Below are positions 1-64,000 of a stretch of DNA of 64,000 nt, in pieces. Source of the stretch: an uncultured Alphaproteobacteria bacterium (lineage in GTDB: Bacteria; Pseudomonadota; Alphaproteobacteria; HIMB59); NCBI GenBank assembly GCA_902610175.1, contig CACLUR010000001.1, positions 434,001 to 498,000 on the forward strand. The letters run 5' to 3'. Numbering within the stretch: position 1 is the first letter of the stretch; every line of letters begins with the position of its first letter. A program made the position numbers and the translations under genes. Under the pieces are notes generated by a model. It ran no database searches and was not told where the DNA came from. It worked only from the letters and a program-made list of their open reading frames with translations.

Positions 1-382
1 ACATTACTACACTCGCTGTTTTATGACCAACTCCAGGTAAATTTTCTAAATCTTCAAAAGTCTCTGGAACCCTACCATTGTATTTTTTAATTAATATTTT
101 TGAGAGTTTAGAAATAGCTTTTGATTTTTTAGGTGCAAGTCCACATGGTTTAATGATTTTATAAATTTTATTAACAGGCACCTTTGCCATATCATGGGGA
201 TTATTTGCTGTTTTAAATAGTAAAGGTGTAATCTTATTCACACGTTCGTCTGTGCATTGAGCACTTAATAAAACTGCTATTAAAAGCTCATATACATTTT
301 TATGTTTAAGAGGGATTGGAATATTTGGATAAAATTTGTTTAAATTATCCAATACTACGTTTGCTCTTTCTTGTTTTTTCAT
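1..382 (-). CDS. nth: Endonuclease III, 3' part cut by window edge
   Basis: This is a base-excision repair DNA glycosylase/AP lyase that removes oxidised pyrimidines. About 127 N-terminal residues are visible, reading leftward out of the window. They include the helical core around LLSAQCTDERVN and the helix-hairpin-helix LPGVGHKTASVV, whose Lys is the catalytic lysine of the family. The C-terminal half, which should carry the four-cysteine Fe-S cluster, lies beyond base 1. The start is the ATG at 382-380. The divergent DUF2244 gene begins about 60 bp away. Confidence 0.93.
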   Translation of the reverse strand, partial: MKKQERANVVLDNLNKFYPNIPIPLKHKNVYELLIAVLLSAQCTDERVNKITPLLFKTANNPHDMAKVPVNKIYKIIKPCGLAPKKSKAISKLSKILIKKYNGRVPETFEDLENLPGVGHKTASVVM

Positions 383-445
383 ATTATTATTGGTGTGCTA
401 TTAAAACTATTATAAATATAAATATAATTTTATAAACTTATAGAA

Positions 446-880
446 ATGACAAGAAAACTTCATATCAAACCAAATAGAAGCCTAACGAATCTTCAAATTT
501 TATTTTTTTTATTTATTACAGGTTTTTTAATCATTTTTATTGGGGGAAGATTTTTATTAGTCGGTGCTTGGCCAATAATTATATTTGGTATTGTTGAATT
601 TTCTATTTTGGTCATATGTACATATTTTTTTGTAAAGAGTTTAAAAAGAACAGAAAAAATTTCATTAGAATCAAAATCTATGCAATTAGAGCGGCTTAAT
701 GGAGATGAGGTTATTGAACAAAACAGTTATAATTTAAATTGGTTAAAGATAAAGAATGAAAAAAATTCATTAAGCGTAAATTATGCTGGAAAGAAAAAAT
801 TCTTCGCTAGTTTTTTGAGTGAAGATAGAAGGAAAAAATTAAAAAGAATTATTGAGAAGTACAACTCCTCGTCTAGCTAA
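446..880 (+). CDS. DUF2244 family integral membrane protein
   Basis: A 144-residue protein with two hydrophobic segments (about residues 18-38 and 42-64) and a basic cytoplasmic C-terminal part. The opening (KPNRSL) and the GAWPIIIFG stretch between the membrane segments match the DUF2244 family, which has no established function; older annotations link it to cytochrome oxidase accessory proteins because of gene neighbourhood. Its last 8 bases overlap the convergent dapB gene. Confidence 0.75.
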   Translation: MTRKLHIKPNRSLTNLQILFFLFITGFLIIFIGGRFLLVGAWPIIIFGIVEFSILVICTYFFVKSLKRTEKISLESKSMQLERLNGDEVIEQNSYNLNWLKIKNEKNSLSVNYAGKKKFFASFLSEDRRKKLKRIIEKYNSSSS

Positions 881-1652
881 TCATATCTTTGAAGGTGTAA
901 AAGCCTTTTTCCTTTGATGATAACCATACTGCTGCTTGAATAGCGCCATCAGAAAAAATTTTTCTGTTATGGGCCTTGTGTGTTAATTCTACAGACTCAT
1001 TGTCACCATGAAATATGACCATATGTTCACCTGGAATATTTCCACCTCTAATAGAGGAGAAACCAATTTCATTTTCTTTTCTTTGGCCCTCTTGATCCTG
1101 ACGTTTAAAATTAAAATTTGATTTGGATAGCCCAAGCTCTGCTACAATCTCTTCTCCGAGCTTTAAAGCTGTTCCACTAGGTGCATCCTTTTTGTGTCGG
1201 TGGTGTGTTTCAATTATTTCTATATCGAAATCTTTTAAGTGTTTTGCAGCTTTTCTTGCTATTTCAAAAAATGTATTAACTCCATAACTCATATTTGGTG
1301 CGTAAAATACTTTTGTTGAATTACTTGTTTGCTTTAAAAGGTTAAAATGGCTCTGATCTAGTCCGGTCGTTCCAATAACTAAACCAGTATTATTAGAAGC
1401 GGCAGCTTCCGTGAAATTAAATAAGGCCTTAGGTGTTGTAAAATCTATAACTATATCTGCTTTTTCAAATGACTCTTCCCTAGTAGTAAAAACATTTTCT
1501 TGAATTTGATTTTCATTTATAAAGCTAGGGTCAATACCTTTAACATCAAATACTCCAACGAGCTCAACGTTATTATTCGATAGAGCTGAATTTATGAGAT
1601 TATTTCCCATTCTTCCTAATGCCCCTGCAATAGCTATTTTTGTCCTAGACAT
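873..1652 (-). CDS. dapB: 4-hydroxy-tetrahydrodipicolinate reductase
   Basis: Catalyses the NAD(P)H-dependent reduction in the diaminopimelate/lysine pathway, supplying both lysine and peptidoglycan precursors. At 259 residues it has normal family length. The Rossmann nucleotide-binding motif (AGALGRMGNNLI) is near the N-terminus, and the substrate and active-site block HHRHKKDAPSGTA is around residues 150-163. It converges on the DUF2244 gene with an 8-bp overlap. Confidence 0.97.
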   Translation of the reverse strand: MSRTKIAIAGALGRMGNNLINSALSNNNVELVGVFDVKGIDPSFINENQIQENVFTTREESFEKADIVIDFTTPKALFNFTEAAASNNTGLVIGTTGLDQSHFNLLKQTSNSTKVFYAPNMSYGVNTFFEIARKAAKHLKDFDIEIIETHHRHKKDAPSGTALKLGEEIVAELGLSKSNFNFKRQDQEGQRKENEIGFSSIRGGNIPGEHMVIFHGDNESVELTHKAHNRKIFSDGAIQAAVWLSSKEKGFYTFKDMIS

Positions 1653-1726
1653 GATTAAGACTTGTTATACATAAATTAGTAGATATGGAATAGCAAAATT
1701 ATTAAATTTTATGCTAAAATTAACCT

Positions 1727-1897
1727 ATGATTAGACTTGCATTAATTCTTCTTATTTTATTACTGGCTAGTTTATTAATTTTTAATAAGAAATTTAGGGA
1801 GGCTTTTACAATATCAGTAATACCATTAGTCTTATTAGTTGTAGGACTTATTGGGTATATGATTTACTATATGTTCAGTACTAACTATTTTTCTTAG
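1727..1897 (+). CDS. 56-residue two-helix membrane microprotein
   Basis: A short reading frame (ATG at 1727, TAG at 1895-1897) filling the gap between dapB and the rhodanese gene. The product is almost entirely two hydrophobic helices (about residues 3-18 and 29-50) separated by a charged turn, NKKFREAF. No family is recognised. Support is the clean two-helix pattern, a length that fits the gap, and the absence of any other explanation for the interval. It is transcribed opposite to both neighbours. Confidence 0.5.
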   Translation: MIRLALILLILLLASLLIFNKKFREAFTISVIPLVLLVVGLIGYMIYYMFSTNYFS

Positions 1898-1915
1898 AGT
1901 TTTTAAAATTATGAA

Positions 1916-2344
1916 TTATGTACCTTGCTCGGTTTTAAAACCTAAATTAATCCAATCAATTAAACCTTTGTCCATTTCATAGATACTTCCCTGATACCCT
2001 TCAGAAACTAGATAATCTGCAACCTTTTTAGAGGTAATGCCTGCAGTACAGTGAATAATAATATCCTTATTATCGGGATTTATGGAGTTGATTTTTTCAA
2101 CAGTTATTTCTTTAAAAGGAATATTGTGTGAGTTCTCAATTCGAATCATATTGTGTTCTTTTGGATATCTAACATCAATTACGATTGCACCCTCTTGAAT
2201 TCTTTTAAATGATTCCTCAGTATCTATAGGTGTGTAATTCATTGTATTGCTCTGAGCAAATAATAAATTAGTTAGCAGAAAAAAAAATAGAAAAAATTTT
2301 TTTAAAAAATTCACTCTTATTAATCTCTGAAACGAGAGTGGCAA
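1916..2344 (-). CDS. Exported rhodanese-domain protein
   Basis: A single rhodanese (sulfurtransferase) domain with the active-site cysteine in IIHCTAGITSKKVADYL, preceded by a hydrophobic signal segment (FLKKFFLFFFLLTNLLFA), so it probably acts in the periplasm. The ATG at 2344 overlaps the cytochrome c' gene by 25 bp. A GTG at 2314 would place the start directly before the signal peptide and could be the true start. Substrate unknown. Both genes lie on the minus strand and look co-transcribed. Confidence 0.8.
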   Translation of the reverse strand: MPLSFQRLIRVNFLKKFFLFFFLLTNLLFAQSNTMNYTPIDTEESFKRIQEGAIVIDVRYPKEHNMIRIENSHNIPFKEITVEKINSINPDNKDIIIHCTAGITSKKVADYLVSEGYQGSIYEMDKGLIDWINLGFKTEQGT

Positions 2345-2733
2345 CTCTTACAGCTTCCAAATAGATTTTGGTGAAATTGTTGAACACTTTCAATATCTCC
2401 CTCTAATGAAGATAATTTTGCAAGTGCTGCGTTGTCTTCTGTTTCTTTTGCAATTTGATTAAACAATTCTCTATTGTCAATTATATCAGTACTGGCTTTT
2501 GACTTACCACCAAATGAATCATCCGGAAATAAAGTAGGATAAACTCTCATTATATTTTCGATTTCTTCATAAATTCCTGCCAAGTCATCGTTAATCACAT
2601 CGTCTTTGATTAAATTGTTTGCAGCTCTCATTAGTTTGTTGAAGTCTCTCATAGACTCTTGCCGATCAAGCACAGGGTTAGAGTAAGCTAAAAATGGGAA
2701 TAAAAATATTAAGGCAAGTAAACTTTTAATCAT
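2320..2733 (-). CDS. Cytochrome c' (class II) like protein
   Basis: A 137-residue exported haem protein. It has an N-terminal signal peptide (SLLALIFLFPFLAYS) and a helical body, with the haem-binding CKSCH at the extreme C-terminus. That arrangement is typical of the four-helix-bundle cytochrome c' family rather than class I cytochromes, which have CxxCH near the N-terminus. It overlaps the following rhodanese gene. The physiological partner is unknown; cytochromes c' bind gases such as NO or act in electron transfer. Confidence 0.85.
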   Translation of the reverse strand: MIKSLLALIFLFPFLAYSNPVLDRQESMRDFNKLMRAANNLIKDDVINDDLAGIYEEIENIMRVYPTLFPDDSFGGKSKASTDIIDNRELFNQIAKETEDNAALAKLSSLEGDIESVQQFHQNLFGSCKSCHSRFRD

Positions 2734-2774
2734 GATATGTGTTTATAGCATATCAGTAAATTTTAGATGGAACA

Positions 2775-3380
2775 TTAAAAAAATTTTGAAGAAATATCGT
2801 TAAATACAATTTTTCCTGAATCTAAAACTATCACGTAATCTGCAAATTTTTTTACAAGACTCATATTGTGGAGAGATAAAAGAACAGTTTTATTTTTAAC
2901 TTTAGACAAAGAAGTAAAAAAAACTTTTTCACTCTCTAAGTCAAGGTTCTGATTAGGTTCGTCTAAAATAATTAAATCTTGTTCATAGCTCATAAATCTA
3001 GAAATAAATACTTTCTGTTTTTCTCCTTCTGATAAATTTTGAAATTTACGTTTTTTTAATTTATTTAATTTAAATAGATTAAAGTAGAACTTATTTACCT
3101 TAGATTTCTTTAATTTGCTTAATAGCAGAAAATTATCCTCTAAACTTTTGTTTAAGGAAATAGGTTTTTGAAAAAGCATCGGTATAGGTTCAGAATATTC
3201 AGAGTTAATTGTCCCTTTATCAGGAATAATAATTTTATTTATAATTTTTATAAGAGAGCTTTTACCAGAACCATTTTTTCCAGTAATAACTGTAATTTTG
3301 TTTCGTGCGATATTTAGATTAATATTCGAAAGAATATTTTTTCCATCAATCGTATATGAAATATTATTTACTTTGATCAT
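2775..3380 (-). CDS. tupC: Tungstate ABC transporter ATP-binding protein
   Basis: A 201-residue ABC ATPase with Walker A GKNGSGKSS, signature LSEGEKQK and Walker B LIILDEP followed by a switch histidine in LSLHNMS. It is short for the family and lacks a C-terminal regulatory (TOBE) domain. Its start overlaps the permease gene by 17 bp, and it is the last gene of a tupA-tupB-tupC operon. The tungstate assignment comes from the binding protein two genes upstream; molybdate cannot be excluded from this subunit alone. Confidence 0.88.
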   Translation of the reverse strand: MIKVNNISYTIDGKNILSNINLNIARNKITVITGKNGSGKSSLIKIINKIIIPDKGTINSEYSEPIPMLFQKPISLNKSLEDNFLLLSKLKKSKVNKFYFNLFKLNKLKKRKFQNLSEGEKQKVFISRFMSYEQDLIILDEPNQNLDLESEKVFFTSLSKVKNKTVLLSLHNMSLVKKFADYVIVLDSGKIVFNDISSKFF

Positions 3381-4020
3381 TATTTTTATTTAAAAAATTA
3401 AGAGATATTGATATTAAAAGTGTGAGGGAAATTAATATCGTTCCTAAAACTATACCTAATGAAACATTCCCTTTAGAAGTTTCTAAAGCAATTGTCGCTG
3501 TAATGTTTCTTGTGAAATGATCAATTGAGCCTCCTACAATTGCAGCTGCCCCATACTCGCTAATAGCCCTGCCAAAACCTAGTAAAAAAACAGTGATGTA
3601 AATATTTGTTTTATTTGAAAAAAGTAGGAAAATTATATCTTTTTTGGACGCTCCATAAGACATCAATTCATCTCTGTAAATTGGATAATCCACTTCGATG
3701 TTTTTAATTATTAAAGTTATCATAATAGGAAAGATAATTACGATTTGAGCAATGATCATTGCTATGGGTGAATATAGAATTTCCATCCAACCTAAGGGAC
3801 CAGATCTACTTATAAGTATATAGACTAATAACCCTGCACAGACAGGTGGAATGGAGGTAAGAGAACTTAAGAAAATTACAATTGGTTTTTTTAATTGGAA
3901 TTGATAAATAGCAATTAAGTAGCCAAAAATCATTGATAAAAAAAATGCAATTAATGTCGAAAAAATACTTACATAAATTGTAATAAAAACTGCAGATTGT
4001 ATTTTTTCAAAAGTTAGCAT
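3364..4020 (-). CDS. tupB: Tungstate ABC transporter permease
   Basis: A 218-residue inner-membrane permease with about five or six transmembrane helices. The EAA-type cytoplasmic loop (ELMSYGASKKDIIFLL) contacts the ATPase, and FGRAISEYGAAAIVGG follows it. The sequence is of the TupB/ModB type. It lies between the genes for the binding protein (10-bp gap) and the ATPase (overlapping). Confidence 0.9.
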   Translation of the reverse strand: MLTFEKIQSAVFITIYVSIFSTLIAFFLSMIFGYLIAIYQFQLKKPIVIFLSSLTSIPPVCAGLLVYILISRSGPLGWMEILYSPIAMIIAQIVIIFPIMITLIIKNIEVDYPIYRDELMSYGASKKDIIFLLFSNKTNIYITVFLLGFGRAISEYGAAAIVGGSIDHFTRNITATIALETSKGNVSLGIVLGTILISLTLLISISLNFLNKNNDQSK

Positions 4021-4030
4021 TTAGGTAATA

Positions 4031-4825
4031 TTAATTGGTATGAAACAACTTTTCACCGTTATATGTAAACCTATTAATAACATCTTTGCCCTCACCTGTA
4101 ATCAACCATTCAATGAACTTCTGAGATTTTTTATACTCGACATAAGGAAATTTTTCAGGATTAACTGCAATAATTCCATAAGGATTATGTAATTCGTCAC
4201 CACCCTCAAAAAGAATTTTTAAATTATTTTTATTTTTAAAAGATATCCAGGTGCCTTTGTCACTTATCGTATAGGCGTCAATTTCAGAGGCAATGTTTAA
4301 TGTATTGGCCATGCTTGTCCCAGTTTTTATATATTTGTCTGGATCAAATTTTTTGATATTTGCCAAACTCCATAATTCTTGTTCTTTTTTATGAGTTCCA
4401 GAATTATCGTCTCTTGAAATAAATTTGTATTCTGAGTTATATATTTTTTTTAATGCGGATAAAATGTCTTCCTCTTGTGATATTTTTAGTGAGTCGAATT
4501 TTGGGCCAACTAAAATAAACTTATTGTACATAACCTCATATCTTTGAACTCCGTAACCCTCGTCTATAAATTCTAATTCATCTTTTTTTGAATGAACAAA
4601 TAATAAATCTCCATCGCCCCTTTTTGCGTTTGCAATAGCATTGCCGGTTCCAACTGCAATAGGTCTTACACTTATTCCAGTTTTATTTTTAAATTCTGAT
4701 GCTAAAAGGTCAAGCAAACCCGTGTTAGCAATGCTTGTTGTAGACTGAATGATTATAAAATCTTTAGAATAAACACTAATTGAAAAAAATAAAAATAACG
4801 ATAAAAATAAATTTTTTAATTTCAT
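4031..4825 (-). CDS. tupA: Tungstate ABC transporter substrate-binding protein
   Basis: A 264-residue periplasmic binding protein with a signal peptide (about residues 1-20). The oxyanion-binding segment STTSIANTGLLD, followed by VGTGNAIANAKRGDGD, is the hallmark of TupA rather than ModA. The middle of the protein carries SRDDNSGTHKKE, also typical of TupA. This is the first gene of the tup operon, divergent from the cytochrome b561 gene with only about 37 bp between them. It implies the cell uses a tungsten or molybdenum enzyme. Confidence 0.92.
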   Translation of the reverse strand: MKLKNLFLSLFLFFSISVYSKDFIIIQSTTSIANTGLLDLLASEFKNKTGISVRPIAVGTGNAIANAKRGDGDLLFVHSKKDELEFIDEGYGVQRYEVMYNKFILVGPKFDSLKISQEEDILSALKKIYNSEYKFISRDDNSGTHKKEQELWSLANIKKFDPDKYIKTGTSMANTLNIASEIDAYTISDKGTWISFKNKNNLKILFEGGDELHNPYGIIAVNPEKFPYVEYKKSQKFIEWLITGEGKDVINRFTYNGEKLFHTN

Positions 4826-4862
4826 TTATGATCAACAATATTAACATACATAATTGAAGATA

Positions 4863-5399
4863 ATGAAGTTAGCAAACAGCGCAGATAATTACGGTTTAAT
4901 TAGCAAGTTATTTCATTGGATTATGGCTGTTCTTATAATTGCAACATACTTATTAGGTAAAAATTTAGAGAATAATTTTGAGTATTACTATGAAATATTG
5001 ATGATACACAACACAATAGGCCTTTTAATTCTTGTCCTAGCCATTTTTAGATTAAGTTGGAAATTTATCAATATTAGGCCTAAGCCCATCTTAAAAAACA
5101 AAATATTAATTTATGTTGCGAAAACTAACTATTTTTTATTTTACTCAATATTTTTTTTACAACCAATATCTGGATACATCCTTACAAACTTACAAGGTGA
5201 CACGGTAATGTTTTTAAATTTTGAATTAATAAATTTATTAGATCACAACAGTGATTTAAGGTATTTGTTCAAAAGTTTCCATGAATATTCTAGTAATGTT
5301 TTACTAGTTTTATTTTTTATACATTCAGGAGCCGCACTTATGCACCATTTTGTATTAAAAGATAGAACTTTAAAAAGAATGACTTTTTATAGTGATTAA
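4863..5399 (+). CDS. Cytochrome b561 family protein
   Basis: A four-helix diheme membrane cytochrome of about 178 residues. Histidines sit in the first helix (LFHWIMAV), the second (MIHNTIGLLIL), and the fourth region (FIHSGAALMHHF); the order matches bacterial CybB-type cytochromes that oxidise ubiquinol or carry electrons to periplasmic acceptors. I use the ATG at 4863; a TTG nine bases upstream (4854) is an alternative. It is divergent from tupA. Confidence 0.88.
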   Translation: MKLANSADNYGLISKLFHWIMAVLIIATYLLGKNLENNFEYYYEILMIHNTIGLLILVLAIFRLSWKFINIRPKPILKNKILIYVAKTNYFLFYSIFFLQPISGYILTNLQGDTVMFLNFELINLLDHNSDLRYLFKSFHEYSSNVLLVLFFIHSGAALMHHFVLKDRTLKRMTFYSD

Positions 5400-5403
5400 T
5401 ATT

Positions 5404-6396
5404 TTAAAGCCACTCGGGTACGGGAAGTTTTTTTGATATCAGATATTCTTTGTTATATAGCTTACTAAAATACTTGTTAGCATCATCACACAGAATTGTA
5501 ACAATGTTTTTACCTGGTCCCATTTCTTTAGCCATTTCGATAGCCCCTGCTACATTTACTCCAGAGCTAGAGCCAAGAAATAAACCTTCTGTTTTGACCA
5601 TTTTATATAAAAGTTCGAACGCTTCATAATCCGTAATATGGTAAGAGAAATCAATAAGGGAAGGTTCAACATTTTTTGTCACTCTATACTGGCCTATTCC
5701 TTCCGTTTCTGATGGTTCGCCTTTAACTTCCAATTTAGAATATTTAAAATAATTATACATTTGTGCACCTTGTGGATCTGTACAAGCTATTTTTATATTT
5801 GAATTTAATTCTTTGAGTCCAATAGATGTACCTGCTAATGTTCCACCCGACCCAATTGCACAAGTAAAACCGTCAACTTTTCCATCAAGCTGATTGAATA
5901 TTTCTTTAGCTGTGGTTTTTGAGTGAAATTTGTAATTTGCTGTATTGTCAAATTGGTTTGCCCACATAACTGAAGTCTCTCCTTTTGATTGTAGATCTTC
6001 AACTAATCTCTTTGATACATGCTGATAATTACCTGGATCAGAATAGGGTTTAGTTGGCACAACTTTTAGCTTTGCACCCATATTCCTTAAAATGCTTTGC
6101 TTCTCCTCTGATGCACCGTCAGGCATTACAATTATAGTTTTGTATCCTCTAGCATTGTTAATCATTGTTAAAGCAATACCTGTGTTTCCAAAGGTACCCT
6201 CAACGACAGTGCCGCCTGGTTCAATTAAATTATTCTCTTCAGCATCAAGGATTATACCCAATGCCGTTCTATCTTTGATAGAACCAGCTGGATTCATAAA
6301 TTCTGCTTTACCATAAATATTACAACCCGTAATTTCAGATGGATATTTGAGTTTAATAAGTGGCGTATTGCCAATAAAATCAACGATGTCTCTCAT
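5404..6396 (-). CDS. Cysteine synthase / cystathionine beta-synthase family enzyme
   Basis: A PLP-dependent fold-type II enzyme of 330 residues. The PLP lysine lies in GSIKDRTA, the phosphate loop is GSGGTLAG and the asparagine loop is EGTFGNTGIAL; the C-terminal region has GSSSGVN. It could make cysteine from O-acetylserine, or act as cystathionine beta-synthase without regulatory domains. Its position one base after a cystathionine gamma-lyase-type gene favours a joint role in cysteine-methionine transsulfuration. Sequence alone does not settle which reaction dominates. Confidence 0.9.
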   Translation of the reverse strand: MRDIVDFIGNTPLIKLKYPSEITGCNIYGKAEFMNPAGSIKDRTALGIILDAEENNLIEPGGTVVEGTFGNTGIALTMINNARGYKTIIVMPDGASEEKQSILRNMGAKLKVVPTKPYSDPGNYQHVSKRLVEDLQSKGETSVMWANQFDNTANYKFHSKTTAKEIFNQLDGKVDGFTCAIGSGGTLAGTSIGLKELNSNIKIACTDPQGAQMYNYFKYSKLEVKGEPSETEGIGQYRVTKNVEPSLIDFSYHITDYEAFELLYKMVKTEGLFLGSSSGVNVAGAIEMAKEMGPGKNIVTILCDDANKYFSKLYNKEYLISKKLPVPEWL

Positions 6397-6397
6397 T

Positions 6398-7537
6398 TTA
6401 AATCTTTGATAGGGCTTGGTCTAAATCTGAGATCAAATCATCTGCATCTTCAATACCCACAGATATTCTTAGTAATGTTTCTGATATGCCTAATTTTTCT
6501 CTAATTGATGGATCTATAGAAGCATGGGTCATGATAGCTGGATGCTCGATCAAACTTTCGACTCCTCCTAGGCTTTCCGCGAGTGTAAATAAATTTAAAT
6601 TTTTTAGAAAAGTTTTTACCCCAGTGATATCTGAGTCAATTACAAAAGACATCATTCCACCAAAACCATACATTTGTTTTTCTGCAGTTTCCTTGTACCT
6701 TTTATCAATACCTGGAAAAAAAACTTTTTCTATCTTAGGATGATTAGATAAATAATTAGACACAGCAATAGCATTTTCATTATGTTGCTTCATTCTTACA
6801 GAGAGTGTTTTAATGCTTCTTGTTAATAAATAACAATCAAAGGGAGAGGGGACAGCCCCAACTGCATTTTGAATAAAAGAAATTTTTTCAGCGTATTCCT
6901 TATTTTCTTTAATAACAATAGACCCGCCAACAATATCTGAGTGGCCTCCTAAATATTTTGTTGAAGAACTCACTACCATATCTGCACCTAATTCAAGTGG
7001 TCTCTGATTATATGGAGAGGCAAATGTGTTATCACATATCACAGGTAATTTAAACTCACTTGCAATATTAACAGTGTTTTTAATATCAATAATTTTCATT
7101 AAAGGATTTGATGGTGTTTCAATCCATATAAATTTTGTGTTTTCTTTTATTTCATCATTCCAGTTTATATTTTTATCAAAGTCGATGTAAGTTACGTCAA
7201 TATTTGATTTAACTTTATCAAATAACCTACGAGTACCCCCATATACATCATCAGAACAAACTATATGGTAGTTTGTGCCAAATAGGTCGCAAACTGTATT
7301 AATTGCTGACATGCCCGATGCAAATGCAAAAGCTTTATCTCCAGACTCAATTTGTGCTAGTAATTTTTCTAGTACATCTCTAGAAGGATTTTTGGTTCTA
7401 GCATATTCATACTCAAAATTTCCGGGTTCCATTTGTTTGAAGGTTGATGAAAGATGTATCGGTGGCATAACAGCTCCCGTTTCTTTATCTGGGCCATGCC
7501 CAGAATGAATTACTTTTGTGTTAAATTTTTTTTTCAC
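6398..7537 (-). CDS. Cystathionine gamma-synthase / gamma-lyase family enzyme
   Basis: A Cys/Met-metabolism PLP enzyme of 379 residues. Typical blocks are visible: FASGMSAI near residue 75, ETPSNPLMKI, CDNTFASPYNQRPLELGAD, and the PLP lysine in SSSTKYLGGHSD. The C-terminal segment AESLGGVESLIEHPAIMTH is characteristic of the family. It is probably first in an operon with the downstream cysteine synthase gene. The choice between MetB and gamma-lyase (MccB) activity cannot be made from motifs. Confidence 0.92.
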   Translation of the reverse strand: MKKKFNTKVIHSGHGPDKETGAVMPPIHLSSTFKQMEPGNFEYEYARTKNPSRDVLEKLLAQIESGDKAFAFASGMSAINTVCDLFGTNYHIVCSDDVYGGTRRLFDKVKSNIDVTYIDFDKNINWNDEIKENTKFIWIETPSNPLMKIIDIKNTVNIASEFKLPVICDNTFASPYNQRPLELGADMVVSSSTKYLGGHSDIVGGSIVIKENKEYAEKISFIQNAVGAVPSPFDCYLLTRSIKTLSVRMKQHNENAIAVSNYLSNHPKIEKVFFPGIDKRYKETAEKQMYGFGGMMSFVIDSDITGVKTFLKNLNLFTLAESLGGVESLIEHPAIMTHASIDPSIREKLGISETLLRISVGIEDADDLISDLDQALSKI

Positions 7538-7658
7538 AGCTCAATTTATAACTAATTAATTTTTAAATAACATCTATAACGATATTTTTCTTATTTGATA
7601 GGCTTTTTAAATTATAAGAAATCTGTTTCATATCAACCAAAATTCGAATATTATACCT

Positions 7659-7711
7659 GTCCCCTAGCCGCTTGGGTTGAGACATTGTCGAGGAGGAAGG
7701 TGGCAAGGGGC
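7659..7711 (+). ncRNA. GC-rich stem-loop, candidate small RNA or leader element
   Basis: In an otherwise AT-rich 223-bp gap there is a markedly GC-rich patch of about 55 bp. Its ends pair: GTCCCCTAGCC (7659-7669) with GGCAAGGGGC (7702-7711), giving about ten base pairs with one bulge and one mismatch. The loop contains GACATTGTCGAGGAGGAAGG. On the plus strand a TATTAT-like -10 lies just upstream (about 7649). On the minus strand it would be in the leader of the cystathionine lyase operon. It does not match SRP RNA, RNase P RNA, tRNA or the SAM riboswitch classes as I know them. Strand is uncertain. Confidence 0.35.
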
Positions 7712-7760
7712 AATAAATTTCATTATTTCGTTAATCTATATTCTTAACCAATTGGTTAAT

Positions 7761-8303
7761 TTAAGTTTTCTTTGACACCATTTGATTTAGATTTTCAATT
7801 TTCATATCAACAGACAAATCATTTGGCATTAACTTTTTCATTTCTTGATAAACCTTAAGTGCTCCATCATAATTTTTGTAGCTTATAAGAATTCTACTCA
7901 AACCATCTAATGCACCAAAATGTCTTGGTTCAAGATACAATGTAGCTTCAATATCTCTCATAGAGTTTTCATAGTCTCCCATCATAAAATAAAAAGTTGC
8001 CCTTTTGTTGTAGGCCTCCGCGTAATTTGGCTCTAACTCAATAGCAAGAGTTAAAGCTGATATCGCAGATTGGTAATTTTTAGATTTAAAAAAATCTGAA
8101 ATATTATCCATTACTATTTTTACATCTGGATTTTCAATTTTCATCCATTCTCCCCATATTTTTGATATAATTAGACTTTGTTCTTTTGAGTCCTTTACCT
8201 CGGAGAGCTGACTGAATAATTCATCAAGTTTTGGGCTATTTTGATCTGCGTAACTATAGGATATGTTCAAAAACAAGGCGAATATAATTAAAATGATTTT
8301 CAT
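7761..8303 (-). CDS. Exported tetratricopeptide repeat protein
   Basis: A 180-residue protein with a signal peptide (IILIIFALFLNISYSYA) followed by about three TPR units; the best is around residues 90-140 (YAEAYNKRATFYFMMGDYEN). TPR domains mediate protein-protein contacts; no partner is evident. It is divergent from a DUF4864 gene with 30 bp between the starts, so the two may share a promoter region. Confidence 0.8.
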   Translation of the reverse strand: MKIILIIFALFLNISYSYADQNSPKLDELFSQLSEVKDSKEQSLIISKIWGEWMKIENPDVKIVMDNISDFFKSKNYQSAISALTLAIELEPNYAEAYNKRATFYFMMGDYENSMRDIEATLYLEPRHFGALDGLSRILISYKNYDGALKVYQEMKKLMPNDLSVDMKIENLNQMVSKKT

Positions 8304-8333
8304 CTATATTGTTTAATTACGCATATAAATAGT

Positions 8334-8759
8334 ATGCAGTTTAAAAAATTAATTTACACGAGTTTATGCCTTTTACTTTTTAACACCATATCTATTGCAG
8401 AAACTATTGATAAAAATGAGTTTAGTGAAACGCAAGCAGTGATTGAAAGTCAACTAAAGGCCTTCATTAACAAAGATGCTGAGGGAGCTTTCTTTCATGC
8501 CTCACCTTATATCAAGATGAGGTTCAACAATCCTCAAGATTTTATGAGTATGGTTAAAAACTATTATGAGCCTGTTTATAACCCTAAAAATTACTATTTT
8601 ATGGAATCAAAATTTTTTGAAGGAGCTATATATCATCAACTACAAATCGTCTCGCAAGATAATGTTTCTTATTTAGCAATGTACTCACTCATTAAAGATA
8701 AGGGAGAGTGGAAAATTTCAGGTTGCTCTATTTACCCAATGGAAAAGCAATCAATTTAG
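8334..8759 (+). CDS. DUF4864 family exported protein
   Basis: A 141-residue protein with a signal peptide (about residues 1-22) and a single compact domain beginning at ETQAVIESQLKAFINKDAEG. The sequence, ending with GEWKISGCSIYP, resembles the DUF4864 family, an NTF2/SnoaL-like fold common in alphaproteobacteria with no known function. It converges on the EamA transporter gene with a 9-bp overlap. Confidence 0.75.
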   Translation: MQFKKLIYTSLCLLLFNTISIAETIDKNEFSETQAVIESQLKAFINKDAEGAFFHASPYIKMRFNNPQDFMSMVKNYYEPVYNPKNYYFMESKFFEGAIYHQLQIVSQDNVSYLAMYSLIKDKGEWKISGCSIYPMEKQSI

Positions 8760-9623
8760 CTTTTTTAATTTAGAATAAACAAGATATCCAGAAATTATTA
8801 TTAAAATAGCACCGCATAATTCTATAATTGAGGGGTAGTGATTGAAAACAAAAATACTAATTACTATTCCAAAAATGATCTGTGAATAATGTGTGATGCT
8901 AAAAAATGAAGCTTCTATTCTTCTAAGAGAATAGATTAAGATCATCATGGCCACACCATCAATAAGCCCTGCACCTACCATTATTAAAAAATCGTACAAA
9001 GCGATATCTTTGTAATGGTTGATTGAAAATACTGTGAAAATTATGCCAGTAATTCCCATACTATAAAAAGTCAAAGCCATAGTTCTTTCAGATTTCCCAT
9101 AAACTCGCACTGTAAAATCTAGACACGCTAATGAAATTACTCCTAATATAAGAAATATTACTCCCAAAGCATTAAAACCTGCGTTTAAACTAAAACCTGA
9201 GACCATAAAAACAGCAATCATAGCTAGTATTAAAGAAATTATTTTGGATAGGTAAATCGACTCCTTTAAGATTACTATTCCCATAATTGAGAGTAACACA
9301 GGAGCTGACAAAATTATTGGATAAGCAATAGATAAAGGTAATAAAATGATACCTTTTACAACAAAATAATAGGTCAAAGTCATTAAAATACCTCTTATAA
9401 AATGAAGTTTATAATTGCTTGTTTTTATTTCTTCTAAGCTCTTTCTGTACAGTAAGTAAAAGAGCACTGGGATTATTGCGGAGAAACTCGCTATGGAAAA
9501 TATAACTGTGTCTTTATATAAATCTCCAATTAATTTTATAATAGTGTCTGCAATTGAAAATAAGAAAAAGGCAACAGTGCCTAGTATGTAAATTACGTGT
9601 TTTTTACTCTCTAATTGAGACAT
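8751..9623 (-). CDS. EamA/DMT family transporter
   Basis: A 290-residue inner-membrane protein with about ten hydrophobic helices in two repeated five-helix halves, the layout of the drug/metabolite transporter superfamily. The end of the first half carries SIMGIVILKESIYLSKI, the usual EamA pattern. The substrate cannot be predicted. It overlaps the upstream MFS-type gene by 20 bp. Confidence 0.88.
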   Translation of the reverse strand: MSQLESKKHVIYILGTVAFFLFSIADTIIKLIGDLYKDTVIFSIASFSAIIPVLFYLLYRKSLEEIKTSNYKLHFIRGILMTLTYYFVVKGIILLPLSIAYPIILSAPVLLSIMGIVILKESIYLSKIISLILAMIAVFMVSGFSLNAGFNALGVIFLILGVISLACLDFTVRVYGKSERTMALTFYSMGITGIIFTVFSINHYKDIALYDFLIMVGAGLIDGVAMMILIYSLRRIEASFFSITHYSQIIFGIVISIFVFNHYPSIIELCGAILIIISGYLVYSKLKKLN

Positions 9624-10875
9624 TGAATTTACTTCTATATCTCATTACTAAGATTAATACGAACAATTTAATGGTAAGCGGTATAAAAAAATAAAAAATC
9701 ATAATATTTGGAATATTTGGGTGAATTGTAAAATTTATTGATTGTAAGTAACCATATCCCGTTAGTGCTATACCAGCAGCAATTCCTATAGCAGCTTTTC
9801 TTATAATTGAGAAAAATGAGGTAAAAAACTGTGATAAACGATTTTCATTATTTACATCTAATATGTCAGCTAACTCAATCTGGGGTATTATAAGATCAAT
9901 TCCAATTCCAATTCCTGTAATAAGTATGACAAATATATATATTTGCCAATAGTCACTGCTAGTGAAAATAACAAATAAAAAACCAAGAATAGTTATACTG
10001 GTTCCAATCTGTAATAAAAACATATTTGAAAATTTTTTTCCAAAAAAATACCAAAATGGCGTTGAAATTAATGTTATAAGAAAATACAAAATTAATAAAT
10101 GGCCTGCATAATCACTAAGACCCAGATATTCAGATACAAATATAATAAATAAATTTGCAGTAAAATTATTAGCAAGTAAATTAAAAAATGTAATGTAAGA
10201 AAAAGGTAAGATTTTTTTATTTTTTTTAATGAAAGTTTTTAATTTTATCCAAGAAATTTCATTTGGCTTGTAATTCAGTTCATCATCATAGAAAAAATAA
10301 AAAATTAATCCCCCTATAATTGCAAGAGAAATAAAAATAAAACCACTTGTTTTTATAACGTCTGGGTTTAATAGCTCAACATTATTTAAATTTGAAATAG
10401 TCGTTGGAATAATAAGAGCTGCAAGAACTCCTAAAATTGCAAATACTTCTTTGACTGCTGCCAAACGAAATCTTTTTTTTAAAATTTTTTTTTGATCGAT
10501 AACTATAGAGTCGTAAGGAATGATTGCAATTGAGTAACTTATCAATGCTAAGTTATAAAAAAAAATAAAATAATAAATATTAGAAGATTGGAAAACGTAA
10601 AGGCCAAATAAGGAGAAAATAAATATTATTATTCCTAAAAGAATTTGATTTTTTCTTGATCGACCTGAAATAATTCTTTTTTCTGTTAAATAACCAATTA
10701 AAAAGTCTGAGAAGACATCAAAAAATCTAGATATCAGTATTACTAGACCGATAACACTTAAAGAGATACCAATTGATAAATTGTAAAATGTGGGCAAAAA
10801 AATAAATAATAATAAAAAACTCCCAGCAAGGTAAAATGACTGAAAACTATAGGATAAAATCGATTTTAAACTCAT
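9604..10875 (-). CDS. MFS transporter of the GPH (MelB-like) type
   Basis: A 423-residue protein with about twelve transmembrane helices. The cytoplasmic loop after helix 2-3 (RFFDVFSDFLIGYLTEK, then GRSRKNQILLG) matches the glycoside-pentoside-hexuronide:cation symporter branch. A second ELADILDVNNENR loop follows helix 8-9. The substrate is unknown, possibly a sugar or glycoside. It appears co-transcribed with the downstream EamA gene. Confidence 0.85.
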   Translation of the reverse strand: MSLKSILSYSFQSFYLAGSFLLLFIFLPTFYNLSIGISLSVIGLVILISRFFDVFSDFLIGYLTEKRIISGRSRKNQILLGIIIFIFSLFGLYVFQSSNIYYFIFFYNLALISYSIAIIPYDSIVIDQKKILKKRFRLAAVKEVFAILGVLAALIIPTTISNLNNVELLNPDVIKTSGFIFISLAIIGGLIFYFFYDDELNYKPNEISWIKLKTFIKKNKKILPFSYITFFNLLANNFTANLFIIFVSEYLGLSDYAGHLLILYFLITLISTPFWYFFGKKFSNMFLLQIGTSITILGFLFVIFTSSDYWQIYIFVILITGIGIGIDLIIPQIELADILDVNNENRLSQFFTSFFSIIRKAAIGIAAGIALTGYGYLQSINFTIHPNIPNIMIFYFFIPLTIKLFVLILVMRYRSKFNVSIRE

Positions 10876-10950
10876 TTTTGGATATTTAATACTTGAACAA
10901 CTTTGACTATATCAAAATATTTATTAGTGTTCAGTTAGCATTCATGCGGG

Positions 10951-10996
10951 GGCTGATTCGGTATCTCACTTTCCTCCTCTATATGTCGAGTCAGCC
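10951..10996 (-). other. Stem-loop overlapping the 3' end of ogt
   Basis: A GC-rich inverted repeat: GAGTCAGCC (10988-10996) pairs with GGCTGATTC (10951-10959) at eight of nine positions. The loop read on the minus strand contains GACATATAGAGGAGGAAAGTG. It covers the stop codon of ogt and encodes the unusual tail of that protein. No T-run follows, so it is a poor intrinsic terminator. The loop motif resembles that of the stem-loop at 7659-7711. Confidence 0.35.
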
Positions 10997-11481
10997 GTTC
11001 CTCTACCCTCTATATCTAGTATTTTTCTCTTAATTTTATCACCCCACATATATCTTCCGAAATCTCCATTTTTTTTTACTACTCTATGACAAGGAACCAA
11101 TAATCCAACAGGATTTTTACCAACCGCTGAAGCAATGGCTCTTACTGCATCTGGTCTCTTTATTTTTTTAGCAAGCTCGCTGTAGGAAATTGTTTGACCA
11201 TAAGGAATTTTTGTAATTTCTGTCCAAACTTTTTTTTGTAGTGTAGTTCCATCAAGGAATTTTATTTTTATATTTTTTTGTTTAGAAATTTTACCTTTCA
11301 ATAAATTGTTTATTAATATTTTTGCTTTTTTTAATTTTAAACCTTTAGTTGGGTTATATAAATTAAGTATGTTTTTAATTCTTTTATCGTTATCTTTTAT
11401 AAGAAAGTGAACTCCCTCTGAACTATCTAGGACAAAAAGTTTAATTATTGGTGTTTCGATAAAATCAAAACAATAATTCAT
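10966..11481 (-). CDS. ogt: Methylated-DNA--protein-cysteine methyltransferase
   Basis: Removes alkyl groups from O6-alkylguanine by irreversible transfer to its own cysteine. The reactive site PCHRVV is present, preceded by the recognition helix region IPYGQTISYSELAKK and followed by NGDFGRYMWG. It has 171 residues. The tail after ILDIEG (GRGTADSTYRGGK) is not typical of the family and is encoded by the stem-loop at 10951-10996. It overlaps the dnaJ stop by one base and is probably the last gene of the dnaK-dnaJ-ogt unit. Confidence 0.93.
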   Translation of the reverse strand: MNYCFDFIETPIIKLFVLDSSEGVHFLIKDNDKRIKNILNLYNPTKGLKLKKAKILINNLLKGKISKQKNIKIKFLDGTTLQKKVWTEITKIPYGQTISYSELAKKIKRPDAVRAIASAVGKNPVGLLVPCHRVVKKNGDFGRYMWGDKIKRKILDIEGRGTADSTYRGGK

Positions 11482-12560
11482 TAATTAAACATTTTTTTTA
11501 CTTTATCAAAAAACCCTTCCGTCATTTTAGAGTTTTTCTTAGTAAGGGTTTCATTAAATTGATTTAAAAGTTTCTCTTGATCTGAAGATAAGTTTACTGG
11601 TGTTTCAGCATGTACTTTAACAATCATATCACCTCTTGTGTTTGTTCTCAGAATACTCATTCCCTTGCCTTTGATTCTGAGTTTATGACCTGACTGCATT
11701 CCTTTTGGTATGGAAACATTAACCATTTTTTTTTCTATAGTAGGAACTTCTATATTTCCGCCCAAAGTTGCTGTAGTAAAAGGTATAGCAACATCACAAA
11801 TAATGTTATCTCGTTCTCTCTGGAAAAGTTTGTGGTTATTTATATTTATAAAAACGTAAAGGTCTCCATAGGAGCCGCCTCTTTCTCCAGCCTCTCCTTC
11901 TCCACTCATTCTAATCCTGTTACCTGTTTCAACTCCAGCAGGTATTTTGATCTGAATTTTTTTATTTTGTTTAATTCGTCCAGTGTTACTGCATTTTGAG
12001 CATCGACCCTTCATTTCTTGCCCAGTTCCACCACATCTACCACAGGTCCTCTCCATTGAAAAAAACCCACTCTGAGTCCTTACTTTTCCGTAACCTTGGC
12101 AAGTAGAACAACTTTTATAACTATGCTGTTCAGGGCAATTAATCATTTTGGGTATTGTTACTTCTATTGATTTTCCAGTAAAAGCCTCTTCTAGGTCAAT
12201 AGTAATATCGTAGCGCAAATCATCCCCTCTACTTTCGCGCTGACCGCCCTCACCAAATGCACCAAAAATATCTTCAAAAATATCTGAAAAACCGCCAAAG
12301 CCTTGTTGGCCAAATCCACCGGCTCCACCACCGCCTTGTTCAAAAGCAGCATGGCCAAATTGATCATAAGTTTGTCTTTTTTTTGGATCTTTTAAAATTT
12401 CATATGCTTGACTCACATCCTTAAATTTTTGTTCAGCAGCAGAGTCACCCTGGTTTCGATCAGGATGATATTTCATTGCTAATTTTCGGTAAGCACTTTT
12501 TATTTCAGAGTCACTAGCTTCACGGGATATACCAAGAGTGTCATAAAAATCCTCAGCCAT
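11481..12560 (-). CDS. dnaJ: Chaperone DnaJ (Hsp40)
   Basis: Co-chaperone that delivers substrates to DnaK and stimulates its ATPase. The J domain is at residues 1-70 with the HPD motif (MKYHPDRNQG). A Gly/Phe-rich linker runs to about residue 105. A zinc-binding region follows with CPEQHSYKSCSTCQGYG and CGRCGGTGQ-type repeats, then the C-terminal substrate-binding domains. The first zinc repeat is CPEQHSYKSCSTC, so its first cysteine spacing is altered from CxxCxGxG. Normal length for the family. Lies 23 bp after dnaK. Confidence 0.97.
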   Translation of the reverse strand: MAEDFYDTLGISREASDSEIKSAYRKLAMKYHPDRNQGDSAAEQKFKDVSQAYEILKDPKKRQTYDQFGHAAFEQGGGGAGGFGQQGFGGFSDIFEDIFGAFGEGGQRESRGDDLRYDITIDLEEAFTGKSIEVTIPKMINCPEQHSYKSCSTCQGYGKVRTQSGFFSMERTCGRCGGTGQEMKGRCSKCSNTGRIKQNKKIQIKIPAGVETGNRIRMSGEGEAGERGGSYGDLYVFININNHKLFQRERDNIICDVAIPFTTATLGGNIEVPTIEKKMVNVSIPKGMQSGHKLRIKGKGMSILRTNTRGDMIVKVHAETPVNLSSDQEKLLNQFNETLTKKNSKMTEGFFDKVKKMFN

Positions 12561-12583
12561 AATATTTTAAACCAAGCTAAGAG

Positions 12584-14515
12584 TTACTGTCCGCTTGCTT
12601 TTTTATCGTCGTCTACTTCTTCATAGTCTGCGTCTATAACATCATCATCGCTTTTAGTTTCACTAGTGTTATCTTCTTGCTTAGGTTGTTCTGCGCCAGG
12701 AGCCTCAGATGATTGTTGATCTTTGTACATAGCTTCGCCCATTTTCATAGATGATTGAGTTAGGTCTTGTGTTTTTTGTTTTATGGCCTCAATCTCATTT
12801 TTTTCGAGCGCTTCTTTTAAATCTTTTAAATCTGCTTCTATTTTAGACTTATCTTCGGGACTAATTTTATCGCCATGCTCTTTTATATTTTTTTCCACTT
12901 GGAAGACAAGACTATCGGCTTGATTCTTAACATCAACCTCTTCTCTTTTCTTCTTATCTGTTTCAGCATTAGCTTCAGCATCTTTAACCATTTTGTCAAT
13001 CTCTTCATCTGATAGACCACCAGATGCTTGGATTTTAATTTGTTGCTCTTTTCCTGTAGATTTATCTTTTGCAGATACATTGACAATACCATTAGCGTCA
13101 ATATCGAAAGTCACCTCGATTTGTGGTGTTCCTCTTGGAGCAGGAGGTATGCCAACTAAATCGAATTGACCTAAAAGCTTGTTATCAGCAGCCATTTCTC
13201 TTTCTCCCTGAAAGACCCTGATAGTAACGGCATTTTGATTGTCCTCTGCTGTTGAGAAAACTTGGCTTTTTTTTGTAGGAACAGTCGTATTTCTTTCAAT
13301 TAACTTTGTAAATACTCCGCCCAGTGTTTCAATACCCAAAGAAAGCGGGGTTACGTCTAAAAGTAAAACATCTTTTACATCACCTTGTAAAACACCTGCC
13401 TGAATAGCTGCTCCCATAGCCACAACTTCATCAGGATTAACGCCTTTACTGGGGTCTTTTCCAAAAAAGTTTTTAACAATTTCTGTTACTTTTGGCATTC
13501 TTGTCATTCCACCAACTAAAATGACATCGTTTATGTCGCTTGCTGAAAGGCCAGCGTCACTAAGAGCTTTTTTACAAGGTTCAATTGTATTTTGAAGCAA
13601 GTCGTCAACCAACTCTTCAAGCTTAGCTCTGGTAAGTTTTACATTTAAGTGTTTAGGCCCAGATTGATCAGCTGTAATAAAAGGTAAATTTACATCAGTT
13701 TGAGTTGAGCTTGACAGTTCTATTTTTGCTTTTTCAGCAGCCTCTTTTAAACGTTGTAATGCTAATTTGTCATTTTTTAAATCTATACCTTGCTCTTTTT
13801 TAAATTCGCTGGCTAAAAAATCAATAATTCTTAAATCAAAGTCTTCGCCACCCAAGTGTGTGTCACCATTTGTTGACTTAACTTCGAACACACCATCACC
13901 AACTTCTAAAATTGATACATCAAATGTACCACCACCTAAATCGTAAACAACTACAGTGCCTGATTGTTTTTTATCTAGTCCATATGCTAATGAAGCAGCG
14001 GTTGGTTCATTAATAATTCTTAAAACTTCTAAGCCAGCAATTTTACCAGCATCTTTAGTTGCTTGCCTTTGTGCATCATTGAAATAAGCAGGTACAGTTA
14101 TCACTGCTTGTGTAATAGCTTCTCCTGTATAAGACTCGGCTGTCTCTTTCATTTTTTGAAGAATAAAAGCAGAGATTTGACTTGGGCTATATTTTTCACC
14201 CTGAGCTTCAACCCATGCATCACCGTTATTACCTTTAATAATTTTAAATGGAGATAAGCCTACATCTTTTTGGACAGTGTCGTCTTCAAAGCTTCTACCA
14301 ATAAATCTTTTTACAGCATAAAGTGTATTTTCAGGATTGGTGACGGCTTGTCTTTTTGCAGATTGACCAATTAGTTTTTCGCTTTCAGTAAAAGCTACAA
14401 CAGAAGGTGTTGTTCTAGCACCTTCAGAATTCTCTATTACCTTTGGATTCTTTCCATCCATTATTGCCACACAAGAGTTTGTGGTACCTAAATCAATTCC
14501 AATTACTTTAGCCAT
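12584..14515 (-). CDS. dnaK: Chaperone DnaK (Hsp70)
   Basis: ATP-dependent folding chaperone of 643 residues. The nucleotide-binding domain starts with [13 protein letters not shown] and contains [14 protein letters not shown] and [12 protein letters not shown]. The linker [19 protein letters not shown] leads into the substrate-binding domain, and the acidic C-terminal tail ends in [12 protein letters not shown]-like sequence. The gene has a strong sigma-32 type promoter just upstream and is followed by dnaJ and ogt on the same strand. Confidence 0.98.
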
Positions 14516-14555
14516 TTTGTTTTTCCTACTTTAAAAATTAAATAATCTTATATTT

Positions 14556-14583
14556 ATATGGGTTGATACTTGCTTAATTCAAG
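14556..14583 (-). promoter_or_regulatory. Sigma-32 heat-shock promoter of dnaK
   Basis: On the minus strand CTTGAAT (14577-14583) is followed after 13 bases by ACCCATAT (14556-14563). This matches the RpoH consensus CTTGAAA, N11-16, CCCCATnT closely. A transcript would begin near 14548 and reach the dnaK ATG at 14515 after a leader of about 33 bases. It sits in the 91-bp gap between grpE and dnaK. Confidence 0.75.
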
Positions 14584-14606
14584 AGCATTAAAAATATTGA
14601 ATTTTC

Positions 14607-15233
14607 TTACTTTTCGGATTTCTCTTCTTCTTTGATGGCTTTATAGTCTTGATTTTCTTGAGGTTTTTTTGATACCCCTACCATTGCTGGTCTTAGTAAC
14701 CTATCATGCAATGTGTAGCCTGGAATTAGTTCTTGAACAATAGTTCCAGGCTCACAGTCATATTTTTCAATTTCCATCATAGCTTGGTGTAAATTATGGT
14801 CAAATTTTTGGTTTATACTTTCAATTTTTTTGATGCCAATTTTTTCGAAAGTGGCCATAGTAGATTGTGCAATAAGATCTAAACCATCAACAACAGACTT
14901 AATGCTTTCATTAGATCTCACTTCCTCTGAAATACTTGATTTTGCTCTCTCGATATTGTCACCGATATTAATTATTTCTTTTGCAAAATTAGCAACACCA
15001 TATTTAAGTGCATCTGATTGATCTTTTTCTGCCCTTTTTCTAAAGTTTTCTAGTTCAGCAACAGCTCTTAATCTTTGGTCTTTTAAACTCTCAATTTCCT
15101 CTTTGAGTTTTTGGATTTCATCTTCATTTGTATCTGAATTTTTATCTATATCAGTCTCAGTGGTTTCTTGATTTTCTGTAACATCTTCTTCTTGATGTTT
15201 AGCTTGATCTTCGTAATTTTTCTCTTCTTCCAT
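14607..15233 (-). CDS. grpE: Nucleotide exchange factor GrpE
   Basis: A 208-residue DnaK nucleotide exchange factor. It has a long acidic N-terminal extension, a coiled-coil stretch (EEIESLKDQRLRAVAELENF followed by RKRAEKDQ) and a C-terminal beta domain with the family signature from NLHQAMMEIEK to GYTLHDRLLRPAMVGVSK. It lies 10 bp after hrcA and 91 bp before dnaK. Confidence 0.97.
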   Translation of the reverse strand: MEEEKNYEDQAKHQEEDVTENQETTETDIDKNSDTNEDEIQKLKEEIESLKDQRLRAVAELENFRKRAEKDQSDALKYGVANFAKEIINIGDNIERAKSSISEEVRSNESIKSVVDGLDLIAQSTMATFEKIGIKKIESINQKFDHNLHQAMMEIEKYDCEPGTIVQELIPGYTLHDRLLRPAMVGVSKKPQENQDYKAIKEEEKSEK

Positions 15234-15243
15234 AATAATTCCT

Positions 15244-16266
15244 TTATTTTTTTGATATTGTTTCAGACATATAGCTCACAATAGGAACAATTCGTTGATA
15301 ATCAATTCTTTTTGGACCTATGACACCAATAGCACCAGTGAGTCCATTTTTAGTTTTATAATTTGATAAAATCATAGATAAGTTTGTATTTTTAAAAAAA
15401 TTTGTGTTACTTCCAATAAATATTTGTACTCCTTTTGATTTTTTCAAGGCCTTAATCATTTTGTTTGCCATTTTACCTGTTTCAATATCACTCAAAAGCT
15501 CATTTATGCTGTCTAAGTCTGTTTCTAAATTATTCTTAATTAAATTTGGTAGGCCTCTAACAAAAAAGGTTTCTGTATTTTGAGATTTTTCAATTTTTAT
15601 TCCTTTAAGCAAAAGTTTTTTTGAGGTATTGGTTATTTGATTTTTTGCAGATTTAATAAAAATTTTTATATTATTTTGAATTTCTGTAGGAGACATAGAT
15701 TTTGAAAACTTATTTATAAAGTTACCAATACTATTTAAATCTTCTGTTTGAATATTTTCATCAATTTCTACTATTCTATTTGATGTATACCCATCTTCAT
15801 GCTCGATGATGAATATCACTTTATGATTATCGATTTTGTGAAAGTCAACTTTTCTAATTTTTGTTATTTTTTCATTATTTATAACAAGACTAGCTTGTTT
15901 CGATAGGCCATTTAAAGTGTTAGTAATTATTTCTTGTTCATTTAAAAGATTATTCATTTTAGATGACTTCTCAATAATCTCTTTTTCACTTTTACTAATT
16001 GAACCTGGCTCTAAAAGTGCATGAGTATAAAATTGTAAACCTAAATCAGTTGGTATGCTGCCTGCAGAGAAATGTCCTTTTTGTATAAGTCCGTGAAAAT
16101 TTATTTCGTTTAAAACATTTCTTATTGTGGCTGGTGAGAGTTTGTAAGAAATTTTTGAACTAAGTGCTTTGGAGCCCATAGGCTCACCTGTTTTCAAGTA
16201 ACTTTCGACAAGTGACTTGAATATAAGCTTTGATCGTGCACCAATATCTGTAATTTTTTTATTCAT
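15244..16266 (-). CDS. hrcA: Heat-inducible transcription repressor HrcA
   Basis: A 340-residue repressor of heat-shock genes that normally binds the CIRCE element. The N-terminal winged helix (SKLIFKSLVESYLKTGEPMG followed by SKALS and LSPATIRNVL) is clear, and the C-terminal GAF-like domain ends with GVIGPKRIDYQRIVPIVSYM. It is co-directional with grpE. No CIRCE inverted repeat (TTAGCACTC/GAGTGCTAA) is seen upstream of hrcA, grpE or dnaK, so its operator here is not identified. Confidence 0.95.
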   Translation of the reverse strand: MNKKITDIGARSKLIFKSLVESYLKTGEPMGSKALSSKISYKLSPATIRNVLNEINFHGLIQKGHFSAGSIPTDLGLQFYTHALLEPGSISKSEKEIIEKSSKMNNLLNEQEIITNTLNGLSKQASLVINNEKITKIRKVDFHKIDNHKVIFIIEHEDGYTSNRIVEIDENIQTEDLNSIGNFINKFSKSMSPTEIQNNIKIFIKSAKNQITNTSKKLLLKGIKIEKSQNTETFFVRGLPNLIKNNLETDLDSINELLSDIETGKMANKMIKALKKSKGVQIFIGSNTNFFKNTNLSMILSNYKTKNGLTGAIGVIGPKRIDYQRIVPIVSYMSETISKK

Positions 16267-16307
16267 TAATCTTAATTAATCTTATAGTTTAAAATAATAA
16301 AACATAA

Positions 16308-17033
16308 ATGTCTGGATATACAAGAAATGATAGAGAGCTCTCTAAAATTAGAAATTTAGAAATAATTCCAGACTTTCAACCAAATAATCAATCATCATGT
16401 TTAGTAAAGTTAGGAAATACTCATGTCTGTTGCTCAGCGATTATTGAAGATAGAGTTCCTGGATTTTTAAGAAATTCTGGGAAAGGTTGGTTAACTGCAG
16501 AATATGGTATGTTACCTTCTTCTACATCTGAAAGAATGGACAGAGAGGCAGCCAAAGGTAGGCAGTCTGGAAGAACACAAGAAATTCAGAGACTTATTGG
16601 AAGAAGTTTAAGGTGTGCTGTTAATTTAGATATACTTGGTGAAAAAACTATCAAGATTGATTGTGATGTGATTAGTGCTGATGGAGGAACAAGGACAGCG
16701 TCTATCATTGGCGGATACGTTAGTCTTGCTCGATCAATTAATGAGTTCAAAAATAAATTTAATTTATCAAAGGCAATTATAGTAAATCAAGTTGCAGCAA
16801 TATCGGTTGGTGTTGTTAAAGGAACATCATGCATAGATTTAAATTACATTGAAGACTCAAGTGCTGAGGTAGATTGCAATGTGGTAATGGCAAATGATGG
16901 TCAATTTATTGAATTTCAATCTACTGGTGAAGAGGCTAAATTTAGCAAGAAGACTATTATGAGTTTTATAGAACTAGTTGAGGGATCGATGCCAGAAATT
17001 TTCAATATTCAAAACTTGGCAATTGAAAAATAA
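16308..17033 (+). CDS. rph: Ribonuclease PH
   Basis: A 3'-5' phosphorolytic exoribonuclease that trims tRNA 3' ends. At 241 residues it has normal length. Diagnostic segments include GKGWLTAEYGMLPSST, RQSGRTQEIQRLIGRSLR and the phosphate/metal region CDVISADGGTRTASI. It is divergent from hrcA and overlaps rdgB, a pairing usual in alphaproteobacteria. Confidence 0.97.
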   Translation: MSGYTRNDRELSKIRNLEIIPDFQPNNQSSCLVKLGNTHVCCSAIIEDRVPGFLRNSGKGWLTAEYGMLPSSTSERMDREAAKGRQSGRTQEIQRLIGRSLRCAVNLDILGEKTIKIDCDVISADGGTRTASIIGGYVSLARSINEFKNKFNLSKAIIVNQVAAISVGVVKGTSCIDLNYIEDSSAEVDCNVVMANDGQFIEFQSTGEEAKFSKKTIMSFIELVEGSMPEIFNIQNLAIEK

Positions 17034-17622
17034 TTTATTACTTGGCACTAATAATACTGGAAAATTAAAAGAATTTATTTTTTATTTAAAGCACTTCAAT
17101 CTATTTAGTGAATATGAACTTTTAAATCTAAATAAATTTAACAATATTGGTGAACCAACTGAAGATGGTAAAACTTTTGAAGAAAATTGTGAAATTAAAT
17201 CGAAATATTTTTTAGATAAAACAAATACACTCGTACTATGCGATGATAGTGGATTTGTTATAAATAAATTAAATAACTATCCAGGAATAAAAACAGCAAG
17301 AGAGGCAAAAAAATTAGGAGGGGAGCAAAAAGTTATAGATTTCATTTTTAGCAAATTTAAAAACTTAAGTTATATTGATGCAACTTTTTTTTGCTCTATT
17401 TGCATTTTAGGAAATAACCAAAGATATCAGGTATCAGGGTACATACCGGGCTTTATAATAAAAGACAAGAGAGGCAATAATGGTTTTGGTTATGATCCAT
17501 ATTTTATTCCTAGTACTAATAATAAGACATTCGCTGAGATGAATGAAAAACAAAAATTATTAAATTCTCACAGGTATGAAGCTTTTAAAAAATTATCTAA
17601 TCAAATATTACAGGATAATTAA
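17023..17622 (+). CDS. rdgB: XTP/dITP diphosphatase (RdgB/HAM1 family)
   Basis: A house-cleaning pyrophosphatase that removes ITP, dITP and XTP. The family opening LLLGTNNTGKLKEF is followed by EDGKTFEENCEIKS and LCDDSGFVI, and GNNGFGYDPYFIP occurs near the C-terminus. I place the start at the TTG at 17023, inside the last codons of rph, which gives 199 residues, the usual length. An ATG 45 bases further upstream would add an unrelated N-terminus. Confidence 0.92.
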   Translation: MKNNLLLGTNNTGKLKEFIFYLKHFNLFSEYELLNLNKFNNIGEPTEDGKTFEENCEIKSKYFLDKTNTLVLCDDSGFVINKLNNYPGIKTAREAKKLGGEQKVIDFIFSKFKNLSYIDATFFCSICILGNNQRYQVSGYIPGFIIKDKRGNNGFGYDPYFIPSTNNKTFAEMNEKQKLLNSHRYEAFKKLSNQILQDN

Positions 17623-18673
17623 TCATCATATTTTCTAAGGGCAATCTCCCAAAACCCTCTAAATCAATAGCGCTTGGCAAAAAATTGTTTTTTAGAATTT
17701 GGTTAGCAATAGTAAGTGATATTTTTACTGAGGTCCTGAAGAAGAATTCCCGATGCGGTTCATCCACAGTAGCCAAATCAATATTTTGCAAGAAAGTCCG
17801 ATTAATAGGCTTATAATAATTTTCTAAATTCTTTCTTTGCTCTAAAAAATTGTCAATTAGATATGTTCTCTCAAGGGGATAAGTTCCGTCCTCTGTTGCT
17901 AAATAGCCCACTAAATCTTTATAGCTAAAAGTATCATCAAAAATAATTATATTGTCATATATGCTTAAGTTTCCCATCAACTTCACTGATAATTCTAAAT
18001 CTATTGCGCTTTCTCCAAATGGAGATGATTTAATATATTTTAATGGATAAGTATCTTTAAAATATTCAAATAATTTCAATCCGTATTCGTTTTGTTTATA
18101 TAATACACCAATTGAGTTTGATGAATTGATATAATCCTCAAGTATTTCAACGTGTTGATAAGGGCTACTAAATACGAAAATGATTTCATTATCTGCATAT
18201 TTATTCATTACAGATAAGTCATTTGATAAAGAAATCGTAAATGTATTTTCACCAAGTTTATTTGGCAAGTCGAACAAATCTTTTGAATTAGTAGGGCCTA
18301 TAATAAGAGAATTGTTGATTAAGTTTTGTATTTCATCAATTGAATAGATAAATTCTATTTTTTTGATATCAGGAAAGTTATCGATTTCTTCTACAAAAAC
18401 ATCGTAAAACAAGGATGTTAAAATTTCATCCTCTGATAAAAAAACAATTATTTTATCGATATTATTGAAATCAATTATTTTATCTCCGGGTTTCGATGGC
18501 TTCTTTACTGTCTCAACTTTCTCTATTTCCTTCTCTTTCTCTTCAAGAATTTCTATCTCTTCAACTTTTTCTGGTGCTTTTTCAATTGGCTTTTTTTTCT
18601 CGATTGTTGTTGGGGCACAACTAAAAAATGATATTAATGTAAGCAATATAGTTATAGTTTTTAATAAATTCAT
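17597..18673 (-). CDS. LpoA/LppC-type penicillin-binding protein activator lipoprotein
   Basis: A 358-residue lipoprotein with lipobox LISFFSC at about residue 19. A Lys/Glu-rich linker follows, then a periplasmic-binding-protein-like domain (FNNIDKIIVFLSEDEILTS onward). Its position next to rsmI and a BON lipoprotein mirrors the enterobacterial lpoA(yraM)-rsmI-dolP cluster, which supports a role in activating peptidoglycan synthases at the outer membrane. Sequence similarity is weak, so the call leans on context. It converges on rdgB with a 26-bp overlap. Confidence 0.7.
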   Translation of the reverse strand: MNLLKTITILLTLISFFSCAPTTIEKKKPIEKAPEKVEEIEILEEKEKEIEKVETVKKPSKPGDKIIDFNNIDKIIVFLSEDEILTSLFYDVFVEEIDNFPDIKKIEFIYSIDEIQNLINNSLIIGPTNSKDLFDLPNKLGENTFTISLSNDLSVMNKYADNEIIFVFSSPYQHVEILEDYINSSNSIGVLYKQNEYGLKLFEYFKDTYPLKYIKSSPFGESAIDLELSVKLMGNLSIYDNIIIFDDTFSYKDLVGYLATEDGTYPLERTYLIDNFLEQRKNLENYYKPINRTFLQNIDLATVDEPHREFFFRTSVKISLTIANQILKNNFLPSAIDLEGFGRLPLENMMINYPVIFD

Positions 18674-18674
18674 A

Positions 18675-19493
18675 ATGAACCCGGGTCTCTATTTAGTTTC
18701 AACTCCCATAGGAAATTTAGATGATATCACATTAAGAGCTATAAATGTTTTAAAAAATTCTGATTTAATTTTATGTGAGAACACCACTAATAGTAAAAAG
18801 CTTTTGAAAAGATATGACATCAAAACATCATTGTCTAAGTACACTGATCACGACTTTAACAAAAAGAAAGATTACATATATAAATTATTAAAATCTAATC
18901 AAGTGATATCATTGATATCAGACTCTGGTTCTCCTGTTATATCAGACCCTGGGAGTCAATTAATAAATTTTTTATTTAAAAATCATATAAAAGTATATTC
19001 AATACCTGGTGCTAGTGCTCTAATCTCAGGCATTCAATTAAGTGGTTTTTTAAATAAAAAAAAATTTACATTTGTTGGTTTTCTTCCAAAAAAAAAGGAT
19101 CATAAAGAGAAAACTCTTTTAGATAATAAAGTTAATAATTTAATAATTTACTCAACTAAACAACAATTACAAAAAGATGTATATGCTATTGCATCTATTT
19201 CGGAAACATTTGAAATTGTAATACTTAAAGAACTGACAAAATTATATGAGGAGAGAATTTATTTAGATTACAAAAATTATGAAGATTTTAATTACTCTGA
19301 ACTTAAAGGTGAGTTAGTTTTAGCAGTTAGCATTGAAAAAGAGAATGACAAGATTAATGACATCAATTTTTTAGAAATAAAGACGATAATTAATGATGTA
19401 GGTATAAAAAAGGCTTATCAACAGCTTAAAAGTAAGTATAAAATATCAAGGAATGATTTTTATAAATTATCAATTGATTTAAAGAATGATTAA
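18675..19493 (+). CDS. rsmI: 16S rRNA (cytidine-1402-2'-O)-methyltransferase
   Basis: A SAM-dependent tetrapyrrole-methylase-fold enzyme that 2'-O-methylates C1402 in the ribosomal P site. Recognised from GLYLVSTPIGNLDDITLRA at the N-terminus and SLISDSGSPVISDPG, with the VYSIPGASALISG substrate loop. I take the ATG at 18675, since the open frame upstream is antisense to the lipoprotein gene. The product is 272 residues. It overlaps the next gene by 8 bp. Confidence 0.95.
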   Translation: MNPGLYLVSTPIGNLDDITLRAINVLKNSDLILCENTTNSKKLLKRYDIKTSLSKYTDHDFNKKKDYIYKLLKSNQVISLISDSGSPVISDPGSQLINFLFKNHIKVYSIPGASALISGIQLSGFLNKKKFTFVGFLPKKKDHKEKTLLDNKVNNLIIYSTKQQLQKDVYAIASISETFEIVILKELTKLYEERIYLDYKNYEDFNYSELKGELVLAVSIEKENDKINDINFLEIKTIINDVGIKKAYQQLKSKYKISRNDFYKLSIDLKND

Positions 19494-20049
19494 GCATTTT
19501 ATAATTCTACTGTCGGTATTTGTTATTGGCTGTGGCCCATCACTGGTATCTACAGGCGCTAAAACTGTCATTAAAGAAAACGAAGATGAAAAAACATTTA
19601 GTGAAAGTTGGGATGATGCAACTATTAAGCTTGGTATAAAAGAAAAATATTTCTCTTACGATGCAACTTTATTTACAAGGATTGATGTTGAAGTTGAATT
19701 GGGTAAAGTTCTTTTAACAGGTGTAGTTCCTTACGGCGACATGCGCTTAGAAGCAGTAAGAATTGCTTGGCAACAAGATGGTGTTAATGAAGTGCTAAAT
19801 GAAATTTCAATTGATACTGGATATGGGCTTGATGATATAGCTAAAGACAAATTTATTAGCACACAACTTTTTACAAAGATTTTTACAGACTCTAATATAA
19901 AGAAATTTAAATACGATTTTGAAGTGCAAAAACAAATTGTATATCTATTTGGTGTTTCTAGTGATCAAAAAGAGGTAGATATGGTAATTGAACACGCTAA
20001 AAGTATAAAAGGCGTTTTAGATATAATTAATTATATTCAAGCAAGATAA
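19486..20049 (+). CDS. BON-domain outer-membrane lipoprotein (DolP-like)
   Basis: A 187-residue lipoprotein with lipobox VFVIGC near residue 16 and two BON domains (about residues 45-110 and 115-187), the same architecture as E. coli DolP/YraP, a phospholipid-binding outer-membrane integrity factor. The lpo-rsmI-dolP neighbourhood agrees. The start codon overlaps the end of rsmI. Confidence 0.82.
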   Translation: MIKHFIILLSVFVIGCGPSLVSTGAKTVIKENEDEKTFSESWDDATIKLGIKEKYFSYDATLFTRIDVEVELGKVLLTGVVPYGDMRLEAVRIAWQQDGVNEVLNEISIDTGYGLDDIAKDKFISTQLFTKIFTDSNIKKFKYDFEVQKQIVYLFGVSSDQKEVDMVIEHAKSIKGVLDIINYIQAR

Positions 20050-20050
20050 C

Positions 20051-20386
20051 CTAAATTTCTGCCAACAAATGTAGATGAAAATGAAATACTTCTTGGCCGC
20101 CATCTTTACCTTTGTGTGTCTTAATTTGAAAACCTTTATCTCTTAGGCCTAAAATATTTATAATTTCATCAACAGATTTCCAAAAATTACTTTGATAAAG
20201 ATTATCCGCACTTTGTAAGAAGTCAGATATATCTAAGAATGGCCTCTTGGGAATTATTAGAATATGTGTTTTAGCTTGAGGATTAATGTCTTTGAATGAA
20301 AGCACATGATCATTTTCAAAAACCTTATCACAAGGAATTTCACCTTTTAAAATTTTTGCAAAAATATTTTCTTTATCATAGATCAT
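20051..20386 (-). CDS. HIT-family nucleotide-binding protein
   Basis: A 111-residue histidine-triad protein with the motif HFHLHLL and the family's IFAKILKGEIPCDKVFEND opening. Such proteins hydrolyse nucleoside phosphoramidates (HinT type). It follows hisF with a 4-bp overlap, in the slot where many alphaproteobacteria carry hisE. It is therefore co-transcribed with the histidine genes, though a functional link is not established. Confidence 0.92.
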   Translation of the reverse strand: MIYDKENIFAKILKGEIPCDKVFENDHVLSFKDINPQAKTHILIIPKRPFLDISDFLQSADNLYQSNFWKSVDEIINILGLRDKGFQIKTHKGKDGGQEVFHFHLHLLAEI

Positions 20387-21135
20387 AATCTGACAGGGAC
20401 ACCTTTACTAATAAGATATTTTTTTACAGTCTTAATTTTATATTTTCTAGAGTGAAATACACTCGCTGCTAACAAACCAGTGGATCTTGTCAAATGACCT
20501 AAATAAAAATGCTCTAAACTTCCAACACCGCCACTTGCAATTACAGGAATATTTACATTACTAGTTACTTTTTTTAACATATTACTATCAAAACCATTTT
20601 GAACACCATCTGTGTCCATTGAGGTCATTAATATTTCTCCAGCACCCAGAGATTGCACCTTCTTTGCCCAAGTAATAAGTTCATTTTTAGTGATTTCTCT
20701 TCCACCCTTTATGACAACTCTCATTTTATCTTTGTGCCTTTTTCCATCAATTGCTACGACTATGCATTGAGAGCCATGTCTCAATGAAGCTTGTCTAATT
20801 AATTTTGGATTTTTTACTGCTGCGGAATTAATTGATACTTTATCTGCTCCAGCATTAAGCAAATCTGTTATATCACTTAAATCTGAAACTCCTCCACCTA
20901 CGGTTAAAGGGATATTTATAACCTTAGCTATTGATTCAACAGTTTTAATAAATGTTTTTCTATTTTGATATGATGCATTTATATCAAGCATACAAAGCTC
21001 ATCAGCCCCTGATAAAGAGTAATATTTTGCCATTTCAACTGCATTACCCATGACTCTTATGTTTCTGAAATTAATACCCTTAACAACTTTATTTTTAATG
21101 ACATCAAGGCATGGAATTATTCTTGTCTTAAGCAT
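20383..21135 (-). CDS. hisF: Imidazole glycerol phosphate synthase subunit HisF
   Basis: The cyclase subunit of IGP synthase, a TIM barrel of 250 residues. Catalytic aspartates are in PCLDVIKNKVVKG and TSMDTDGVQNGFD; phosphate-binding loops are GGGVSDLSD and IASGGVGSLEHF. It works in complex with HisH, encoded two genes upstream in the same hisB-hisH-hisA-hisF operon. Confidence 0.98.
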   Translation of the reverse strand: MLKTRIIPCLDVIKNKVVKGINFRNIRVMGNAVEMAKYYSLSGADELCMLDINASYQNRKTFIKTVESIAKVINIPLTVGGGVSDLSDITDLLNAGADKVSINSAAVKNPKLIRQASLRHGSQCIVVAIDGKRHKDKMRVVIKGGREITKNELITWAKKVQSLGAGEILMTSMDTDGVQNGFDSNMLKKVTSNVNIPVIASGGVGSLEHFYLGHLTRSTGLLAASVFHSRKYKIKTVKKYLISKGVPVRL

Positions 21136-21838
21136 TAAACTGGACCAGACTATCTATAGATATTTTATTTTCATATATAGCTTTACCTACAACAACATTA
21201 TTGAAGCCATTTGATCTACTCAATTCAATATCATTAAGGTCCTTAACTCCTCCTCCGATGGTAATGTGTTTGTTAGTTAATTTTTTTATTGAATTAAACG
21301 TGTCCATATTTAAGCCAGACAACATACCATCGTTTGCAACATCAGTAACAAAGTAGGAGTGAATGGGGCGGTCGTTATATTTATCTATTATATGTTGTAA
21401 AGATTGATTAGTTGTTTCTTGCCAGCCATTAGAAGCAATTTGATTATCTTTTATATCCAAAGCAATGGATATTTTTTCAATTAAAAAATCATCAAGATTT
21501 AAAACTTCATCAATATTTTTTATTGCAAAGGTTCCAATTACGATTGTATTAAATCCTTCGTTAATTTTTTCAATTACAGCATCTTTACTTCTAATACCGC
21601 CAGCAACTTCAATATTGATATCAATTTTTCTTCTAATTTGGCTCAGAACCTGATTATTATTACCTTTGCCTAAAGTAGCATCTAAGTCGACAACGTGGAT
21701 AGTATTGAAACCTGCATCTTGATATGTTTTAGCCATATCAAGAGGGGAATACTTATAGATTGTTTTATCATCGGCGATGCCTTTGGTTAATCTCACACAT
21801 TTTCCGTCTATTATGTCAATTGCTGGGAATATATTCAT
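21128..21838 (-). CDS. hisA: ProFAR isomerase HisA
   Basis: Isomerises 5'-ProFAR to PRFAR in histidine synthesis. A 236-residue TIM barrel with FPAIDIIDGKCVRLTKG at the N-terminus, VVDLDATLGKG and VAGGIRSKD, then TDVANDGMLSGLN and GGGVKDLNDI. The start overlaps the end of hisH and the end overlaps the start of hisF. Confidence 0.98.
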   Translation of the reverse strand: MNIFPAIDIIDGKCVRLTKGIADDKTIYKYSPLDMAKTYQDAGFNTIHVVDLDATLGKGNNNQVLSQIRRKIDINIEVAGGIRSKDAVIEKINEGFNTIVIGTFAIKNIDEVLNLDDFLIEKISIALDIKDNQIASNGWQETTNQSLQHIIDKYNDRPIHSYFVTDVANDGMLSGLNMDTFNSIKKLTNKHITIGGGVKDLNDIELSRSNGFNNVVVGKAIYENKISIDSLVQFNA

Positions 21839-22464
21839 GATTTCAAAATGTAATTTTTTATCAAATTTAGTCCATGTTTGTGGCTTTTTTCAGGATGAAA
21901 TTGCACTCCATAAATATTGCCTTTCTTTACAATAGAAGGGAATTTTTGACCATAAAGAGTGAAGGCTAAAACATCTGATTTTTTAATGTTTTGGAAAATA
22001 TAACTATGAACAAAATAAAAATCCCTCTTGTCAAAACTATTTGTAATAATAGTGTCATCTTTGTTTAAGTTAATAGTGTTCCAGCCCATATGAGGAATTA
22101 TAAGTTTTTTATTTCTAAATTTTTTAATATCTCCGTTTATAATTCCTAGTCCTTTTGTAATTTTATCTTCGTAACCTTGATTAGACAAGATTTGCATTCC
22201 AACGCAAATACCTAAATATGATGAGTTATTTTCTAAGTATTTTTTTAGTGGTTTAATAATTTTAAATTTTTTTAAATTTGACATAAGAGTGGCATAAGCA
22301 CCTTGTCCAGGCAAAATAATTTTATCAAACGAGGAATAATTGAAATGACTTTTAATAATTTTTAATTGGTATGGCCTTCCTTTAATAATATCTTTGATAG
22401 CTTTAGTAATCGATCCAATATTTCCAGATTGCCCGTCAATAAGTCCTATGACTTTTTTTTTCAA
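21835..22464 (-). CDS. hisH: Imidazole glycerol phosphate synthase subunit HisH
   Basis: The glutamine amidotransferase subunit that feeds ammonia to HisF. It has 209 residues. The nucleophile elbow YLGICVGMQILS carries the catalytic Cys, and GVQFHPEKS supplies the His-Glu pair. ILPGQGAYATLM provides the oxyanion strand region. It overlaps hisB and hisA by four bases each. Confidence 0.97.
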   Translation of the reverse strand: MKKKVIGLIDGQSGNIGSITKAIKDIIKGRPYQLKIIKSHFNYSSFDKIILPGQGAYATLMSNLKKFKIIKPLKKYLENNSSYLGICVGMQILSNQGYEDKITKGLGIINGDIKKFRNKKLIIPHMGWNTINLNKDDTIITNSFDKRDFYFVHSYIFQNIKKSDVLAFTLYGQKFPSIVKKGNIYGVQFHPEKSHKHGLNLIKNYILKS

Positions 22465-23045
22465 AGTTTCCCTTTGGAGCTTGGAATATTTGTTTTTCTT
22501 GGATCAATAGATATTGCTTTTTTCAAGGATAGCGCAAATGATTTAAAACAACTTTCAATAATATGGTGATTATTTTTCCCATATAAAGTTTCGATATGAC
22601 AATTCATTCTTGACTCAGTAACTATAGATTTAAAAAATTCTGAGAATAACTCTTGATCCATTTCACCAATTTTTTCTAATGATGTTTTTACATTCCAAAT
22701 AAAATACGGGCGATTACAAAGATCAATTACTGACCTTGTTAATGTTTCATCAAAAGAAACATAAGAGTATGCAAATCGTGTTATACCTTTTTTGTCACCA
22801 AGAGCATTTTTTATACTCTCTCCTAGAGCAATACCAACATCTTCGACAGTATGGTGCATATCTACTTTTAGGTCGCCATCACATTTTAAATCTAAATCTA
22901 TCAAACTGTGGGTGCTTATTTGTTGGAGCATATGATCAAAAAAAGGAATCCCAGTATCAATTTTATTTACTCCAGAGCCATCAAGGTTAATTTTTATTGA
23001 TATTTTTGTCTCTTTTGTGTCTCTATTGAATGTAAATTCACGCAT
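22461..23045 (-). CDS. hisB: Imidazoleglycerol-phosphate dehydratase HisB
   Basis: A manganese-dependent dehydratase, 194 residues, monofunctional (no phosphatase domain). Metal-binding motifs FFDHMLQQISTHS and DMHHTVEDVGIALG are intact, as is the C-terminal NNHHIIESCFKSFA. It is the first gene of the operon, with 38 bp separating it from the divergent hslV. Confidence 0.98.
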   Translation of the reverse strand: MREFTFNRDTKETKISIKINLDGSGVNKIDTGIPFFDHMLQQISTHSLIDLDLKCDGDLKVDMHHTVEDVGIALGESIKNALGDKKGITRFAYSYVSFDETLTRSVIDLCNRPYFIWNVKTSLEKIGEMDQELFSEFFKSIVTESRMNCHIETLYGKNNHHIIESCFKSFALSLKKAISIDPRKTNIPSSKGKL

Positions 23046-23083
23046 TTGTAATCAGCTATTTAGTACCTATATTTATAGGAATA

Positions 23084-23635
23084 ATGGATAAAAATAAAAC
23101 AATAATACGCTCGACAACTGTTGTTTGCGTTCGTGATAGTGAGAGTGTTGTTATAGCATCTGATGGACAAGTAACTTTGGGAACATCGGTAATTAAGTCA
23201 AACGCCAATAAAATTAGAACATTTCATAATGATCAAATTATTGTTGGGTTTGCTGGATCAACCGCAGATGCATTAACTCTTTTTGATAGACTGGAGAAAA
23301 AGTGCGAAGAATTTTCATATAATCTAAAAAGAGCTTGTGTAGAACTAGCTAAAGATTGGAGAACCGATAGGTATCTAAGAAGATTAGAGTCGATGATTAT
23401 TGCAGCTGATAAAAGTGAAACATATCTTATTAGCGGAACCGGTGACGTTCTTGAACCTCAAGAAGGTATAGTTGCAATTGGATCAGGTGGCAACTTTGCT
23501 CTAAGCGCAGCAAGGGCTCTAAAAAGAAAATCTAATTTGTCAGCAAAAGAAATTGCGGCAGAATCACTTAAAGTTGCTGCAGAGCTTTGTATTTATACAA
23601 ATGATACTCTAAACATCTCAGAAATTAAAATTTAA
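23084..23635 (+). CDS. hslV: ATP-dependent protease subunit HslV
   Basis: The proteasome-like peptidase of the HslUV complex. The catalytic Thr is in RSTTVVCVRD after the short propeptide. SDGQVTLG and the GSGGNFALSAARAL region are typical. At 183 residues it has normal length, and its stop codon overlaps the hslU start (23635). The two genes form an operon divergent from his. Confidence 0.97.
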   Translation: MDKNKTIIRSTTVVCVRDSESVVIASDGQVTLGTSVIKSNANKIRTFHNDQIIVGFAGSTADALTLFDRLEKKCEEFSYNLKRACVELAKDWRTDRYLRRLESMIIAADKSETYLISGTGDVLEPQEGIVAIGSGGNFALSAARALKRKSNLSAKEIAAESLKVAAELCIYTNDTLNISEIKI

Positions 23636-24948
23636 TGGATAGCCAATCACTTACACCAAAAGTTATTAAAGAAGAACTTGACCGCTATGTGATTGGTCAA
23701 GATGATGCAAAAAAAGCAGTCGCCATAGCCCTTCGTAATCGTTGGAGAAGATTAAATGTAAAAGATGAGACGCTAAGAGATGATATAATCCCTAAAAATA
23801 TATTAATGATTGGGCCAACAGGTTGCGGTAAAACTGAGATTGCAAGAAAATTAGCTAAACTTACACAATCACCGTTTATAAAAGTGGAAGCAACTAAATT
23901 TACAGAAATTGGATACGTAGGAAGAGATGTTGAACAAATAATTAGAGATTTAATTGAAGTTGCAATTAATTTAGAAAAGAAAAAGATAAGAGATCGTTTC
24001 ATAGATGAAGCCAAAACAAATGCAGAAGAAATTGTTTTAAAGGCATTGCTTGGTGACAATCCAAGTGAAGAAACCAAGGAAAAATTTCGGTTGATGCTAA
24101 GAGATAATAAACTTAATGATAAAGAGATCGAAATAGCATTAGATCAAAAATCCAATCCTTTTCAATCATTGGACATACCAGGAATGCCTGGTGCTCAAAT
24201 GGGGATGATTAATATGAATGATATATTTGGTAAAGGTTTAAAAAATAAAAAGAAAACAAAACTTAAGATAGGCGAAGCTTATGAGCCGCTTATCCAAGAA
24301 GAAATTGAGAAAATCGCTGAAAAACAAAATGTTGTTCAAAATGCTATTAAAAGCGTTCAGGAAAGTGGAATAGTTTTCATAGATGAAATTGACAAAATTG
24401 CGCCAAGTAGTGAAAGACGAGGTGGTGATGTCTCAAGGGAAGGTGTGCAAAGAGATTTACTCCCACTTATTGAGGGTACAGTTGTAAGCACAAAATATGG
24501 AACAATCGAAACAAATCATATTTTATTTATTGCTTCTGGTGCTTTTCATCAATCCAAACCAAGTGATTTACTCCCAGAACTTCAAGGAAGGTTGCCTGTA
24601 AGAGTAAGATTAAATGCTCTTAAAAAAGGTGATTTTATTAGAATTTTAAAAGAAACTGATAATAGCTTAACCAAACAATATAAGTCACTATTTGCAACAG
24701 AAAATATTGAATTAAAGTTTGAGGATGAGGCTTTAGAAGAAATAGCAACACTTACCGAACAAATAAATACTGAGGTTGAAAATATTGGCGCACGACGATT
24801 ACAAACAATGTTTGAAAAAATTCTTGAGAGAATTAGTTTTGATGCAAACCTAAGTGATCAAAAAACTGAAGTAGTAAATAAAGCTTGGGTTACGGATGCT
24901 GTTAAGTCAGAAATCAAACCTACCGACGAAAAGAAGTTTATTCTTTAG
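23635..24948 (+). CDS. hslU: ATP-dependent protease ATPase subunit HslU
   Basis: A AAA+ unfoldase of 437 residues that feeds HslV. Walker A is IGPTGCGKTEIAR, Walker B is VFIDEIDKIA, and the sensor region is INTEVENIGARRLQTM. The C-terminus IKPTDEKKFIL fits the conserved tail that docks into HslV. It converges on the Smr gene with an 11-bp overlap. Confidence 0.98.
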   Translation: MDSQSLTPKVIKEELDRYVIGQDDAKKAVAIALRNRWRRLNVKDETLRDDIIPKNILMIGPTGCGKTEIARKLAKLTQSPFIKVEATKFTEIGYVGRDVEQIIRDLIEVAINLEKKKIRDRFIDEAKTNAEEIVLKALLGDNPSEETKEKFRLMLRDNKLNDKEIEIALDQKSNPFQSLDIPGMPGAQMGMINMNDIFGKGLKNKKKTKLKIGEAYEPLIQEEIEKIAEKQNVVQNAIKSVQESGIVFIDEIDKIAPSSERRGGDVSREGVQRDLLPLIEGTVVSTKYGTIETNHILFIASGAFHQSKPSDLLPELQGRLPVRVRLNALKKGDFIRILKETDNSLTKQYKSLFATENIELKFEDEALEEIATLTEQINTEVENIGARRLQTMFEKILERISFDANLSDQKTEVVNKAWVTDAVKSEIKPTDEKKFIL

Positions 24949-25438
24949 ATCTTAACTTAATATAAAAAGCACCTAAGCCTCCGTGTTGTATTTTACAAGG
25001 TGAGTACGATTTTATCATAAATTGAAATTTTTCTGTGTCTAACCAAAAGGGAAATTGTCTTCTTATTTTTCCTGTAAAAAATTCCTCTCCGTTTGTTTTA
25101 TTGCCAAGGCCTGTTACCACAATATGGAATAAGTTCTTCATCTTATAGTTGATTGAAAAATATTCAATTAATTTTTGGTGTGCTTGGTCAACGGTTAGTC
25201 CGTGTAAATCAATTTTGCTAAAATGATGATTTTTGAATTGTTTATGAAGATTGGCATCTAAAAGAACTGGTTTAGAAAAAATTTTTTTTACTTTTGTATA
25301 TTTTTTATCTAAATTATCATTCTTTTTTTTGTTCTCACTAGAACCACCGATTGAAATACTAATTTTTTCATTAGGTTGCTCTTCTAATGGTTTTTTATTT
25401 TGTAGTTTATTTAAATTAAATTTAATTTTATGAGACAA
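24938..25438 (-). CDS. Smr-domain protein
   Basis: The C-terminal half is a Smr (small MutS-related) domain: IDLHGLTVDQAHQKL, then VTGLGNKTNGEEFF and a C-terminal HGGLGAFYIKLR. Smr domains are nucleases acting on RNA or DNA. I choose the TTG at 25438, which overlaps the end of the Tim44-like gene, giving 166 residues. An ATG at 25492 would lie deep inside that gene. It belongs to the origin-proximal gene set of alphaproteobacteria. Confidence 0.85.
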   Translation of the reverse strand: MSHKIKFNLNKLQNKKPLEEQPNEKISISIGGSSENKKKNDNLDKKYTKVKKIFSKPVLLDANLHKQFKNHHFSKIDLHGLTVDQAHQKLIEYFSINYKMKNLFHIVVTGLGNKTNGEEFFTGKIRRQFPFWLDTEKFQFMIKSYSPCKIQHGGLGAFYIKLRSKE

Positions 25439-25940
25439 GTTTAATAGAAAAAAGCTTCCAATTAGGATCAGTGGATTTCTTATCTTTTTCAAAACCCCAT
25501 TCTTCGACTACATTCAGTATTTCGTTGTTTGCAACATTGTAATGTTCGGTTTCAAACTTCACAGACTTAACTAATCTTAGGTCATCAGATTTATCATCTA
25601 AAATAGAACTATTCTTTACTTCTGAAAATTTAATTTCTTTGGGTGCTTTTGCTTGTTCCATTGCTTGCATTGCCTCAGGTGTAAGCAAATCTTTTACTTT
25701 TTCAATACTGTTACTCTGATAAGCCTGAACGATCATTTCATATGCTTTATTAGCGCCTTCTAAAAATTCGTTATTATCATTTTTTGGAACTATCTTAGGT
25801 TTAAACTTCGATTGAGGATTTTTTTTTGTTCTAATATTCACAATTTTTCCGTCAGAAGATCCAAGTATACTCCTTAGGCGATACACTAAAAATATCGCAA
25901 TTGCTCCGAAAAGCACAATATCTATGAATTCACTACTCAT
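25428..25940 (-). CDS. Tim44-domain membrane-anchored protein
   Basis: A 170-residue protein with an N-terminal transmembrane helix (FIDIVLFGAIAIFLVYRL), a charged linker and a C-terminal Tim44-like domain (residues about 60-170, from NEFLEGANKAYEMIVQAYQS). Bacterial Tim44-like proteins are found between dnaQ and smr in many alphaproteobacteria; their function is poorly defined (possibly TimA-like). It overlaps dnaQ by 8 bp. Confidence 0.85.
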   Translation of the reverse strand: MSSEFIDIVLFGAIAIFLVYRLRSILGSSDGKIVNIRTKKNPQSKFKPKIVPKNDNNEFLEGANKAYEMIVQAYQSNSIEKVKDLLTPEAMQAMEQAKAPKEIKFSEVKNSSILDDKSDDLRLVKSVKFETEHYNVANNEILNVVEEWGFEKDKKSTDPNWKLFSIKLVS

Positions 25941-26613
25941 AATTTTTTAACATTTTGACCCAATTTGAATTAGGTATTTTATTTTTTATAAACTCTTTAT
26001 GGGCTTCTGTCTCTTCTTTTGTTAATACGATGGATGTATAATTCGGCTCACTAGCTAGATTAATTTTTTCTGATTTAGTCTCACTTAATTCTAAACCGAT
26101 TTGGTTTATGCCTTGTAGCTCTAAATATACATCAGTTAGGATTTTAGCATCTTTTAACGCACCATGTTGATCTCTATTTATAAGTGTATTGATTTTTAAT
26201 TTCTTTATAAGTGCGTCTAATGATACTTGCTGCCCTGGAAAACGTTGTCTAGCTATTTTAATTGTGTCTATAACTCTCTCCTTCGATATTATTGGTTTAG
26301 ATATTTTCTCAAGCTCAAAGTTTAAAAAGCCTATGTCAAAAGATGCATTATGAGCAACAATGTAACTATCATGGATAAATTCTAGGAAGCTGTCAGCAAT
26401 TTCTTCAAAAATTGGCTTATCTGACAAATATTCATTGGTTATTCCATGTATTTTAATATTATCCTCAGTAAGGGTTTTAGAAGGATTTATATATTCATGA
26501 TAGTTTGCCCTAACTTCTTTTTTATTAAGTTCAATACATCCAATTTCAATAATTCGGTGTCCTTCCTCAAATTTTAAGCCAGTAGTTTCAATATCAAGTA
26601 TAATTTCTCTCAT
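25933..26613 (-). CDS. dnaQ: DNA polymerase III epsilon subunit
   Basis: The 3'-5' proofreading exonuclease of the replicase, 226 residues. DEDDh exonuclease motifs are present: ILDIETTGL, VAHNASFDIGFLN and the final HGALKDAKI. A clamp-binding C-terminal stretch follows (about residues 175-226). It overlaps coaE by four bases. Confidence 0.96.
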   Translation of the reverse strand: MREIILDIETTGLKFEEGHRIIEIGCIELNKKEVRANYHEYINPSKTLTEDNIKIHGITNEYLSDKPIFEEIADSFLEFIHDSYIVAHNASFDIGFLNFELEKISKPIISKERVIDTIKIARQRFPGQQVSLDALIKKLKINTLINRDQHGALKDAKILTDVYLELQGINQIGLELSETKSEKINLASEPNYTSIVLTKEETEAHKEFIKNKIPNSNWVKMLKNYE

Positions 26614-27167
26614 ATTTTATTTAATAATTTAATTATATTTAAACGTAAGTTCAAGATTGAACCATTGTTGTTTACAGTAAATGTTGATTTATTTTTTTTT
26701 ATATTTTCTTTAATTTGCTTATTATTCATTAATTTAAAATATTCTTCAGAAACGCCTCTGTTTAAAACTCTTTGTTTTCTCTTAGTAGTGTCCGAGTTTA
26801 CGAATACAGTGACATTAAAATTATTGAACAAATTTTCTTCGTAAAGTAATGGAATTTCATAAAATACTGGCTGATGAGACTGATGCTTCTGCGCTACTAA
26901 TTTTTTTTTGGAATATAGAAGAGGATATATTGTTCTCTTAAGTTTCCTATTGAACTCTTCATTCTGTAGCATTTTAATTATTTCTTGTTTGTAATTTTGA
27001 TCATTAAGTTTTAATTTTTCTAAAATTATTTTTCTAGTACGATTATCTTTGTATAATTTTGCTATTATAGCGTCAGATGATATACAAGGGAAACCTAGCC
27101 TTGAAATAAATTTGATAAATTCAGTTTTACCTGATCCTATATTTCCTGTAACTGCAACTTTGGTCAT
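26610..27167 (-). CDS. coaE: Dephospho-CoA kinase
   Basis: The last step of coenzyme A synthesis. P-loop VTGNIGSGKTEF is at the N-terminus, with SSDAIIAKLY and FYEIPLLYEENLFNNF as family blocks. At 185 residues it is slightly short. It overlaps dnaQ and aroE by four bases each, in the conserved maf-aroE-coaE-dnaQ order. Confidence 0.95.
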   Translation of the reverse strand: MTKVAVTGNIGSGKTEFIKFISRLGFPCISSDAIIAKLYKDNRTRKIILEKLKLNDQNYKQEIIKMLQNEEFNRKLKRTIYPLLYSKKKLVAQKHQSHQPVFYEIPLLYEENLFNNFNVTVFVNSDTTKRKQRVLNRGVSEEYFKLMNNKQIKENIKKNKSTFTVNNNGSILNLRLNIIKLLNKI

Positions 27168-27979
27168 ATTTTATTTATAAGCATTTGATAAATTTTTCTG
27201 TCTATTTCTATTTTATTGCCAGACCATATTTCGTAAGATGGTTTTGCTTGTTCTACAAGCATCATTAACCCGCCCGAGAATTTTATGTCATATTTTTTAG
27301 CTTTTTTTAATAGATCTGTGTCAATTGGGTTGTAAACTATATCAATTACTCCTCTAGCCTTTTTAACTAATTTTAAAATATTTCTGTTGATTTTATTTGT
27401 TTTATTCATCCCTGCGCTTGATGCGTTTATGATCAAATCATATCTTTTTCTGAGATGAGTTGGATTAATCAAAAAGCGTTTAAATTTAAATTTTTTTTTT
27501 AGATTTTCTTCCCTTTTAGTTGACGTTGCAAAAATATCTATATTTTCAATACTTCTTTTATTTAAAAAATATAAAATTGCTTTCGCAGCACCACCCGCTC
27601 CAACCAATAATACAGATTTTGTATTTTTAATTTTTAAAGAATTAAAAGTCTTACTAAAGCCAATAACGTCTGTGTTATCACCAAAGATTGTTTTATTTTT
27701 TTTATATATCAAATTTACAGAACCAATTTTTTTAGCTCTTGTTGTGACTTTATCACAAAGATCGATAAAAATTTCCTTATATGGTATTGTAATATTGAAA
27801 CCAATAAATCGTTTATCTCTTTTATAATTACTAAAGAATTTATCTATATTTTTTTCCTGTATCTCGTATTTTCTATAAATAAATTTATTTTTATTTTTTT
27901 TTGACCAATAATTATGTATTAACGGTGATAATGAATGATTAAGTTCTTTTGCTACAATACCTATTTTTTTTTTAATCAT
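27164..27979 (-). CDS. aroE: Shikimate dehydrogenase
   Basis: Reduces 3-dehydroshikimate in the aromatic amino acid pathway. The substrate-binding motif LNHSLSPLIHNYW and GFNITIPYKE (catalytic Lys) are intact. GDNTDVIGF follows, and the NADP-binding loop is VGAGGAAKAIL. It has 271 residues and starts right after the maf gene ends. Confidence 0.96.
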   Translation of the reverse strand: MIKKKIGIVAKELNHSLSPLIHNYWSKKNKNKFIYRKYEIQEKNIDKFFSNYKRDKRFIGFNITIPYKEIFIDLCDKVTTRAKKIGSVNLIYKKNKTIFGDNTDVIGFSKTFNSLKIKNTKSVLLVGAGGAAKAILYFLNKRSIENIDIFATSTKREENLKKKFKFKRFLINPTHLRKRYDLIINASSAGMNKTNKINRNILKLVKKARGVIDIVYNPIDTDLLKKAKKYDIKFSGGLMMLVEQAKPSYEIWSGNKIEIDRKIYQMLINKI

Positions 27980-28573
27980 TTAGATGCTCTTTAGTGTTTT
28001 TAAAAAATTAATAACATCTATACCAATAATATTAAAATAACTGTCGTATATATCTTTGAAGAAAATTCTTCCTTTTCCTTCTATATTATAGCACCCCACA
28101 GCTTTTGATACTTCTTTAAAATTCTTTTCAACGTAATTATTTATATACTTCACATCAGTATTTTTAAAAATTATCTTTGTTCTTGTAAGAGTGCTTTTAA
28201 TAATATTGTTATTAATCATAAAAATCATCGCTGTGTGAAGATTATGTGATTTATCATTAAATGATTTTAGGGTTTGTTTACAACATTCTTTAGAGGTGCA
28301 TTTATAAATTGTTTTTTTTTTAAATAGGATTGTTGTATCAAAAGTTACGATAATTTTATTTTTATATTTCATAGAGAGATATTCGGCCTTAGCTTTTGCT
28401 ATTTTTAATGCATCAAATTTATCATTATTTAAATTTTTTACCTTTTTTTCATCTATATTAGGTGATCTATATTGAAATCTAATATTCATTAATTTAAAAA
28501 TTTTTTTCCTAGATTGACTTTTGGTACCGATAATAACCTGTTTAATTAATTGTGGACTAAATGAGTTATTCAT
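27980..28573 (-). CDS. Maf/YceF-type nucleoside triphosphate pyrophosphatase
   Basis: A 197-residue member of the Maf family, which hydrolyses non-canonical nucleotides. The signature opening is present in altered form (IIGTKSQSRKKIF), as is the second motif ALKIAKAKAEYLS and a late KAVGCYNIEGKGRIFF. The metal-binding stretch reads VTFDTTILFKKK where VxADTVV is usual. It is divergent but probably functional. It begins the leftward maf-aroE-coaE-dnaQ transcript and flanks the putative replication origin. Confidence 0.85.
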   Translation of the reverse strand: MNNSFSPQLIKQVIIGTKSQSRKKIFKLMNIRFQYRSPNIDEKKVKNLNNDKFDALKIAKAKAEYLSMKYKNKIIVTFDTTILFKKKTIYKCTSKECCKQTLKSFNDKSHNLHTAMIFMINNNIIKSTLTRTKIIFKNTDVKYINNYVEKNFKEVSKAVGCYNIEGKGRIFFKDIYDSYFNIIGIDVINFLKTLKSI

Positions 28574-28806
28574 AAAATTTTTGCGTTTTGAACAGTTAAA
28601 TTTCCTTTTATTTATAAATATTAAGTTATTAACATTTGTTATTAAATAATAAAAAAGGCCTCAAATATGGCTTTTTTCAAATAAAAAAGTGTTAATCCCC
28701 ATTATTCGACATACAACATAATATCTAAATATAAATATATATATTTTCTCTTTTTTTTTTGTTATATACCTAATCAATATATCTAACTATCTAGGTAACT
28801 TCCAAT
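28574..28806. other. Candidate replication origin (oriC) region
   Basis: This 233-bp divergent gap lies between maf (leftward) and rho (rightward). In Caulobacter and many other alphaproteobacteria the origin lies between this maf side of the cluster and the hem/rho/trmE/gidA/par side. The second half (about 28717-28770) is nearly pure A+T, as expected for an unwinding element. Consensus DnaA boxes (TTATCCACA) are not seen, only weak AT-rich look-alikes. The call is therefore by synteny. Confidence 0.4.
28651..28677. terminator. Terminator-like hairpin between divergent genes
   Basis: AAAAAAGGCC is followed after eight bases by GGCTTTTTT. The GCC/GGC core with A6/T6 flanks and one bulged G looks like a bidirectional intrinsic terminator. 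It is odd because it lies between two divergently transcribed genes, where no message should end. It may cap a short unannotated transcript or sit in the rho leader. Confidence 0.4.
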
Positions 28807-30063
28807 ATGCATTTAAACGAATTAAAAGATAAAAAACCTCAAGAACTATTAGATTATGCTGAGTCTTTAGGAATTGAAAACGCTTCTGGTCTAAAAAAAC
28901 AAGACATTTATTTTTCTGTTCTTAAGAAATTTGCAGAGAAGAATGAAGAAATTATTGGAGAGGGTGTCTTAGAAACAATGCAAGATGGTTTTGGATTTTT
29001 AAGGTCAGCAAACTCTAATTATCTTCCAGGACCAGACGATATATATGTCAGTCCAAATCAAATAAAGAAATATGGTCTTAGAAAAGGCGATACCCTTGAA
29101 GGCCCAATTCGTCCACCTAAAGATGGAGAAAGGTACTTTGCATTAGTTGAGACAAATAAAGTAAATTTTATAGAAATTGCTAAAAATAATAAATTTAAAA
29201 CAAACTTTGATAACTTAACTCCCCTTTATCCAGAAAAAAAATTTAATCTAGAAACAGAAAAACCAGACACAGATTTATCATCTAGAATTATAGATATAAT
29301 TGCACCAGTTGGTGCTGGTCAAAGATCTTTAATTGTTGCACCACCAAGATCAGGTAAGACTGTTATTTTGCAAAAGATAGCTAAATCAATTGCAGAAAAT
29401 TTTCCTGAAGTTTACCTAATGGTGCTATTAATAGACGAAAGACCAGAGGAAGTAACAGATATGCAACGATCTGTTAAAGGTGAAGTAATTAGCTCAACAT
29501 TTGACGAGCCAGCTGCAAGGCATGTTCAAGTTGCAGAAATGGTTATCGAAAAAGCTAAAAGATTAGCTGAGAATAAATATGACGTTGTAATTCTTTTGGA
29601 CTCTATTACTAGATTAGGAAGAGCTTATAATACAGTTGTGCCATCAAGTGGTAAAGTTTTAACAGGTGGTGTCGACGCTAATGCATTACAAAGACCTAAA
29701 AGATTTTTCGGTGCTGCTAGAAACATTGAAGAAGGGGGCTCATTAACTATTATTGCTACTGCTTTAATAGAAACAGGTAGTAGAATGGATGAAGTAATCT
29801 TTGAGGAATTCAAAGGAACCGGTAATTCAGAGATTGTCCTCGACAGAAAATTATCTGACAAAAGAACATACCCTGCTATCGATGTTCAAAAGTCAGGCAC
29901 AAGAAAAGAGGATTTACTCTTAGATGCTGGAGATCTCCAAAAAGTATTTATATTGAGGAAAATTCTATCATCTATGGGCACCGTTGACGCTATGGAATTC
30001 CTCTTAGATAAAATGAAAGACTGTAAAACTAACGAAGAGTTTTTCAGTAGCATGAATCAATAA
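28807..30063 (+). CDS. rho: Transcription termination factor Rho
   Basis: A hexameric RNA helicase of 418 residues. The N-terminal domain (residues 1-120) includes the RNA-binding GFGFLRS. Walker A is [12 protein letters not shown], the Q-loop region is [12 protein letters not shown], and the R-loop lies in [16 protein letters not shown]. Nothing is missing. It starts the rightward gene block from the putative origin. Confidence 0.98.
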
Positions 30064-30085
30064 TTTTATTTCCAACGATCTATAA

Positions 30086-30997
30086 TTAAAACCAATTCAC
30101 ACCTTCTTCTTCGCAAAGCTTTATTAACTTTAAAGGATAATCTGTCATAATTCCATCAACACCGTATTCTATCATTCTCAACATCTCATATTTTTCATTA
30201 ACAGTCCAAACGTTTACCGAAAGTCCTTCCTCATGAGAAATTCTAACCATGTCTTTATCTATATCTTTACTTTTAGGATGCCATGCCTCCCCGCCTAATG
30301 TTTTGATCAGCCTGTGTAACTCTCTGCTATCGCTATCATATAAAGGCATGAAGTCCAACCAAGGTGATTTATCATAGATTTTTCCTTTAAGCTCAGATGT
30401 TAAATAGGCTCTTGAGATTTTCGAGTCTATTTTTTTTATTTCTCTTAAAATTCTCCAATCAAAAGACGAATAAATTACTTTATCTTTTAATTCTGTTTTA
30501 TTAACCTCATCAATTATTAATCTTGCCATTACATTTGGAGGGGGCGTTAAGTTGTCTTCAATAGGTGTTGATTTAATTTCTAAATTAATTATTAAATCAT
30601 ATGAAATATTATTTGATGTTAATTCAAGTAGTTCAGATAACCTAGGGATATTCATTTCACCTAAACTTTTTTGATTATCAAATCTCCTTCCATACTTAGA
30701 TTTCTTATCAATTGATCCAACTTTAAATTTAGATAATTCTTCATAAGTTAAATCAAAAATTTTAATATTATTATCTTCAATCCAATTACCCTGAACATCC
30801 TTTGTAAGGGCTGGATTTAATCTAAAATCATGATTTATGACTGGCACTAAGTCTTTGGTAACTAAGACGTCAGTTTCGTAAGCGGTAATTTTATTCTCAA
30901 ATAAAAACTTAAAACTATCCAGTGTATTTTCTGGTAAATCGCCCCTCGCCCCTCTGTGGCCATAAATTTTAAAGTGATTTGGTTTTGCTAATATCAA
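30086..30997 (-). CDS. ugpQ: Glycerophosphodiester phosphodiesterase
   Basis: Hydrolyses glycerophosphodiesters to glycerol-3-phosphate and an alcohol. A 303-residue TIM-barrel GDPD domain with HRGARGDLPENTL, AYETDVLVTKD and INHDFRLN at the N-terminus, and VNVWTVNEKYEMLRMIEYG with DGIMTDYP at the end. No signal peptide, so it is cytoplasmic. Convergent with rho and divergent from mnmE. Confidence 0.93.
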   Translation of the reverse strand: MILAKPNHFKIYGHRGARGDLPENTLDSFKFLFENKITAYETDVLVTKDLVPVINHDFRLNPALTKDVQGNWIEDNNIKIFDLTYEELSKFKVGSIDKKSKYGRRFDNQKSLGEMNIPRLSELLELTSNNISYDLIINLEIKSTPIEDNLTPPPNVMARLIIDEVNKTELKDKVIYSSFDWRILREIKKIDSKISRAYLTSELKGKIYDKSPWLDFMPLYDSDSRELHRLIKTLGGEAWHPKSKDIDKDMVRISHEEGLSVNVWTVNEKYEMLRMIEYGVDGIMTDYPLKLIKLCEEEGVNWF

Positions 30998-31061
30998 TTG
31001 ATAATTTTTTTATACTTTCATTGGTGGACTAGAATAATTATAAATTTATAATATCCAAGTT

Positions 31062-32387
31062 TTGTTTAAGTCTGGGACGATATATTCGAATTTTACACCC
31101 TTAGTGAAGGCCCCAGTTATTGGTTATAGAATTTCAGGAGATGATGTCTTGAATATCTTAAAGAAAATTACTAAAAAAAATTTTTCTAAAGATCACTCTT
31201 TAATCCGAATTGTTAAAATTTACCAACAAGATGAATCCATATTGGATGAGTGTAGTGTGGTATATTTCAAATCTCCCAAATCCTTTACTGGAGAGGATGT
31301 CTGTGAAATTTTTTTACACGGTTCACCACTTATAGCTAGCCAATTCGAGCAATTATTAAAAGATTTAAAAGTTTCAGACTTAAGATTAGCAAAAAAAGGA
31401 GAGTTTTCTTATAGGTCTGTTTTAAACAGCAAGAATTCTCTCAAACAAGCCAAGGCAATTAACGAAATAATATCTAACGAGAATTTTTCGGGTTTAGAAT
31501 ATAATAAAAGATTACTTTTTGAGGGAGATATTGTCAGTGGTCTTGTTCCTCTCAGGGAGGAAGTTATAAATTTATTCTCAGAAATTACTGCATCGATTGA
31601 CTTCGCTGACGACGAGGACTTTAATTTTAATCAAATAAAGAAAAAGATAAGGAAATTTTTCACTAATTGTAATAATTTATTACATAAAAATAGAACAAAT
31701 ATAGAACAAAAAAATATTTGCAGAATTATGTTAGTTGGTCAAGTAAATGTTGGTAAATCGACTCTATTTAACAAAATTATTGATAAAGATAGAGCAATTG
31801 TCACAAATATTAAAGGCACTACAAGGGATATTCTCTCAAATGAATTTATAATTAATAGTAAACGGTTTGAAATTTTTGATACCGCAGGGCAAAGATCTAA
31901 ACAAGGTAAAATAGAAAAATATGGCTATAAAAAAGCACAGAAAATATCTAAAGAAATTGACCATTTTTTTGTTCTAATCGACCAAAATACTAAAAAAACA
32001 GATATATCAACACTTCTCAAGGATTTCATGATACATAAGAATTACAGCATAATTGAGACAAAATCTGATATATATAAATATAAAACAGAGAACATCAAAA
32101 TAAACCATAGCCTAGAGAGGGACAAGATATACGAGAAATTAAAATTATCTTCGATTCATCGAAAATATATAAAAAATAATGATAAAATGACCGATCTTAA
32201 TTTTGAAGAAATAGACTTTTTGGCAAGAGTCCTAGAATATGAACATGATATTGTTAAAGAAAAGGATATTTTGATCATTGCTCAGCTAATGAGAAATATA
32301 TTAGATGATTTTTCTTTTGAATTTGGTTATATTAACAACGAAGATGTTTATGATAGGGTTTTTAGCAAATTTTGCATAGGAAAGTAG
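31062..32387 (+). CDS. mnmE: tRNA modification GTPase MnmE
   Basis: Works with MnmG to make the 5-carboxymethylaminomethyl group on wobble uridine of tRNAs. A 441-residue protein with an N-terminal folate-binding domain (PVIGYRISGDDV). A G domain has VGQVNVGKSTLFN, GTTRDI and FDTAGQ, and the C-terminal FSKFCIGK carries the catalytic cysteine. The G4 motif (NKxD) is altered to ETKSDI. The start is a TTG at 31062. The gene ends one base before mnmG starts. Confidence 0.96.
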   Translation: MFKSGTIYSNFTPLVKAPVIGYRISGDDVLNILKKITKKNFSKDHSLIRIVKIYQQDESILDECSVVYFKSPKSFTGEDVCEIFLHGSPLIASQFEQLLKDLKVSDLRLAKKGEFSYRSVLNSKNSLKQAKAINEIISNENFSGLEYNKRLLFEGDIVSGLVPLREEVINLFSEITASIDFADDEDFNFNQIKKKIRKFFTNCNNLLHKNRTNIEQKNICRIMLVGQVNVGKSTLFNKIIDKDRAIVTNIKGTTRDILSNEFIINSKRFEIFDTAGQRSKQGKIEKYGYKKAQKISKEIDHFFVLIDQNTKKTDISTLLKDFMIHKNYSIIETKSDIYKYKTENIKINHSLERDKIYEKLKLSSIHRKYIKNNDKMTDLNFEEIDFLARVLEYEHDIVKEKDILIIAQLMRNILDDFSFEFGYINNEDVYDRVFSKFCIGK

Positions 32388-32388
32388 A

Positions 32389-34245
32389 TTGTTTCACGTG
32401 GAACATTATGATGTTGTAGTTGTAGGCGCTGGTCATGCTGGAATAGAAGCGGCCAATATTTCTGACAAATATGGTCTTAAAACAGCACTTATAACTAAAA
32501 ATTACTCAGATTTGGGGAAATTATCATGCAATCCTAGTATTGGAGGGGTTGGTAAGACACACATAGCTAGTGAAGTTGATATTTTAGGAGGTGTTATTTG
32601 TAAAATCGGTGATAAATCTGCAATACATTATAGAGTATTAAATCTTTCAAAGGGCCCAGCAGTATGGGGCGTTAGAGCCCAAATTGATAGAGATTTATAC
32701 TCTCAAAACATGAAAAAATTTATTAAATTTAGTAAAATTGACCTTATTGAAGATGAAGCTACTAACATACTAGAAAAAAATAAAAAAATTGTGGGCGTCG
32801 AGTTATCTAATATTGGAAAAATAAAATCAAAGGCGGTTATTCTCACTACAGGAACTTTTCTTAATGGAAAGATTTATTTTGGCAATGAGTCGCAAGAGGC
32901 AGGAAGAATAGGTAATAGTTCTTCAAAAGTTCTTGCGAAATTCATTAATAAGAATTTTAAAACAATGAGGCTTAAAACAGGAACACCTCCCAGAATATAT
33001 TCTAAATCTATTAATTACGATGTTTTAGAACCACAGATATCTGAAAATAATGGTATATTTTTATCTTATTTTACAAAACAAAATACGAACAAAAAAATTA
33101 ATTGCTTCATTACCAAAACTAACAATAAAACTCATAAAATAATTAGAGATAACCTTGATAAATCTGCAATGTACTCAGGTATAATTAAATCTCAAGGTGT
33201 AAGGTATTGTCCTTCAATTGAGGATAAAATAACAAAGTTTGGAGATAGAAACGGGCATAATATTTTTTTAGAACCAGAGGGTTTAAACTCAGAGCTTGTC
33301 TACCCAAACGGCATTTCAAATTCTTTAGATAAAAAGATCCAACTAAAATTTTTAAAATCAATTAAAGGACTAGAAGAATGCGAGGTAGATCAATTTGGAT
33401 ACGCAGTTGAGTATGACTCTGTTGACCCTAGAGAGTTAAAAAATAATTTTGAGACAAAAAAAATAGAAAACTTTTTTCTAGCAGGACAAATAAATGGTAC
33501 TACGGGTTATGAAGAAGCAGCAGGGCAGGGTATCTTTGCTGCTATTAATGTTGCAATAAAAATAAAAAAAATAAAATTTAGTAAAGAAGTTTTTGAAAGA
33601 GATAATAGTTACATCGGGGTCTTGGTTGATGATCTAACGAAACTAGGAGTTACAGAGCCATATCGTATGTTCACATCCAGAGCAGAGAATAGGTTAAAGC
33701 TTAGAACAGATAATTCTTATGAACGGTTTTCTAGAATTATCAATCCTAAAACTTTAAACAAAATTGAGCACTCTTTGATTTCTAAAAATATAAATGATGA
33801 AAAAAGAATATTAGACAAGTTAAAATTACTAAAATATTCACCTAATGATTTGATGAAAAAAAATATTAAAGTAAAAAAAGATGGTAAGGTAAGAAATGGA
33901 TTTGAGGTTTTAAAATTCTTAGATCCTTCTCCAAAAAAATTCAAAAAATTTTTCAATCTCACTATAAACCAAAAATTATTAACCAAAATATATTTTGACT
34001 CGAAATATGATGTTTTTTATGAGAGAGAAAAAAAATCTTTTGATCAACTCAGTAAAAATAAAAATATGAAATTGACCAATATGGATTTCAATAAGATCCC
34101 CTCCTTATCTAAAGAAATTCTCGAAAAATTAAATAAACATAAGCCAGAAAATTTATATGATGCAGGTAAGATTTCAGGAATTACTCCAAGCGCACTTTTT
34201 CAAATAATTAAACACAAAAAAGTAAAGGGGACAAAAGTTGCTTAG
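32389..34245 (+). CDS. mnmG: tRNA uridine-5-carboxymethylaminomethyl modification enzyme MnmG
   Basis: The FAD-binding partner of MnmE, 618 residues. The dinucleotide motif is VVGAGHAGIEAA, followed by CNPSIGGVGK and the family segments RLKTGTPPRI and GTTGYEEAAGQG. A C-terminal helical domain ends with GITPSALFQIIKH. The start is a TTG at 32389, and the first codons (MFHVEH) are dictated by an embedded parS site. It overlaps rsmG by 8 bp. Confidence 0.97.
   Translation: MFHVEHYDVVVVGAGHAGIEAANISDKYGLKTALITKNYSDLGKLSCNPSIGGVGKTHIASEVDILGGVICKIGDKSAIHYRVLNLSKGPAVWGVRAQIDRDLYSQNMKKFIKFSKIDLIEDEATNILEKNKKIVGVELSNIGKIKSKAVILTTGTFLNGKIYFGNESQEAGRIGNSSSKVLAKFINKNFKTMRLKTGTPPRIYSKSINYDVLEPQISENNGIFLSYFTKQNTNKKINCFITKTNNKTHKIIRDNLDKSAMYSGIIKSQGVRYCPSIEDKITKFGDRNGHNIFLEPEGLNSELVYPNGISNSLDKKIQLKFLKSIKGLEECEVDQFGYAVEYDSVDPRELKNNFETKKIENFFLAGQINGTTGYEEAAGQGIFAAINVAIKIKKIKFSKEVFERDNSYIGVLVDDLTKLGVTEPYRMFTSRAENRLKLRTDNSYERFSRIINPKTLNKIEHSLISKNINDEKRILDKLKLLKYSPNDLMKKNIKVKKDGKVRNGFEVLKFLDPSPKKFKKFFNLTINQKLLTKIYFDSKYDVFYEREKKSFDQLSKNKNMKLTNMDFNKIPSLSKEILEKLNKHKPENLYDAGKISGITPSALFQIIKHKKVKGTKVA
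32390..32405. promoter_or_regulatory. parS centromere site
   Basis: TGTTTCACGTGGAACA is a near-perfect palindrome matching the parS consensus bound by ParB (TGTTnCACGTGnAACA). It spans the start codon and first five codons of mnmG and lies about 2.4 kb before parAB. Only this copy is seen in the window. ParB loading here would fit an origin-proximal position. Confidence 0.88.
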
Positions 34246-34843
34246 TGAAAATTTAGTGAAGTTTTGTGATGATCACTTCGATGATAGTAAATCAATTTTA
34301 AACAAACTTACCGAATATAAAAAAATATTACTTAAAGAAAATAAGAACATTAATTTAATAGGCAAAAGCACAATAATCGACTTAGACGAAAGACACTTAC
34401 TAGATTGTATACAGATAGTCAAATATCTACCTCGGTATGAAAAGTCAGTAATGGATATTGGTACAGGTGCTGGGCTACCAGGAATTATATTGTCAATTAT
34501 AGGCTTCAAAAACCTTCATTTAGTTGAAAAATCACCTAAAAAATCCTTTTTTTTAGAAAATTGCAAATTGAGATTAGGACTAAATTATGTTGTACATAAT
34601 AAATCTATATCAGAAATATCAAACCTTAACATTGATTGTATAACAGCACGTGCCTTTGCTTCAGTTGATAAAATTATATCTATGACTAAAAAAATAATTA
34701 ATAAACAGACAAAGTTTATACTACATAAGGGAAGAACCTATTTAACTGAGCTTGAAACAATTAATTCACAAAAGTATTTTTGGGAGACATATCCAAGCAT
34801 TACTTCAAGTGAATCAAAAATAATTATCATGGGTACAAAATGA
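34238..34843 (+). CDS. rsmG: 16S rRNA (guanine-527-N7)-methyltransferase
   Basis: SAM-dependent methyltransferase of 201 residues. The SAM-binding loop is VMDIGTGAGLPGIIL, preceded by DERHLLDCIQIVKYL and followed by the ITARAFAS catalytic-domain motif typical of GidB/RsmG. It sits between mnmG and parA with overlaps on both sides (8 bp and 4 bp). Confidence 0.96.
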   Translation: MLSENLVKFCDDHFDDSKSILNKLTEYKKILLKENKNINLIGKSTIIDLDERHLLDCIQIVKYLPRYEKSVMDIGTGAGLPGIILSIIGFKNLHLVEKSPKKSFFLENCKLRLGLNYVVHNKSISEISNLNIDCITARAFASVDKIISMTKKIINKQTKFILHKGRTYLTELETINSQKYFWETYPSITSSESKIIIMGTK

Positions 34844-35604
34844 TTATTACTATAGCAAATCAAAAGGGAGGTGTTGGGAAAACAACAACTGTTGTTAATT
34901 TAGCAACTGCTTTAGCATCTATAGATAAAAAAGTCTTAGTAATAGACATGGATCCACAATACAACTCATCAATGTCATTTAATGCATATAATGCTAAACT
35001 GTCTATTTATAGGGTCTTTAGTAATGAAATAAGCATTGAAGACACAATACAAAAATCGCAAATACCAAATTTAAATGTTATCTCTGCCTGCGAGGATCTT
35101 GCTGCTGCAGAATATGAATTAGCTGATGATGAAAATAGAAATTATCTTTTAAAAAATTATATAAATAAAATAAAAAATGATTATGAATATATTTTTATCG
35201 ACACACCACCAACCTTAGGCCTGTTGACAGTTAGCTCATTAACCGCAAGTGGAGAAGTATTGATACCCGTACAATGCGAATTTTTTGCACTAGAGGGTCT
35301 CTCAAAATTAATTAAAACAATTGAACTAGTAAAAGACAATTTAAATATTAATCTCAAACTAAATGGTATAATTTTAACAATGTATGACAAAAGAAATTCC
35401 TTATCATCATTAATAGAGAAAGAAGCAAGAGAATATTTTGATACAAGTGTATACAAATTCAATGTCCCTAGAAATGTAACTTTATCTGAAGCGCCTAGTC
35501 ACGGTCTTCCAGCAATTATTTATGATTTAAAATGTAGTGGGTCACAAGCATACATAGCTTTGGCAAAGGAATTCTTAGAAAGGAGCAACTTAAATGGTAG
35601 TTAA
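34840..35604 (+). CDS. parA: Chromosome partitioning ATPase ParA
   Basis: A deviant Walker ATPase (254 residues) that drives origin segregation with ParB. It has IANQKGGVGKTTTVVNLA, the DMDPQYNSS A' motif and the Walker B-like FIDTPPTLGLLT. The late segment NVTLSEAPSHGLP is characteristic of chromosomal Soj/ParA. Its end overlaps the parB start. Confidence 0.98.
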   Translation: MIITIANQKGGVGKTTTVVNLATALASIDKKVLVIDMDPQYNSSMSFNAYNAKLSIYRVFSNEISIEDTIQKSQIPNLNVISACEDLAAAEYELADDENRNYLLKNYINKIKNDYEYIFIDTPPTLGLLTVSSLTASGEVLIPVQCEFFALEGLSKLIKTIELVKDNLNINLKLNGIILTMYDKRNSLSSLIEKEAREYFDTSVYKFNVPRNVTLSEAPSHGLPAIIYDLKCSGSQAYIALAKEFLERSNLNGS

Positions 35605-36415
35605 TAAAAAATTAGGAAAGGGATTATCTTCTCTTTTGGGAAACAAGGAAATTGTTAATAATGAAAATAAGGGGTTATTACTTGTACCAATAGAGAAAAT
35701 ATTTAGAGATGAATCACAGCCAAGAAAACAATTTAATAGAGAAAAATTAGATGAATTATCTCAATCAATTAAAAAAAATGGCTTAATTCAACCACTTATT
35801 GTTACTAAAAGAAATATTGATACATTTTTATTGGTTGCCGGTGAAAGAAGATGGAGAGCGGCACAAAGCACAGATTTAAAAGTTCTACCTGCATTATTAC
35901 TACCTGACGATCTTGATAAAGATGAGATATCGCTAATAGAAAATATCCAAAGGGAGGATTTGAAGGTATCAGAAGAAGCAAAAGCATATCAGAATTTAAT
36001 TGAAAAAAATAAATATACTCATGAAGAATTATCCAAAATAGTTGGCAAAAGTAGATCTCACATAACCAATTTGTTAAGAATATTAGAATTAGATAAATTT
36101 TTCTTTGATTTGTTAAATGATGGAAAGATATCAATGGGCCATGCAAGGGCTCTTATAGGAAAGACTCCTGACGAGTTTGATAACGTCACTTTAAATAAAA
36201 TTATAAGTGGAAAAATAACGGTTCGTAATTTAGAAATAAAAAAAAATGTTAGAAATTCTAGAGAGCCAAATTTATTTCATGAAGAGAAAACACTTAGTGA
36301 TACAATAGGTTTTAAAACAAAAATAACATATAGTAAAAAAGGTAATGGATTTATAAAAATATATTACGAAAATTTAGAACAATATAATTTTCTTGTTAGT
36401 AAACTAAAAAATTAA
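35594..36415 (+). CDS. parB: Chromosome partitioning protein ParB
   Basis: A CTPase clamp that loads at parS, 273 residues. It opens with KLGKGLSSLLGN, the ParA-interaction peptide. The CTP-binding motifs LIVTKR and GERRWRAAQ follow, then IENIQREDL and the helix-turn-helix around YTHEELSKIVGKSRSHITNLLR. The C-terminal dimerisation domain is short. The end overlaps the convergent gene at 36396. Confidence 0.97.
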   Translation: MVVNKKLGKGLSSLLGNKEIVNNENKGLLLVPIEKIFRDESQPRKQFNREKLDELSQSIKKNGLIQPLIVTKRNIDTFLLVAGERRWRAAQSTDLKVLPALLLPDDLDKDEISLIENIQREDLKVSEEAKAYQNLIEKNKYTHEELSKIVGKSRSHITNLLRILELDKFFFDLLNDGKISMGHARALIGKTPDEFDNVTLNKIISGKITVRNLEIKKNVRNSREPNLFHEEKTLSDTIGFKTKITYSKKGNGFIKIYYENLEQYNFLVSKLKN

Positions 36416-37022
36416 ATTTTTTATAATTTACTTCTTTTTTTAAAATTTCATAAATTGATTTCGTAGCACCTTTTTGTCTCTTTAAAACATTCAATTCTTT
36501 TCTAATATCTAAAATAAAATTGTTTTTTTTATTAACATTTGTCTCTTTAACATATCCATCACTATTAACAAGGTACTTTGATATTTCTGAAAATGATAAT
36601 TGAGGATTATTAATACAAAAGTCTAAGATTTCAAGGTTACCAATATTCAAGACATTTTTGATAAAGTACCTCATATCTTTTTGATAATCATATCCACTAA
36701 TTAATTGCATTTTACTTTTGTAGCTTTTATATATCTTATAATCTGAAAATATGATTGCTTTAAAATTTCTTTCTAAAATACTTTTTATAATGCTTATATT
36801 TTTTGAGTAGAATAGTTTTAATTTTTTTTCCTTGAAAAGGCTCTCAATTTCTGTGCTTTCTAAGTCTTGATTACGTTCAATTTTAATATTTTCTATATTA
36901 CAAAAGTGACAAACAATATTTTCGTAGAATGTTCCAATTTCATCAGATACTTGGTCAATAATTACTTTTTCATCTTTATCACTCTCTAGAAATTTTTTGA
37001 TAAATTCAATATTATTCATCAC
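36396..37022 (-). CDS. Unidentified protein at the holA locus
   Basis: A 208-residue, lysine-rich, mostly helical protein without signal peptide or membrane segments. In many alphaproteobacteria the gene between lptE and parB is holA (DNA polymerase III delta, about 330 residues). This product is only two thirds of that length, and I cannot see the clear delta-subunit motifs. It could be a highly diverged or trimmed delta subunit. It overlaps lptE by 11 bp and the parB end by 20 bp. Confidence 0.6.
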   Translation of the reverse strand: MMNNIEFIKKFLESDKDEKVIIDQVSDEIGTFYENIVCHFCNIENIKIERNQDLESTEIESLFKEKKLKLFYSKNISIIKSILERNFKAIIFSDYKIYKSYKSKMQLISGYDYQKDMRYFIKNVLNIGNLEILDFCINNPQLSFSEISKYLVNSDGYVKETNVNKKNNFILDIRKELNVLKRQKGATKSIYEILKKEVNYKKFNFLVY

Positions 37023-37542
37023 GAATTAATAATAGCTTTCTCTGAAGTGTGTCAATTTTTTTGCATTTATATGAGGTGTTATTAAGGGAATTAATAAAAT
37101 TCTTAACGAGTGCTTCGGTATTCTCTTTCTTTATTTTATCTACAGCTTTGTTATTGCTTATATAATTACTACTATCTGCGAATATATAAAATTGAGAAAT
37201 ATTTTTATCGAAGGTTTTAATAATACAATCATAGGTTTTGTCAACAATATCAATTACTAATCTAGTTTCAATATTGGCCCTATCAGATGTATTATCTATA
37301 TTAGTAATATATAGGTCTGATGTATGATTTATAGAGGATTTAATTTCTAATTTTGATTTTTGATCATAAAGATCAAAACTAATAAGATTATTATATAACA
37401 AATTTTTCAGTAAAAGACCATCAAACTCACCACCTATATATCCCATCGAGTATTTAATATTTGTTGAAGGCTCTTCATTTTTCGTGCACGAGATAAAAAA
37501 GATACTAGCTAATAATAATATTAATAATTTTATCTTGAACAT
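37012..37542 (-). CDS. LptE-like LPS-assembly lipoprotein
   Basis: A 176-residue lipoprotein with lipobox FFISC at about residue 19, followed by a beta-rich domain. The assignment to LptE (the plug protein of the LptD LPS translocon) rests mainly on position between leuS and the holA slot, as in other alphaproteobacteria. Direct similarity is low. The start lies 38 bp inside the end of leuS. Confidence 0.6.
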
Positions 37543-39871
37543 TTATTACCCTAATTACTTTTTTCTCTTTAATTTTAGAATTTATTCTATCTAATTGATA
37601 GACCGTTTGTAAAATTTCCTCTTCTTTATAACCTTTTCTCGTAGGTATTGTTGTTATTAATTTACCGTTAATTTGTATGGGTAAATTTATTTTATCTTCA
37701 ACTAATAGCTCAAATTTAACAGAAGGCCATTCATTAATTTCTGACGACTGAAATAAAAACTTATTCAAAGATAATGATAACTTTGGAAGAATTGGAAATA
37801 GACAGATTATAATTTTATTACTCAGCATGCTATTAGAAAGATAGACCTTTTCTTTCTCTAAATAATTAAAAAGAGTGTAAATATCAGCTACACACTTATT
37901 GAGTGAGAAGTTCAAAATATTTTTTTCTATATCATGAACGAATTTTTCAACTTTTTTTTCCGTATCATTTTTCCAATCTGTCATTTCTTGGGAAAAATAT
38001 CTTTCGATTCTACTAACTAGGTTTTTAGAGCTTTGAATACCCTCATCTGTCCATTCGAGCTCTCTATCAGGAGGAGAGTCAGAGATCATGAAAATTCTAG
38101 TTGCATCTATACCGTAGTTATCGAGTATTTCATCTGGCTCAATAACATTTTTCTTAGATTTTGACATTTTCTCTGATGGACCTTCTACGATACTCTCTTT
38201 TGTTTTTTCTCTTAATAATTTTCCATCTTTTGATATTACTTCTTTTGGCATAACCCATTCATTATTTTTTGTTCTATAAGTTTTGTGCGTAATCATTCCC
38301 TGCGTAAATAATTGGTCAAATGGTTCATCAACTTTTAGATCATATATATCCCTGAGTGCTTTCATGAAAAATCTTGAATATAAAAGATGTAATATTGCAT
38401 GCTCAATACCACCGATATATTTATCAACTGGAAGAAATTTATTTACTTGATCTCTGTCAAATGGTTTATCTAACTTGTTATTTAAAAATCTGATGTAATA
38501 CCAAGATGAGTCAACAAATGTATCAAGGGTATCAGTTTCTCTAAATGCTATCTTTTTAGTTTCAGGACAAATAATCTTCCTCCACTTATCTAAATTTAAA
38601 AGGGCATTACCTTTACCCATTAAGTCTACATCGTATGGCAATAAAACGGGTAACTCAGATTTATCTAAAACTCTGAATGATCCATCTTCATAGTAAATGA
38701 CTGGTATAGGACATCCCCAATATCTTTGTCTGGATACACCCCAGTCTCTTATTTTAAAATTAATTTTCTCGTTACCAATTCCCTCTCTTTCAAGAAAAAC
38801 TAAAATTTTCTTTATAGCATCATCTTTATTTAGACCATTAAGTAAAGGTGAGTTAATTAAGGTCCCTGTCTCAGTAAAAGGTAGTGCATTATCATCACAA
38901 TCAATAACTTTTATAATTGGTAAAGAGTATTTTTTTGCAAATTGAAAGTCTCTTTCATCGTGCGCTGGGCAGCCAAATATCGCCCCTTCACCGTATGTAT
39001 CAAGGACAAAATTAGCTATATAGACGGGGATTTTTTTATTTACAATTGGATGATCACAATCGATATTTAGCTTAAAACCCAACTTTTCTTTTTCAGTATC
39101 AACTTTTTCAAATTCTCTCCTAATATTTTCAATCTCTGTTTTTGTCTGATATTTTGCAACAATCGGATGATTTATTGAAACAGCAATAAATGTTGCCCCA
39201 TAAATAGTGTCTGGTCTCGTTGTAAATATATTCAAAAACTCATCTTTGTTGGTAATTTTGAAATTTATTTCGGCACCAGTTGACTTACCTATCCAATTTT
39301 TTTGCATGGTTTTTACTTTTCCAGGCCAAAGCTTAAGCTTATCTAAATCGGATAAAAGCTCCTCAGCGTAATCTGTAATTTTAAAAAACCATTGTGAAAG
39401 AGTTTTCTTTTCTACTTTCGCACCTGTTCTCCATCCTTTTCCATCGATAACTTGTTCATTTGCAAGAACAGTTTGATCAACTGGATCCCAATTGACTTGA
39501 GCATCTTTTTTGTAGGCTAAGCCTGCGTTATAAAGATCAATAAAAAGCTCTTGTTGATAACGATAGTAATCTTCATTACATGTAGCCAGTTCCCTGTCCC
39601 AATCTAAATCTAATTCAAGTTTTTGTAATTGTGACTTCATATTGTCTATGTTAGACAGTGTCCAGTCTCGAGGGTGCGTCTTAAACTGGATAGCAGCATT
39701 TTCAGCAGGAAGTCCAAATGCGTCCCAACCCATGGGGTGGATTACTTCGTCACCTTTTAATTTATGGTATCTTGCACATATATCTCCAATTACATAGTTT
39801 CGAACGTGGCCCATATGGATATTGCCAGAGGGATAAGGAAACATTTCTAATATGTAGTTTTTTTTTGGCAC
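37505..39871 (-). CDS. leuS: Leucyl-tRNA synthetase, N-terminally short
   Basis: Class I synthetase of 788 residues. HIGH-type motif [15 protein letters not shown] is at residues 12-26, the editing domain includes the [12 protein letters not shown] region, and KMSKSKKNV carries the KMSKS loop. The protein starts (GTG at 39871) about ten residues before PYPSG, whereas family members normally have about 33 more residues before this point. An in-frame TAA lies only five codons upstream, and no other frame there encodes the missing helix. Confidence 0.95.
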
Positions 39872-39878
39872 TAGAAAT

Positions 39879-40478
39879 TTAATTTAATGCTGATGAGGAG
39901 TATTGAAGTGATGCTTCTAATATTTTTAATGTTAACATTTTTTGTTCATCAAAATATTCCTTGCCATCACTTTTCCAAATATTTTGATTTTTATTTTCGC
40001 AAAGAAAATTTGTTTTTACGCCAGTGCTTATATACTCTGCTGATATGATCTGTATCTTTATAAGGCACCTTTTATCAGTGGCATTTTTATCATAAATCCA
40101 TTCAGTTTGTATGAATCCTCCTGTAGCATCTGCAATTTTTAGATCGTATACAGACGTTACATCAATAGATCCTTGCCATAGGTAAGGATTGACATTAGTC
40201 CTTATTTGTCCTGAAGTACCAAACTCACCCTCTCTTACTTTATCTAAGAATTCGGTTAAGTTAAAGTCTTCCATATCTTTGTTTTTTCCCGAGGGCAGCT
40301 TGGCCCTTTCTTTTCTCTTGCAGGTGTCATATTCGAGATCACCAAAGTCTCTATGTGGGTTATCACAGTACCCCCACAGCTTATCTAGTTTTTTTAATTC
40401 TTCTTCTCGTGTGCCCTGACAAGAAACCAAAATAATTGAAAATAGTATTGCGAATATAAACAATATAGTTTTATGCAT
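39879..40478 (-). CDS. DUF3576 family lipoprotein
   Basis: A 199-residue lipoprotein with lipobox IILVSC at about residue 20. The conserved core [18 protein letters not shown] followed by [15 protein letters not shown] matches DUF3576, a family encoded directly upstream of leuS in alphaproteobacteria. Function unknown; location is predicted to be an outer-membrane lipoprotein. Its stop is only 7 bp from the leuS start. Confidence 0.85.
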
Positions 40479-40530
40479 CGTATAAAGCCTATGTTAGTAG
40501 GAGTTTTTTAGAGTAAGATAATTATAATTT

Positions 40531-40561
40531 AAAAACAAGGGGAAAAATTCCCCTTGTTTTT
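40531..40561 (-). terminator. Intrinsic terminator of the porin gene
   Basis: A perfect 14-bp inverted repeat (AAAAACAAGGGGAA, then TTCCCCTTGTTTTT) with a three-base loop, flanked by A/T runs on both sides so it can act in either direction. It sits 12 bp after the porin stop codon and isolates that highly expressed gene from the downstream DUF3576 lipoprotein gene. Confidence 0.9.
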
Positions 40562-40573
40562 TAGTGTTAGATA

Positions 40574-41506
40574 TTAGAACGAAATAGATGATCCAATAGC
40601 CATTGATGAGTTTGCGGTAGTTGATGAGTCTGTGCCTGTATCACCAGAAACAGTTCTCATTTCTGCAAATACTGATACTCCACCACCTAATGGGTAAGAT
40701 ACAGCAACATCTGTCTGAGTAGCAGACTTACTATCTACATCAGCAGATGAGTAACCAACTGTTACAGATGTTGAGTCAAGTGACATTGCATATTTAATAC
40801 CAAACTGATTACCATCATTTGTACCAGTTGATGTCTCATAACCAGCAGTAAGTGTTCCACCCATTGCTGCGTATGTTACTGCAATACCAGTTTCAGTATC
40901 ATCAATTGATGTATCTGAATGTGTTGCATAACCAACTGTTACACCAAGATCTCCAACTGTAGTTGAGATTTTTGCACCTGTACCTGTGTCAGTTGCACCG
41001 TCAACGTCACCAGTTGTTGTAGCAGGTGATGAGTCAGCAACGTAGTAAAGACCAACAGTTGCACCGCCAAATGATGTTGTTACTGATACACCAGTACCTT
41101 CGTCATCAGTGATACCAACAGTCTTTGACATACCATTGTTGTTAAGGATTGCAATATCTCCTACTGCTCCACCAACATCACCAACACCATCAGGAAGACC
41201 AACGTCGTTACCAACAGTAATCGATGTTCCACCTGTTGCGAAAGTAATGTTCTGGAAACCAGAAATTGCCTTTGATGCAGCTGCAGATGATGCACTTAGA
41301 GTAATACCAGCACCTGAAGACACAGTCATACCTGAGTCAGTAGTTGTTGATAGACCAAATGATACAGATCCACCATGTGCTGTATTATTGTTTGAGTCAG
41401 CTGATTGATAAGCAATTACGCTTGAACCGCTAACTGTAATATCTGCTTGTGCAGTAGTAAAAATACCAGCTGTTAAAGCAGACACCAATAATGATAGTTT
41501 TTTCAT
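40574..41506 (-). CDS. Outer-membrane porin
   Basis: A 310-residue beta-barrel protein. It has a signal peptide (MKKLSLLVSALTAGIFTTAQ, cleaved after A) and repeated short Gly/Ser/Thr-rich amphipathic strands. The protein ends in an aromatic residue (SISF), the usual outer-membrane insertion signal. I take the ATG at 41506, preceded by AAAGGACAA as ribosome-binding site; the open frame continues upstream but encodes non-porin sequence. Codon use is strongly biased (many ACA/ACC, GCA), consistent with very high expression. Passive uptake of small solutes is inferred. Confidence 0.88.
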   Translation of the reverse strand: MKKLSLLVSALTAGIFTTAQADITVSGSSVIAYQSADSNNNTAHGGSVSFGLSTTTDSGMTVSSGAGITLSASSAAASKAISGFQNITFATGGTSITVGNDVGLPDGVGDVGGAVGDIAILNNNGMSKTVGITDDEGTGVSVTTSFGGATVGLYYVADSSPATTTGDVDGATDTGTGAKISTTVGDLGVTVGYATHSDTSIDDTETGIAVTYAAMGGTLTAGYETSTGTNDGNQFGIKYAMSLDSTSVTVGYSSADVDSKSATQTDVAVSYPLGGGVSVFAEMRTVSGDTGTDSSTTANSSMAIGSSISF

Positions 41507-41605
41507 TATAATTGTCCTTTCATAAAACAATATATTGTTCAATGAGGATACTAATAATAAATGTTTGTTTTTGAATAAAATACCAAGAAAAAAAGGATTA
41601 ATCGA

Positions 41606-41633
41606 ATATATGTTGCATTTATGCAACATATAT
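41606..41633 (-). promoter_or_regulatory. Perfect 28-bp palindrome upstream of the porin gene
   Basis: Two perfect 13-bp arms (ATATATGTTGCAT and its complement) are separated by two bases. It starts directly after the stop codon of the TPR-sulfotransferase gene and lies 100 bp upstream of the porin start, all on the minus strand. Read as RNA it is a hairpin, but the T-run is 13 bases further on. Read as DNA it could be an operator controlling the porin. A second small palindrome, AACAATATATTGTT, lies at 41526-41539. Confidence 0.45.
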
Positions 41634-41634
41634 A

Positions 41635-43239
41635 TCAAATGTTATAACCAAAAAAGTCATCCTTAAAAGTGACAATATTCTTTGATTTCCAAAACTCTCT
41701 TTGAGAGTAAAAAGCATCAGTAAATTCTGACTTAATTGATAAAAATGACTCTTTTTTGACAGAGTTTGTATGTATTTTATTCTGAACTTGATAAATTGTT
41801 GCTGTTTTAGCAAAAAAGCTCTCTCTTTTTGTAGGCTCATATTGAGCATTAATATTACAAAACTCATATAATTTTTTTTGATGTTCTTCAAAATTTTCAA
41901 CAAGATTTTCATAATTTACTGTTAGGACATTTTCATCAATAACTTTTTCTTGTATCCAAAATAAAATACACATTTCAAAATTAGCTAACTGAACACCTAT
42001 GTTAAACATTGAAGAGGCGAAAGAAATGTTATCGACATATCTTTGTTTAAATAAAGACACAGCAAGATCCCAAGGATCTCTTAGTATCAATATTATTTTT
42101 GATGCAGGCATAAACTTCCTTATGTGGCCAATAAAATGATAATTATTTGGTAACTTATCTGCTACCTTGGAATAATTTTTTAAAAAATAATTGGTCCTCT
42201 CAATATATTTATCTCCTACATCATTCATATTTGATAAACTAAATTCTCCTTTAAGAATATAACGAAATGATAAATCGTATAACGACATCAATTCTCCAGC
42301 ACCAAATACTTCATTATTAGCAGTTATCAATGACTCAGTTAATGTTGTACCAGATCTAGGCATACCAACTATGAATATGTTATTCATGCCTTTGTTTTGG
42401 TCACTTTCACTTTCATTTTCAATACTTTTATAATTTTCAATAATTTGAAGAACTGATTTTTGAAACTTCATCATCGTTAATCTTTGTATATTAAACACTT
42501 CTTTGTTCCCTTGTTCATAATATTTTTCAGATAAAATTGGGTCCTCTTTCTCATAAAAGTTTGCAAGAGCGAAGTAAAGAGGTACCAATTCTTGGTACTT
42601 TTCCAAACTTGATTTAAATGATTTTGTATGAGTTTTTTCTTTACAAAGCTCAATCAACTCAGGACTAGCCTCTTTTTTTTTAATCTGGATTAAGTGTAAT
42701 AATAGTTCACCATCAAATTTTAAAGATAAATATTTTTTAATGAATTTAATTGCATTTTCTTGCTCTTTAAGTGCAATAAAAATTTCTATTCTAACTAATA
42801 ATGTAGATTTATAGTTTTTATAGTCGTCTGAATATTTTTCATGTAAAGAAATACACGTATCAAGCTCATGTGCTGCATTAATAAAATCTCTTTTCTTCAT
42901 AAATACTTCACAACAGTTTTGATAGGGGGCAGGATGAGTACTATTTATCTCTTTTGCTTTAGTAATATTATCTAAGGCCTTTTCATATTCTTCTTGTTTT
43001 AGATAATAATTTCCTAAATTGTTAAAGCTATCAAAATCATCTGGGCTGATCTTTAATATGTTAAATGTTTCATTTATAGCTGCTGGATAGTCATCTTTTA
43101 AAAAATATATATGTGACAAAAGTTTCATCAAGTAAATATCTTTAGGGTTAAGTTTGACGATTTTTTTACATTCCATAAGGGCTTTTTCAAGCTGGCCATC
43201 AGAAATATATTGCTGAAGTAAATTTACTGCTTTATTCAT
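41635..43239 (-). CDS. TPR-sulfotransferase fusion protein
   Basis: A 534-residue protein. The N-terminal half (residues 1-250) has about five TPR units. The C-terminal half is a sulfotransferase domain with the PAPS-binding loop FIVGMPRSGTTLTESLI at about residue 290 and the second PAPS motif near LILRDPWDLAVSLFKQRY. Such fusions are frequent in marine alphaproteobacteria; the acceptor (protein, glycan or lipid) is unknown. It is divergent from the gene at 43275. Confidence 0.88.
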   Translation of the reverse strand: MNKAVNLLQQYISDGQLEKALMECKKIVKLNPKDIYLMKLLSHIYFLKDDYPAAINETFNILKISPDDFDSFNNLGNYYLKQEEYEKALDNITKAKEINSTHPAPYQNCCEVFMKKRDFINAAHELDTCISLHEKYSDDYKNYKSTLLVRIEIFIALKEQENAIKFIKKYLSLKFDGELLLHLIQIKKKEASPELIELCKEKTHTKSFKSSLEKYQELVPLYFALANFYEKEDPILSEKYYEQGNKEVFNIQRLTMMKFQKSVLQIIENYKSIENESESDQNKGMNNIFIVGMPRSGTTLTESLITANNEVFGAGELMSLYDLSFRYILKGEFSLSNMNDVGDKYIERTNYFLKNYSKVADKLPNNYHFIGHIRKFMPASKIILILRDPWDLAVSLFKQRYVDNISFASSMFNIGVQLANFEMCILFWIQEKVIDENVLTVNYENLVENFEEHQKKLYEFCNINAQYEPTKRESFFAKTATIYQVQNKIHTNSVKKESFLSIKSEFTDAFYSQREFWKSKNIVTFKDDFFGYNI

Positions 43240-43274
43240 ATTAATTTAATAATATTAATTAAATTAGCTTAAAT

Positions 43275-44234
43275 ATGAAAATTATTCAAAATATAAAGCA
43301 CCAGTATCAATTGAAGCTGACAGAGGATTTGCTACAAAACTCAAAATATTCTGAAATAAATTCTAGTCTAATGAATTATTCAAGGAAGAGCCCGCTAGAG
43401 TGTTTTGTTTTACTAAAAAATTTTGTACCAAAATTTTTAAACATCACTTCCAATGAAAAAATACTTAATGACAACATGGTATTGATTAACTCTTTTGATG
43501 AAAGTGATGCAAAAATTATAACAAATTTTCTTAAATTTTATTTAGAAAAGATAGATTTCCAAAATTTTGAGATATCAGATTATCAAAAAGAACTAATATC
43601 AATAATTTTGAGAATTAAAAAAGAGGAAAATATTACACAGGAAGATATATTCCAAAATTCCATTTTTTATCAAGCAATACAAAACTACTTAAAAGAGGAT
43701 AAGATTCAATTCCTTAGTAATCAGTTTGCTTTTTTTTCAACTCCATCTAATATTAATTTTACAAACATAAGGTTAACTAAGTGCTATTTTTTATTAATTG
43801 AACATCCATATAAAATTTATCAAAGATTTAAAAATAAATTAAAATCTAAAGATCTTGCTATTAATTTATTCTTAAACTCAGATAATCAACCTATTAAGTA
43901 TACTTCCCAAAACACAAATCTTATGGTAACCAGAAAAGATTGGGGTACTCACACAGGTAGCTGGTCAGACCCAAACGTCGCTAATACGTTGAGAGGCTCG
44001 ATTCTAAAAAAAGAAGAACATAGTGACAATACTGATGAATTTTATGCCAGTATTATCCTTCATCTAAGGCAATCTGGTTTTGAAATCCCTTTAGATTATT
44101 CATTAATTTCTGATTTTATTTCCTTAAACCCTTCAGAAGATATGAATGAAAATATTGATATTTCTAATCATGAAAAAAAAGCTTTAAGAAGATATATTGA
44201 AAATATATCTGAAAATTTTGGATACGAATTATAA
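43275..44234 (+). CDS. Unknown protein, possibly a degenerate sulfotransferase
   Basis: A 319-residue protein without signal peptide. The region from about residue 165 (RLTKCYFLLIEHPYKIYQRF) and a later RGSILKKEEHSDNTDEFYAS resemble the second half of sulfotransferase domains. No PAPS P-loop (xRSGTT) is present, so activity is doubtful. The first 150 residues match nothing I recognise. Its location, head-to-head with a TPR-sulfotransferase gene, supports a related role. Confidence 0.5.
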   Translation: MKIIQNIKHQYQLKLTEDLLQNSKYSEINSSLMNYSRKSPLECFVLLKNFVPKFLNITSNEKILNDNMVLINSFDESDAKIITNFLKFYLEKIDFQNFEISDYQKELISIILRIKKEENITQEDIFQNSIFYQAIQNYLKEDKIQFLSNQFAFFSTPSNINFTNIRLTKCYFLLIEHPYKIYQRFKNKLKSKDLAINLFLNSDNQPIKYTSQNTNLMVTRKDWGTHTGSWSDPNVANTLRGSILKKEEHSDNTDEFYASIILHLRQSGFEIPLDYSLISDFISLNPSEDMNENIDISNHEKKALRRYIENISENFGYEL

Positions 44235-44243
44235 TAAAGCTCA

Positions 44244-44870
44244 TTGACTATAAATTTAAAAAAACTTAGTGAAATAAATAATAAAATTAAGGATAAAAAT
44301 ACTAAATTATTGATCGTTACTAAAACAAGACCTCTCGAAGAAATTTTGCAATTAATAAATTTAGGATTTTGTAACTTTGGTGAAAATAGGGTACAAGAGG
44401 CACAACAAAAATTTACAAATATTCCCTCACGTATGGACATTAGTGTGAGTTTAATTGGTCCTCTTCAATCAAACAAAGTAAAACAAGCATTAAAACTATT
44501 TGATGTGATCCAGTCACTAGATCGAATAAAGATTGTTGATGAAATTTTGAAATATAAAAATGAGAACTCTAAAACTAAAAATTTTTATATTCAAATAAAT
44601 ATTGGAAAGGAAGATCAAAAAAGTGGAGTAATGCCTAACGATTTCGAGGATTTTTATAAATACTGTATTGATAAATGTTTAAAAATAAATGGAATAATGT
44701 GTATTCCACCAGAAGGTAAAGATCCAGCTCCTTTTTTTTCTGAAATGAAAATGATTAGAGACAGGATTGATAAAAATTTAATTTTAAGTATGGGAATGAG
44801 CTTAGATTACGAAATTGCACTTGATCATCAATCTAATGAAATACGTGTAGGATCGTTAATATTTTCATGA
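44244..44870 (+). CDS. Pyridoxal phosphate homeostasis protein (YggS/PLPBP)
   Basis: A 208-residue PLP-binding protein that buffers PLP. The PLP lysine is in LLIVTKTRP, followed by FGENRVQEAQQKF, IGPLQSNKVKQAL and the C-terminal SMGMSLDYEIAL and IRVGSLIF. The start is a TTG at 44244, ten bases after the upstream gene. It overlaps the next gene by four bases. Confidence 0.93.
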   Translation: MTINLKKLSEINNKIKDKNTKLLIVTKTRPLEEILQLINLGFCNFGENRVQEAQQKFTNIPSRMDISVSLIGPLQSNKVKQALKLFDVIQSLDRIKIVDEILKYKNENSKTKNFYIQINIGKEDQKSGVMPNDFEDFYKYCIDKCLKINGIMCIPPEGKDPAPFFSEMKMIRDRIDKNLILSMGMSLDYEIALDHQSNEIRVGSLIFS

Positions 44871-45343
44871 AATATTTAATAATATTTATTTTTATAATAT
44901 TAACTAAGAACTTATTTTCTTTAGAAGTTGAGTGCTCATTTGAGGAGGTTTATCAAAATGGAGAAACACAACAAGGTTTTTTTTTGATTAAGGATGAAAA
45001 ATTTAGATATCAATATGATGATAAAAACTTATTTACAATTATTCACAATCAAAACATTTTTTTCTTAATAGAAAATAGTGATCCAACTAGATTTTTTAGA
45101 ATAGATGAAAATACAGAGGTTCTAAAAGCAGTACTAAAAATTTTAGGTGATTACCCTGATTTTAGAGATGAATATTATCTTGAGGGACTTTTAATAAGAA
45201 TAGAACAAAGTAACATAAATATTATAAAAAGGTTAATTTTATTGTCTGACGAAAAAAATTTAAGCATTTATATAAATGACTGTAAGTTTCATCCAATTAA
45301 AAATTTATACTTTTCGTACAGCCCTTATTTCAATTATAAGTAA
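44867..45343 (+). CDS. LolA-like periplasmic protein
   Basis: A 158-residue exported protein (signal peptide MKYLIIFIFIILTKNLFS). The pattern GFFLIKDEKFRYQYDDKNLF resembles the strands of LolA, which carries lipoproteins across the periplasm. In alphaproteobacteria lolA is normally next to ftsK, and ftsK is two genes away here. Similarity is low, so this is a probable rather than firm call. Confidence 0.6.
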   Translation: MKYLIIFIFIILTKNLFSLEVECSFEEVYQNGETQQGFFLIKDEKFRYQYDDKNLFTIIHNQNIFFLIENSDPTRFFRIDENTEVLKAVLKILGDYPDFRDEYYLEGLLIRIEQSNINIIKRLILLSDEKNLSIYINDCKFHPIKNLYFSYSPYFNYK

Positions 45344-45346
45344 AAA

Positions 45347-45877
45347 ATGATTAATTTAAGTTGCAATGATAATTTTCTTAAAAATAGCATTGTCGATCTT
45401 TTGTACCAAAAAAAATTCTTTTTAAACATTTCTCATACTACTCAGTATTTTTTTCAATCAAAAATTATAATTAAAGAAAAAAGCTTAGAGATCTCTACCA
45501 GTACTAATAAATTTAATCTAAATCTACCTTTAAGTTTTAACGAATTCTTTGAAAAATTTTTCGATATGATATCTAATGAAAAAGTTTTCTTACAAAGTTG
45601 TGAGTATTACCCCTTTAAGCAACTAATAAAAAAAAATGAAAAAAATATATTTTTAAGTGAGATTCAAAACACAATTATGTCAAATTTATTACTGAACTCT
45701 AGTGATGGTATTAAAAAGATAGATTTAATTAAAATAATTTGGCCGAATGACAAAGACGTATTCTTTAACAAGCTTGATACACATCTAACAAATTTAAAAA
45801 ATTACTTAAAGTCAGAAAGTGACTTTGATTTAAAGTTCACGTCAAAGTCAGGCCTTATAAAATTAATTTTTAATTAA
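45347..45877 (+). CDS. Protein with OmpR-type winged-helix C-terminus
   Basis: A 176-residue protein. The last 75 residues (LIKIIWPNDKDVFFNKLDTH, then LTNLKNYLKS) follow the OmpR/PhoB winged-helix pattern: Trp in the loop, THLxxLKxxL recognition helix, and a final hairpin. The N-terminal part would correspond to a receiver domain but lacks a visible phospho-acceptor Asp pocket. It may be a phosphorylation-independent regulator. It converges on ftsK with a 15-bp overlap. Confidence 0.55.
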   Translation: MINLSCNDNFLKNSIVDLLYQKKFFLNISHTTQYFFQSKIIIKEKSLEISTSTNKFNLNLPLSFNEFFEKFFDMISNEKVFLQSCEYYPFKQLIKKNEKNIFLSEIQNTIMSNLLLNSSDGIKKIDLIKIIWPNDKDVFFNKLDTHLTNLKNYLKSESDFDLKFTSKSGLIKLIFN

Positions 45878-47917
45878 TATTTCCCTTTTACCTGTGTGAC
45901 TTGGTTCTGATACAACACCACGTTGTTCCAATGCTTCCATGATCCTTGCAGCTTTATTATATCCAATTTGAAAATTTCTTTGTAAATAGCTTGTAGATGC
46001 TTTATTGGAGGATTTTATAAGCTCTATAGACTTAGATATTAGTAATTCATCCTGATCACTAAGTGACTCAAAATTTTCATCGTTATTTTTTATAATTTCT
46101 TCTAATTCATCTAAATAATCTACTTGTCGGTTTCTCTTAATTTCTTTGATTAACTTATTAACTTCGTTGTCAGAAATGAATGCTGACTGATACCTGATTA
46201 TATTTCCCCCATTCTTAGTCATTAACATATCTCCATTGCCTAAAAGTTGTTCTGCCCCAACCTCTCCTAAAACGGTTCTACTATCGTATTTACTTGCTAC
46301 TTGAAAACTTATTCTAGAAGGAAAGTTTGCCTTTATACTTCCAGTGATTATATCAACACTTGGTCGTTGTGTTGCCATAACCAAATGTATACCGCAGGCT
46401 CTGGCCATTTGTGCTAAACGCTGAACATAGTGTTCAACGTCTTTACCAGCTGTCATCATTAAATCAGCCATCTCATCAATAAAAACAACAATGTATGGTA
46501 ACTTTTCATGAGATTTTTCGTTGTATCCCTCTAGACTTCTTGTATTTTCTTCATTCATAAGTGAGTATCTTCTCTCCATTTCTTTACAGACCCACTTCAG
46601 TGTAATAATTGCTTTTTTAGGCTCTGTAACAACTGGTGTAAGTAGATGAGCAATGTCGTTATAGACACTTAGTTCAAGCATTTTTGGGTCAATAAGTATT
46701 AATCTGAGTTCCTCTGGCGAGAACCTGTATAATATGCTTGCAAGTAAAGTATTTATGAATACAGATTTTCCTGACCCAGTTGTACCCGCAACAAGAAGGT
46801 GAGGGGTTTTACTTAAATCAATAACTTCTATATTTCCTGAAATATCTTTACCTATACATAAAGGTATTTTAAATGATGTCTTTTTAAAATTATTATTACT
46901 TAAAAGCTCTTTAATTGTTACTACCTCACGTTTTTCATTAGGCACTTCTACACCAAGGTACTGTGTTCCAAAAATTTGTGCAATTCTTACAGCTCCTACA
47001 CCCATACTTCTAGATATATCATCAGCAAGATTTATGATTGTATTAATTTTAATACCAGGGGCAGGCAATATCTCAAATAGAGTTACAACAGGACCCAACT
47101 TTACATTAATAACTTGTATATCTATGTTGAAGTCTTCAAATACTTTTTCTAATAATGTAGAATTTGTTTTTATATTCTCCTCTTCAACTTCAGTTTTGGA
47201 AAAGGAATTATCAGTTTCCAAAATTTCAAGCGATGGAGAATAGTAAGTTTGTGAGGTATTTTCTTTACTATCAAAATTATCAACATCGTAATTATCTGTT
47301 AGGTTATTGTTTATTATAGGCTCTTTTTTTATTCGAGATCTTGCGATTTCATTTTCATCCTTGCCTCTGAAAACCTTGACTAAATTAAACTTAGGAAATT
47401 TAAGCAAAAAAAGATTCTGAGATAATAAAAAAATTATAACTCCAAATATAGATAGTAAATAATGTATATAATTTAAACTATAAATTTCATAAATGTAATT
47501 TGCAAAGATGCCCCAAGGTTCGATTGTATCAATAAATTTAATATTAAATTCCAAATACAACAATGCTTGTGGAATTAATGTTAAGCTCAAAAAAAATGTT
47601 AAAAGTCTTATAAAAATATATCTGGGTGGTTTATTAATAAAAACTAATATCGAAAAAGACAAAAAAAATAAAATTATCAGATATCCAAATATACCAAAAG
47701 TATAAAATATAAAGCTTGCATAATAAGATCCAAAATCTCCTAATAAATTACCCGATACATTACTAGTTCTTGTTAAAAATGAATTATCATTTATGCTAAA
47801 TGTTAATAAAGATGCTGCTGATATAATAGATATTATCATTAAGGAAGTTGCATATGAGTACTTATATAATGATAAAAGTTTCTCTTTTAAAATATCAGGA
47901 ATATAGTTAATTTTCAT
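45863..47917 (-). CDS. ftsK: DNA translocase FtsK
   Basis: Cell-division DNA pump of 684 residues, compact for the family. Four or five N-terminal transmembrane helices (to about residue 175) anchor it at the septum, followed by a short linker. The motor has VAGTTGSGKSVFINTLLAS and VVFIDEMADLMM. The C-terminal gamma winged helix (YLQRNFQIGYNKAARIMEAL) reads KOPS sites and activates XerD. Confidence 0.97.
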   Translation of the reverse strand: MKINYIPDILKEKLLSLYKYSYATSLMIISIISAASLLTFSINDNSFLTRTSNVSGNLLGDFGSYYASFIFYTFGIFGYLIILFFLSFSILVFINKPPRYIFIRLLTFFLSLTLIPQALLYLEFNIKFIDTIEPWGIFANYIYEIYSLNYIHYLLSIFGVIIFLLSQNLFLLKFPKFNLVKVFRGKDENEIARSRIKKEPIINNNLTDNYDVDNFDSKENTSQTYYSPSLEILETDNSFSKTEVEEENIKTNSTLLEKVFEDFNIDIQVINVKLGPVVTLFEILPAPGIKINTIINLADDISRSMGVGAVRIAQIFGTQYLGVEVPNEKREVVTIKELLSNNNFKKTSFKIPLCIGKDISGNIEVIDLSKTPHLLVAGTTGSGKSVFINTLLASILYRFSPEELRLILIDPKMLELSVYNDIAHLLTPVVTEPKKAIITLKWVCKEMERRYSLMNEENTRSLEGYNEKSHEKLPYIVVFIDEMADLMMTAGKDVEHYVQRLAQMARACGIHLVMATQRPSVDIITGSIKANFPSRISFQVASKYDSRTVLGEVGAEQLLGNGDMLMTKNGGNIIRYQSAFISDNEVNKLIKEIKRNRQVDYLDELEEIIKNNDENFESLSDQDELLISKSIELIKSSNKASTSYLQRNFQIGYNKAARIMEALEQRGVVSEPSHTGKREILIKN

Positions 47918-47943
47918 TATTTTAAATAAATATATGCGTCTAA

Positions 47944-49065
47944 ATGAAAAATAAAATATTTAAATACGATTTTTTAATAGTTGGTGCAGGCCTAATTGGT
48001 TCACTTACAGCTTTAGCATTAAAAAAAAAGAAATTAAAAGTTTTGGTAATTGATGGCAAAAATTCTATACCAAAAGATCAGCGGACCTTGGCTGTAAATG
48101 CAAATTCTAAAGAATTTTTGGAAATGTTAGGTATTTGGAGACATCTTAAAACTAAACCACAGCAAATAAATAAAATCATTATTAAAGACTATATAAACTC
48201 TTCCCCACTTATTTTTAGCAATGATACAGAAGCAATGGGAAGTGTAATACACAATACTGAGCTTATTAAAATTGCTCGCCAAAAATTAAGTAATTTGCAA
48301 ATTTTGAAATCAAATATTCAAATTGATTTAGACAGCTTATCACCCAAAAAAATTACTAGAATTCATAATAAATTTTATTCTTTTAAAAAAATTGTAATAA
48401 GTATAGGAAAGAAAATTATATTTGCTCAAAAAAATAAAAGCTTAACTTTTGATAATGGTGACTTTTCATATGTAGGTTTTTTTAAACACCAAAATGATCA
48501 TAATAATCTTGCATATGAATTTTTTAATCAGGATGGACCATTAGCAGTTCTTCCATCTCCGCATTTAAACAATAAAAAATCTACATTTATTTTTTCCTCA
48601 AATAAACGAACCACATATCCTAAAATAAAATCTCTAATTAAAAGAAATTTTTATTCATCTCATGGAAAAATTCTATTTGATAAGCAATTACATAAATTTC
48701 CAGTTACTCCACATATAACAAAATACCATAAAAATTTTATATATGTGGGGGATAGTCTTAAATCTATTCATCCGGTAGCAGGGCAAGGCTGGAACTTAGG
48801 GATAAAGGATATCCAATCTTTAATGAACTTGATAGATAAATACCCTTTAGAAAGTGAAGCCTTCCAATCAATCTACTATTCAAGGAGGTTGATTGAAAGT
48901 TCTCTGTATTTTGGTTTTACATCTTTGATTAATTTTTTATATGAAAACCCAACGACCTTAAATAATAATTTCGTTAGATTTGGCTATAGCGGTTTACTAA
49001 ACTTTAAGCTTCTAAGAAATATCTTTATTAAACAAGCAATGGGAAGACTCAGTTTAATTGATTAG
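47944..49065 (+). CDS. UbiH/UbiF/COQ6-type FAD monooxygenase
   Basis: A flavin hydroxylase of ubiquinone biosynthesis, 373 residues. The FAD Rossmann motif is FLIVGAGLIGSLTALAL, the middle motif is DQRTLAVNANS, and the second FAD motif is VGDSLKSIHPVAGQGWNLG. Which ring position it hydroxylates is not predictable. Divergent from ftsK with 26 bp between starts; convergent with the LON-domain gene (17-bp overlap). Confidence 0.92.
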   Translation: MKNKIFKYDFLIVGAGLIGSLTALALKKKKLKVLVIDGKNSIPKDQRTLAVNANSKEFLEMLGIWRHLKTKPQQINKIIIKDYINSSPLIFSNDTEAMGSVIHNTELIKIARQKLSNLQILKSNIQIDLDSLSPKKITRIHNKFYSFKKIVISIGKKIIFAQKNKSLTFDNGDFSYVGFFKHQNDHNNLAYEFFNQDGPLAVLPSPHLNNKKSTFIFSSNKRTTYPKIKSLIKRNFYSSHGKILFDKQLHKFPVTPHITKYHKNFIYVGDSLKSIHPVAGQGWNLGIKDIQSLMNLIDKYPLESEAFQSIYYSRRLIESSLYFGFTSLINFLYENPTTLNNNFVRFGYSGLLNFKLLRNIFIKQAMGRLSLID

Positions 49066-49708
49066 GTGTTTTGCTACTTACTACTTGGAAAGTATTTAAA
49101 TCAAGAATAGAATTAATAGTATTAATTCTAGACAAGACATTTGGCGACTCTAAAATTGCTTGTTTATCTATCTTGTTGAATGGAGCTAACATAGCAAGTG
49201 TTGAAAGAAGCTGTAAATTTGATGTCTCAGATAGAACGTCTTTATCTATATCTAACTTTTTCATTCTAAAGAAATTTGTATATTTTTGAATTAGACTTGT
49301 ACGATCTAAGTTAGGCTCGATATTGTTAAGATCCTCAAAATAATCATTACAATCAATTGTGGCCTGATAATAGCCATGAGTATTAAGATTTCTATCGTGA
49401 AGAACAAATCGGCAAATTCCCTCTAGATTTAGAACAAGTCTATAATCCGGAGTCTCAATATAAGATGTAATTTTACCGATACATCCCATTTGAAAAAGCT
49501 CATTATTATTATTTTTAGGCTGAATAATTCCAATCATTCGGTGAGTCTTTAAACTATCTAAAGTCATCTTTATGTATCTCTCTTCGAAAATGTTTAATGG
49601 TAATTTTCCAAATGGGAGTAACAAAACGTTATCAAGAGGAAAAATAGGGATAGAACTTGGTATATCCATAGGCTTGATATCAAAAAGTTTTTTTATATTA
49701 TCGTCCAT
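49049..49708 (-). CDS. LON substrate-binding domain protein
   Basis: A 219-residue stand-alone Lon N-terminal domain (PUA-like) with IPIFPLDNVLLLPFGKLPLN and a later GCIGKI. No ATPase or protease domain is present. In alphaproteobacteria this gene typically follows a thioredoxin/CnoX gene, as it does here, sharing one base with it. Confidence 0.9.
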   Translation of the reverse strand: MDDNIKKLFDIKPMDIPSSIPIFPLDNVLLLPFGKLPLNIFEERYIKMTLDSLKTHRMIGIIQPKNNNNELFQMGCIGKITSYIETPDYRLVLNLEGICRFVLHDRNLNTHGYYQATIDCNDYFEDLNNIEPNLDRTSLIQKYTNFFRMKKLDIDKDVLSETSNLQLLSTLAMLAPFNKIDKQAILESPNVLSRINTINSILDLNTFQVVSSKTPNQLN

Positions 49709-50577
49709 TATTTAAACATTATACTAGATAATTTTTTTCGTGCTTCAATAACATTTGGATCATTAAAACCCAATAAATCAAAAAATTCTAAAAGTTTTTT
49801 TTTAGCAGCTCCATCTTTCCATTTAGGATCATGTTCAAAAATTTTAAGAAGTTCATCAAATCCTTTTTTAGTTTCACTTGTTGATAGATAGGTTTCAGCT
49901 AGTTCATATCTTAGATCTTTATCTTGAGGATTTGCTTTAATTTTTTCCAATATTTTTTCATATGATAAATCTGAATTTTCTTTATTCGAGCCATCTAAAA
50001 GCATTTTTATTTTTGATATTTCCTCATTTTTTAAAATGTTATCATCAAGTGACTCAAACATTTCTTGCGCATCTTGAAAACGCTTGAGCTGTAATAAACA
50101 TCTCAATAAACCTGTAATAATTTTTGCATTACCTGAATCAACGGCTATAAGTTTCTCATAAATTTTTAAAGACTCATCAAACTTTTTTTCTTTAAAAAAT
50201 TGATCTGCTTCATTTATTTGTCCTGGAATTTCATTACCTGGTGTTGCATCGATCAACTTTCTAACCATAATTTCAATTTTACTCTCTGGTTGAGCGCCTT
50301 GAAAGGCATCTATGGGTTTTCCATCTACAAAACCATAAACTGTCGGTATAGATTGAATATTTAATTGCGCAGCAATTCCCTGATTTTCATCAACATTGAT
50401 TTTGGCTAGTATTATTTTACCGTTTTTTTGATTAACTACTTTTTCTAAAGTAGGGGTTAGCTGCTTACATGGACCGCACCATGGTGCCCAGAAATCTACT
50501 ATTACAGGGATGGTTTTAGACTTCTCTACTACTTCACTTAAAAATTGATCTTCATTAATATCAACAACATTACTCAT
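49708..50577 (-). CDS. Thioredoxin-TPR co-chaperone (CnoX/YbbN type)
   Basis: A 289-residue protein with an N-terminal thioredoxin domain (residues 1-110) whose active site WAPWCGPCKQL keeps both cysteines, and a C-terminal helical TPR-like domain. E. coli CnoX lacks one cysteine and holds unfolded proteins under oxidative stress; this one could still be redox-active. The next gene on the same strand is the LON-domain protein. Confidence 0.9.
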   Translation of the reverse strand: MSNVVDINEDQFLSEVVEKSKTIPVIVDFWAPWCGPCKQLTPTLEKVVNQKNGKIILAKINVDENQGIAAQLNIQSIPTVYGFVDGKPIDAFQGAQPESKIEIMVRKLIDATPGNEIPGQINEADQFFKEKKFDESLKIYEKLIAVDSGNAKIITGLLRCLLQLKRFQDAQEMFESLDDNILKNEEISKIKMLLDGSNKENSDLSYEKILEKIKANPQDKDLRYELAETYLSTSETKKGFDELLKIFEHDPKWKDGAAKKKLLEFFDLLGFNDPNVIEARKKLSSIMFK

Positions 50578-50634
50578 ATTTTAGAAATGGTATCAAATGA
50601 ATTTTTTACAACAATAATAATTTTTCCTTTTGCC

Positions 50635-50663
50635 TTGATAGCCTTAAAAAGGAAGTTTATAAG
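50635..50663 (+). promoter_or_regulatory. Sigma-70 promoter of tRNA-Gly
   Basis: TTGATA (50635-50640), a 17-base spacer and TATAAG (50658-50663) form a good sigma-70 promoter on the plus strand. Transcription would begin near 50670, about 18 bases before the mature tRNA. Confidence 0.7.
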
Positions 50664-50687
50664 ATATTACGTTAAATAATTTACATT

Positions 50688-50762
50688 GCGGGCGTAGCTC
50701 AGGGGTAGAGCGCAACCTTGCCAAGGTTGAAGTCGAGGGTTCGAATCCCTTCGCCCGCTCCA
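50688..50762 (+). tRNA. tRNA-Gly (anticodon GCC)
   Basis: A complete cloverleaf: acceptor arms GCGGGCG/CGCCCGC, D-stem GCTC/GAGC, and anticodon stem CAACC/GGTTG with loop TTGCCAA (anticodon GCC at 50720-50722). The T-arm is GAGGG/TTCGAAT/CCCTT, followed by discriminator T and encoded CCA. It serves as the attachment site of the following genomic island, whose copy of the 3' part keeps the gene intact. Confidence 0.98.
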
Positions 50763-50764
50763 AT
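50718..50764 (+). repeat. attL: 47-bp repeat inside tRNA-Gly
   Basis: The left copy of the direct repeat begins at the first base of the anticodon loop and runs through CCA plus two bases. It is identical over 47 bp to 55192-55238. A repeat starting at the anticodon loop is typical of tyrosine-integrase attachment sites in tRNA genes. Confidence 0.92.
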
Positions 50765-50795
50765 AATCAATACTTTTTTGTTTCTTTTACAACTT

Positions 50796-50817
50796 GGTGT
50801 TAAACGTGGTGTTAAAC
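50796..50817 (+). repeat. Left pair of GGTGTTAAAC arm-type repeats
   Basis: Two direct copies of GGTGTTAAAC at 50796-50805 and 50808-50817, separated by two bases. The same 10-mer recurs three times near the other end. The spacing and placement resemble arm-type sites bound by the N-terminal domain of tyrosine integrases. Confidence 0.7.
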
Positions 50818-50874
50818 AAATCAAACTAGGTATTAATAACAATAGGGCTAAGAGGGTTTTCATTTAAGTTATTC

Positions 50875-51033
50875 TCAATCTTGATTTCCCTTAATGATTT
50901 GAGAAATAATTTTGCCACTTTCCTCTTTTTTTAGAGGCCTGATATTTCTTCCAAAAATTATTCCTGTTTTATACTTTAGTTTGACTAAATCCTCAGGCTT
51001 TCTAGCAACTGTAGATTTAATTACTTTAACCAT
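50875..51033 (-). CDS. Island microprotein, 52 residues
   Basis: Start chosen at the ATG at 51033 because AAAGGAG lies just upstream; the frame stays open for ten further codons that only read the ribosome-binding site. The product is basic (MVKVIKSTVARKPEDLVKL...) with no recognised domain. It overlaps the preceding gene by 8 bp, forming a two-gene unit. Confidence 0.55.
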   Translation of the reverse strand: MVKVIKSTVARKPEDLVKLKYKTGIIFGRNIRPLKKEESGKIISQIIKGNQD

Positions 51034-51181
51034 TTTTACTCTCCTTTGGTTTATTGGTGGCATTTAAAAACTTTTTAAGTTTTTGATTAGGTAATGGTTT
51101 TTGATGAAATTGTATATAAGAGCGATGAATAGGTATTCCTAGTTCTCTTATTTCTTTTAGCGTTAATTTTTTCATTGGCAT
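51026..51181 (-). CDS. Island microprotein, 51 residues
   Basis: Start chosen at the ATG at 51181, preceded by the strong Shine-Dalgarno AAAGGAGG. The product is basic (MPMKKLTLKEIRELGIPIH...) and unrecognised. Translationally linked to the 52-residue protein that follows. The ribosome-binding sites of this pair are stronger than those of many chromosomal genes around. Confidence 0.55.
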   Translation of the reverse strand: MPMKKLTLKEIRELGIPIHRSYIQFHQKPLPNQKLKKFLNATNKPKESKNG

Positions 51182-51304
51182 TGTTAACCTCCTTTGGTTT
51201 AAACAAGGCAACTAAAAAATGGAAAAATTTTATCCGTTTTAGCTGCATTTATTAAGCACCCGCAATATTGATTAGTAAATCGGTGCTACAATCTTTATAA
51301 ATGA

Positions 51305-51403
51305 TTATACAGATGGTGTAAATAATGAATTTCTAATTGTTTGCCTTATGTATATTGTTGTTCCAATAAAAATAATAAAATGAACGGGCCACCAATAAGG
51401 CAT
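51305..51403 (-). CDS. Possible 32-residue single-span microprotein
   Basis: A short frame opening MPYWWPVHFIIFIGTTIYI, with one hydrophobic span. In-frame codons upstream (EEWWYWFVN) extend the aromatic-rich character, but no canonical start is found there. It lies downstream of the ASCH-like gene on the same strand. Support is compositional only. Apart from this the 51182-51468 stretch holds nothing I can identify. Confidence 0.25.
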   Translation of the reverse strand: MPYWWPVHFIIFIGTTIYIRQTIRNSLFTPSV

Positions 51404-51468
51404 ATTTACAAACCAATACCACCATTCTTCAAATATTTTACCAAATCTGTTTTCAAAATTATCAAAAT

Positions 51469-51726
51469 TTACAAATTTTCTTTCTTAATAATTTTCCCTA
51501 AGTTAATGACATAGTCTCCCTTATTAACTTCAATTTCCTTATCATTTATCTTAATAATTTTTCTTTTATGATTAATTGAATATCCCTCATACTTACAAAT
51601 AAAAAAAGGCTTATCAGAACCATACCCATTGACGAATTTAATAAAGTCATAATGTTTGTTTGATAATCTTGACTCTATCCACTTAGATGGAGCCCTGTAT
51701 TCTTTTTTCTTGACTCCTTGTATCAT
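51469..51726 (-). CDS. Small ASCH-like protein
   Basis: An 85-residue protein. The opening KKKEYRAPSKWIESRL and the central FVNGYGSDKPFF resemble short phage-borne ASCH-domain proteins (a PUA-like RNA- or nucleotide-binding fold). The resemblance is by eye. It follows the methyltransferase gene on the same strand, 59 bp away. Confidence 0.5.
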   Translation of the reverse strand: MIQGVKKKEYRAPSKWIESRLSNKHYDFIKFVNGYGSDKPFFICKYEGYSINHKRKIIKINDKEIEVNKGDYVINLGKIIKKENL

Positions 51727-51767
51727 TAATTCAAACCAAATTTTTTTTAATGTGAGATGTAATACTC

Positions 51768-51793
51768 TATTCTGAGATATACTTATCAGAATA
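51768..51793 (-). terminator. Hairpin at the end of the methyltransferase gene
   Basis: TATTCTGA (51768-51775) and TCAGAATA (51786-51793) form an 8-bp perfect stem with a ten-base loop overlapping the methyltransferase stop. A run of eight T on the minus strand occurs about 20 bases later, so it may be a weak terminator or an RNA-processing hairpin between two island genes. Confidence 0.35.
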
Positions 51794-52532
51794 GCCCCCC
51801 AGAATTTTTTAATCTTTTTGTAGCAAAATCATGATAATCCTTATCAATCTCACTGCCTAAATAATTTCTTTTCATTAATTTTGCAACGTATGCAGTTGTA
51901 CCGGTGCCTATAAATGGGTCATAAACTAAGTCACCCTCATCAGAGAAATTCTTTAAAATATGATGAACTAATTCTTGTGGAAATACTGCACCGTGTTCTT
52001 TGTTCTTCTTTTTTTCTCTACCTATTTGCCAAATATCTTCCAACGTTCCTCTATTAAAATTAGCTTTTCTAAACCTCCTGCTAATTCCATCTTCTCTATC
52101 AAAAACTAAGATTAATTCAGTTCTTCGATTTAAAACTTTGTCTCTAATTGCTGGTTCTGCAACTTTTTTATCCCATATATAAATATCTTTTAACTCTTTA
52201 TAAAACTCACCCATTATCCTAAAAAAAGCTCTTTTACTTCCCGTCACTATTTGAATGTTGTAAAAAATTATCTTACTGGTTCTTAATAGTTCATTAATTA
52301 CTGATTTATGAAATTCAAAATATTCATCTATTGGTAAGTTATCTGCAAAGTTTTGATATTTTGTTGTAAGTTCTTTGACGATTTGACGAGAGCAATATTG
52401 GCCATTTCGAATTCTTAAATTCATATTGTATGGAGGTGAGGTGATAACAATATCTATAAAATCGTCAGGTGTTTTTTTTAAAGTTTCTAAACAAGACTCT
52501 TTATAAATTTTATTAATTTTAATTTTGGACAT
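51786..52532 (-). CDS. DNA (cytosine-N4) methyltransferase of a type II system
   Basis: A 248-residue beta-class methyltransferase: catalytic motif IV (ITSPPYNMNL) comes first, at about residue 31, and the SAM-binding motif I (DPFIGTGTTAYVA) is near the C-terminus. SPPY is typical of N4-cytosine enzymes, and N4-cytosine methylation is what protects MvaI/BcnI-type sites. It is divergent from the restriction gene, with about 44 bp between starts. Confidence 0.9.
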   Translation of the reverse strand: MSKIKINKIYKESCLETLKKTPDDFIDIVITSPPYNMNLRIRNGQYCSRQIVKELTTKYQNFADNLPIDEYFEFHKSVINELLRTSKIIFYNIQIVTGSKRAFFRIMGEFYKELKDIYIWDKKVAEPAIRDKVLNRRTELILVFDREDGISRRFRKANFNRGTLEDIWQIGREKKKNKEHGAVFPQELVHHILKNFSDEGDLVYDPFIGTGTTAYVAKLMKRNYLGSEIDKDYHDFATKRLKNSGGLF

Positions 52533-52576
52533 TGTCTGTAACTTTCCAATATAAGAAAAAAGGTGTAGTCTACAAG

Positions 52577-53344
52577 ATGATTATGCCTAATACAGATGCA
52601 GATAAATTTATTGAATCCTTCAAAAAAGTTAAGGAAATGGGTGAGATTAAATCAAATCGAAGTGGCAATACTGGTGTGGGTAAAACATTAGAAGACATTA
52701 TGAATGTTGAAGAGAACAACCTTCAAATACCAGATTTGTTTAATTTTGAAATAAAATCACAAAGAAATCTTAGTGAGTCTTATGTTACTCTTTTCACAAA
52801 ATCTCCAAAGCCTCCACGTATCAATAATACATTAAGATTAAAATATGGAAGCAACGATGAAGTTTTTAATGACATTAAAGTATTGCACACCTCAGTATTC
52901 CACAGTCGTTGGAATACACATATGGCCGGATATGGATATAGAACATATGTAGATTACGAAAATGAAAAACTTTTTCTAAAATTAAAAAATTTAGAAACTG
53001 ATGTAGAAGAAGATTTTACAATTTACTGGGACTTCGAAGATTTAAACTTCAAGTTAAACAACAAACTTCAAAACTTAGCATTTGTTAAAGCAGATGTAAG
53101 TAGAAGGGAAGAGGGAGAGTATTTTTACTTTAAGGAGTGTATTCTTTACACAGGAGGACTCACATTAAATAGATTTTTAAAAGCCATCGAAGATGATTAT
53201 ATTATGTTTGATGTAAGAATAGGTGCCTATAAAAATCCCAACAATAGAGCTACTTATGGAAAAATACACGACCACGGCAGCGGTTTTAGAATCAAAAAAC
53301 AAAACTTCTTAAATTTATATGATAGAGAGTTAAGGATTACTTAA
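52577..53344 (+). CDS. MvaI/BcnI-type restriction endonuclease
   Basis: A PD-(D/E)XK-fold type II endonuclease of about 255 residues. The family opening GNTGVGKTLEDIM is followed by IPDLFNFEIKSQ with the catalytic D, E and K, then FTKSPKPPRINNTLRLKYG and the C-terminal IHDHGSGFRI. MvaI cuts CCWGG and BcnI CCSGG; the target here is inferred to be similar, not shown. I use the ATG at 52577, which matches family N-termini; a TTG at 52532 is possible. TTGGAC-N19-TATAAG upstream is a plausible promoter. Confidence 0.9.
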   Translation: MIMPNTDADKFIESFKKVKEMGEIKSNRSGNTGVGKTLEDIMNVEENNLQIPDLFNFEIKSQRNLSESYVTLFTKSPKPPRINNTLRLKYGSNDEVFNDIKVLHTSVFHSRWNTHMAGYGYRTYVDYENEKLFLKLKNLETDVEEDFTIYWDFEDLNFKLNNKLQNLAFVKADVSRREEGEYFYFKECILYTGGLTLNRFLKAIEDDYIMFDVRIGAYKNPNNRATYGKIHDHGSGFRIKKQNFLNLYDRELRIT

Positions 53345-53583
53345 TCCTCATACTTAATTTCTATCTGATTTTGAATTTTATATAATTGCGGCAATACTTT
53401 TTCTTCATCAACTATACCCATTCTTTGAATAATATTGATAATGTCACCAATTTGTAATGGATAAGGCAATCGAGCAACGAATGTTCCTTGTTGCTCATAT
53501 TCTTTGATATGTCCTGATTTTTTTCTAAATTTCCTTATTTCTTTGTCTTTTTTTGCTTGCAAAAAATCAATAGGTATTTTCAT
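53341..53583 (-). CDS. Unknown island protein, 80 residues
   Basis: Starts at an ATG preceded by the strong ribosome-binding site AAAGGAGT. Basic N-terminus (MKIPIDFLQAKKDKEIRKF) and an acidic C-terminus; no domain recognised. It converges on the restriction gene with a 4-bp overlap and is divergent from the nuclease gene, so it is not placed as a classical controller protein. Confidence 0.6.
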   Translation of the reverse strand: MKIPIDFLQAKKDKEIRKFRKKSGHIKEYEQQGTFVARLPYPLQIGDIINIIQRMGIVDEEKVLPQLYKIQNQIEIKYED

Positions 53584-53728
53584 GTTACTCCTTTCAATAA
53601 AAACGATGATATTAGAGAACTTTATTCGTTCTGAAATTTATTATTAGAAAACTACTTTTACCAAAATCAAATAACGTAGTCAATATTATGTAAGAATTAA
53701 TCAATTATGCTAATATAAGAAAATACTG

Positions 53729-54547
53729 ATGATAAGCCTCAAAAGAAATAAGAAAACTGGTGAGCTTGTAATGGCAAAAGGAACCAGAGTAATGAAAAAA
53801 TATATCTATCAACCAAACCAAAAGGATGATTTTAAAGTTAGCAGGTCTAAATTTGAGGATTTTTTAAAATGTGAAAAATGTTTTTACTTAGATAGAGTTG
53901 GAGGGCTTGAGAGACCAGATATTCCTTCATTTACACTTAATGAAACCACTGACATTCTCTATAAAAAAGAATTTGATTTATGCAGAGAAAAACGAATACC
54001 TCACAGACTTTTAGTCGAAAACGAATTATCACATATCATTCCCTATCAACATGAAGATATAGACAAGTGGAGAGACTCTCTACATTACGGATTAATGGTA
54101 AGATATAAAGATACAAACATTATTCTATCTGGTGGAGTAGATGATGTTTGGATTAATACGAATAACAATAAACTTGTTGTTTTAGATTACAAATCTCAAG
54201 CAAAAAAAATTGAAAAATTAAATCATAAAGACTATTTAGACGATGTTTATCATCAAAGTTATAAAACACAGTTAGAATTTTATGCCTACTTGCTAATCAA
54301 AATGGGACATGAGGTTGATGAAACTGGATATTTTGTTGTTTGTAATGCTGATAGAGACAAAGAGAATTTTGAAAAAAATATGAAATTTGATGAACTATTA
54401 GTACCATATAAACTTAATTTGATTTGGATTGAGCAAAAGATAGATGAGATGATTGATGTACTAAATGAAAAAAAATTATTCAAAAGTAATGAAAGTTGCA
54501 TGAATTGTGCTTACCAAAGGGAAAGAGAGTTATTAGGTTATAAGTGA
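53729..54547 (+). CDS. Fe-S cluster PD-(D/E)XK nuclease (Cas4/RecB-like)
   Basis: A 272-residue nuclease. SRSKFEDFLKCEKCFYLD at about residue 37 supplies two cysteines and CMNCAYQRE at the C-terminus supplies two more, the spacing of an AddB/Cas4-type iron-sulfur cluster. The catalytic core is GGVDDVW, VVLDYKS and YKTQLEFYAYLL. The family is common in marine bacteria, with no established role. It overlaps the next gene by 4 bp (GTGA). A downstream ATG (residue 15) is an alternative start. Confidence 0.85.
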   Translation: MISLKRNKKTGELVMAKGTRVMKKYIYQPNQKDDFKVSRSKFEDFLKCEKCFYLDRVGGLERPDIPSFTLNETTDILYKKEFDLCREKRIPHRLLVENELSHIIPYQHEDIDKWRDSLHYGLMVRYKDTNIILSGGVDDVWINTNNNKLVVLDYKSQAKKIEKLNHKDYLDDVYHQSYKTQLEFYAYLLIKMGHEVDETGYFVVCNADRDKENFEKNMKFDELLVPYKLNLIWIEQKIDEMIDVLNEKKLFKSNESCMNCAYQRERELLGYK

Positions 54548-54963
54548 AGATTATTAATTTAAATAATGTTGAACAACATCATTCTAAAATAGAACAAATA
54601 ATCAAATATGGAAAATACGATAAATTTTGGATTGATTTTGCTAACAATCGAAAGACTACAAAAGAAGATTATCGAAATTTTGTATATAAAGTATATCCCC
54701 AAGCACTAAGCATGTTCAATGATTACCAAGGTGTAAAAAAAAACCTAATTTATTTTCATACTTATTGGCAATTACCTTTTTACTTGATTGGAAAAGATAT
54801 TACTCCGAGAGATAATATCATGTTCATATTCAATGAGTCAGTCCTGAACATATACAACAAAATACAAGATAAAAAAATATATACTGAAATCGCAGATGTC
54901 ATTTACTTCACTTTCTTTACCCCTAAAAGAATTAGTGAATTCAAAAAATTAAAAGTTGTTTAG
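54544..54963 (+). CDS. Unknown island protein coupled to the nuclease
   Basis: A 139-residue protein starting with GTG in the 4-bp overlap with the nuclease stop, indicating translational coupling. Many aromatic residues (LIYFHTYWQLPFYLIGKD) and no signal peptide. No family recognised. It is the last gene of the island; 54964-55191 is AT-rich non-coding DNA containing the repeats described separately. Confidence 0.65.
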   Translation: MKIINLNNVEQHHSKIEQIIKYGKYDKFWIDFANNRKTTKEDYRNFVYKVYPQALSMFNDYQGVKKNLIYFHTYWQLPFYLIGKDITPRDNIMFIFNESVLNIYNKIQDKKIYTEIADVIYFTFFTPKRISEFKKLKVV

Positions 54964-55071
54964 AAATTTTTATTAATAAATTTTTTCAATGGTATATCTA
55001 ATTTTAAATTTTATTTAAATGTATTTGTTTATTTTCCTCTATCAATTTAGTTGCCTATAAAAGCCATAATA

Positions 55072-55129
55072 GTTTAACACCAAAGTTATAAATCTACTGT
55101 AATAGGTGTTAAACAAAATGTTTAACACC
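55072..55129. repeat. Right group of three GGTGTTAAAC repeats
   Basis: GTTTAACACC at 55072-55081, GGTGTTAAAC at 55105-55114 and GTTTAACACC at 55120-55129; the outer two are inverted relative to the middle one. The extended consensus TTGGTGTTAAAC is shared with the left pair. The group ends 62 bp before the right 47-bp repeat. Confidence 0.7.
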
Positions 55130-55191
55130 AACTTTTCTAAAACCTCAACAAATTCAATGTTAAAGTAGTAGAAGAGGTAACGACTTTATCA

Positions 55192-55238
55192 TTGCCAAGG
55201 TTGAAGTCGAGGGTTCGAATCCCTTCGCCCGCTCCAAT
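55192..55238 (+). repeat. attR: partial tRNA-Gly copy
   Basis: A 47-bp perfect duplicate of 50718-50764 covering the anticodon loop to CCA of tRNA-Gly. It has no 5' half and is not a functional tRNA. It is the ancestral tRNA 3' end displaced by integration, marking the right edge of the island. Confidence 0.93.
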
Positions 55239-55250
55239 TCAATAAATATT

Positions 55251-56153
55251 TTAATCAACAAATTTTAAACCAGGGTTGACATTGATATCTACATCTTCAA
55301 TAGCATTTCCCCTTCTTACTTCATCATAATATACAATTTGTGTAGGAGTCTCTCCTTTGAATATTGTGTAAGCACTAATGAATGACTGATATATACCGTG
55401 TTTAAAGTAAATTGACTCTGGCTCAAAAAATATTGGTGATTTAAAAATTTCAACAACTTTATTACCATCAACCCAAGCATCTATCTTCTTATTTTCAAAA
55501 TCTAAGCATACAGAAATATCTGTCCAAACACCTTTCATATCTCTTAATAATTTTAACTTATGGTATTCCGACTCATCAATAACATTATCTTTAGAGCCAC
55601 TAAGTTTATGCCAATTTAAATACAAACCTCCTTGTCTAGCATCAATTTGTATCAATGGTGGAAACGAGGATAGTCTATTTGCTTTCCCGGATGGACCACC
55701 GTGCTGATGTATCTGCCCTAATGTTGTACTAACTTTTCTAATATCAGTAAATTCATTAGACAATTTTAGACTATAGCCGTAACATTGTTTTCCAGATGTA
55801 GGTTGATTTGGCCTAGAAGAAAGCTCAATCCTTTGTCTATCATTATCGCAATCATTCCAACTTTCATCACCGAAACAATCACCATTTCTAAGTTCAAATT
55901 TTTGATAATATTCCCCAGACCTTGCTTGTGAAGTATCTTTTATGTAATTAAAGTTATGTTTATTCTGGCTCATAAAATTTTTATGAAACTTAAAACCACT
56001 ATTAAATGTTTCAATAAATAATTTATCATTTTCATCAATTGAAAAATTATTAGCTAAAGAGATAGATTTGAATATCAAGAAAATAAATAGAATTTTTGAA
56101 ATTAAGTTTAATTGCAATCTAATTAATTTAATAAATTTATTTTTACAAACCAT
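55251..56153 (-). CDS. Exported polysaccharide lyase (heparin lyase I family)
   Basis: A 300-residue secreted protein (hydrophobic signal at about residues 17-35) with a jelly-roll domain. NDRQRIELSSRPNQP, LGQIHQHGGPSG and VCLDFENKKIDAWVDGN match the heparin-lyase I/PL20-like family, which cleaves uronate polysaccharides. It lies just outside the island's right boundary. The substrate is unknown. Confidence 0.75.
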   Translation of the reverse strand: MVCKNKFIKLIRLQLNLISKILFIFLIFKSISLANNFSIDENDKLFIETFNSGFKFHKNFMSQNKHNFNYIKDTSQARSGEYYQKFELRNGDCFGDESWNDCDNDRQRIELSSRPNQPTSGKQCYGYSLKLSNEFTDIRKVSTTLGQIHQHGGPSGKANRLSSFPPLIQIDARQGGLYLNWHKLSGSKDNVIDESEYHKLKLLRDMKGVWTDISVCLDFENKKIDAWVDGNKVVEIFKSPIFFEPESIYFKHGIYQSFISAYTIFKGETPTQIVYYDEVRRGNAIEDVDINVNPGLKFVD

Positions 56154-56157
56154 ATAT

Positions 56158-56772
56158 TTAAATTAACAACTCTACTAATAATAAAGCACCAATAATTATA
56201 AAAACACTACCTACAAATTTTTTCAATATAACGTTTTTATTTTTAAAAAATTCTAAAGCAATATTAGATGTAACCAATAGTGTTAAGATTACATACCAAA
56301 TTGTATCAACAATACCGGCTGTAAGAATTAAGGTTAAATTAAAAGCTTTACCATTTTCTAGCGACATAAATTGTGAATAAATAGCAACAAACCATATAAA
56401 TATTTTAGGATTTAATAATGAAATACTAACCCCTTGTAAAAATGAGGTAAAACCCCCACTTAAATCTTTTTTATCAAAATCTAATTTATCCCTATCAATC
56501 ATTGATTTTATACCTAAATATATGAGGAAAATTATTGATAAAGATTTGATTACGTTAAACACAAGTAAGTTTGTTTTAATTATTAAAGCTACCCCAAGAA
56601 CTGCAAAAAGTGCGTACATACCTATTCCAATCCCGTGGCCTAAGGATGTTAAAATACCATGAAATCTACCTTTAAAAATTGCATTATTAATCACTACTAC
56701 CATACTCGGTCCTGGTGACATTGCGCCAAGTAGGCAAACCGCAAATATCTTAAAAAAAACTATTAAAGACAT
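56158..56772 (-). CDS. LysE/RhtB family exporter
   Basis: A 204-residue inner-membrane protein with about six helices. The family motif AMSPGPSMVVVINNAIFKGR is at the N-terminus, with LLNPKIFIWFVAIYSQF in the middle. Members export amino acids such as lysine, threonine or homoserine; the substrate here is not predictable. It lies 4 bp upstream of the lyase gene on the same strand. Confidence 0.9.
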   Translation of the reverse strand: MSLIVFFKIFAVCLLGAMSPGPSMVVVINNAIFKGRFHGILTSLGHGIGIGMYALFAVLGVALIIKTNLLVFNVIKSLSIIFLIYLGIKSMIDRDKLDFDKKDLSGGFTSFLQGVSISLLNPKIFIWFVAIYSQFMSLENGKAFNLTLILTAGIVDTIWYVILTLLVTSNIALEFFKNKNVILKKFVGSVFIIIGALLLVELLI

Positions 56773-56781
56773 TTAGACTAA

Positions 56782-57333
56782 TTAAAAATCTTCTTTAACT
56801 TCTATTTTATCTAGTTTAGATGCATTAATAATTTTTTTTAGATTAGCTGACACATTCGTATAAATAATTCTTTTACAGTACTCCCAAATTGGCAAATCTT
56901 TCTTACTATTACCAAAATAATCAAATTCAAGAATATTTAATTTATTATTAATAAATTTGACTTTATTTTTACCTACCATATTAAAATCATTTTTTGTGCC
57001 AAAAGACTCAAAAAATATTTTTAGATGTTGATCGATTTGGTCAACTAAAATTTGGTGACTTCCTGATATTAGATAAATTACTCTGTGCCTATTTTTTACC
57101 TCCCTAATATAATTTAAAGCACTTTTATTAAAAGTGAGCTTGTTAAGGGGTACATTATAATTTTTTGATATTTTCTCTTTTAAATAAGGTTTTCCTCTAA
57201 TTAGAAATACGATCAAATAAAAAGTTAACTTTAAAGGGTTTTGTTTTAATAAGTTAATAAATGCAAGATTTGATAGATCCTCCTTAATAAGGGTTCCGTC
57301 AAGATCAACAAATAATATTCTATTTTCGTCCAT
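56782..57333 (-). CDS. HAD-superfamily phosphatase
   Basis: A 183-residue HAD hydrolase with motif I FVDLDGTLIKEDL, motif II VIYLISGSHQ and a late EFDYFGNSKKD that replaces the usual GDSxxD. The sequence closely resembles the HAD half of the HAD-UbiA prenyltransferase fusion proteins of proteobacteria, but no UbiA domain follows. Substrate unknown. It overlaps the upstream gene by 14 bp. Confidence 0.82.
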   Translation of the reverse strand: MDENRILFVDLDGTLIKEDLSNLAFINLLKQNPLKLTFYLIVFLIRGKPYLKEKISKNYNVPLNKLTFNKSALNYIREVKNRHRVIYLISGSHQILVDQIDQHLKIFFESFGTKNDFNMVGKNKVKFINNKLNILEFDYFGNSKKDLPIWEYCKRIIYTNVSANLKKIINASKLDKIEVKEDF

Positions 57334-57634
57334 TTTTCTTAAAAAAAGATACTTTAATTGTTATTAATTCTTTATCTACTTTTTCTTTAATTAAACCTAT
57401 ACAATCTGCCTTAATACTTATTCCTTTTTGAAATATCTTCTCATATAGAAGATGTTTAACATTTTGTATTTCTTTATCTCTAAATTTCTTCCTCCCTCTT
57501 TTTTCTTCTGGGAATTTTTTAAAAAATTTTAGTAAAAGATCAATAGAATATTTACTTTTAAATTCAACGTTTTGATATCTTTTCATTAAAACATAATATT
57601 TTTTTGGAGGTTGATTTTTGAAAATTTCGATCAA
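57320..57634 (-). CDS. Unknown basic protein between purH and HAD genes
   Basis: A 104-residue, lysine-rich protein (MIEIFKNQPPKKYYVLMKRY...) without signal peptide. No family recognised. It overlaps purH by four bases and the HAD gene by 14, so it is translated as part of the same operon. That arrangement, rather than similarity, is the main evidence that it is real. Confidence 0.65.
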   Translation of the reverse strand: MIEIFKNQPPKKYYVLMKRYQNVEFKSKYSIDLLLKFFKKFPEEKRGRKKFRDKEIQNVKHLLYEKIFQKGISIKADCIGLIKEKVDKELITIKVSFFKKNGRK

Positions 57635-59100
57635 TGTTTAAAGTGACGATCACTCAGTTTAAAAAAATTTAATTTATTTTCTTTAACAAATTTCTCAATA
57701 AGGTTATCATTTATTGATCCCATCGGCGCATAAACGTCAATTTTTGCTTTCTGTTTCTTTATTAATTTCAAAGAGTCTGTAAAAGGAAAAAAAGCATCTG
57801 AAAATAAAAATAATTTAATATTTCTCTTTTTTTTACTTTTGAGATTAAATTTGTACAAGCAATTTGTGAGAGAGTCTATTCTTGAAGTTTGACCGCCAGA
57901 TTGAGATACCAAACTAGATTGGTCAAATAGGGCGATAGCATTTGACTTTATGACCTTTAAAACATTAGTAAAAAAATTTAATTTTTCAGAATTTAATTTA
58001 TTTAATCCATATACCTTTCTAATTGATGATTTTTTATTATTTACACTCTGAATAAGTGTTCCAGCAAAAATAGACCTCTTTTCTAATTGTAACTTAAATT
58101 TTTTAACTTTTAAAACTCTTAAATTTACTTTTTCTTTTAAAATTTTTAAGGCCTCAACATCAAAATCAGGTGCCGCTACTACTTCATAAAAATTTTTTAG
58201 TAAATTTTTTGCTGTTACACCATTAACTTTCTTATTGAATACTATGATCCCACCAAAAGCACTAACAGGATCGCCAGCTAGTGCATTCATGTAACTCTTT
58301 ATTTGACTAGTTTCTATAGCAGCACCGCATGGAATATTATGTTTTATTATAATACAAATATGTTTATTTGAGTTTGTTTTATAAGCTATAGCAAGCGCTG
58401 CATCTAAATCTAATAAATTATTGTAGCTAAGCCTTTTCTTTCCACTTAATTGAATGAATTTATTTTTTTGAATTAAAGCAGTTGCAGTTTGTTGTGGGTT
58501 TTCACCATATCTAAGTAAATACTCCTCATCTTCTATCCCTTGAAACCATTTCGATATCGCAATGTCATATTTTGTGACTTGTTCCATAGCTTTAATTGCA
58601 TATTTTTTTTTGGAAAAACTTGTTTTAGGAATATTTTTTATAAATTTTGTATAATCCATTGGATCAACAATTACAGTAGTTTTTAAATAGTTTTTAGCTG
58701 AGGCCCTTATAAGACTATGACCGCCAATGTCGATCATTTCAATTATTTCACTAGCTTTTTTCTTACTTTTAATTGTTTTTTCAAACGGATAAAGATTAAC
58801 AATAACTAAATCAAAATTTATGATTTTCTTATCTTTTAATTCTCTTTGATGATCTTTAGTTTTAGATGCAAGAATTCCTCCAAAGATTTTAGGATGAAGT
58901 GTTTTTACTCTACCATCTAATATTTCTTTTTGTCTAGTATATTTAGATATTTCAAAATGTGGCACGTTAATTTTTTTTAAATATTTAGAAGAACCACCAG
59001 TTGAGTATATAGTATATTTTTTCTTTATTAAAAAATTTGCAATTAGGTCGAGATTTGCTTTGTCATAAACAGATATTAAAGCATTTTTATTTTTTACCAT
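57631..59100 (-). CDS. purH: Bifunctional AICAR transformylase/IMP cyclohydrolase
   Basis: Carries out the last two steps of IMP synthesis. The N-terminal cyclohydrolase domain has YSTGGSSKYL and DGRVKTLHPKIFGG. The transformylase domain has RYGENPQQTA, the KHNIPCGAA active-site block and DPVSAFGGI. At 489 residues it is slightly shorter than most. It shares one base with rpe. Confidence 0.96.
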   Translation of the reverse strand: MVKNKNALISVYDKANLDLIANFLIKKKYTIYSTGGSSKYLKKINVPHFEISKYTRQKEILDGRVKTLHPKIFGGILASKTKDHQRELKDKKIINFDLVIVNLYPFEKTIKSKKKASEIIEMIDIGGHSLIRASAKNYLKTTVIVDPMDYTKFIKNIPKTSFSKKKYAIKAMEQVTKYDIAISKWFQGIEDEEYLLRYGENPQQTATALIQKNKFIQLSGKKRLSYNNLLDLDAALAIAYKTNSNKHICIIIKHNIPCGAAIETSQIKSYMNALAGDPVSAFGGIIVFNKKVNGVTAKNLLKNFYEVVAAPDFDVEALKILKEKVNLRVLKVKKFKLQLEKRSIFAGTLIQSVNNKKSSIRKVYGLNKLNSEKLNFFTNVLKVIKSNAIALFDQSSLVSQSGGQTSRIDSLTNCLYKFNLKSKKKRNIKLFLFSDAFFPFTDSLKLIKKQKAKIDVYAPMGSINDNLIEKFVKENKLNFFKLSDRHFKH

Positions 59101-59756
59101 TAGTTAAAATAATCATTCAATTTATCAGCAGCTTTGGTTAAGTCTCTCTGCTCAAATAAAAAAGAACCTGCAACAAGTATATTTGCCCCTGCGTCTATGC
59201 AAAGTTTTCCAGTTTCATAATTGATACCACCGTCAATTTCAATATCTACGTCTAAATTATTTTCTTTAATATAATGAGATATGCTCTCAATTTTTTTTAT
59301 TTGATCATATAGAAATGATTGCCCTCCGAAACCTGGCTCAACAGTCATGACAATTACTTGGTCAAATAAATGTAAATACTTTTTTATTTCTTGCCACGGT
59401 GTTTTTGGTTTTATGGCTATCCCTGCCTTGACTTTATTCAATTTAATTTTATTTATAATTTCATTTAAATTTTCATTGATTTCATAATGAAATGTTATGA
59501 TATTTGATCCTGCTTTAATATAATCATCTAAATATTTATTCACCCTATTAATCATTAAATGTACATCAAAAATTTTTTTTGATTTAGAGCGTAAATCTGA
59601 AATAAATTTTGGCCCAAATGTTAAGTTTGGAACAAAATCACCATCCATAACATCAAAATGAATATATTCCGCTTTTGATTTATTAAGATCAGTTATAGTT
59701 CTTTCCATATTAGAGAATGCTCCACCTAAAATTGATGGTGATATAATTTTTTTCAT
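59100..59756 (-). CDS. rpe: Ribulose-phosphate 3-epimerase
   Basis: Interconverts ribulose-5-P and xylulose-5-P. A 218-residue TIM barrel with SPSILGGAF, IHFDVMDGDFVPNLTFGP, FDVHLMI, VEPGFGGQSF and VDIEIDGGINYETG. It overlaps rsmB by four bases and is followed directly by purH. Confidence 0.97.
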   Translation of the reverse strand: MKKIISPSILGGAFSNMERTITDLNKSKAEYIHFDVMDGDFVPNLTFGPKFISDLRSKSKKIFDVHLMINRVNKYLDDYIKAGSNIITFHYEINENLNEIINKIKLNKVKAGIAIKPKTPWQEIKKYLHLFDQVIVMTVEPGFGGQSFLYDQIKKIESISHYIKENNLDVDIEIDGGINYETGKLCIDAGANILVAGSFLFEQRDLTKAADKLNDYFN

Positions 59757-60928
59757 TTTATCTTTTCTAACACACTTACAAAAAATACATCAGACCCTCC
59801 AAGCTCTTTAAAGCTTAATGGGTTAATGAAATATCCACTCTGTCTCTTAATCATTTTATCTGAATTAATGTTGTGCAATTTAATATTTTTATGTTTTTGC
59901 ATAATTTTATCAATAACTTCGATTGTCTCAAAAGGATGAAATGAACAAACAATATAGACTAAAAAACCTTTTTTATTGAGTATTTTTAATGATTTTTCTA
60001 TCATTTGAATCTGGATTTTTTGGTGTTTTTTAATTTTAGACTGGTCAATTTTAAGAGTTACATCCGGATTCCTTCTAAATGTACCTAGCGCACTGCAAGG
60101 AGCGTCCAATAAAATTGAATTGAACTTCTGAGTAAATTTTGCTTTTAAAAAATCTACTTTTTGAATATTTATTTTAATATCTAATCGTTTAAGATTTTCT
60201 TTAAACTTACTTATCTGACTTTGAGAATTATCAATAGCAACAACATCAAAACCAAATGAATTTAACAATATACTTTTACCGCCTGGCGCAGCACATACAT
60301 CTATTAAAGTTTTATCTTTAAAAAATTTACGCACAGAGTAAATCACTTCAAAATTACCAATATCTTGAACAAAGCACTCCTTTATAATTTTTTTATCTAA
60401 GATAAATACTCTTTTCTTATAAAGAGCTTTTTGATTATCAATTAAACTAATTTGGTAATTCTTAGGCTTAGTAAATATAGTGGAATAGATATAATTTCTT
60501 ATTGAGTCACTCGAAAATATTTTATCAAGTATTTTTTTAAAATTGGGATAAATAAATTTTCCATATTTAATTTTATTTTTATTTCTTAGAATATTTCTTA
60601 GTACAGCATTAACTAGCTTTTCTTTTTTAAAAGTTTTCCCTTCTTCCACAGCATCATTAACAATTGCATATTGTGGTTTTTTTGAGAAATACAGTAATGT
60701 TAAACATATTTTTAGTAGTGTTAAAATATTTTTTGGTGTTTTGTCATGGACATAATTAACAAGAATTTTATTATTATTTTCATAATTTCTGTAATACTCT
60801 TGTATTACTAAGAATAAAAAATTTCTTTTTACGTCTGGAAACTGACTTATGACATGATCGATACTACTTCCCTGATCAATTTTTTTAATTGAGATAAATA
60901 AGTTTGTGATATCAGATGGTTTAGATAT
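59753..60928 (-). CDS. rsmB: 16S rRNA (cytosine-967-C5)-methyltransferase with a non-canonical start
   Basis: The C-terminal SAM methyltransferase has [28 protein letters not shown] and a YIVCSFHP motif in which Cys is kept. The frame is open from 60940. The 97 codons before the first GTG (60649) encode a NusB-like RNA-binding domain ([34 protein letters not shown]) but contain no ATG, GTG or TTG. I place the start provisionally at ATA 60928; ATC 60910 is an alternative. It overlaps the acs end. Confidence 0.85.
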
Positions 60929-62846
60929 TTTTAGACCCGTCTATTAATGATTGGACAACATTAGGATCCGCCAATGTTGATGTGTCGCCGAGTTGTTCTT
61001 CTTCTTTTGATGCTATTTTTCTTAATATCCTTCTCATTATTTTGCCTGATCTTGTTTTTGGAAGCCCTGGTGAGAATTGTAACTTATCAGGTGTTGCTAT
61101 TGGACCTATTTTTGTCCTAATCCATTGCACAAGCTCCTTTTTTAAATCCTCGCTAACCTCAACTCCAGTATTTGTTGTAACATAGGCATAAATACCCTGA
61201 CCTTTAATTTCATGAGGGTACCCCACTACTGCAGCCTCAGAAACTTGTTCATGTTCAACAAATGCACTTTCTATTTCAGCCGTGCCTAGTAAGTGACCGG
61301 ATACGTTAATACAATCATCTACTCTCCCTGTGATCCAATAAAAACCATCCTTATCTCTACGACAACCATCTCCAGTAAAATATTTCCCTTTGAATTGACT
61401 AAAATAAGTATCAATAAAACGTTGGTGATCGCCATAAACTGTTCTCATTTGACCGGGCCAACTATCTAAGATGCAAAGCTTACCTTCACATTCTCCCTCT
61501 AATATATTTCCACTATCATCAACTATTGCTGCTTCAATTCCAAAATAAGGTTTGGTTGCACTTCCAGGCTTAAGTTTTGAAATACCTGGAATTGGTGAAA
61601 TTAAATGTCCACCTGTTTCTGTCTGCCACCAAGTATCAATAACAGGACATTTGTCCTTGCCAATTATCGAAGAATACCAATTCCAAGCTTCTGGATTAAT
61701 TGGTTCACCAACTGTACCTAAAATTCTCAAAGAACTTAAATCGCACCTTTCAATGAAAGAATTCCCCTCTTTCATTAATGATCTCAATACAGTTGGCGCA
61801 GTGTAGAAAATATTAACTTTATATTTTTCACAAACTTCCCAGAAACGAGAAAAATCAGGATAGTTAGGCACGCCTTCAAATAATAATGTTTTACCTCCGT
61901 TTGCTAATGGTCCATAGACTGAATAAGAGTGTCCTGTGATCCAGCCAGCATCTGCTGTACACCAGTAGATATCCCCGGGGTGATAGTCAAAAGAGTACTT
62001 ATGTGTAAACGATGCGTAAACCAAATATCCCCCTGAAGTATGAAGAACCCCTTTTGGCTTACCAGTAGAGCCAGAAGTATATAAAATAAAAAGAGGATCT
62101 TCTGCCTTCATTGATACGCACTCACATTGATCATCTACCTCTTTAACTAATTCATCATAATAAAAATTATTATTTTGATGTAGTTCATCTTGAGTATTTG
62201 TATATCGAATTACAAGAGCTTTTATGGAACTATCACAACTCTCTAAAGCTGTATTAATATATTTTTTTAATGGAATTATTTTTCCACCTCGAACACCTTC
62301 ATCAGCAGTAATTACAAATTGAGATTTGCAATCTTTAATCCGTCCTGCTATTGACTCAGGGGCAAAGCCTCCAAATATTACTGAATGTATTGCACCTATT
62401 CTTGCACAAGCCAACATTGCAAATGCAACTTCAGGAATCATAGTTAAATAAATTGTTACTACATCACCTTTTTGTACACCAAGTTCTTTTAAAACATTTG
62501 CAAATTTACTTACCTCTGATTTTAACTCTTTATAGGTGTATGTTTTATTTTTACTAGTGTCATCTCCTTCCCAAATAATTGCTAATTCATCTGGTTGTTT
62601 TTCAGCATGTCTATCAACACAGTTATAACAAACGTTTAACTCACCATCCTCAAACCATTTGATAGATACTTCACCGTCGTAGTTGGTGTTTTTAACTTTA
62701 GTGAAATCTTTAGACCACGTTACTTGAGATTTTGCCACTTTAGACCAGAATTGCTCTTTGTTACCAAATGACTCTGCATACATCTCTTCATATTGTTCTT
62801 TTGATAAAAGTGGATTAGATAATTTAAATTCTCTCATTTTTTTCAC
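60921..62846 (-). CDS. acs: Acetyl-CoA synthetase
   Basis: Activates acetate via acetyl-adenylate, 641 residues. ATP-binding [12 protein letters not shown], adenylate motif [10 protein letters not shown], hinge [14 protein letters not shown] and the acetylatable lysine in [15 protein letters not shown] are all present. The start ATG at 62846 overlaps the EVE gene; a second ATG three codons on is possible. Suggests growth on or scavenging of acetate. Confidence 0.97.
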
Positions 62847-63252
62847 TCATCCTAATTAATTTCTTCCATTGCTTCAATGTTACAGGCATGACACTTAATC
62901 TAGCCTGTTTTACAAGCGGAAAATCATGGAAAAAAGGGTTTGCTTTTATTTCTGATAAATAAACTTCATTTAAATCTTTGACATAGGTTACGTCAACCAT
63001 TCCAAATATTCTTTTTTTATCTGTGTGATCTGGATAGTATTCCTTGGTAACCCTTACAATTCCCTTTATAGCTTTTTCTGTTACTGAGTGATAAAACATA
63101 CACTCATCTCCTTTTCTCATCTTTTTCATATTATTTGCTGCTTGATAGTTTCTAACACCGTCCCAATGTTCAGTTTTTTTCTTTTTTTGTTGATCCCATG
63201 ACCAAGAGCTAGGCTCTGATTTTAGGAGCCAATAATTTTTAGAAGTGTTCAT
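62824..63252 (-). CDS. EVE-domain protein
   Basis: A 142-residue single EVE domain (PUA/YTH-like fold) with [31 protein letters not shown] and [19 protein letters not shown] domains bind modified bases in RNA or DNA. It overlaps tsaD by 14 bp and acs by 23 bp, an arrangement common in alphaproteobacteria. Confidence 0.93.
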
Positions 63253-64000
63253 GAATTAATATATTAGGTGATGGTCTTACATTGTAATTATTAAACTTGA
63301 TTTTTCTAGTTTTCATATATTCGATAGCGTTCCAACCAATCATTGCAGCGTTGTCAGTACATAAAGATAAAGGTACCTGATGATAATTAAGTTTCTCTGT
63401 TGAAATAAGTTTTTGAAGCTCATTATTTAAATATTTATTTGCTGCTACTCCACCACAAATAGAAAAATCATTAATTTTAATATTTTCTTTTTGTAAGAGT
63501 TTAATGCTATTTAATATCTTAATTTCTAACACTTTAAATACAGTATGTTGAAATGAAGCCGAAAAGTCCCTCAGAAATTTTTTCGTTTTTTTATTTTTTG
63601 CTGTGGTATTTAGTGCTGCTGTTTTTAAACCTGAAAAAGAAAATTCACAGTTATTTTTTTTTGTCAAAGGCATTGGGAGTTTAAACCTCTCAATATTTCC
63701 ACCTATTGCTAAACGTTCAATTTCTGGTCCACCAGGATAACCTAACCCTAACCCTTTAGCTACTTTATCAAAACATTCACCTGCAGAGTCATCAATTGTT
63801 GATCCAAGAGTGATAAAATTTTTTGGATTTTTTACTAACACTAAGGCCGTATTTCCTCCAGAGACGAGTAGGCATAAATATGGAAACTTAATTTTAGATA
63901 CAAGTCGAGGTGATAACAAATGTGCTTGTAAATGATTAATTGGAATAAGTTTAATATTTTTAGACAATGATAGACCTTTTGCAAAAGATGACCCTACAAT
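63239..64000 (-). CDS. tsaD: tRNA N6-adenosine threonylcarbamoyltransferase, 5' part cut
   Basis: The catalytic subunit for t6A37 tRNA modification. The visible 253 residues begin within the protein (coding continues past base 64000) and include the metal-binding NHLQAHLLS, the nucleotide loop LLVSGGNTALVLV, DDSAGECFDKVAKGLGLGYP and a late CGGVAANKYLN. The N-terminal quarter is outside the window. Confidence 0.96.
   Translation of the reverse strand: MVGSSFAKGLSLSKNIKLIPINHLQAHLLSPRLVSKIKFPYLCLLVSGGNTALVLVKNPKNFITLGSTIDDSAGECFDKVAKGLGLGYPGGPEIERLAIGGNIERFKLPMPLTKKNNCEFSFSGLKTAALNTTAKNKKTKKFLRDFSASFQHTVFKVLEIKILNSIKLLQKENIKINDFSICGGVAANKYLNNELQKLISTEKLNYHQVPLSLCTDNAAMIGWNAIEYMKTRKIKFNNYNVRPSPNILIHEHF

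Follow-up and report, generated by a model that had tools for sequence, protein, structure and literature searches.

The accessory segment behind the tRNA-Gly(GCC) gene of the window, i.e. of the whole stretch of 64,000 nucleotides that was analysed, is probably a non-autonomous integrative island whose movement depends on an integrase from another source. Movement by a recombinase that the island does not encode was favoured over plain decay because a 99.4% identical copy lies in diverged surroundings in G017 and because putative arm-type ends are common to unrelated cargo. The sequence-only reading had proposed a satellite-like island moved in trans or a decayed element. Its trans branch gained ground, the link to phages and satellites gained no support, and no scan paired the core and sites of the island with a recombinase.

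The tRNA-Gly(GCC) gene was the sole tRNA detected in the window by ARAGORN. A perfect 47-bp duplication from the anticodon loop onwards, bracketing about 4.5 kb, had been reported before, and repeat comparison reproduced it: the direct repeats correspond to the 3' part of the tRNA, start within its anticodon loop and enclose about 4.4-4.5 kb with eight ORFs, defence genes included. As in islands of the tRNA class, the 3' part is duplicated at the far end and the target gene is restored; the same exact repeat at the tRNA provides the attL and attR direct repeats that mark a cis-mobilizable element (CIME). The elements of this layout are:

50688-50762 (+): tRNA-Gly(GCC), the target of integration, regenerated at the left end (ARAGORN)
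50718-50764 (+): left 47-bp repeat, att core, 100% identical to 55192-55238
55192-55238 (+): right 47-bp repeat, att core, identical to the left copy, at a spacing of 4474 nt

The cargo includes a predicted type II restriction-modification system, in which a methyltransferase gene adjoins an endonuclease gene, both with full-length domains. The island's genes and its right-hand neighbour are as follows:

50817-50862 (-): start of a signal-peptide gene (MKTLLALLLLIPSL...), truncated at the left end
50875-51063 (-): 62-aa ORF, no family (Pfam)
51026-51211 (-): 61-aa ORF, no significant family (Pfam)
51469-51726 (-): 85-aa ORF, PHROG 625, function unknown (E 1.8e-9)
51786-52532 (-): DNA methyltransferase, N6_N4_Mtase, type II (PF01555 1-220/221, E 3.2e-35; PADLOC MTase_II)
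52532-53344 (+): MvaI/BcnI-family restriction endonuclease (PF15515 1-227/227, E 6.1e-51; PADLOC REase_II)
53341-53583 (-): 80-aa ORF, no family (Pfam)
53729-54547 (+): PD-(D/E)XK nuclease, weakly Cas4-like (PF12705, E 1.5e-10; PADLOC Cas4 1.5e-5)
54544-54963 (+): 139-aa ORF overlapping the end of the nuclease gene, no family (Pfam)
55251-56153 (-): polysaccharide lyase gene, neighbour of the island (PF14099)

The region 50891-51307 was found elsewhere in the genus at 81-91% identity. A dispersed repeat of about 50 bp at the left end was rejected as an att feature, being the coding start of the signal-peptide gene. The polysaccharide lyase gene was probably carried by an older element of the island's family. 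In both G019 and G006 the gene precedes a repeat that has the right-hand sites of the island.

The island lacks the integrase gene of its own that a tyrosine-integrase island of the tRNA class carries. None of the eight ORFs matched an integrase family in Pfam or PHROGs, nor did the seven of them that were scanned in NCBIfam, and phmmer with 15 integrase seeds found no match among ORFs of at least 40 aa at the locus (E 1e-3). These profile searches uphold the earlier statement that the element contains no integrase. As is the case for CIMEs, no integration or conjugation genes were detected in the island with Pfam, PHROGs and the integrase seeds. A short stretch beside the right-hand sites of the window was considered as a trace of an integrase start and discarded, as it is too short and absent in G009 and G066.

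The ends of the island contain five exact copies of the 10-bp site GGTGTTAAAC, which the sequence-only reading had overlooked. There were no others in the window, where shuffling led to an expectation of 0.07 (sd 0.29, largest 2). All five lie no more than about 120 nt from the repeats, two as direct sites on the left and three on the right including an inverted pair, and are thus laid out like the arm-type sites of an integrase:

50796-50805 (+): left putative arm-type site 1, GGTGTTAAAC, position kept in relatives
50808-50817 (+): left putative arm-type site 2, GGTGTTAAAC (exact-site scan and relatives)
55072-55081 (-): right putative arm-type site 1, GGTGTTAAAC (exact-site scan and relatives)
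55105-55114 (+): right putative arm-type site 2, GGTGTTAAAC (exact-site scan and relatives)
55120-55129 (-): right putative arm-type site 3, in inverted orientation relative to site 2 and separated from it by 5 nt (exact-site scan and relatives)

The layout of these putative sites beside the core is conserved in relatives, where they keep their distance from the core around other cargo. With up to 2 mismatches allowed, 7 of 52 genomes of the genus had the inverted pair, against none of the order's 110 other genomes and no match for the reversed control. In the genus, ends of the island type (7/52 genomes) stood every time at tRNA-Gly, with different cargo and without an integrase.

The whole element matched G017 (SAG AG-891-G06, order HIMB59) with 99.43% identity over 4551 bp, and the limits of the match were exactly the tRNA and the distal repeat. 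The aligned flanks were 72% (left) and 86% (right) identical, LysE, HAD and purH reached 71-75%, and a core region of 12 kb elsewhere was 91-92% identical; the background is accordingly quoted as a range, 72-86% near the tRNA in the window and 91-92% elsewhere. All eight changes between G000 and G017 in the methyltransferase, endonuclease, nuclease and 80-aa ORF were synonymous, and one of the two left GGTGTTAAAC sites is gone in the G017 copy. In both genomes the element stands alone, with no integrase-bearing neighbour at tRNA-Gly. By this comparison the horizontal spread of the element was recent, and the data suggest that its movement between related species relied on a recombinase encoded elsewhere.

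Exchange by RecA through the tRNA and the repeat would need no integrase at all. The 76-bp tRNA and the 47-bp repeats are indeed identical between carriers, and island exchange by homologous recombination is described for the HIMB59 order (reported in PMC10734472). Yet the match breaks off on both sides, at the tRNA and at the repeat, and beyond it the flanks are either unmatched or 72-86% identical, so that RecA would have no more than 47-76 bp of identity to use. As this route also leaves the putative arm sites at fixed distances around different cargo unexplained, we regard it as very improbable.

Empty and occupied sites in relatives, a comparison that the earlier reading had named, were both found: the tRNA-Gly site is empty in G036 and holds another element with an integrase in G035. 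The tRNA-Gly gene is a hotspot. A sister family with the ends TTGTGACAG has an integrase, and its elements range from integrase-bearing (G035/G060) to integrase-free (G010) with the ends retained. Across 31 intervals, which are not a random sample because the loci were chosen for extra repeats, arm sites or an integrase, a full integrase was missing in 25. The left and right ends of one element matched each other: a 9-mer was common to both in 26/31 intervals vs 32.4% of 930 cross pairs, and an 8-mer in 30/31 vs 63%. A reduced set omits seven of the 31 as alike or presumed alike (G017_0, G049_1, G056_0, G010_0, G060_0, G006_1 and G058_0, the last without proof of redundancy).

The same locus offers the material for a different explanation, namely a decayed CIME that lost its own integrase and either moves by a neighbour's excision across shared repeats or is immobile. 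CIMEs are defined in this way in the account of PMC5704250. Tandem units occur at tRNA-Gly, in G060 an integrase-bearing unit adjoins an integrase-free one, integrase remnants are present in G010 and G055, and both ends are retained in only 4/8 intervals of the island's family, the remaining ones looking worn or one-sided. On the other hand, the neighbouring integrase units have arm sites that differ from those of the island, and G000 and G017 carry the element without an integrase-bearing neighbour in spite of its recent spread. We consider this explanation unlikely. The island may, however, have travelled in cis together with an adjacent element that is no longer there.

Where a helper integrase might reside was explored in the assembly, in relatives and in viruses. 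The sequence-only reading had suggested searching the genome for a tyrosine integrase that uses the same tRNA. The assembly, with 16 contigs and a completeness of 94.6%, contained a single PF00589 match, a 329-aa frame on a contig other than the island's, with XerC as its best NCBIfam match (254 bits, under the model cut-off of 335). A Xer recombinase was considered, this match being XerC-like, and set aside; the site layout is unlike that of dif. The helper integrase may sit in the missing part of the assembly. No integrase paired with this core and the GGTGTTAAAC sites was found in 162 HIMB59-order genomes or by exact scans of 84,980 genomes and of viral contigs; order genomes and exact genome scans revealed no ICE/IME parent with GGTGTTAAAC sites either. 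At 30 integrase loci of the order the exact site was absent, and isolated one-mismatch matches occurred at nine.

A strict phage satellite, to which a helper phage provides integrase and particles, would fit the small size, the tRNA site and the defence cargo. With PHROGs, however, none of the eight ORFs matched a family for packaging, capsid or replication, and they also lack the combination of an integrase with phage-interfering or packaging genes that is typical of PICI-type satellites. Furthermore, core and sites were together in no viral contig or phage record searched. The inverted pair with its 5-nt spacing had no exact match in the viral contigs; none of the viral loci with direct (40) or everted pairs (6) shared more than 12 nt of the core. 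The one viral contig with the core in the exact scan was dismissed, being GC-rich and without arm-like sites up to 600 nt from it. Among viral loci with related integrases (75 plus at least 80), the core was in none of the 155 listed and an isolated exact GGTGTTAAAC site in four. Phage records searched by tRNA DNA, integrase protein and endonuclease protein contained nothing close: the integrase hit 570 records, all below 60% identity (best listed 36%), and the endonuclease one at 28%. A strict satellite thus appears doubtful, even more so than decay.

We therefore favor the view of an island served by the integrase of another element. In the circular form, the 47-bp core with two direct 10-bp sites and three opposite ones, including the inverted pair, would make up a complete attP. 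A tyrosine integrase from another element would bind the 10-bp sites, acting either in trans or, if encoded by a former neighbour, in cis, and recombine the core with tRNA-Gly, so that the restriction-modification and nuclease cargo would leave and enter chromosomes. We infer the binding, the circularisation and the route between cells.

The kind of element is already known. CIMEs, as outlined in PMC5704250, keep att repeats, lack integration and transfer genes and accrete in tandem at one site, all of which the island shares. It differs in its very small units, in retaining complete putative arm-type sites common to unrelated cargo and in one copy having spread recently between species with no neighbour able to carry it. 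In Dehalococcoides, according to PMC3146451, 15 ssrA islands without an integration module lie in tandem behind one RNA gene and are proposed to be cis-mobilizable; the tRNA-Gly units resemble them in the missing module and the tandem order. The Dehalococcoides islands are tied to a serine recombinase and a 20-bp repeat, the tRNA-Gly units to tyrosine integrases, with a tRNA-Gly repeat of 46-53 bp and putative arm-type sites. fGI-2 of Ca. Methylopumilus, as described in PMC10872708, likewise consists of additive islands (330 bp-42 kb) marked by tRNA-end repeats in a streamlined plankton lineage, there with tRNA-Lys and 20-bp repeats, here with tRNA-Gly and 47 bp. Tycheposons (4-200 kb, as cited via PMC10872708) are also tRNA-associated cargo islands of ocean bacteria; they have a tyrosine recombinase, while Pfam, PHROGs and phmmer found none in the island. 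Like MITEs and CALINs, which PMC11389934 presents as non-autonomous, recognised by their ends and dependent on an enzyme from elsewhere, the island is known by its ends; those elements use other recombination systems and targets.

An island that has att repeats but lacks an integrase is usually classed as decayed. The present one spread recently between species while its ends and main cargo genes stayed intact; the putative arm-type sites would be a sequence code for finding the helper integrase; how integrase-free islands move therefore becomes directly testable. The finding points to a class of mobile units of very small size among streamlined bacteria of the ocean, which island finders based on genes would miss and in which restriction-modification and other defence genes travel as minimal cargo. 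Tentatively, and with more doubt than confidence, tRNA-Gly in the HIMB59 order may be an open cassette dock of tandem units of about 0.56-5 kb, often with one gene, each made up of nothing more than an att core, its cargo and an arm-site code of its own, and each served by integrases that other elements encode and that recognise this code. If so, the dock units would stand to tyrosine-integrase islands as MITEs do to transposons, and the dock would be one of the main routes by which genes turn over in a streamlined and very abundant lineage of the ocean.

The tRNA-Gly island footprint that the sequence-only reading had claimed is real, and it is richer than was claimed, with complete ends, recent spread between species and a cargo under selection. 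A 3' duplication of the tRNA gene brackets the accessory genes, and the repeat was confirmed as exact:

50688-50762, tRNA-Gly(GCC) gene, the sole tRNA gene found within the window
55192-55238, exact second copy of its final 45 nt plus two further nt

From left to right, the eight bracketed ORFs are two small ones, one of 85 aa, the genes of a DNA methyltransferase and an MvaI/BcnI-family endonuclease, one of 80 aa, the gene of a PD-(D/E)XK nuclease and one of 139 aa. As that reading had also stated, the element lacks an integrase in all searches conducted: neither Pfam nor PHROGs assigned an integrase family to any of the eight, NCBIfam assigned none to the seven scanned against it, and 15 integrase seeds gave zero matches to ORFs of at least 40 aa of the locus. 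The assembly (16 contigs, 94.6% complete) contains a single PF00589 match, located outside the element; this match is XerC-like, yet under the curated cut-off of NCBIfam.

Exact copies of the 10-bp sequence GGTGTTAAAC occur five times in the window, with 0.07 expected, and every one adjoins the two repeats. At the left end two direct copies start 33 and 45 nt past the core, counted from its 45 nt, and at the right end copies start 120, 87 and 72 nt ahead of it, the latter two being mutually inverted with a spacer of 5 nt. When the element is closed as a circle, copies lie on either side of a single core. The attP of lambda-type phages has the same layout, one core with arm sites on both sides. 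We infer that the copies are putative integrase-binding sites.

Window 50687-55237 matched the single-cell genome AG-891-G06 (G017) at 99.43% identity across 4551 bp; there were 14 mismatches, and a single gap of 12 bp deletes one left GGTGTTAAAC site in G017. On the left flank 4.8 kb of G017 were unmatched, followed by 72% identity across window 44376-50614. On the right the alignment restarted at window 56291 with 86% over 7.7 kb, and the first right-flank genes were 71-75% identical. Away from the element the two genomes shared 91-92% across 12 kb of the window. Because inheritance from a common ancestor would give clearly higher divergence, the element was transferred recently; it has spread between species. 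All eight changes in the methyltransferase (1), endonuclease (4), 80-aa ORF (1) and nuclease (2) were synonymous, and two residue-altering changes fell in the 61-aa and 85-aa ORFs. The cargo is under selection. By kinship assignment the window's genome shares its genus with AG-891-G06, which is given as a member of genomospecies HIMB59-1.B (PMC10734472), which places the genus in the order HIMB59 (AEGEAN-169). The upstream side of the tRNA gene is variable as well: G017 carries about 4.8 kb of additional genes from the thioredoxin gene to the tRNA (G017:C2 301772-306604; L304, L305), which the window is without.

Comparison of the tRNA-Gly(GCC) loci of relatives, which the earlier reading had suggested, revealed both an empty and an otherwise occupied site. 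In G036 a lyase gene lies at most 15 nt past the tRNA with no element, the flanking genes being 87-93% identical to those of the window, while in G035 (flanking genes 87-95% identical) the same insertion point is occupied by an element of 6.1 kb that encodes a 314-aa integrase. G026, G028 and G029 have a LysE-type gene within 12-74 nt of the tRNA; this arrangement is an older empty state. A repeat bearing the same right-hand sites follows the lyase gene in both G019 and G006, so the best interpretation of the lyase adjoining the window's element is that it was carried by an older element whose far end has been lost. A full-length, 100% identical tRNA-Gly copy was present in 34 of the 52 genus genomes; in ten of the 34 the contig also carried another copy, either full or 3'-partial, and seven of these ten belong to the inverted-pair family. 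G029 has a duplicate of the 5' part of tRNA-Gly (38 nt) next to the thioredoxin gene; it lies 4.2 kb away from the full copy, and its polarity is opposite to that of the other elements (L094; G029:C1:317224-317299, 321471-321508).

This family was defined by the inverted GGTGTTAAAC pair with at most two mismatches, found in 7/52 genus genomes versus 0/110 remaining genomes of the order; a reversed control gave zero matches. In all seven genomes the pair is located at tRNA-Gly repeats, yielding eight intervals:

G000 (window's genome) and G017, 4.5 kb, restriction-modification and nuclease
G066 (AG-894-O04), 2.3 kb, proteins of unknown kind
G009 (AG-337-P20), 1.8 kb, proteins of unknown kind
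G006a, 1.0 or 1.1 kb (one of two intervals), FkbM-like protein, judged by eye
G006b, 1.0 or 1.1 kb, polysaccharide lyase, by likeness to the window's lyase
G019, 1.1 kb, polysaccharide lyase, by the same likeness
G021 (AG-892-N06), 1.0 kb, proteins of unknown kind

The integrase search was negative for all eight intervals. Both ends are retained in four (G000, G017 minus one site, G009 and G066); G006a has left sites only, and G006b, G019 and G021 right sites only. When 84,980 genomes were scanned for exact matches to the inverted pair with a 3-8 nt spacer, nine stretches were returned, four with a 5-nt spacer from marine single-cell genomes of the HIMB59 lineage and five with 4-, 7- or 8-nt spacers from other organisms, without the core.

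The wider hotspot was sampled as 31 intervals between tRNA-Gly copies from 24 loci selected for having repeats. A full-length integrase was present in six (one each in G035, G037, G041, G046, G059 and G060) and remnants in two (G010, G055), while the integrase search gave no match in 23. Many intervals carry private short direct sites, about 11 nt apart, near both ends, with sequences including TTGTGACAG, AAGTAGCC, GTCCCAC, GGGGGACA, GCAGTAGT and CTCCGAC. Among 24 intervals retained as non-redundant, 19 had a 9-mer common to left and right ends, versus a mean of 6.4 and a highest value of 16 in 20,000 re-pairings. G035 and G060 combine TTGTGACAG ends with an integrase; G010 has TTGTGACAG ends too, but its integrase is reduced to about the first 17 codons. 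Likewise, G041 has an integrase and TGTCGATA ends, and G054 and one G050 interval have similar start sites with only the first codons of a G041-type integrase (translated by eye). These pairs show a possible origin of integrase-free units, by integrase loss with the ends kept. A 1.18-kb unit of G060 (L153 6240-7442) with CTCCGAC sites at each end holds a single gene, which matched PDC-S11, a candidate defence family of PADLOC (E 8.7e-113). Mere 559-580-bp units with AAGTAGCC sites were seen at tRNA-Gly in G045, G049 and G056 (L135, L138, L140).

One signal-peptide start, MKTLLALLLLIPSLSWG, recurs almost unchanged at the DNA level in many cargo genes with seemingly unrelated mature parts, in the manner of a portable leader; the scanned loci held 16 distinct sites, besides dozens of short matches:

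window 50817-50862, minus strand, leader
L132 9274 and 10027, minus strand (script orientation plus), leader
L093 5699, and L150, L153 and L155-L158, leader

Copies of the stretch with the two small ORFs (window 50891-51307), 81-91% identical, occur at several other genus locations; those at G004:C1:107473-107851 (L156) and G064:C4:18791-19156 (L158) lie a few kb off integrase genes near tRNA-Arg.

In the search for a helper, integrases like that of G060 were found in 28/162 genomes of the order (E 1e-15). A tRNA-Gly core was close by in 11 of the 30 integrase loci kept from the order, and an exact GGTGTTAAAC site in none of the 30. Viral contigs yielded only distant relatives in a first search (about 24-34% identity at full length, short segments at most 47%) and 22-32% among the matches listed in a second; the core was absent from all 155 viral integrase loci listed.

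The literature searched, with few subscription papers, contained no account of tRNA units that lack an integrase and are defined by their conserved arm sites, and none of the HIMB59 tRNA-Gly locus. Att-flanked units without an integrase have clear precedents in the accounts of CIMEs, i.e. cis-mobilizable elements (PMC5704250), and of 15 Dehalococcoides ssrA islands that lack the integration module (PMC3146451), as have numerous small units behind a single tRNA in that of fGI-2 of Methylopumilus (PMC10872708). The element is a variant of such CIMEs or non-autonomous islands. We favor the reading that it was probably moved by an integrase supplied from elsewhere, a putative helper.
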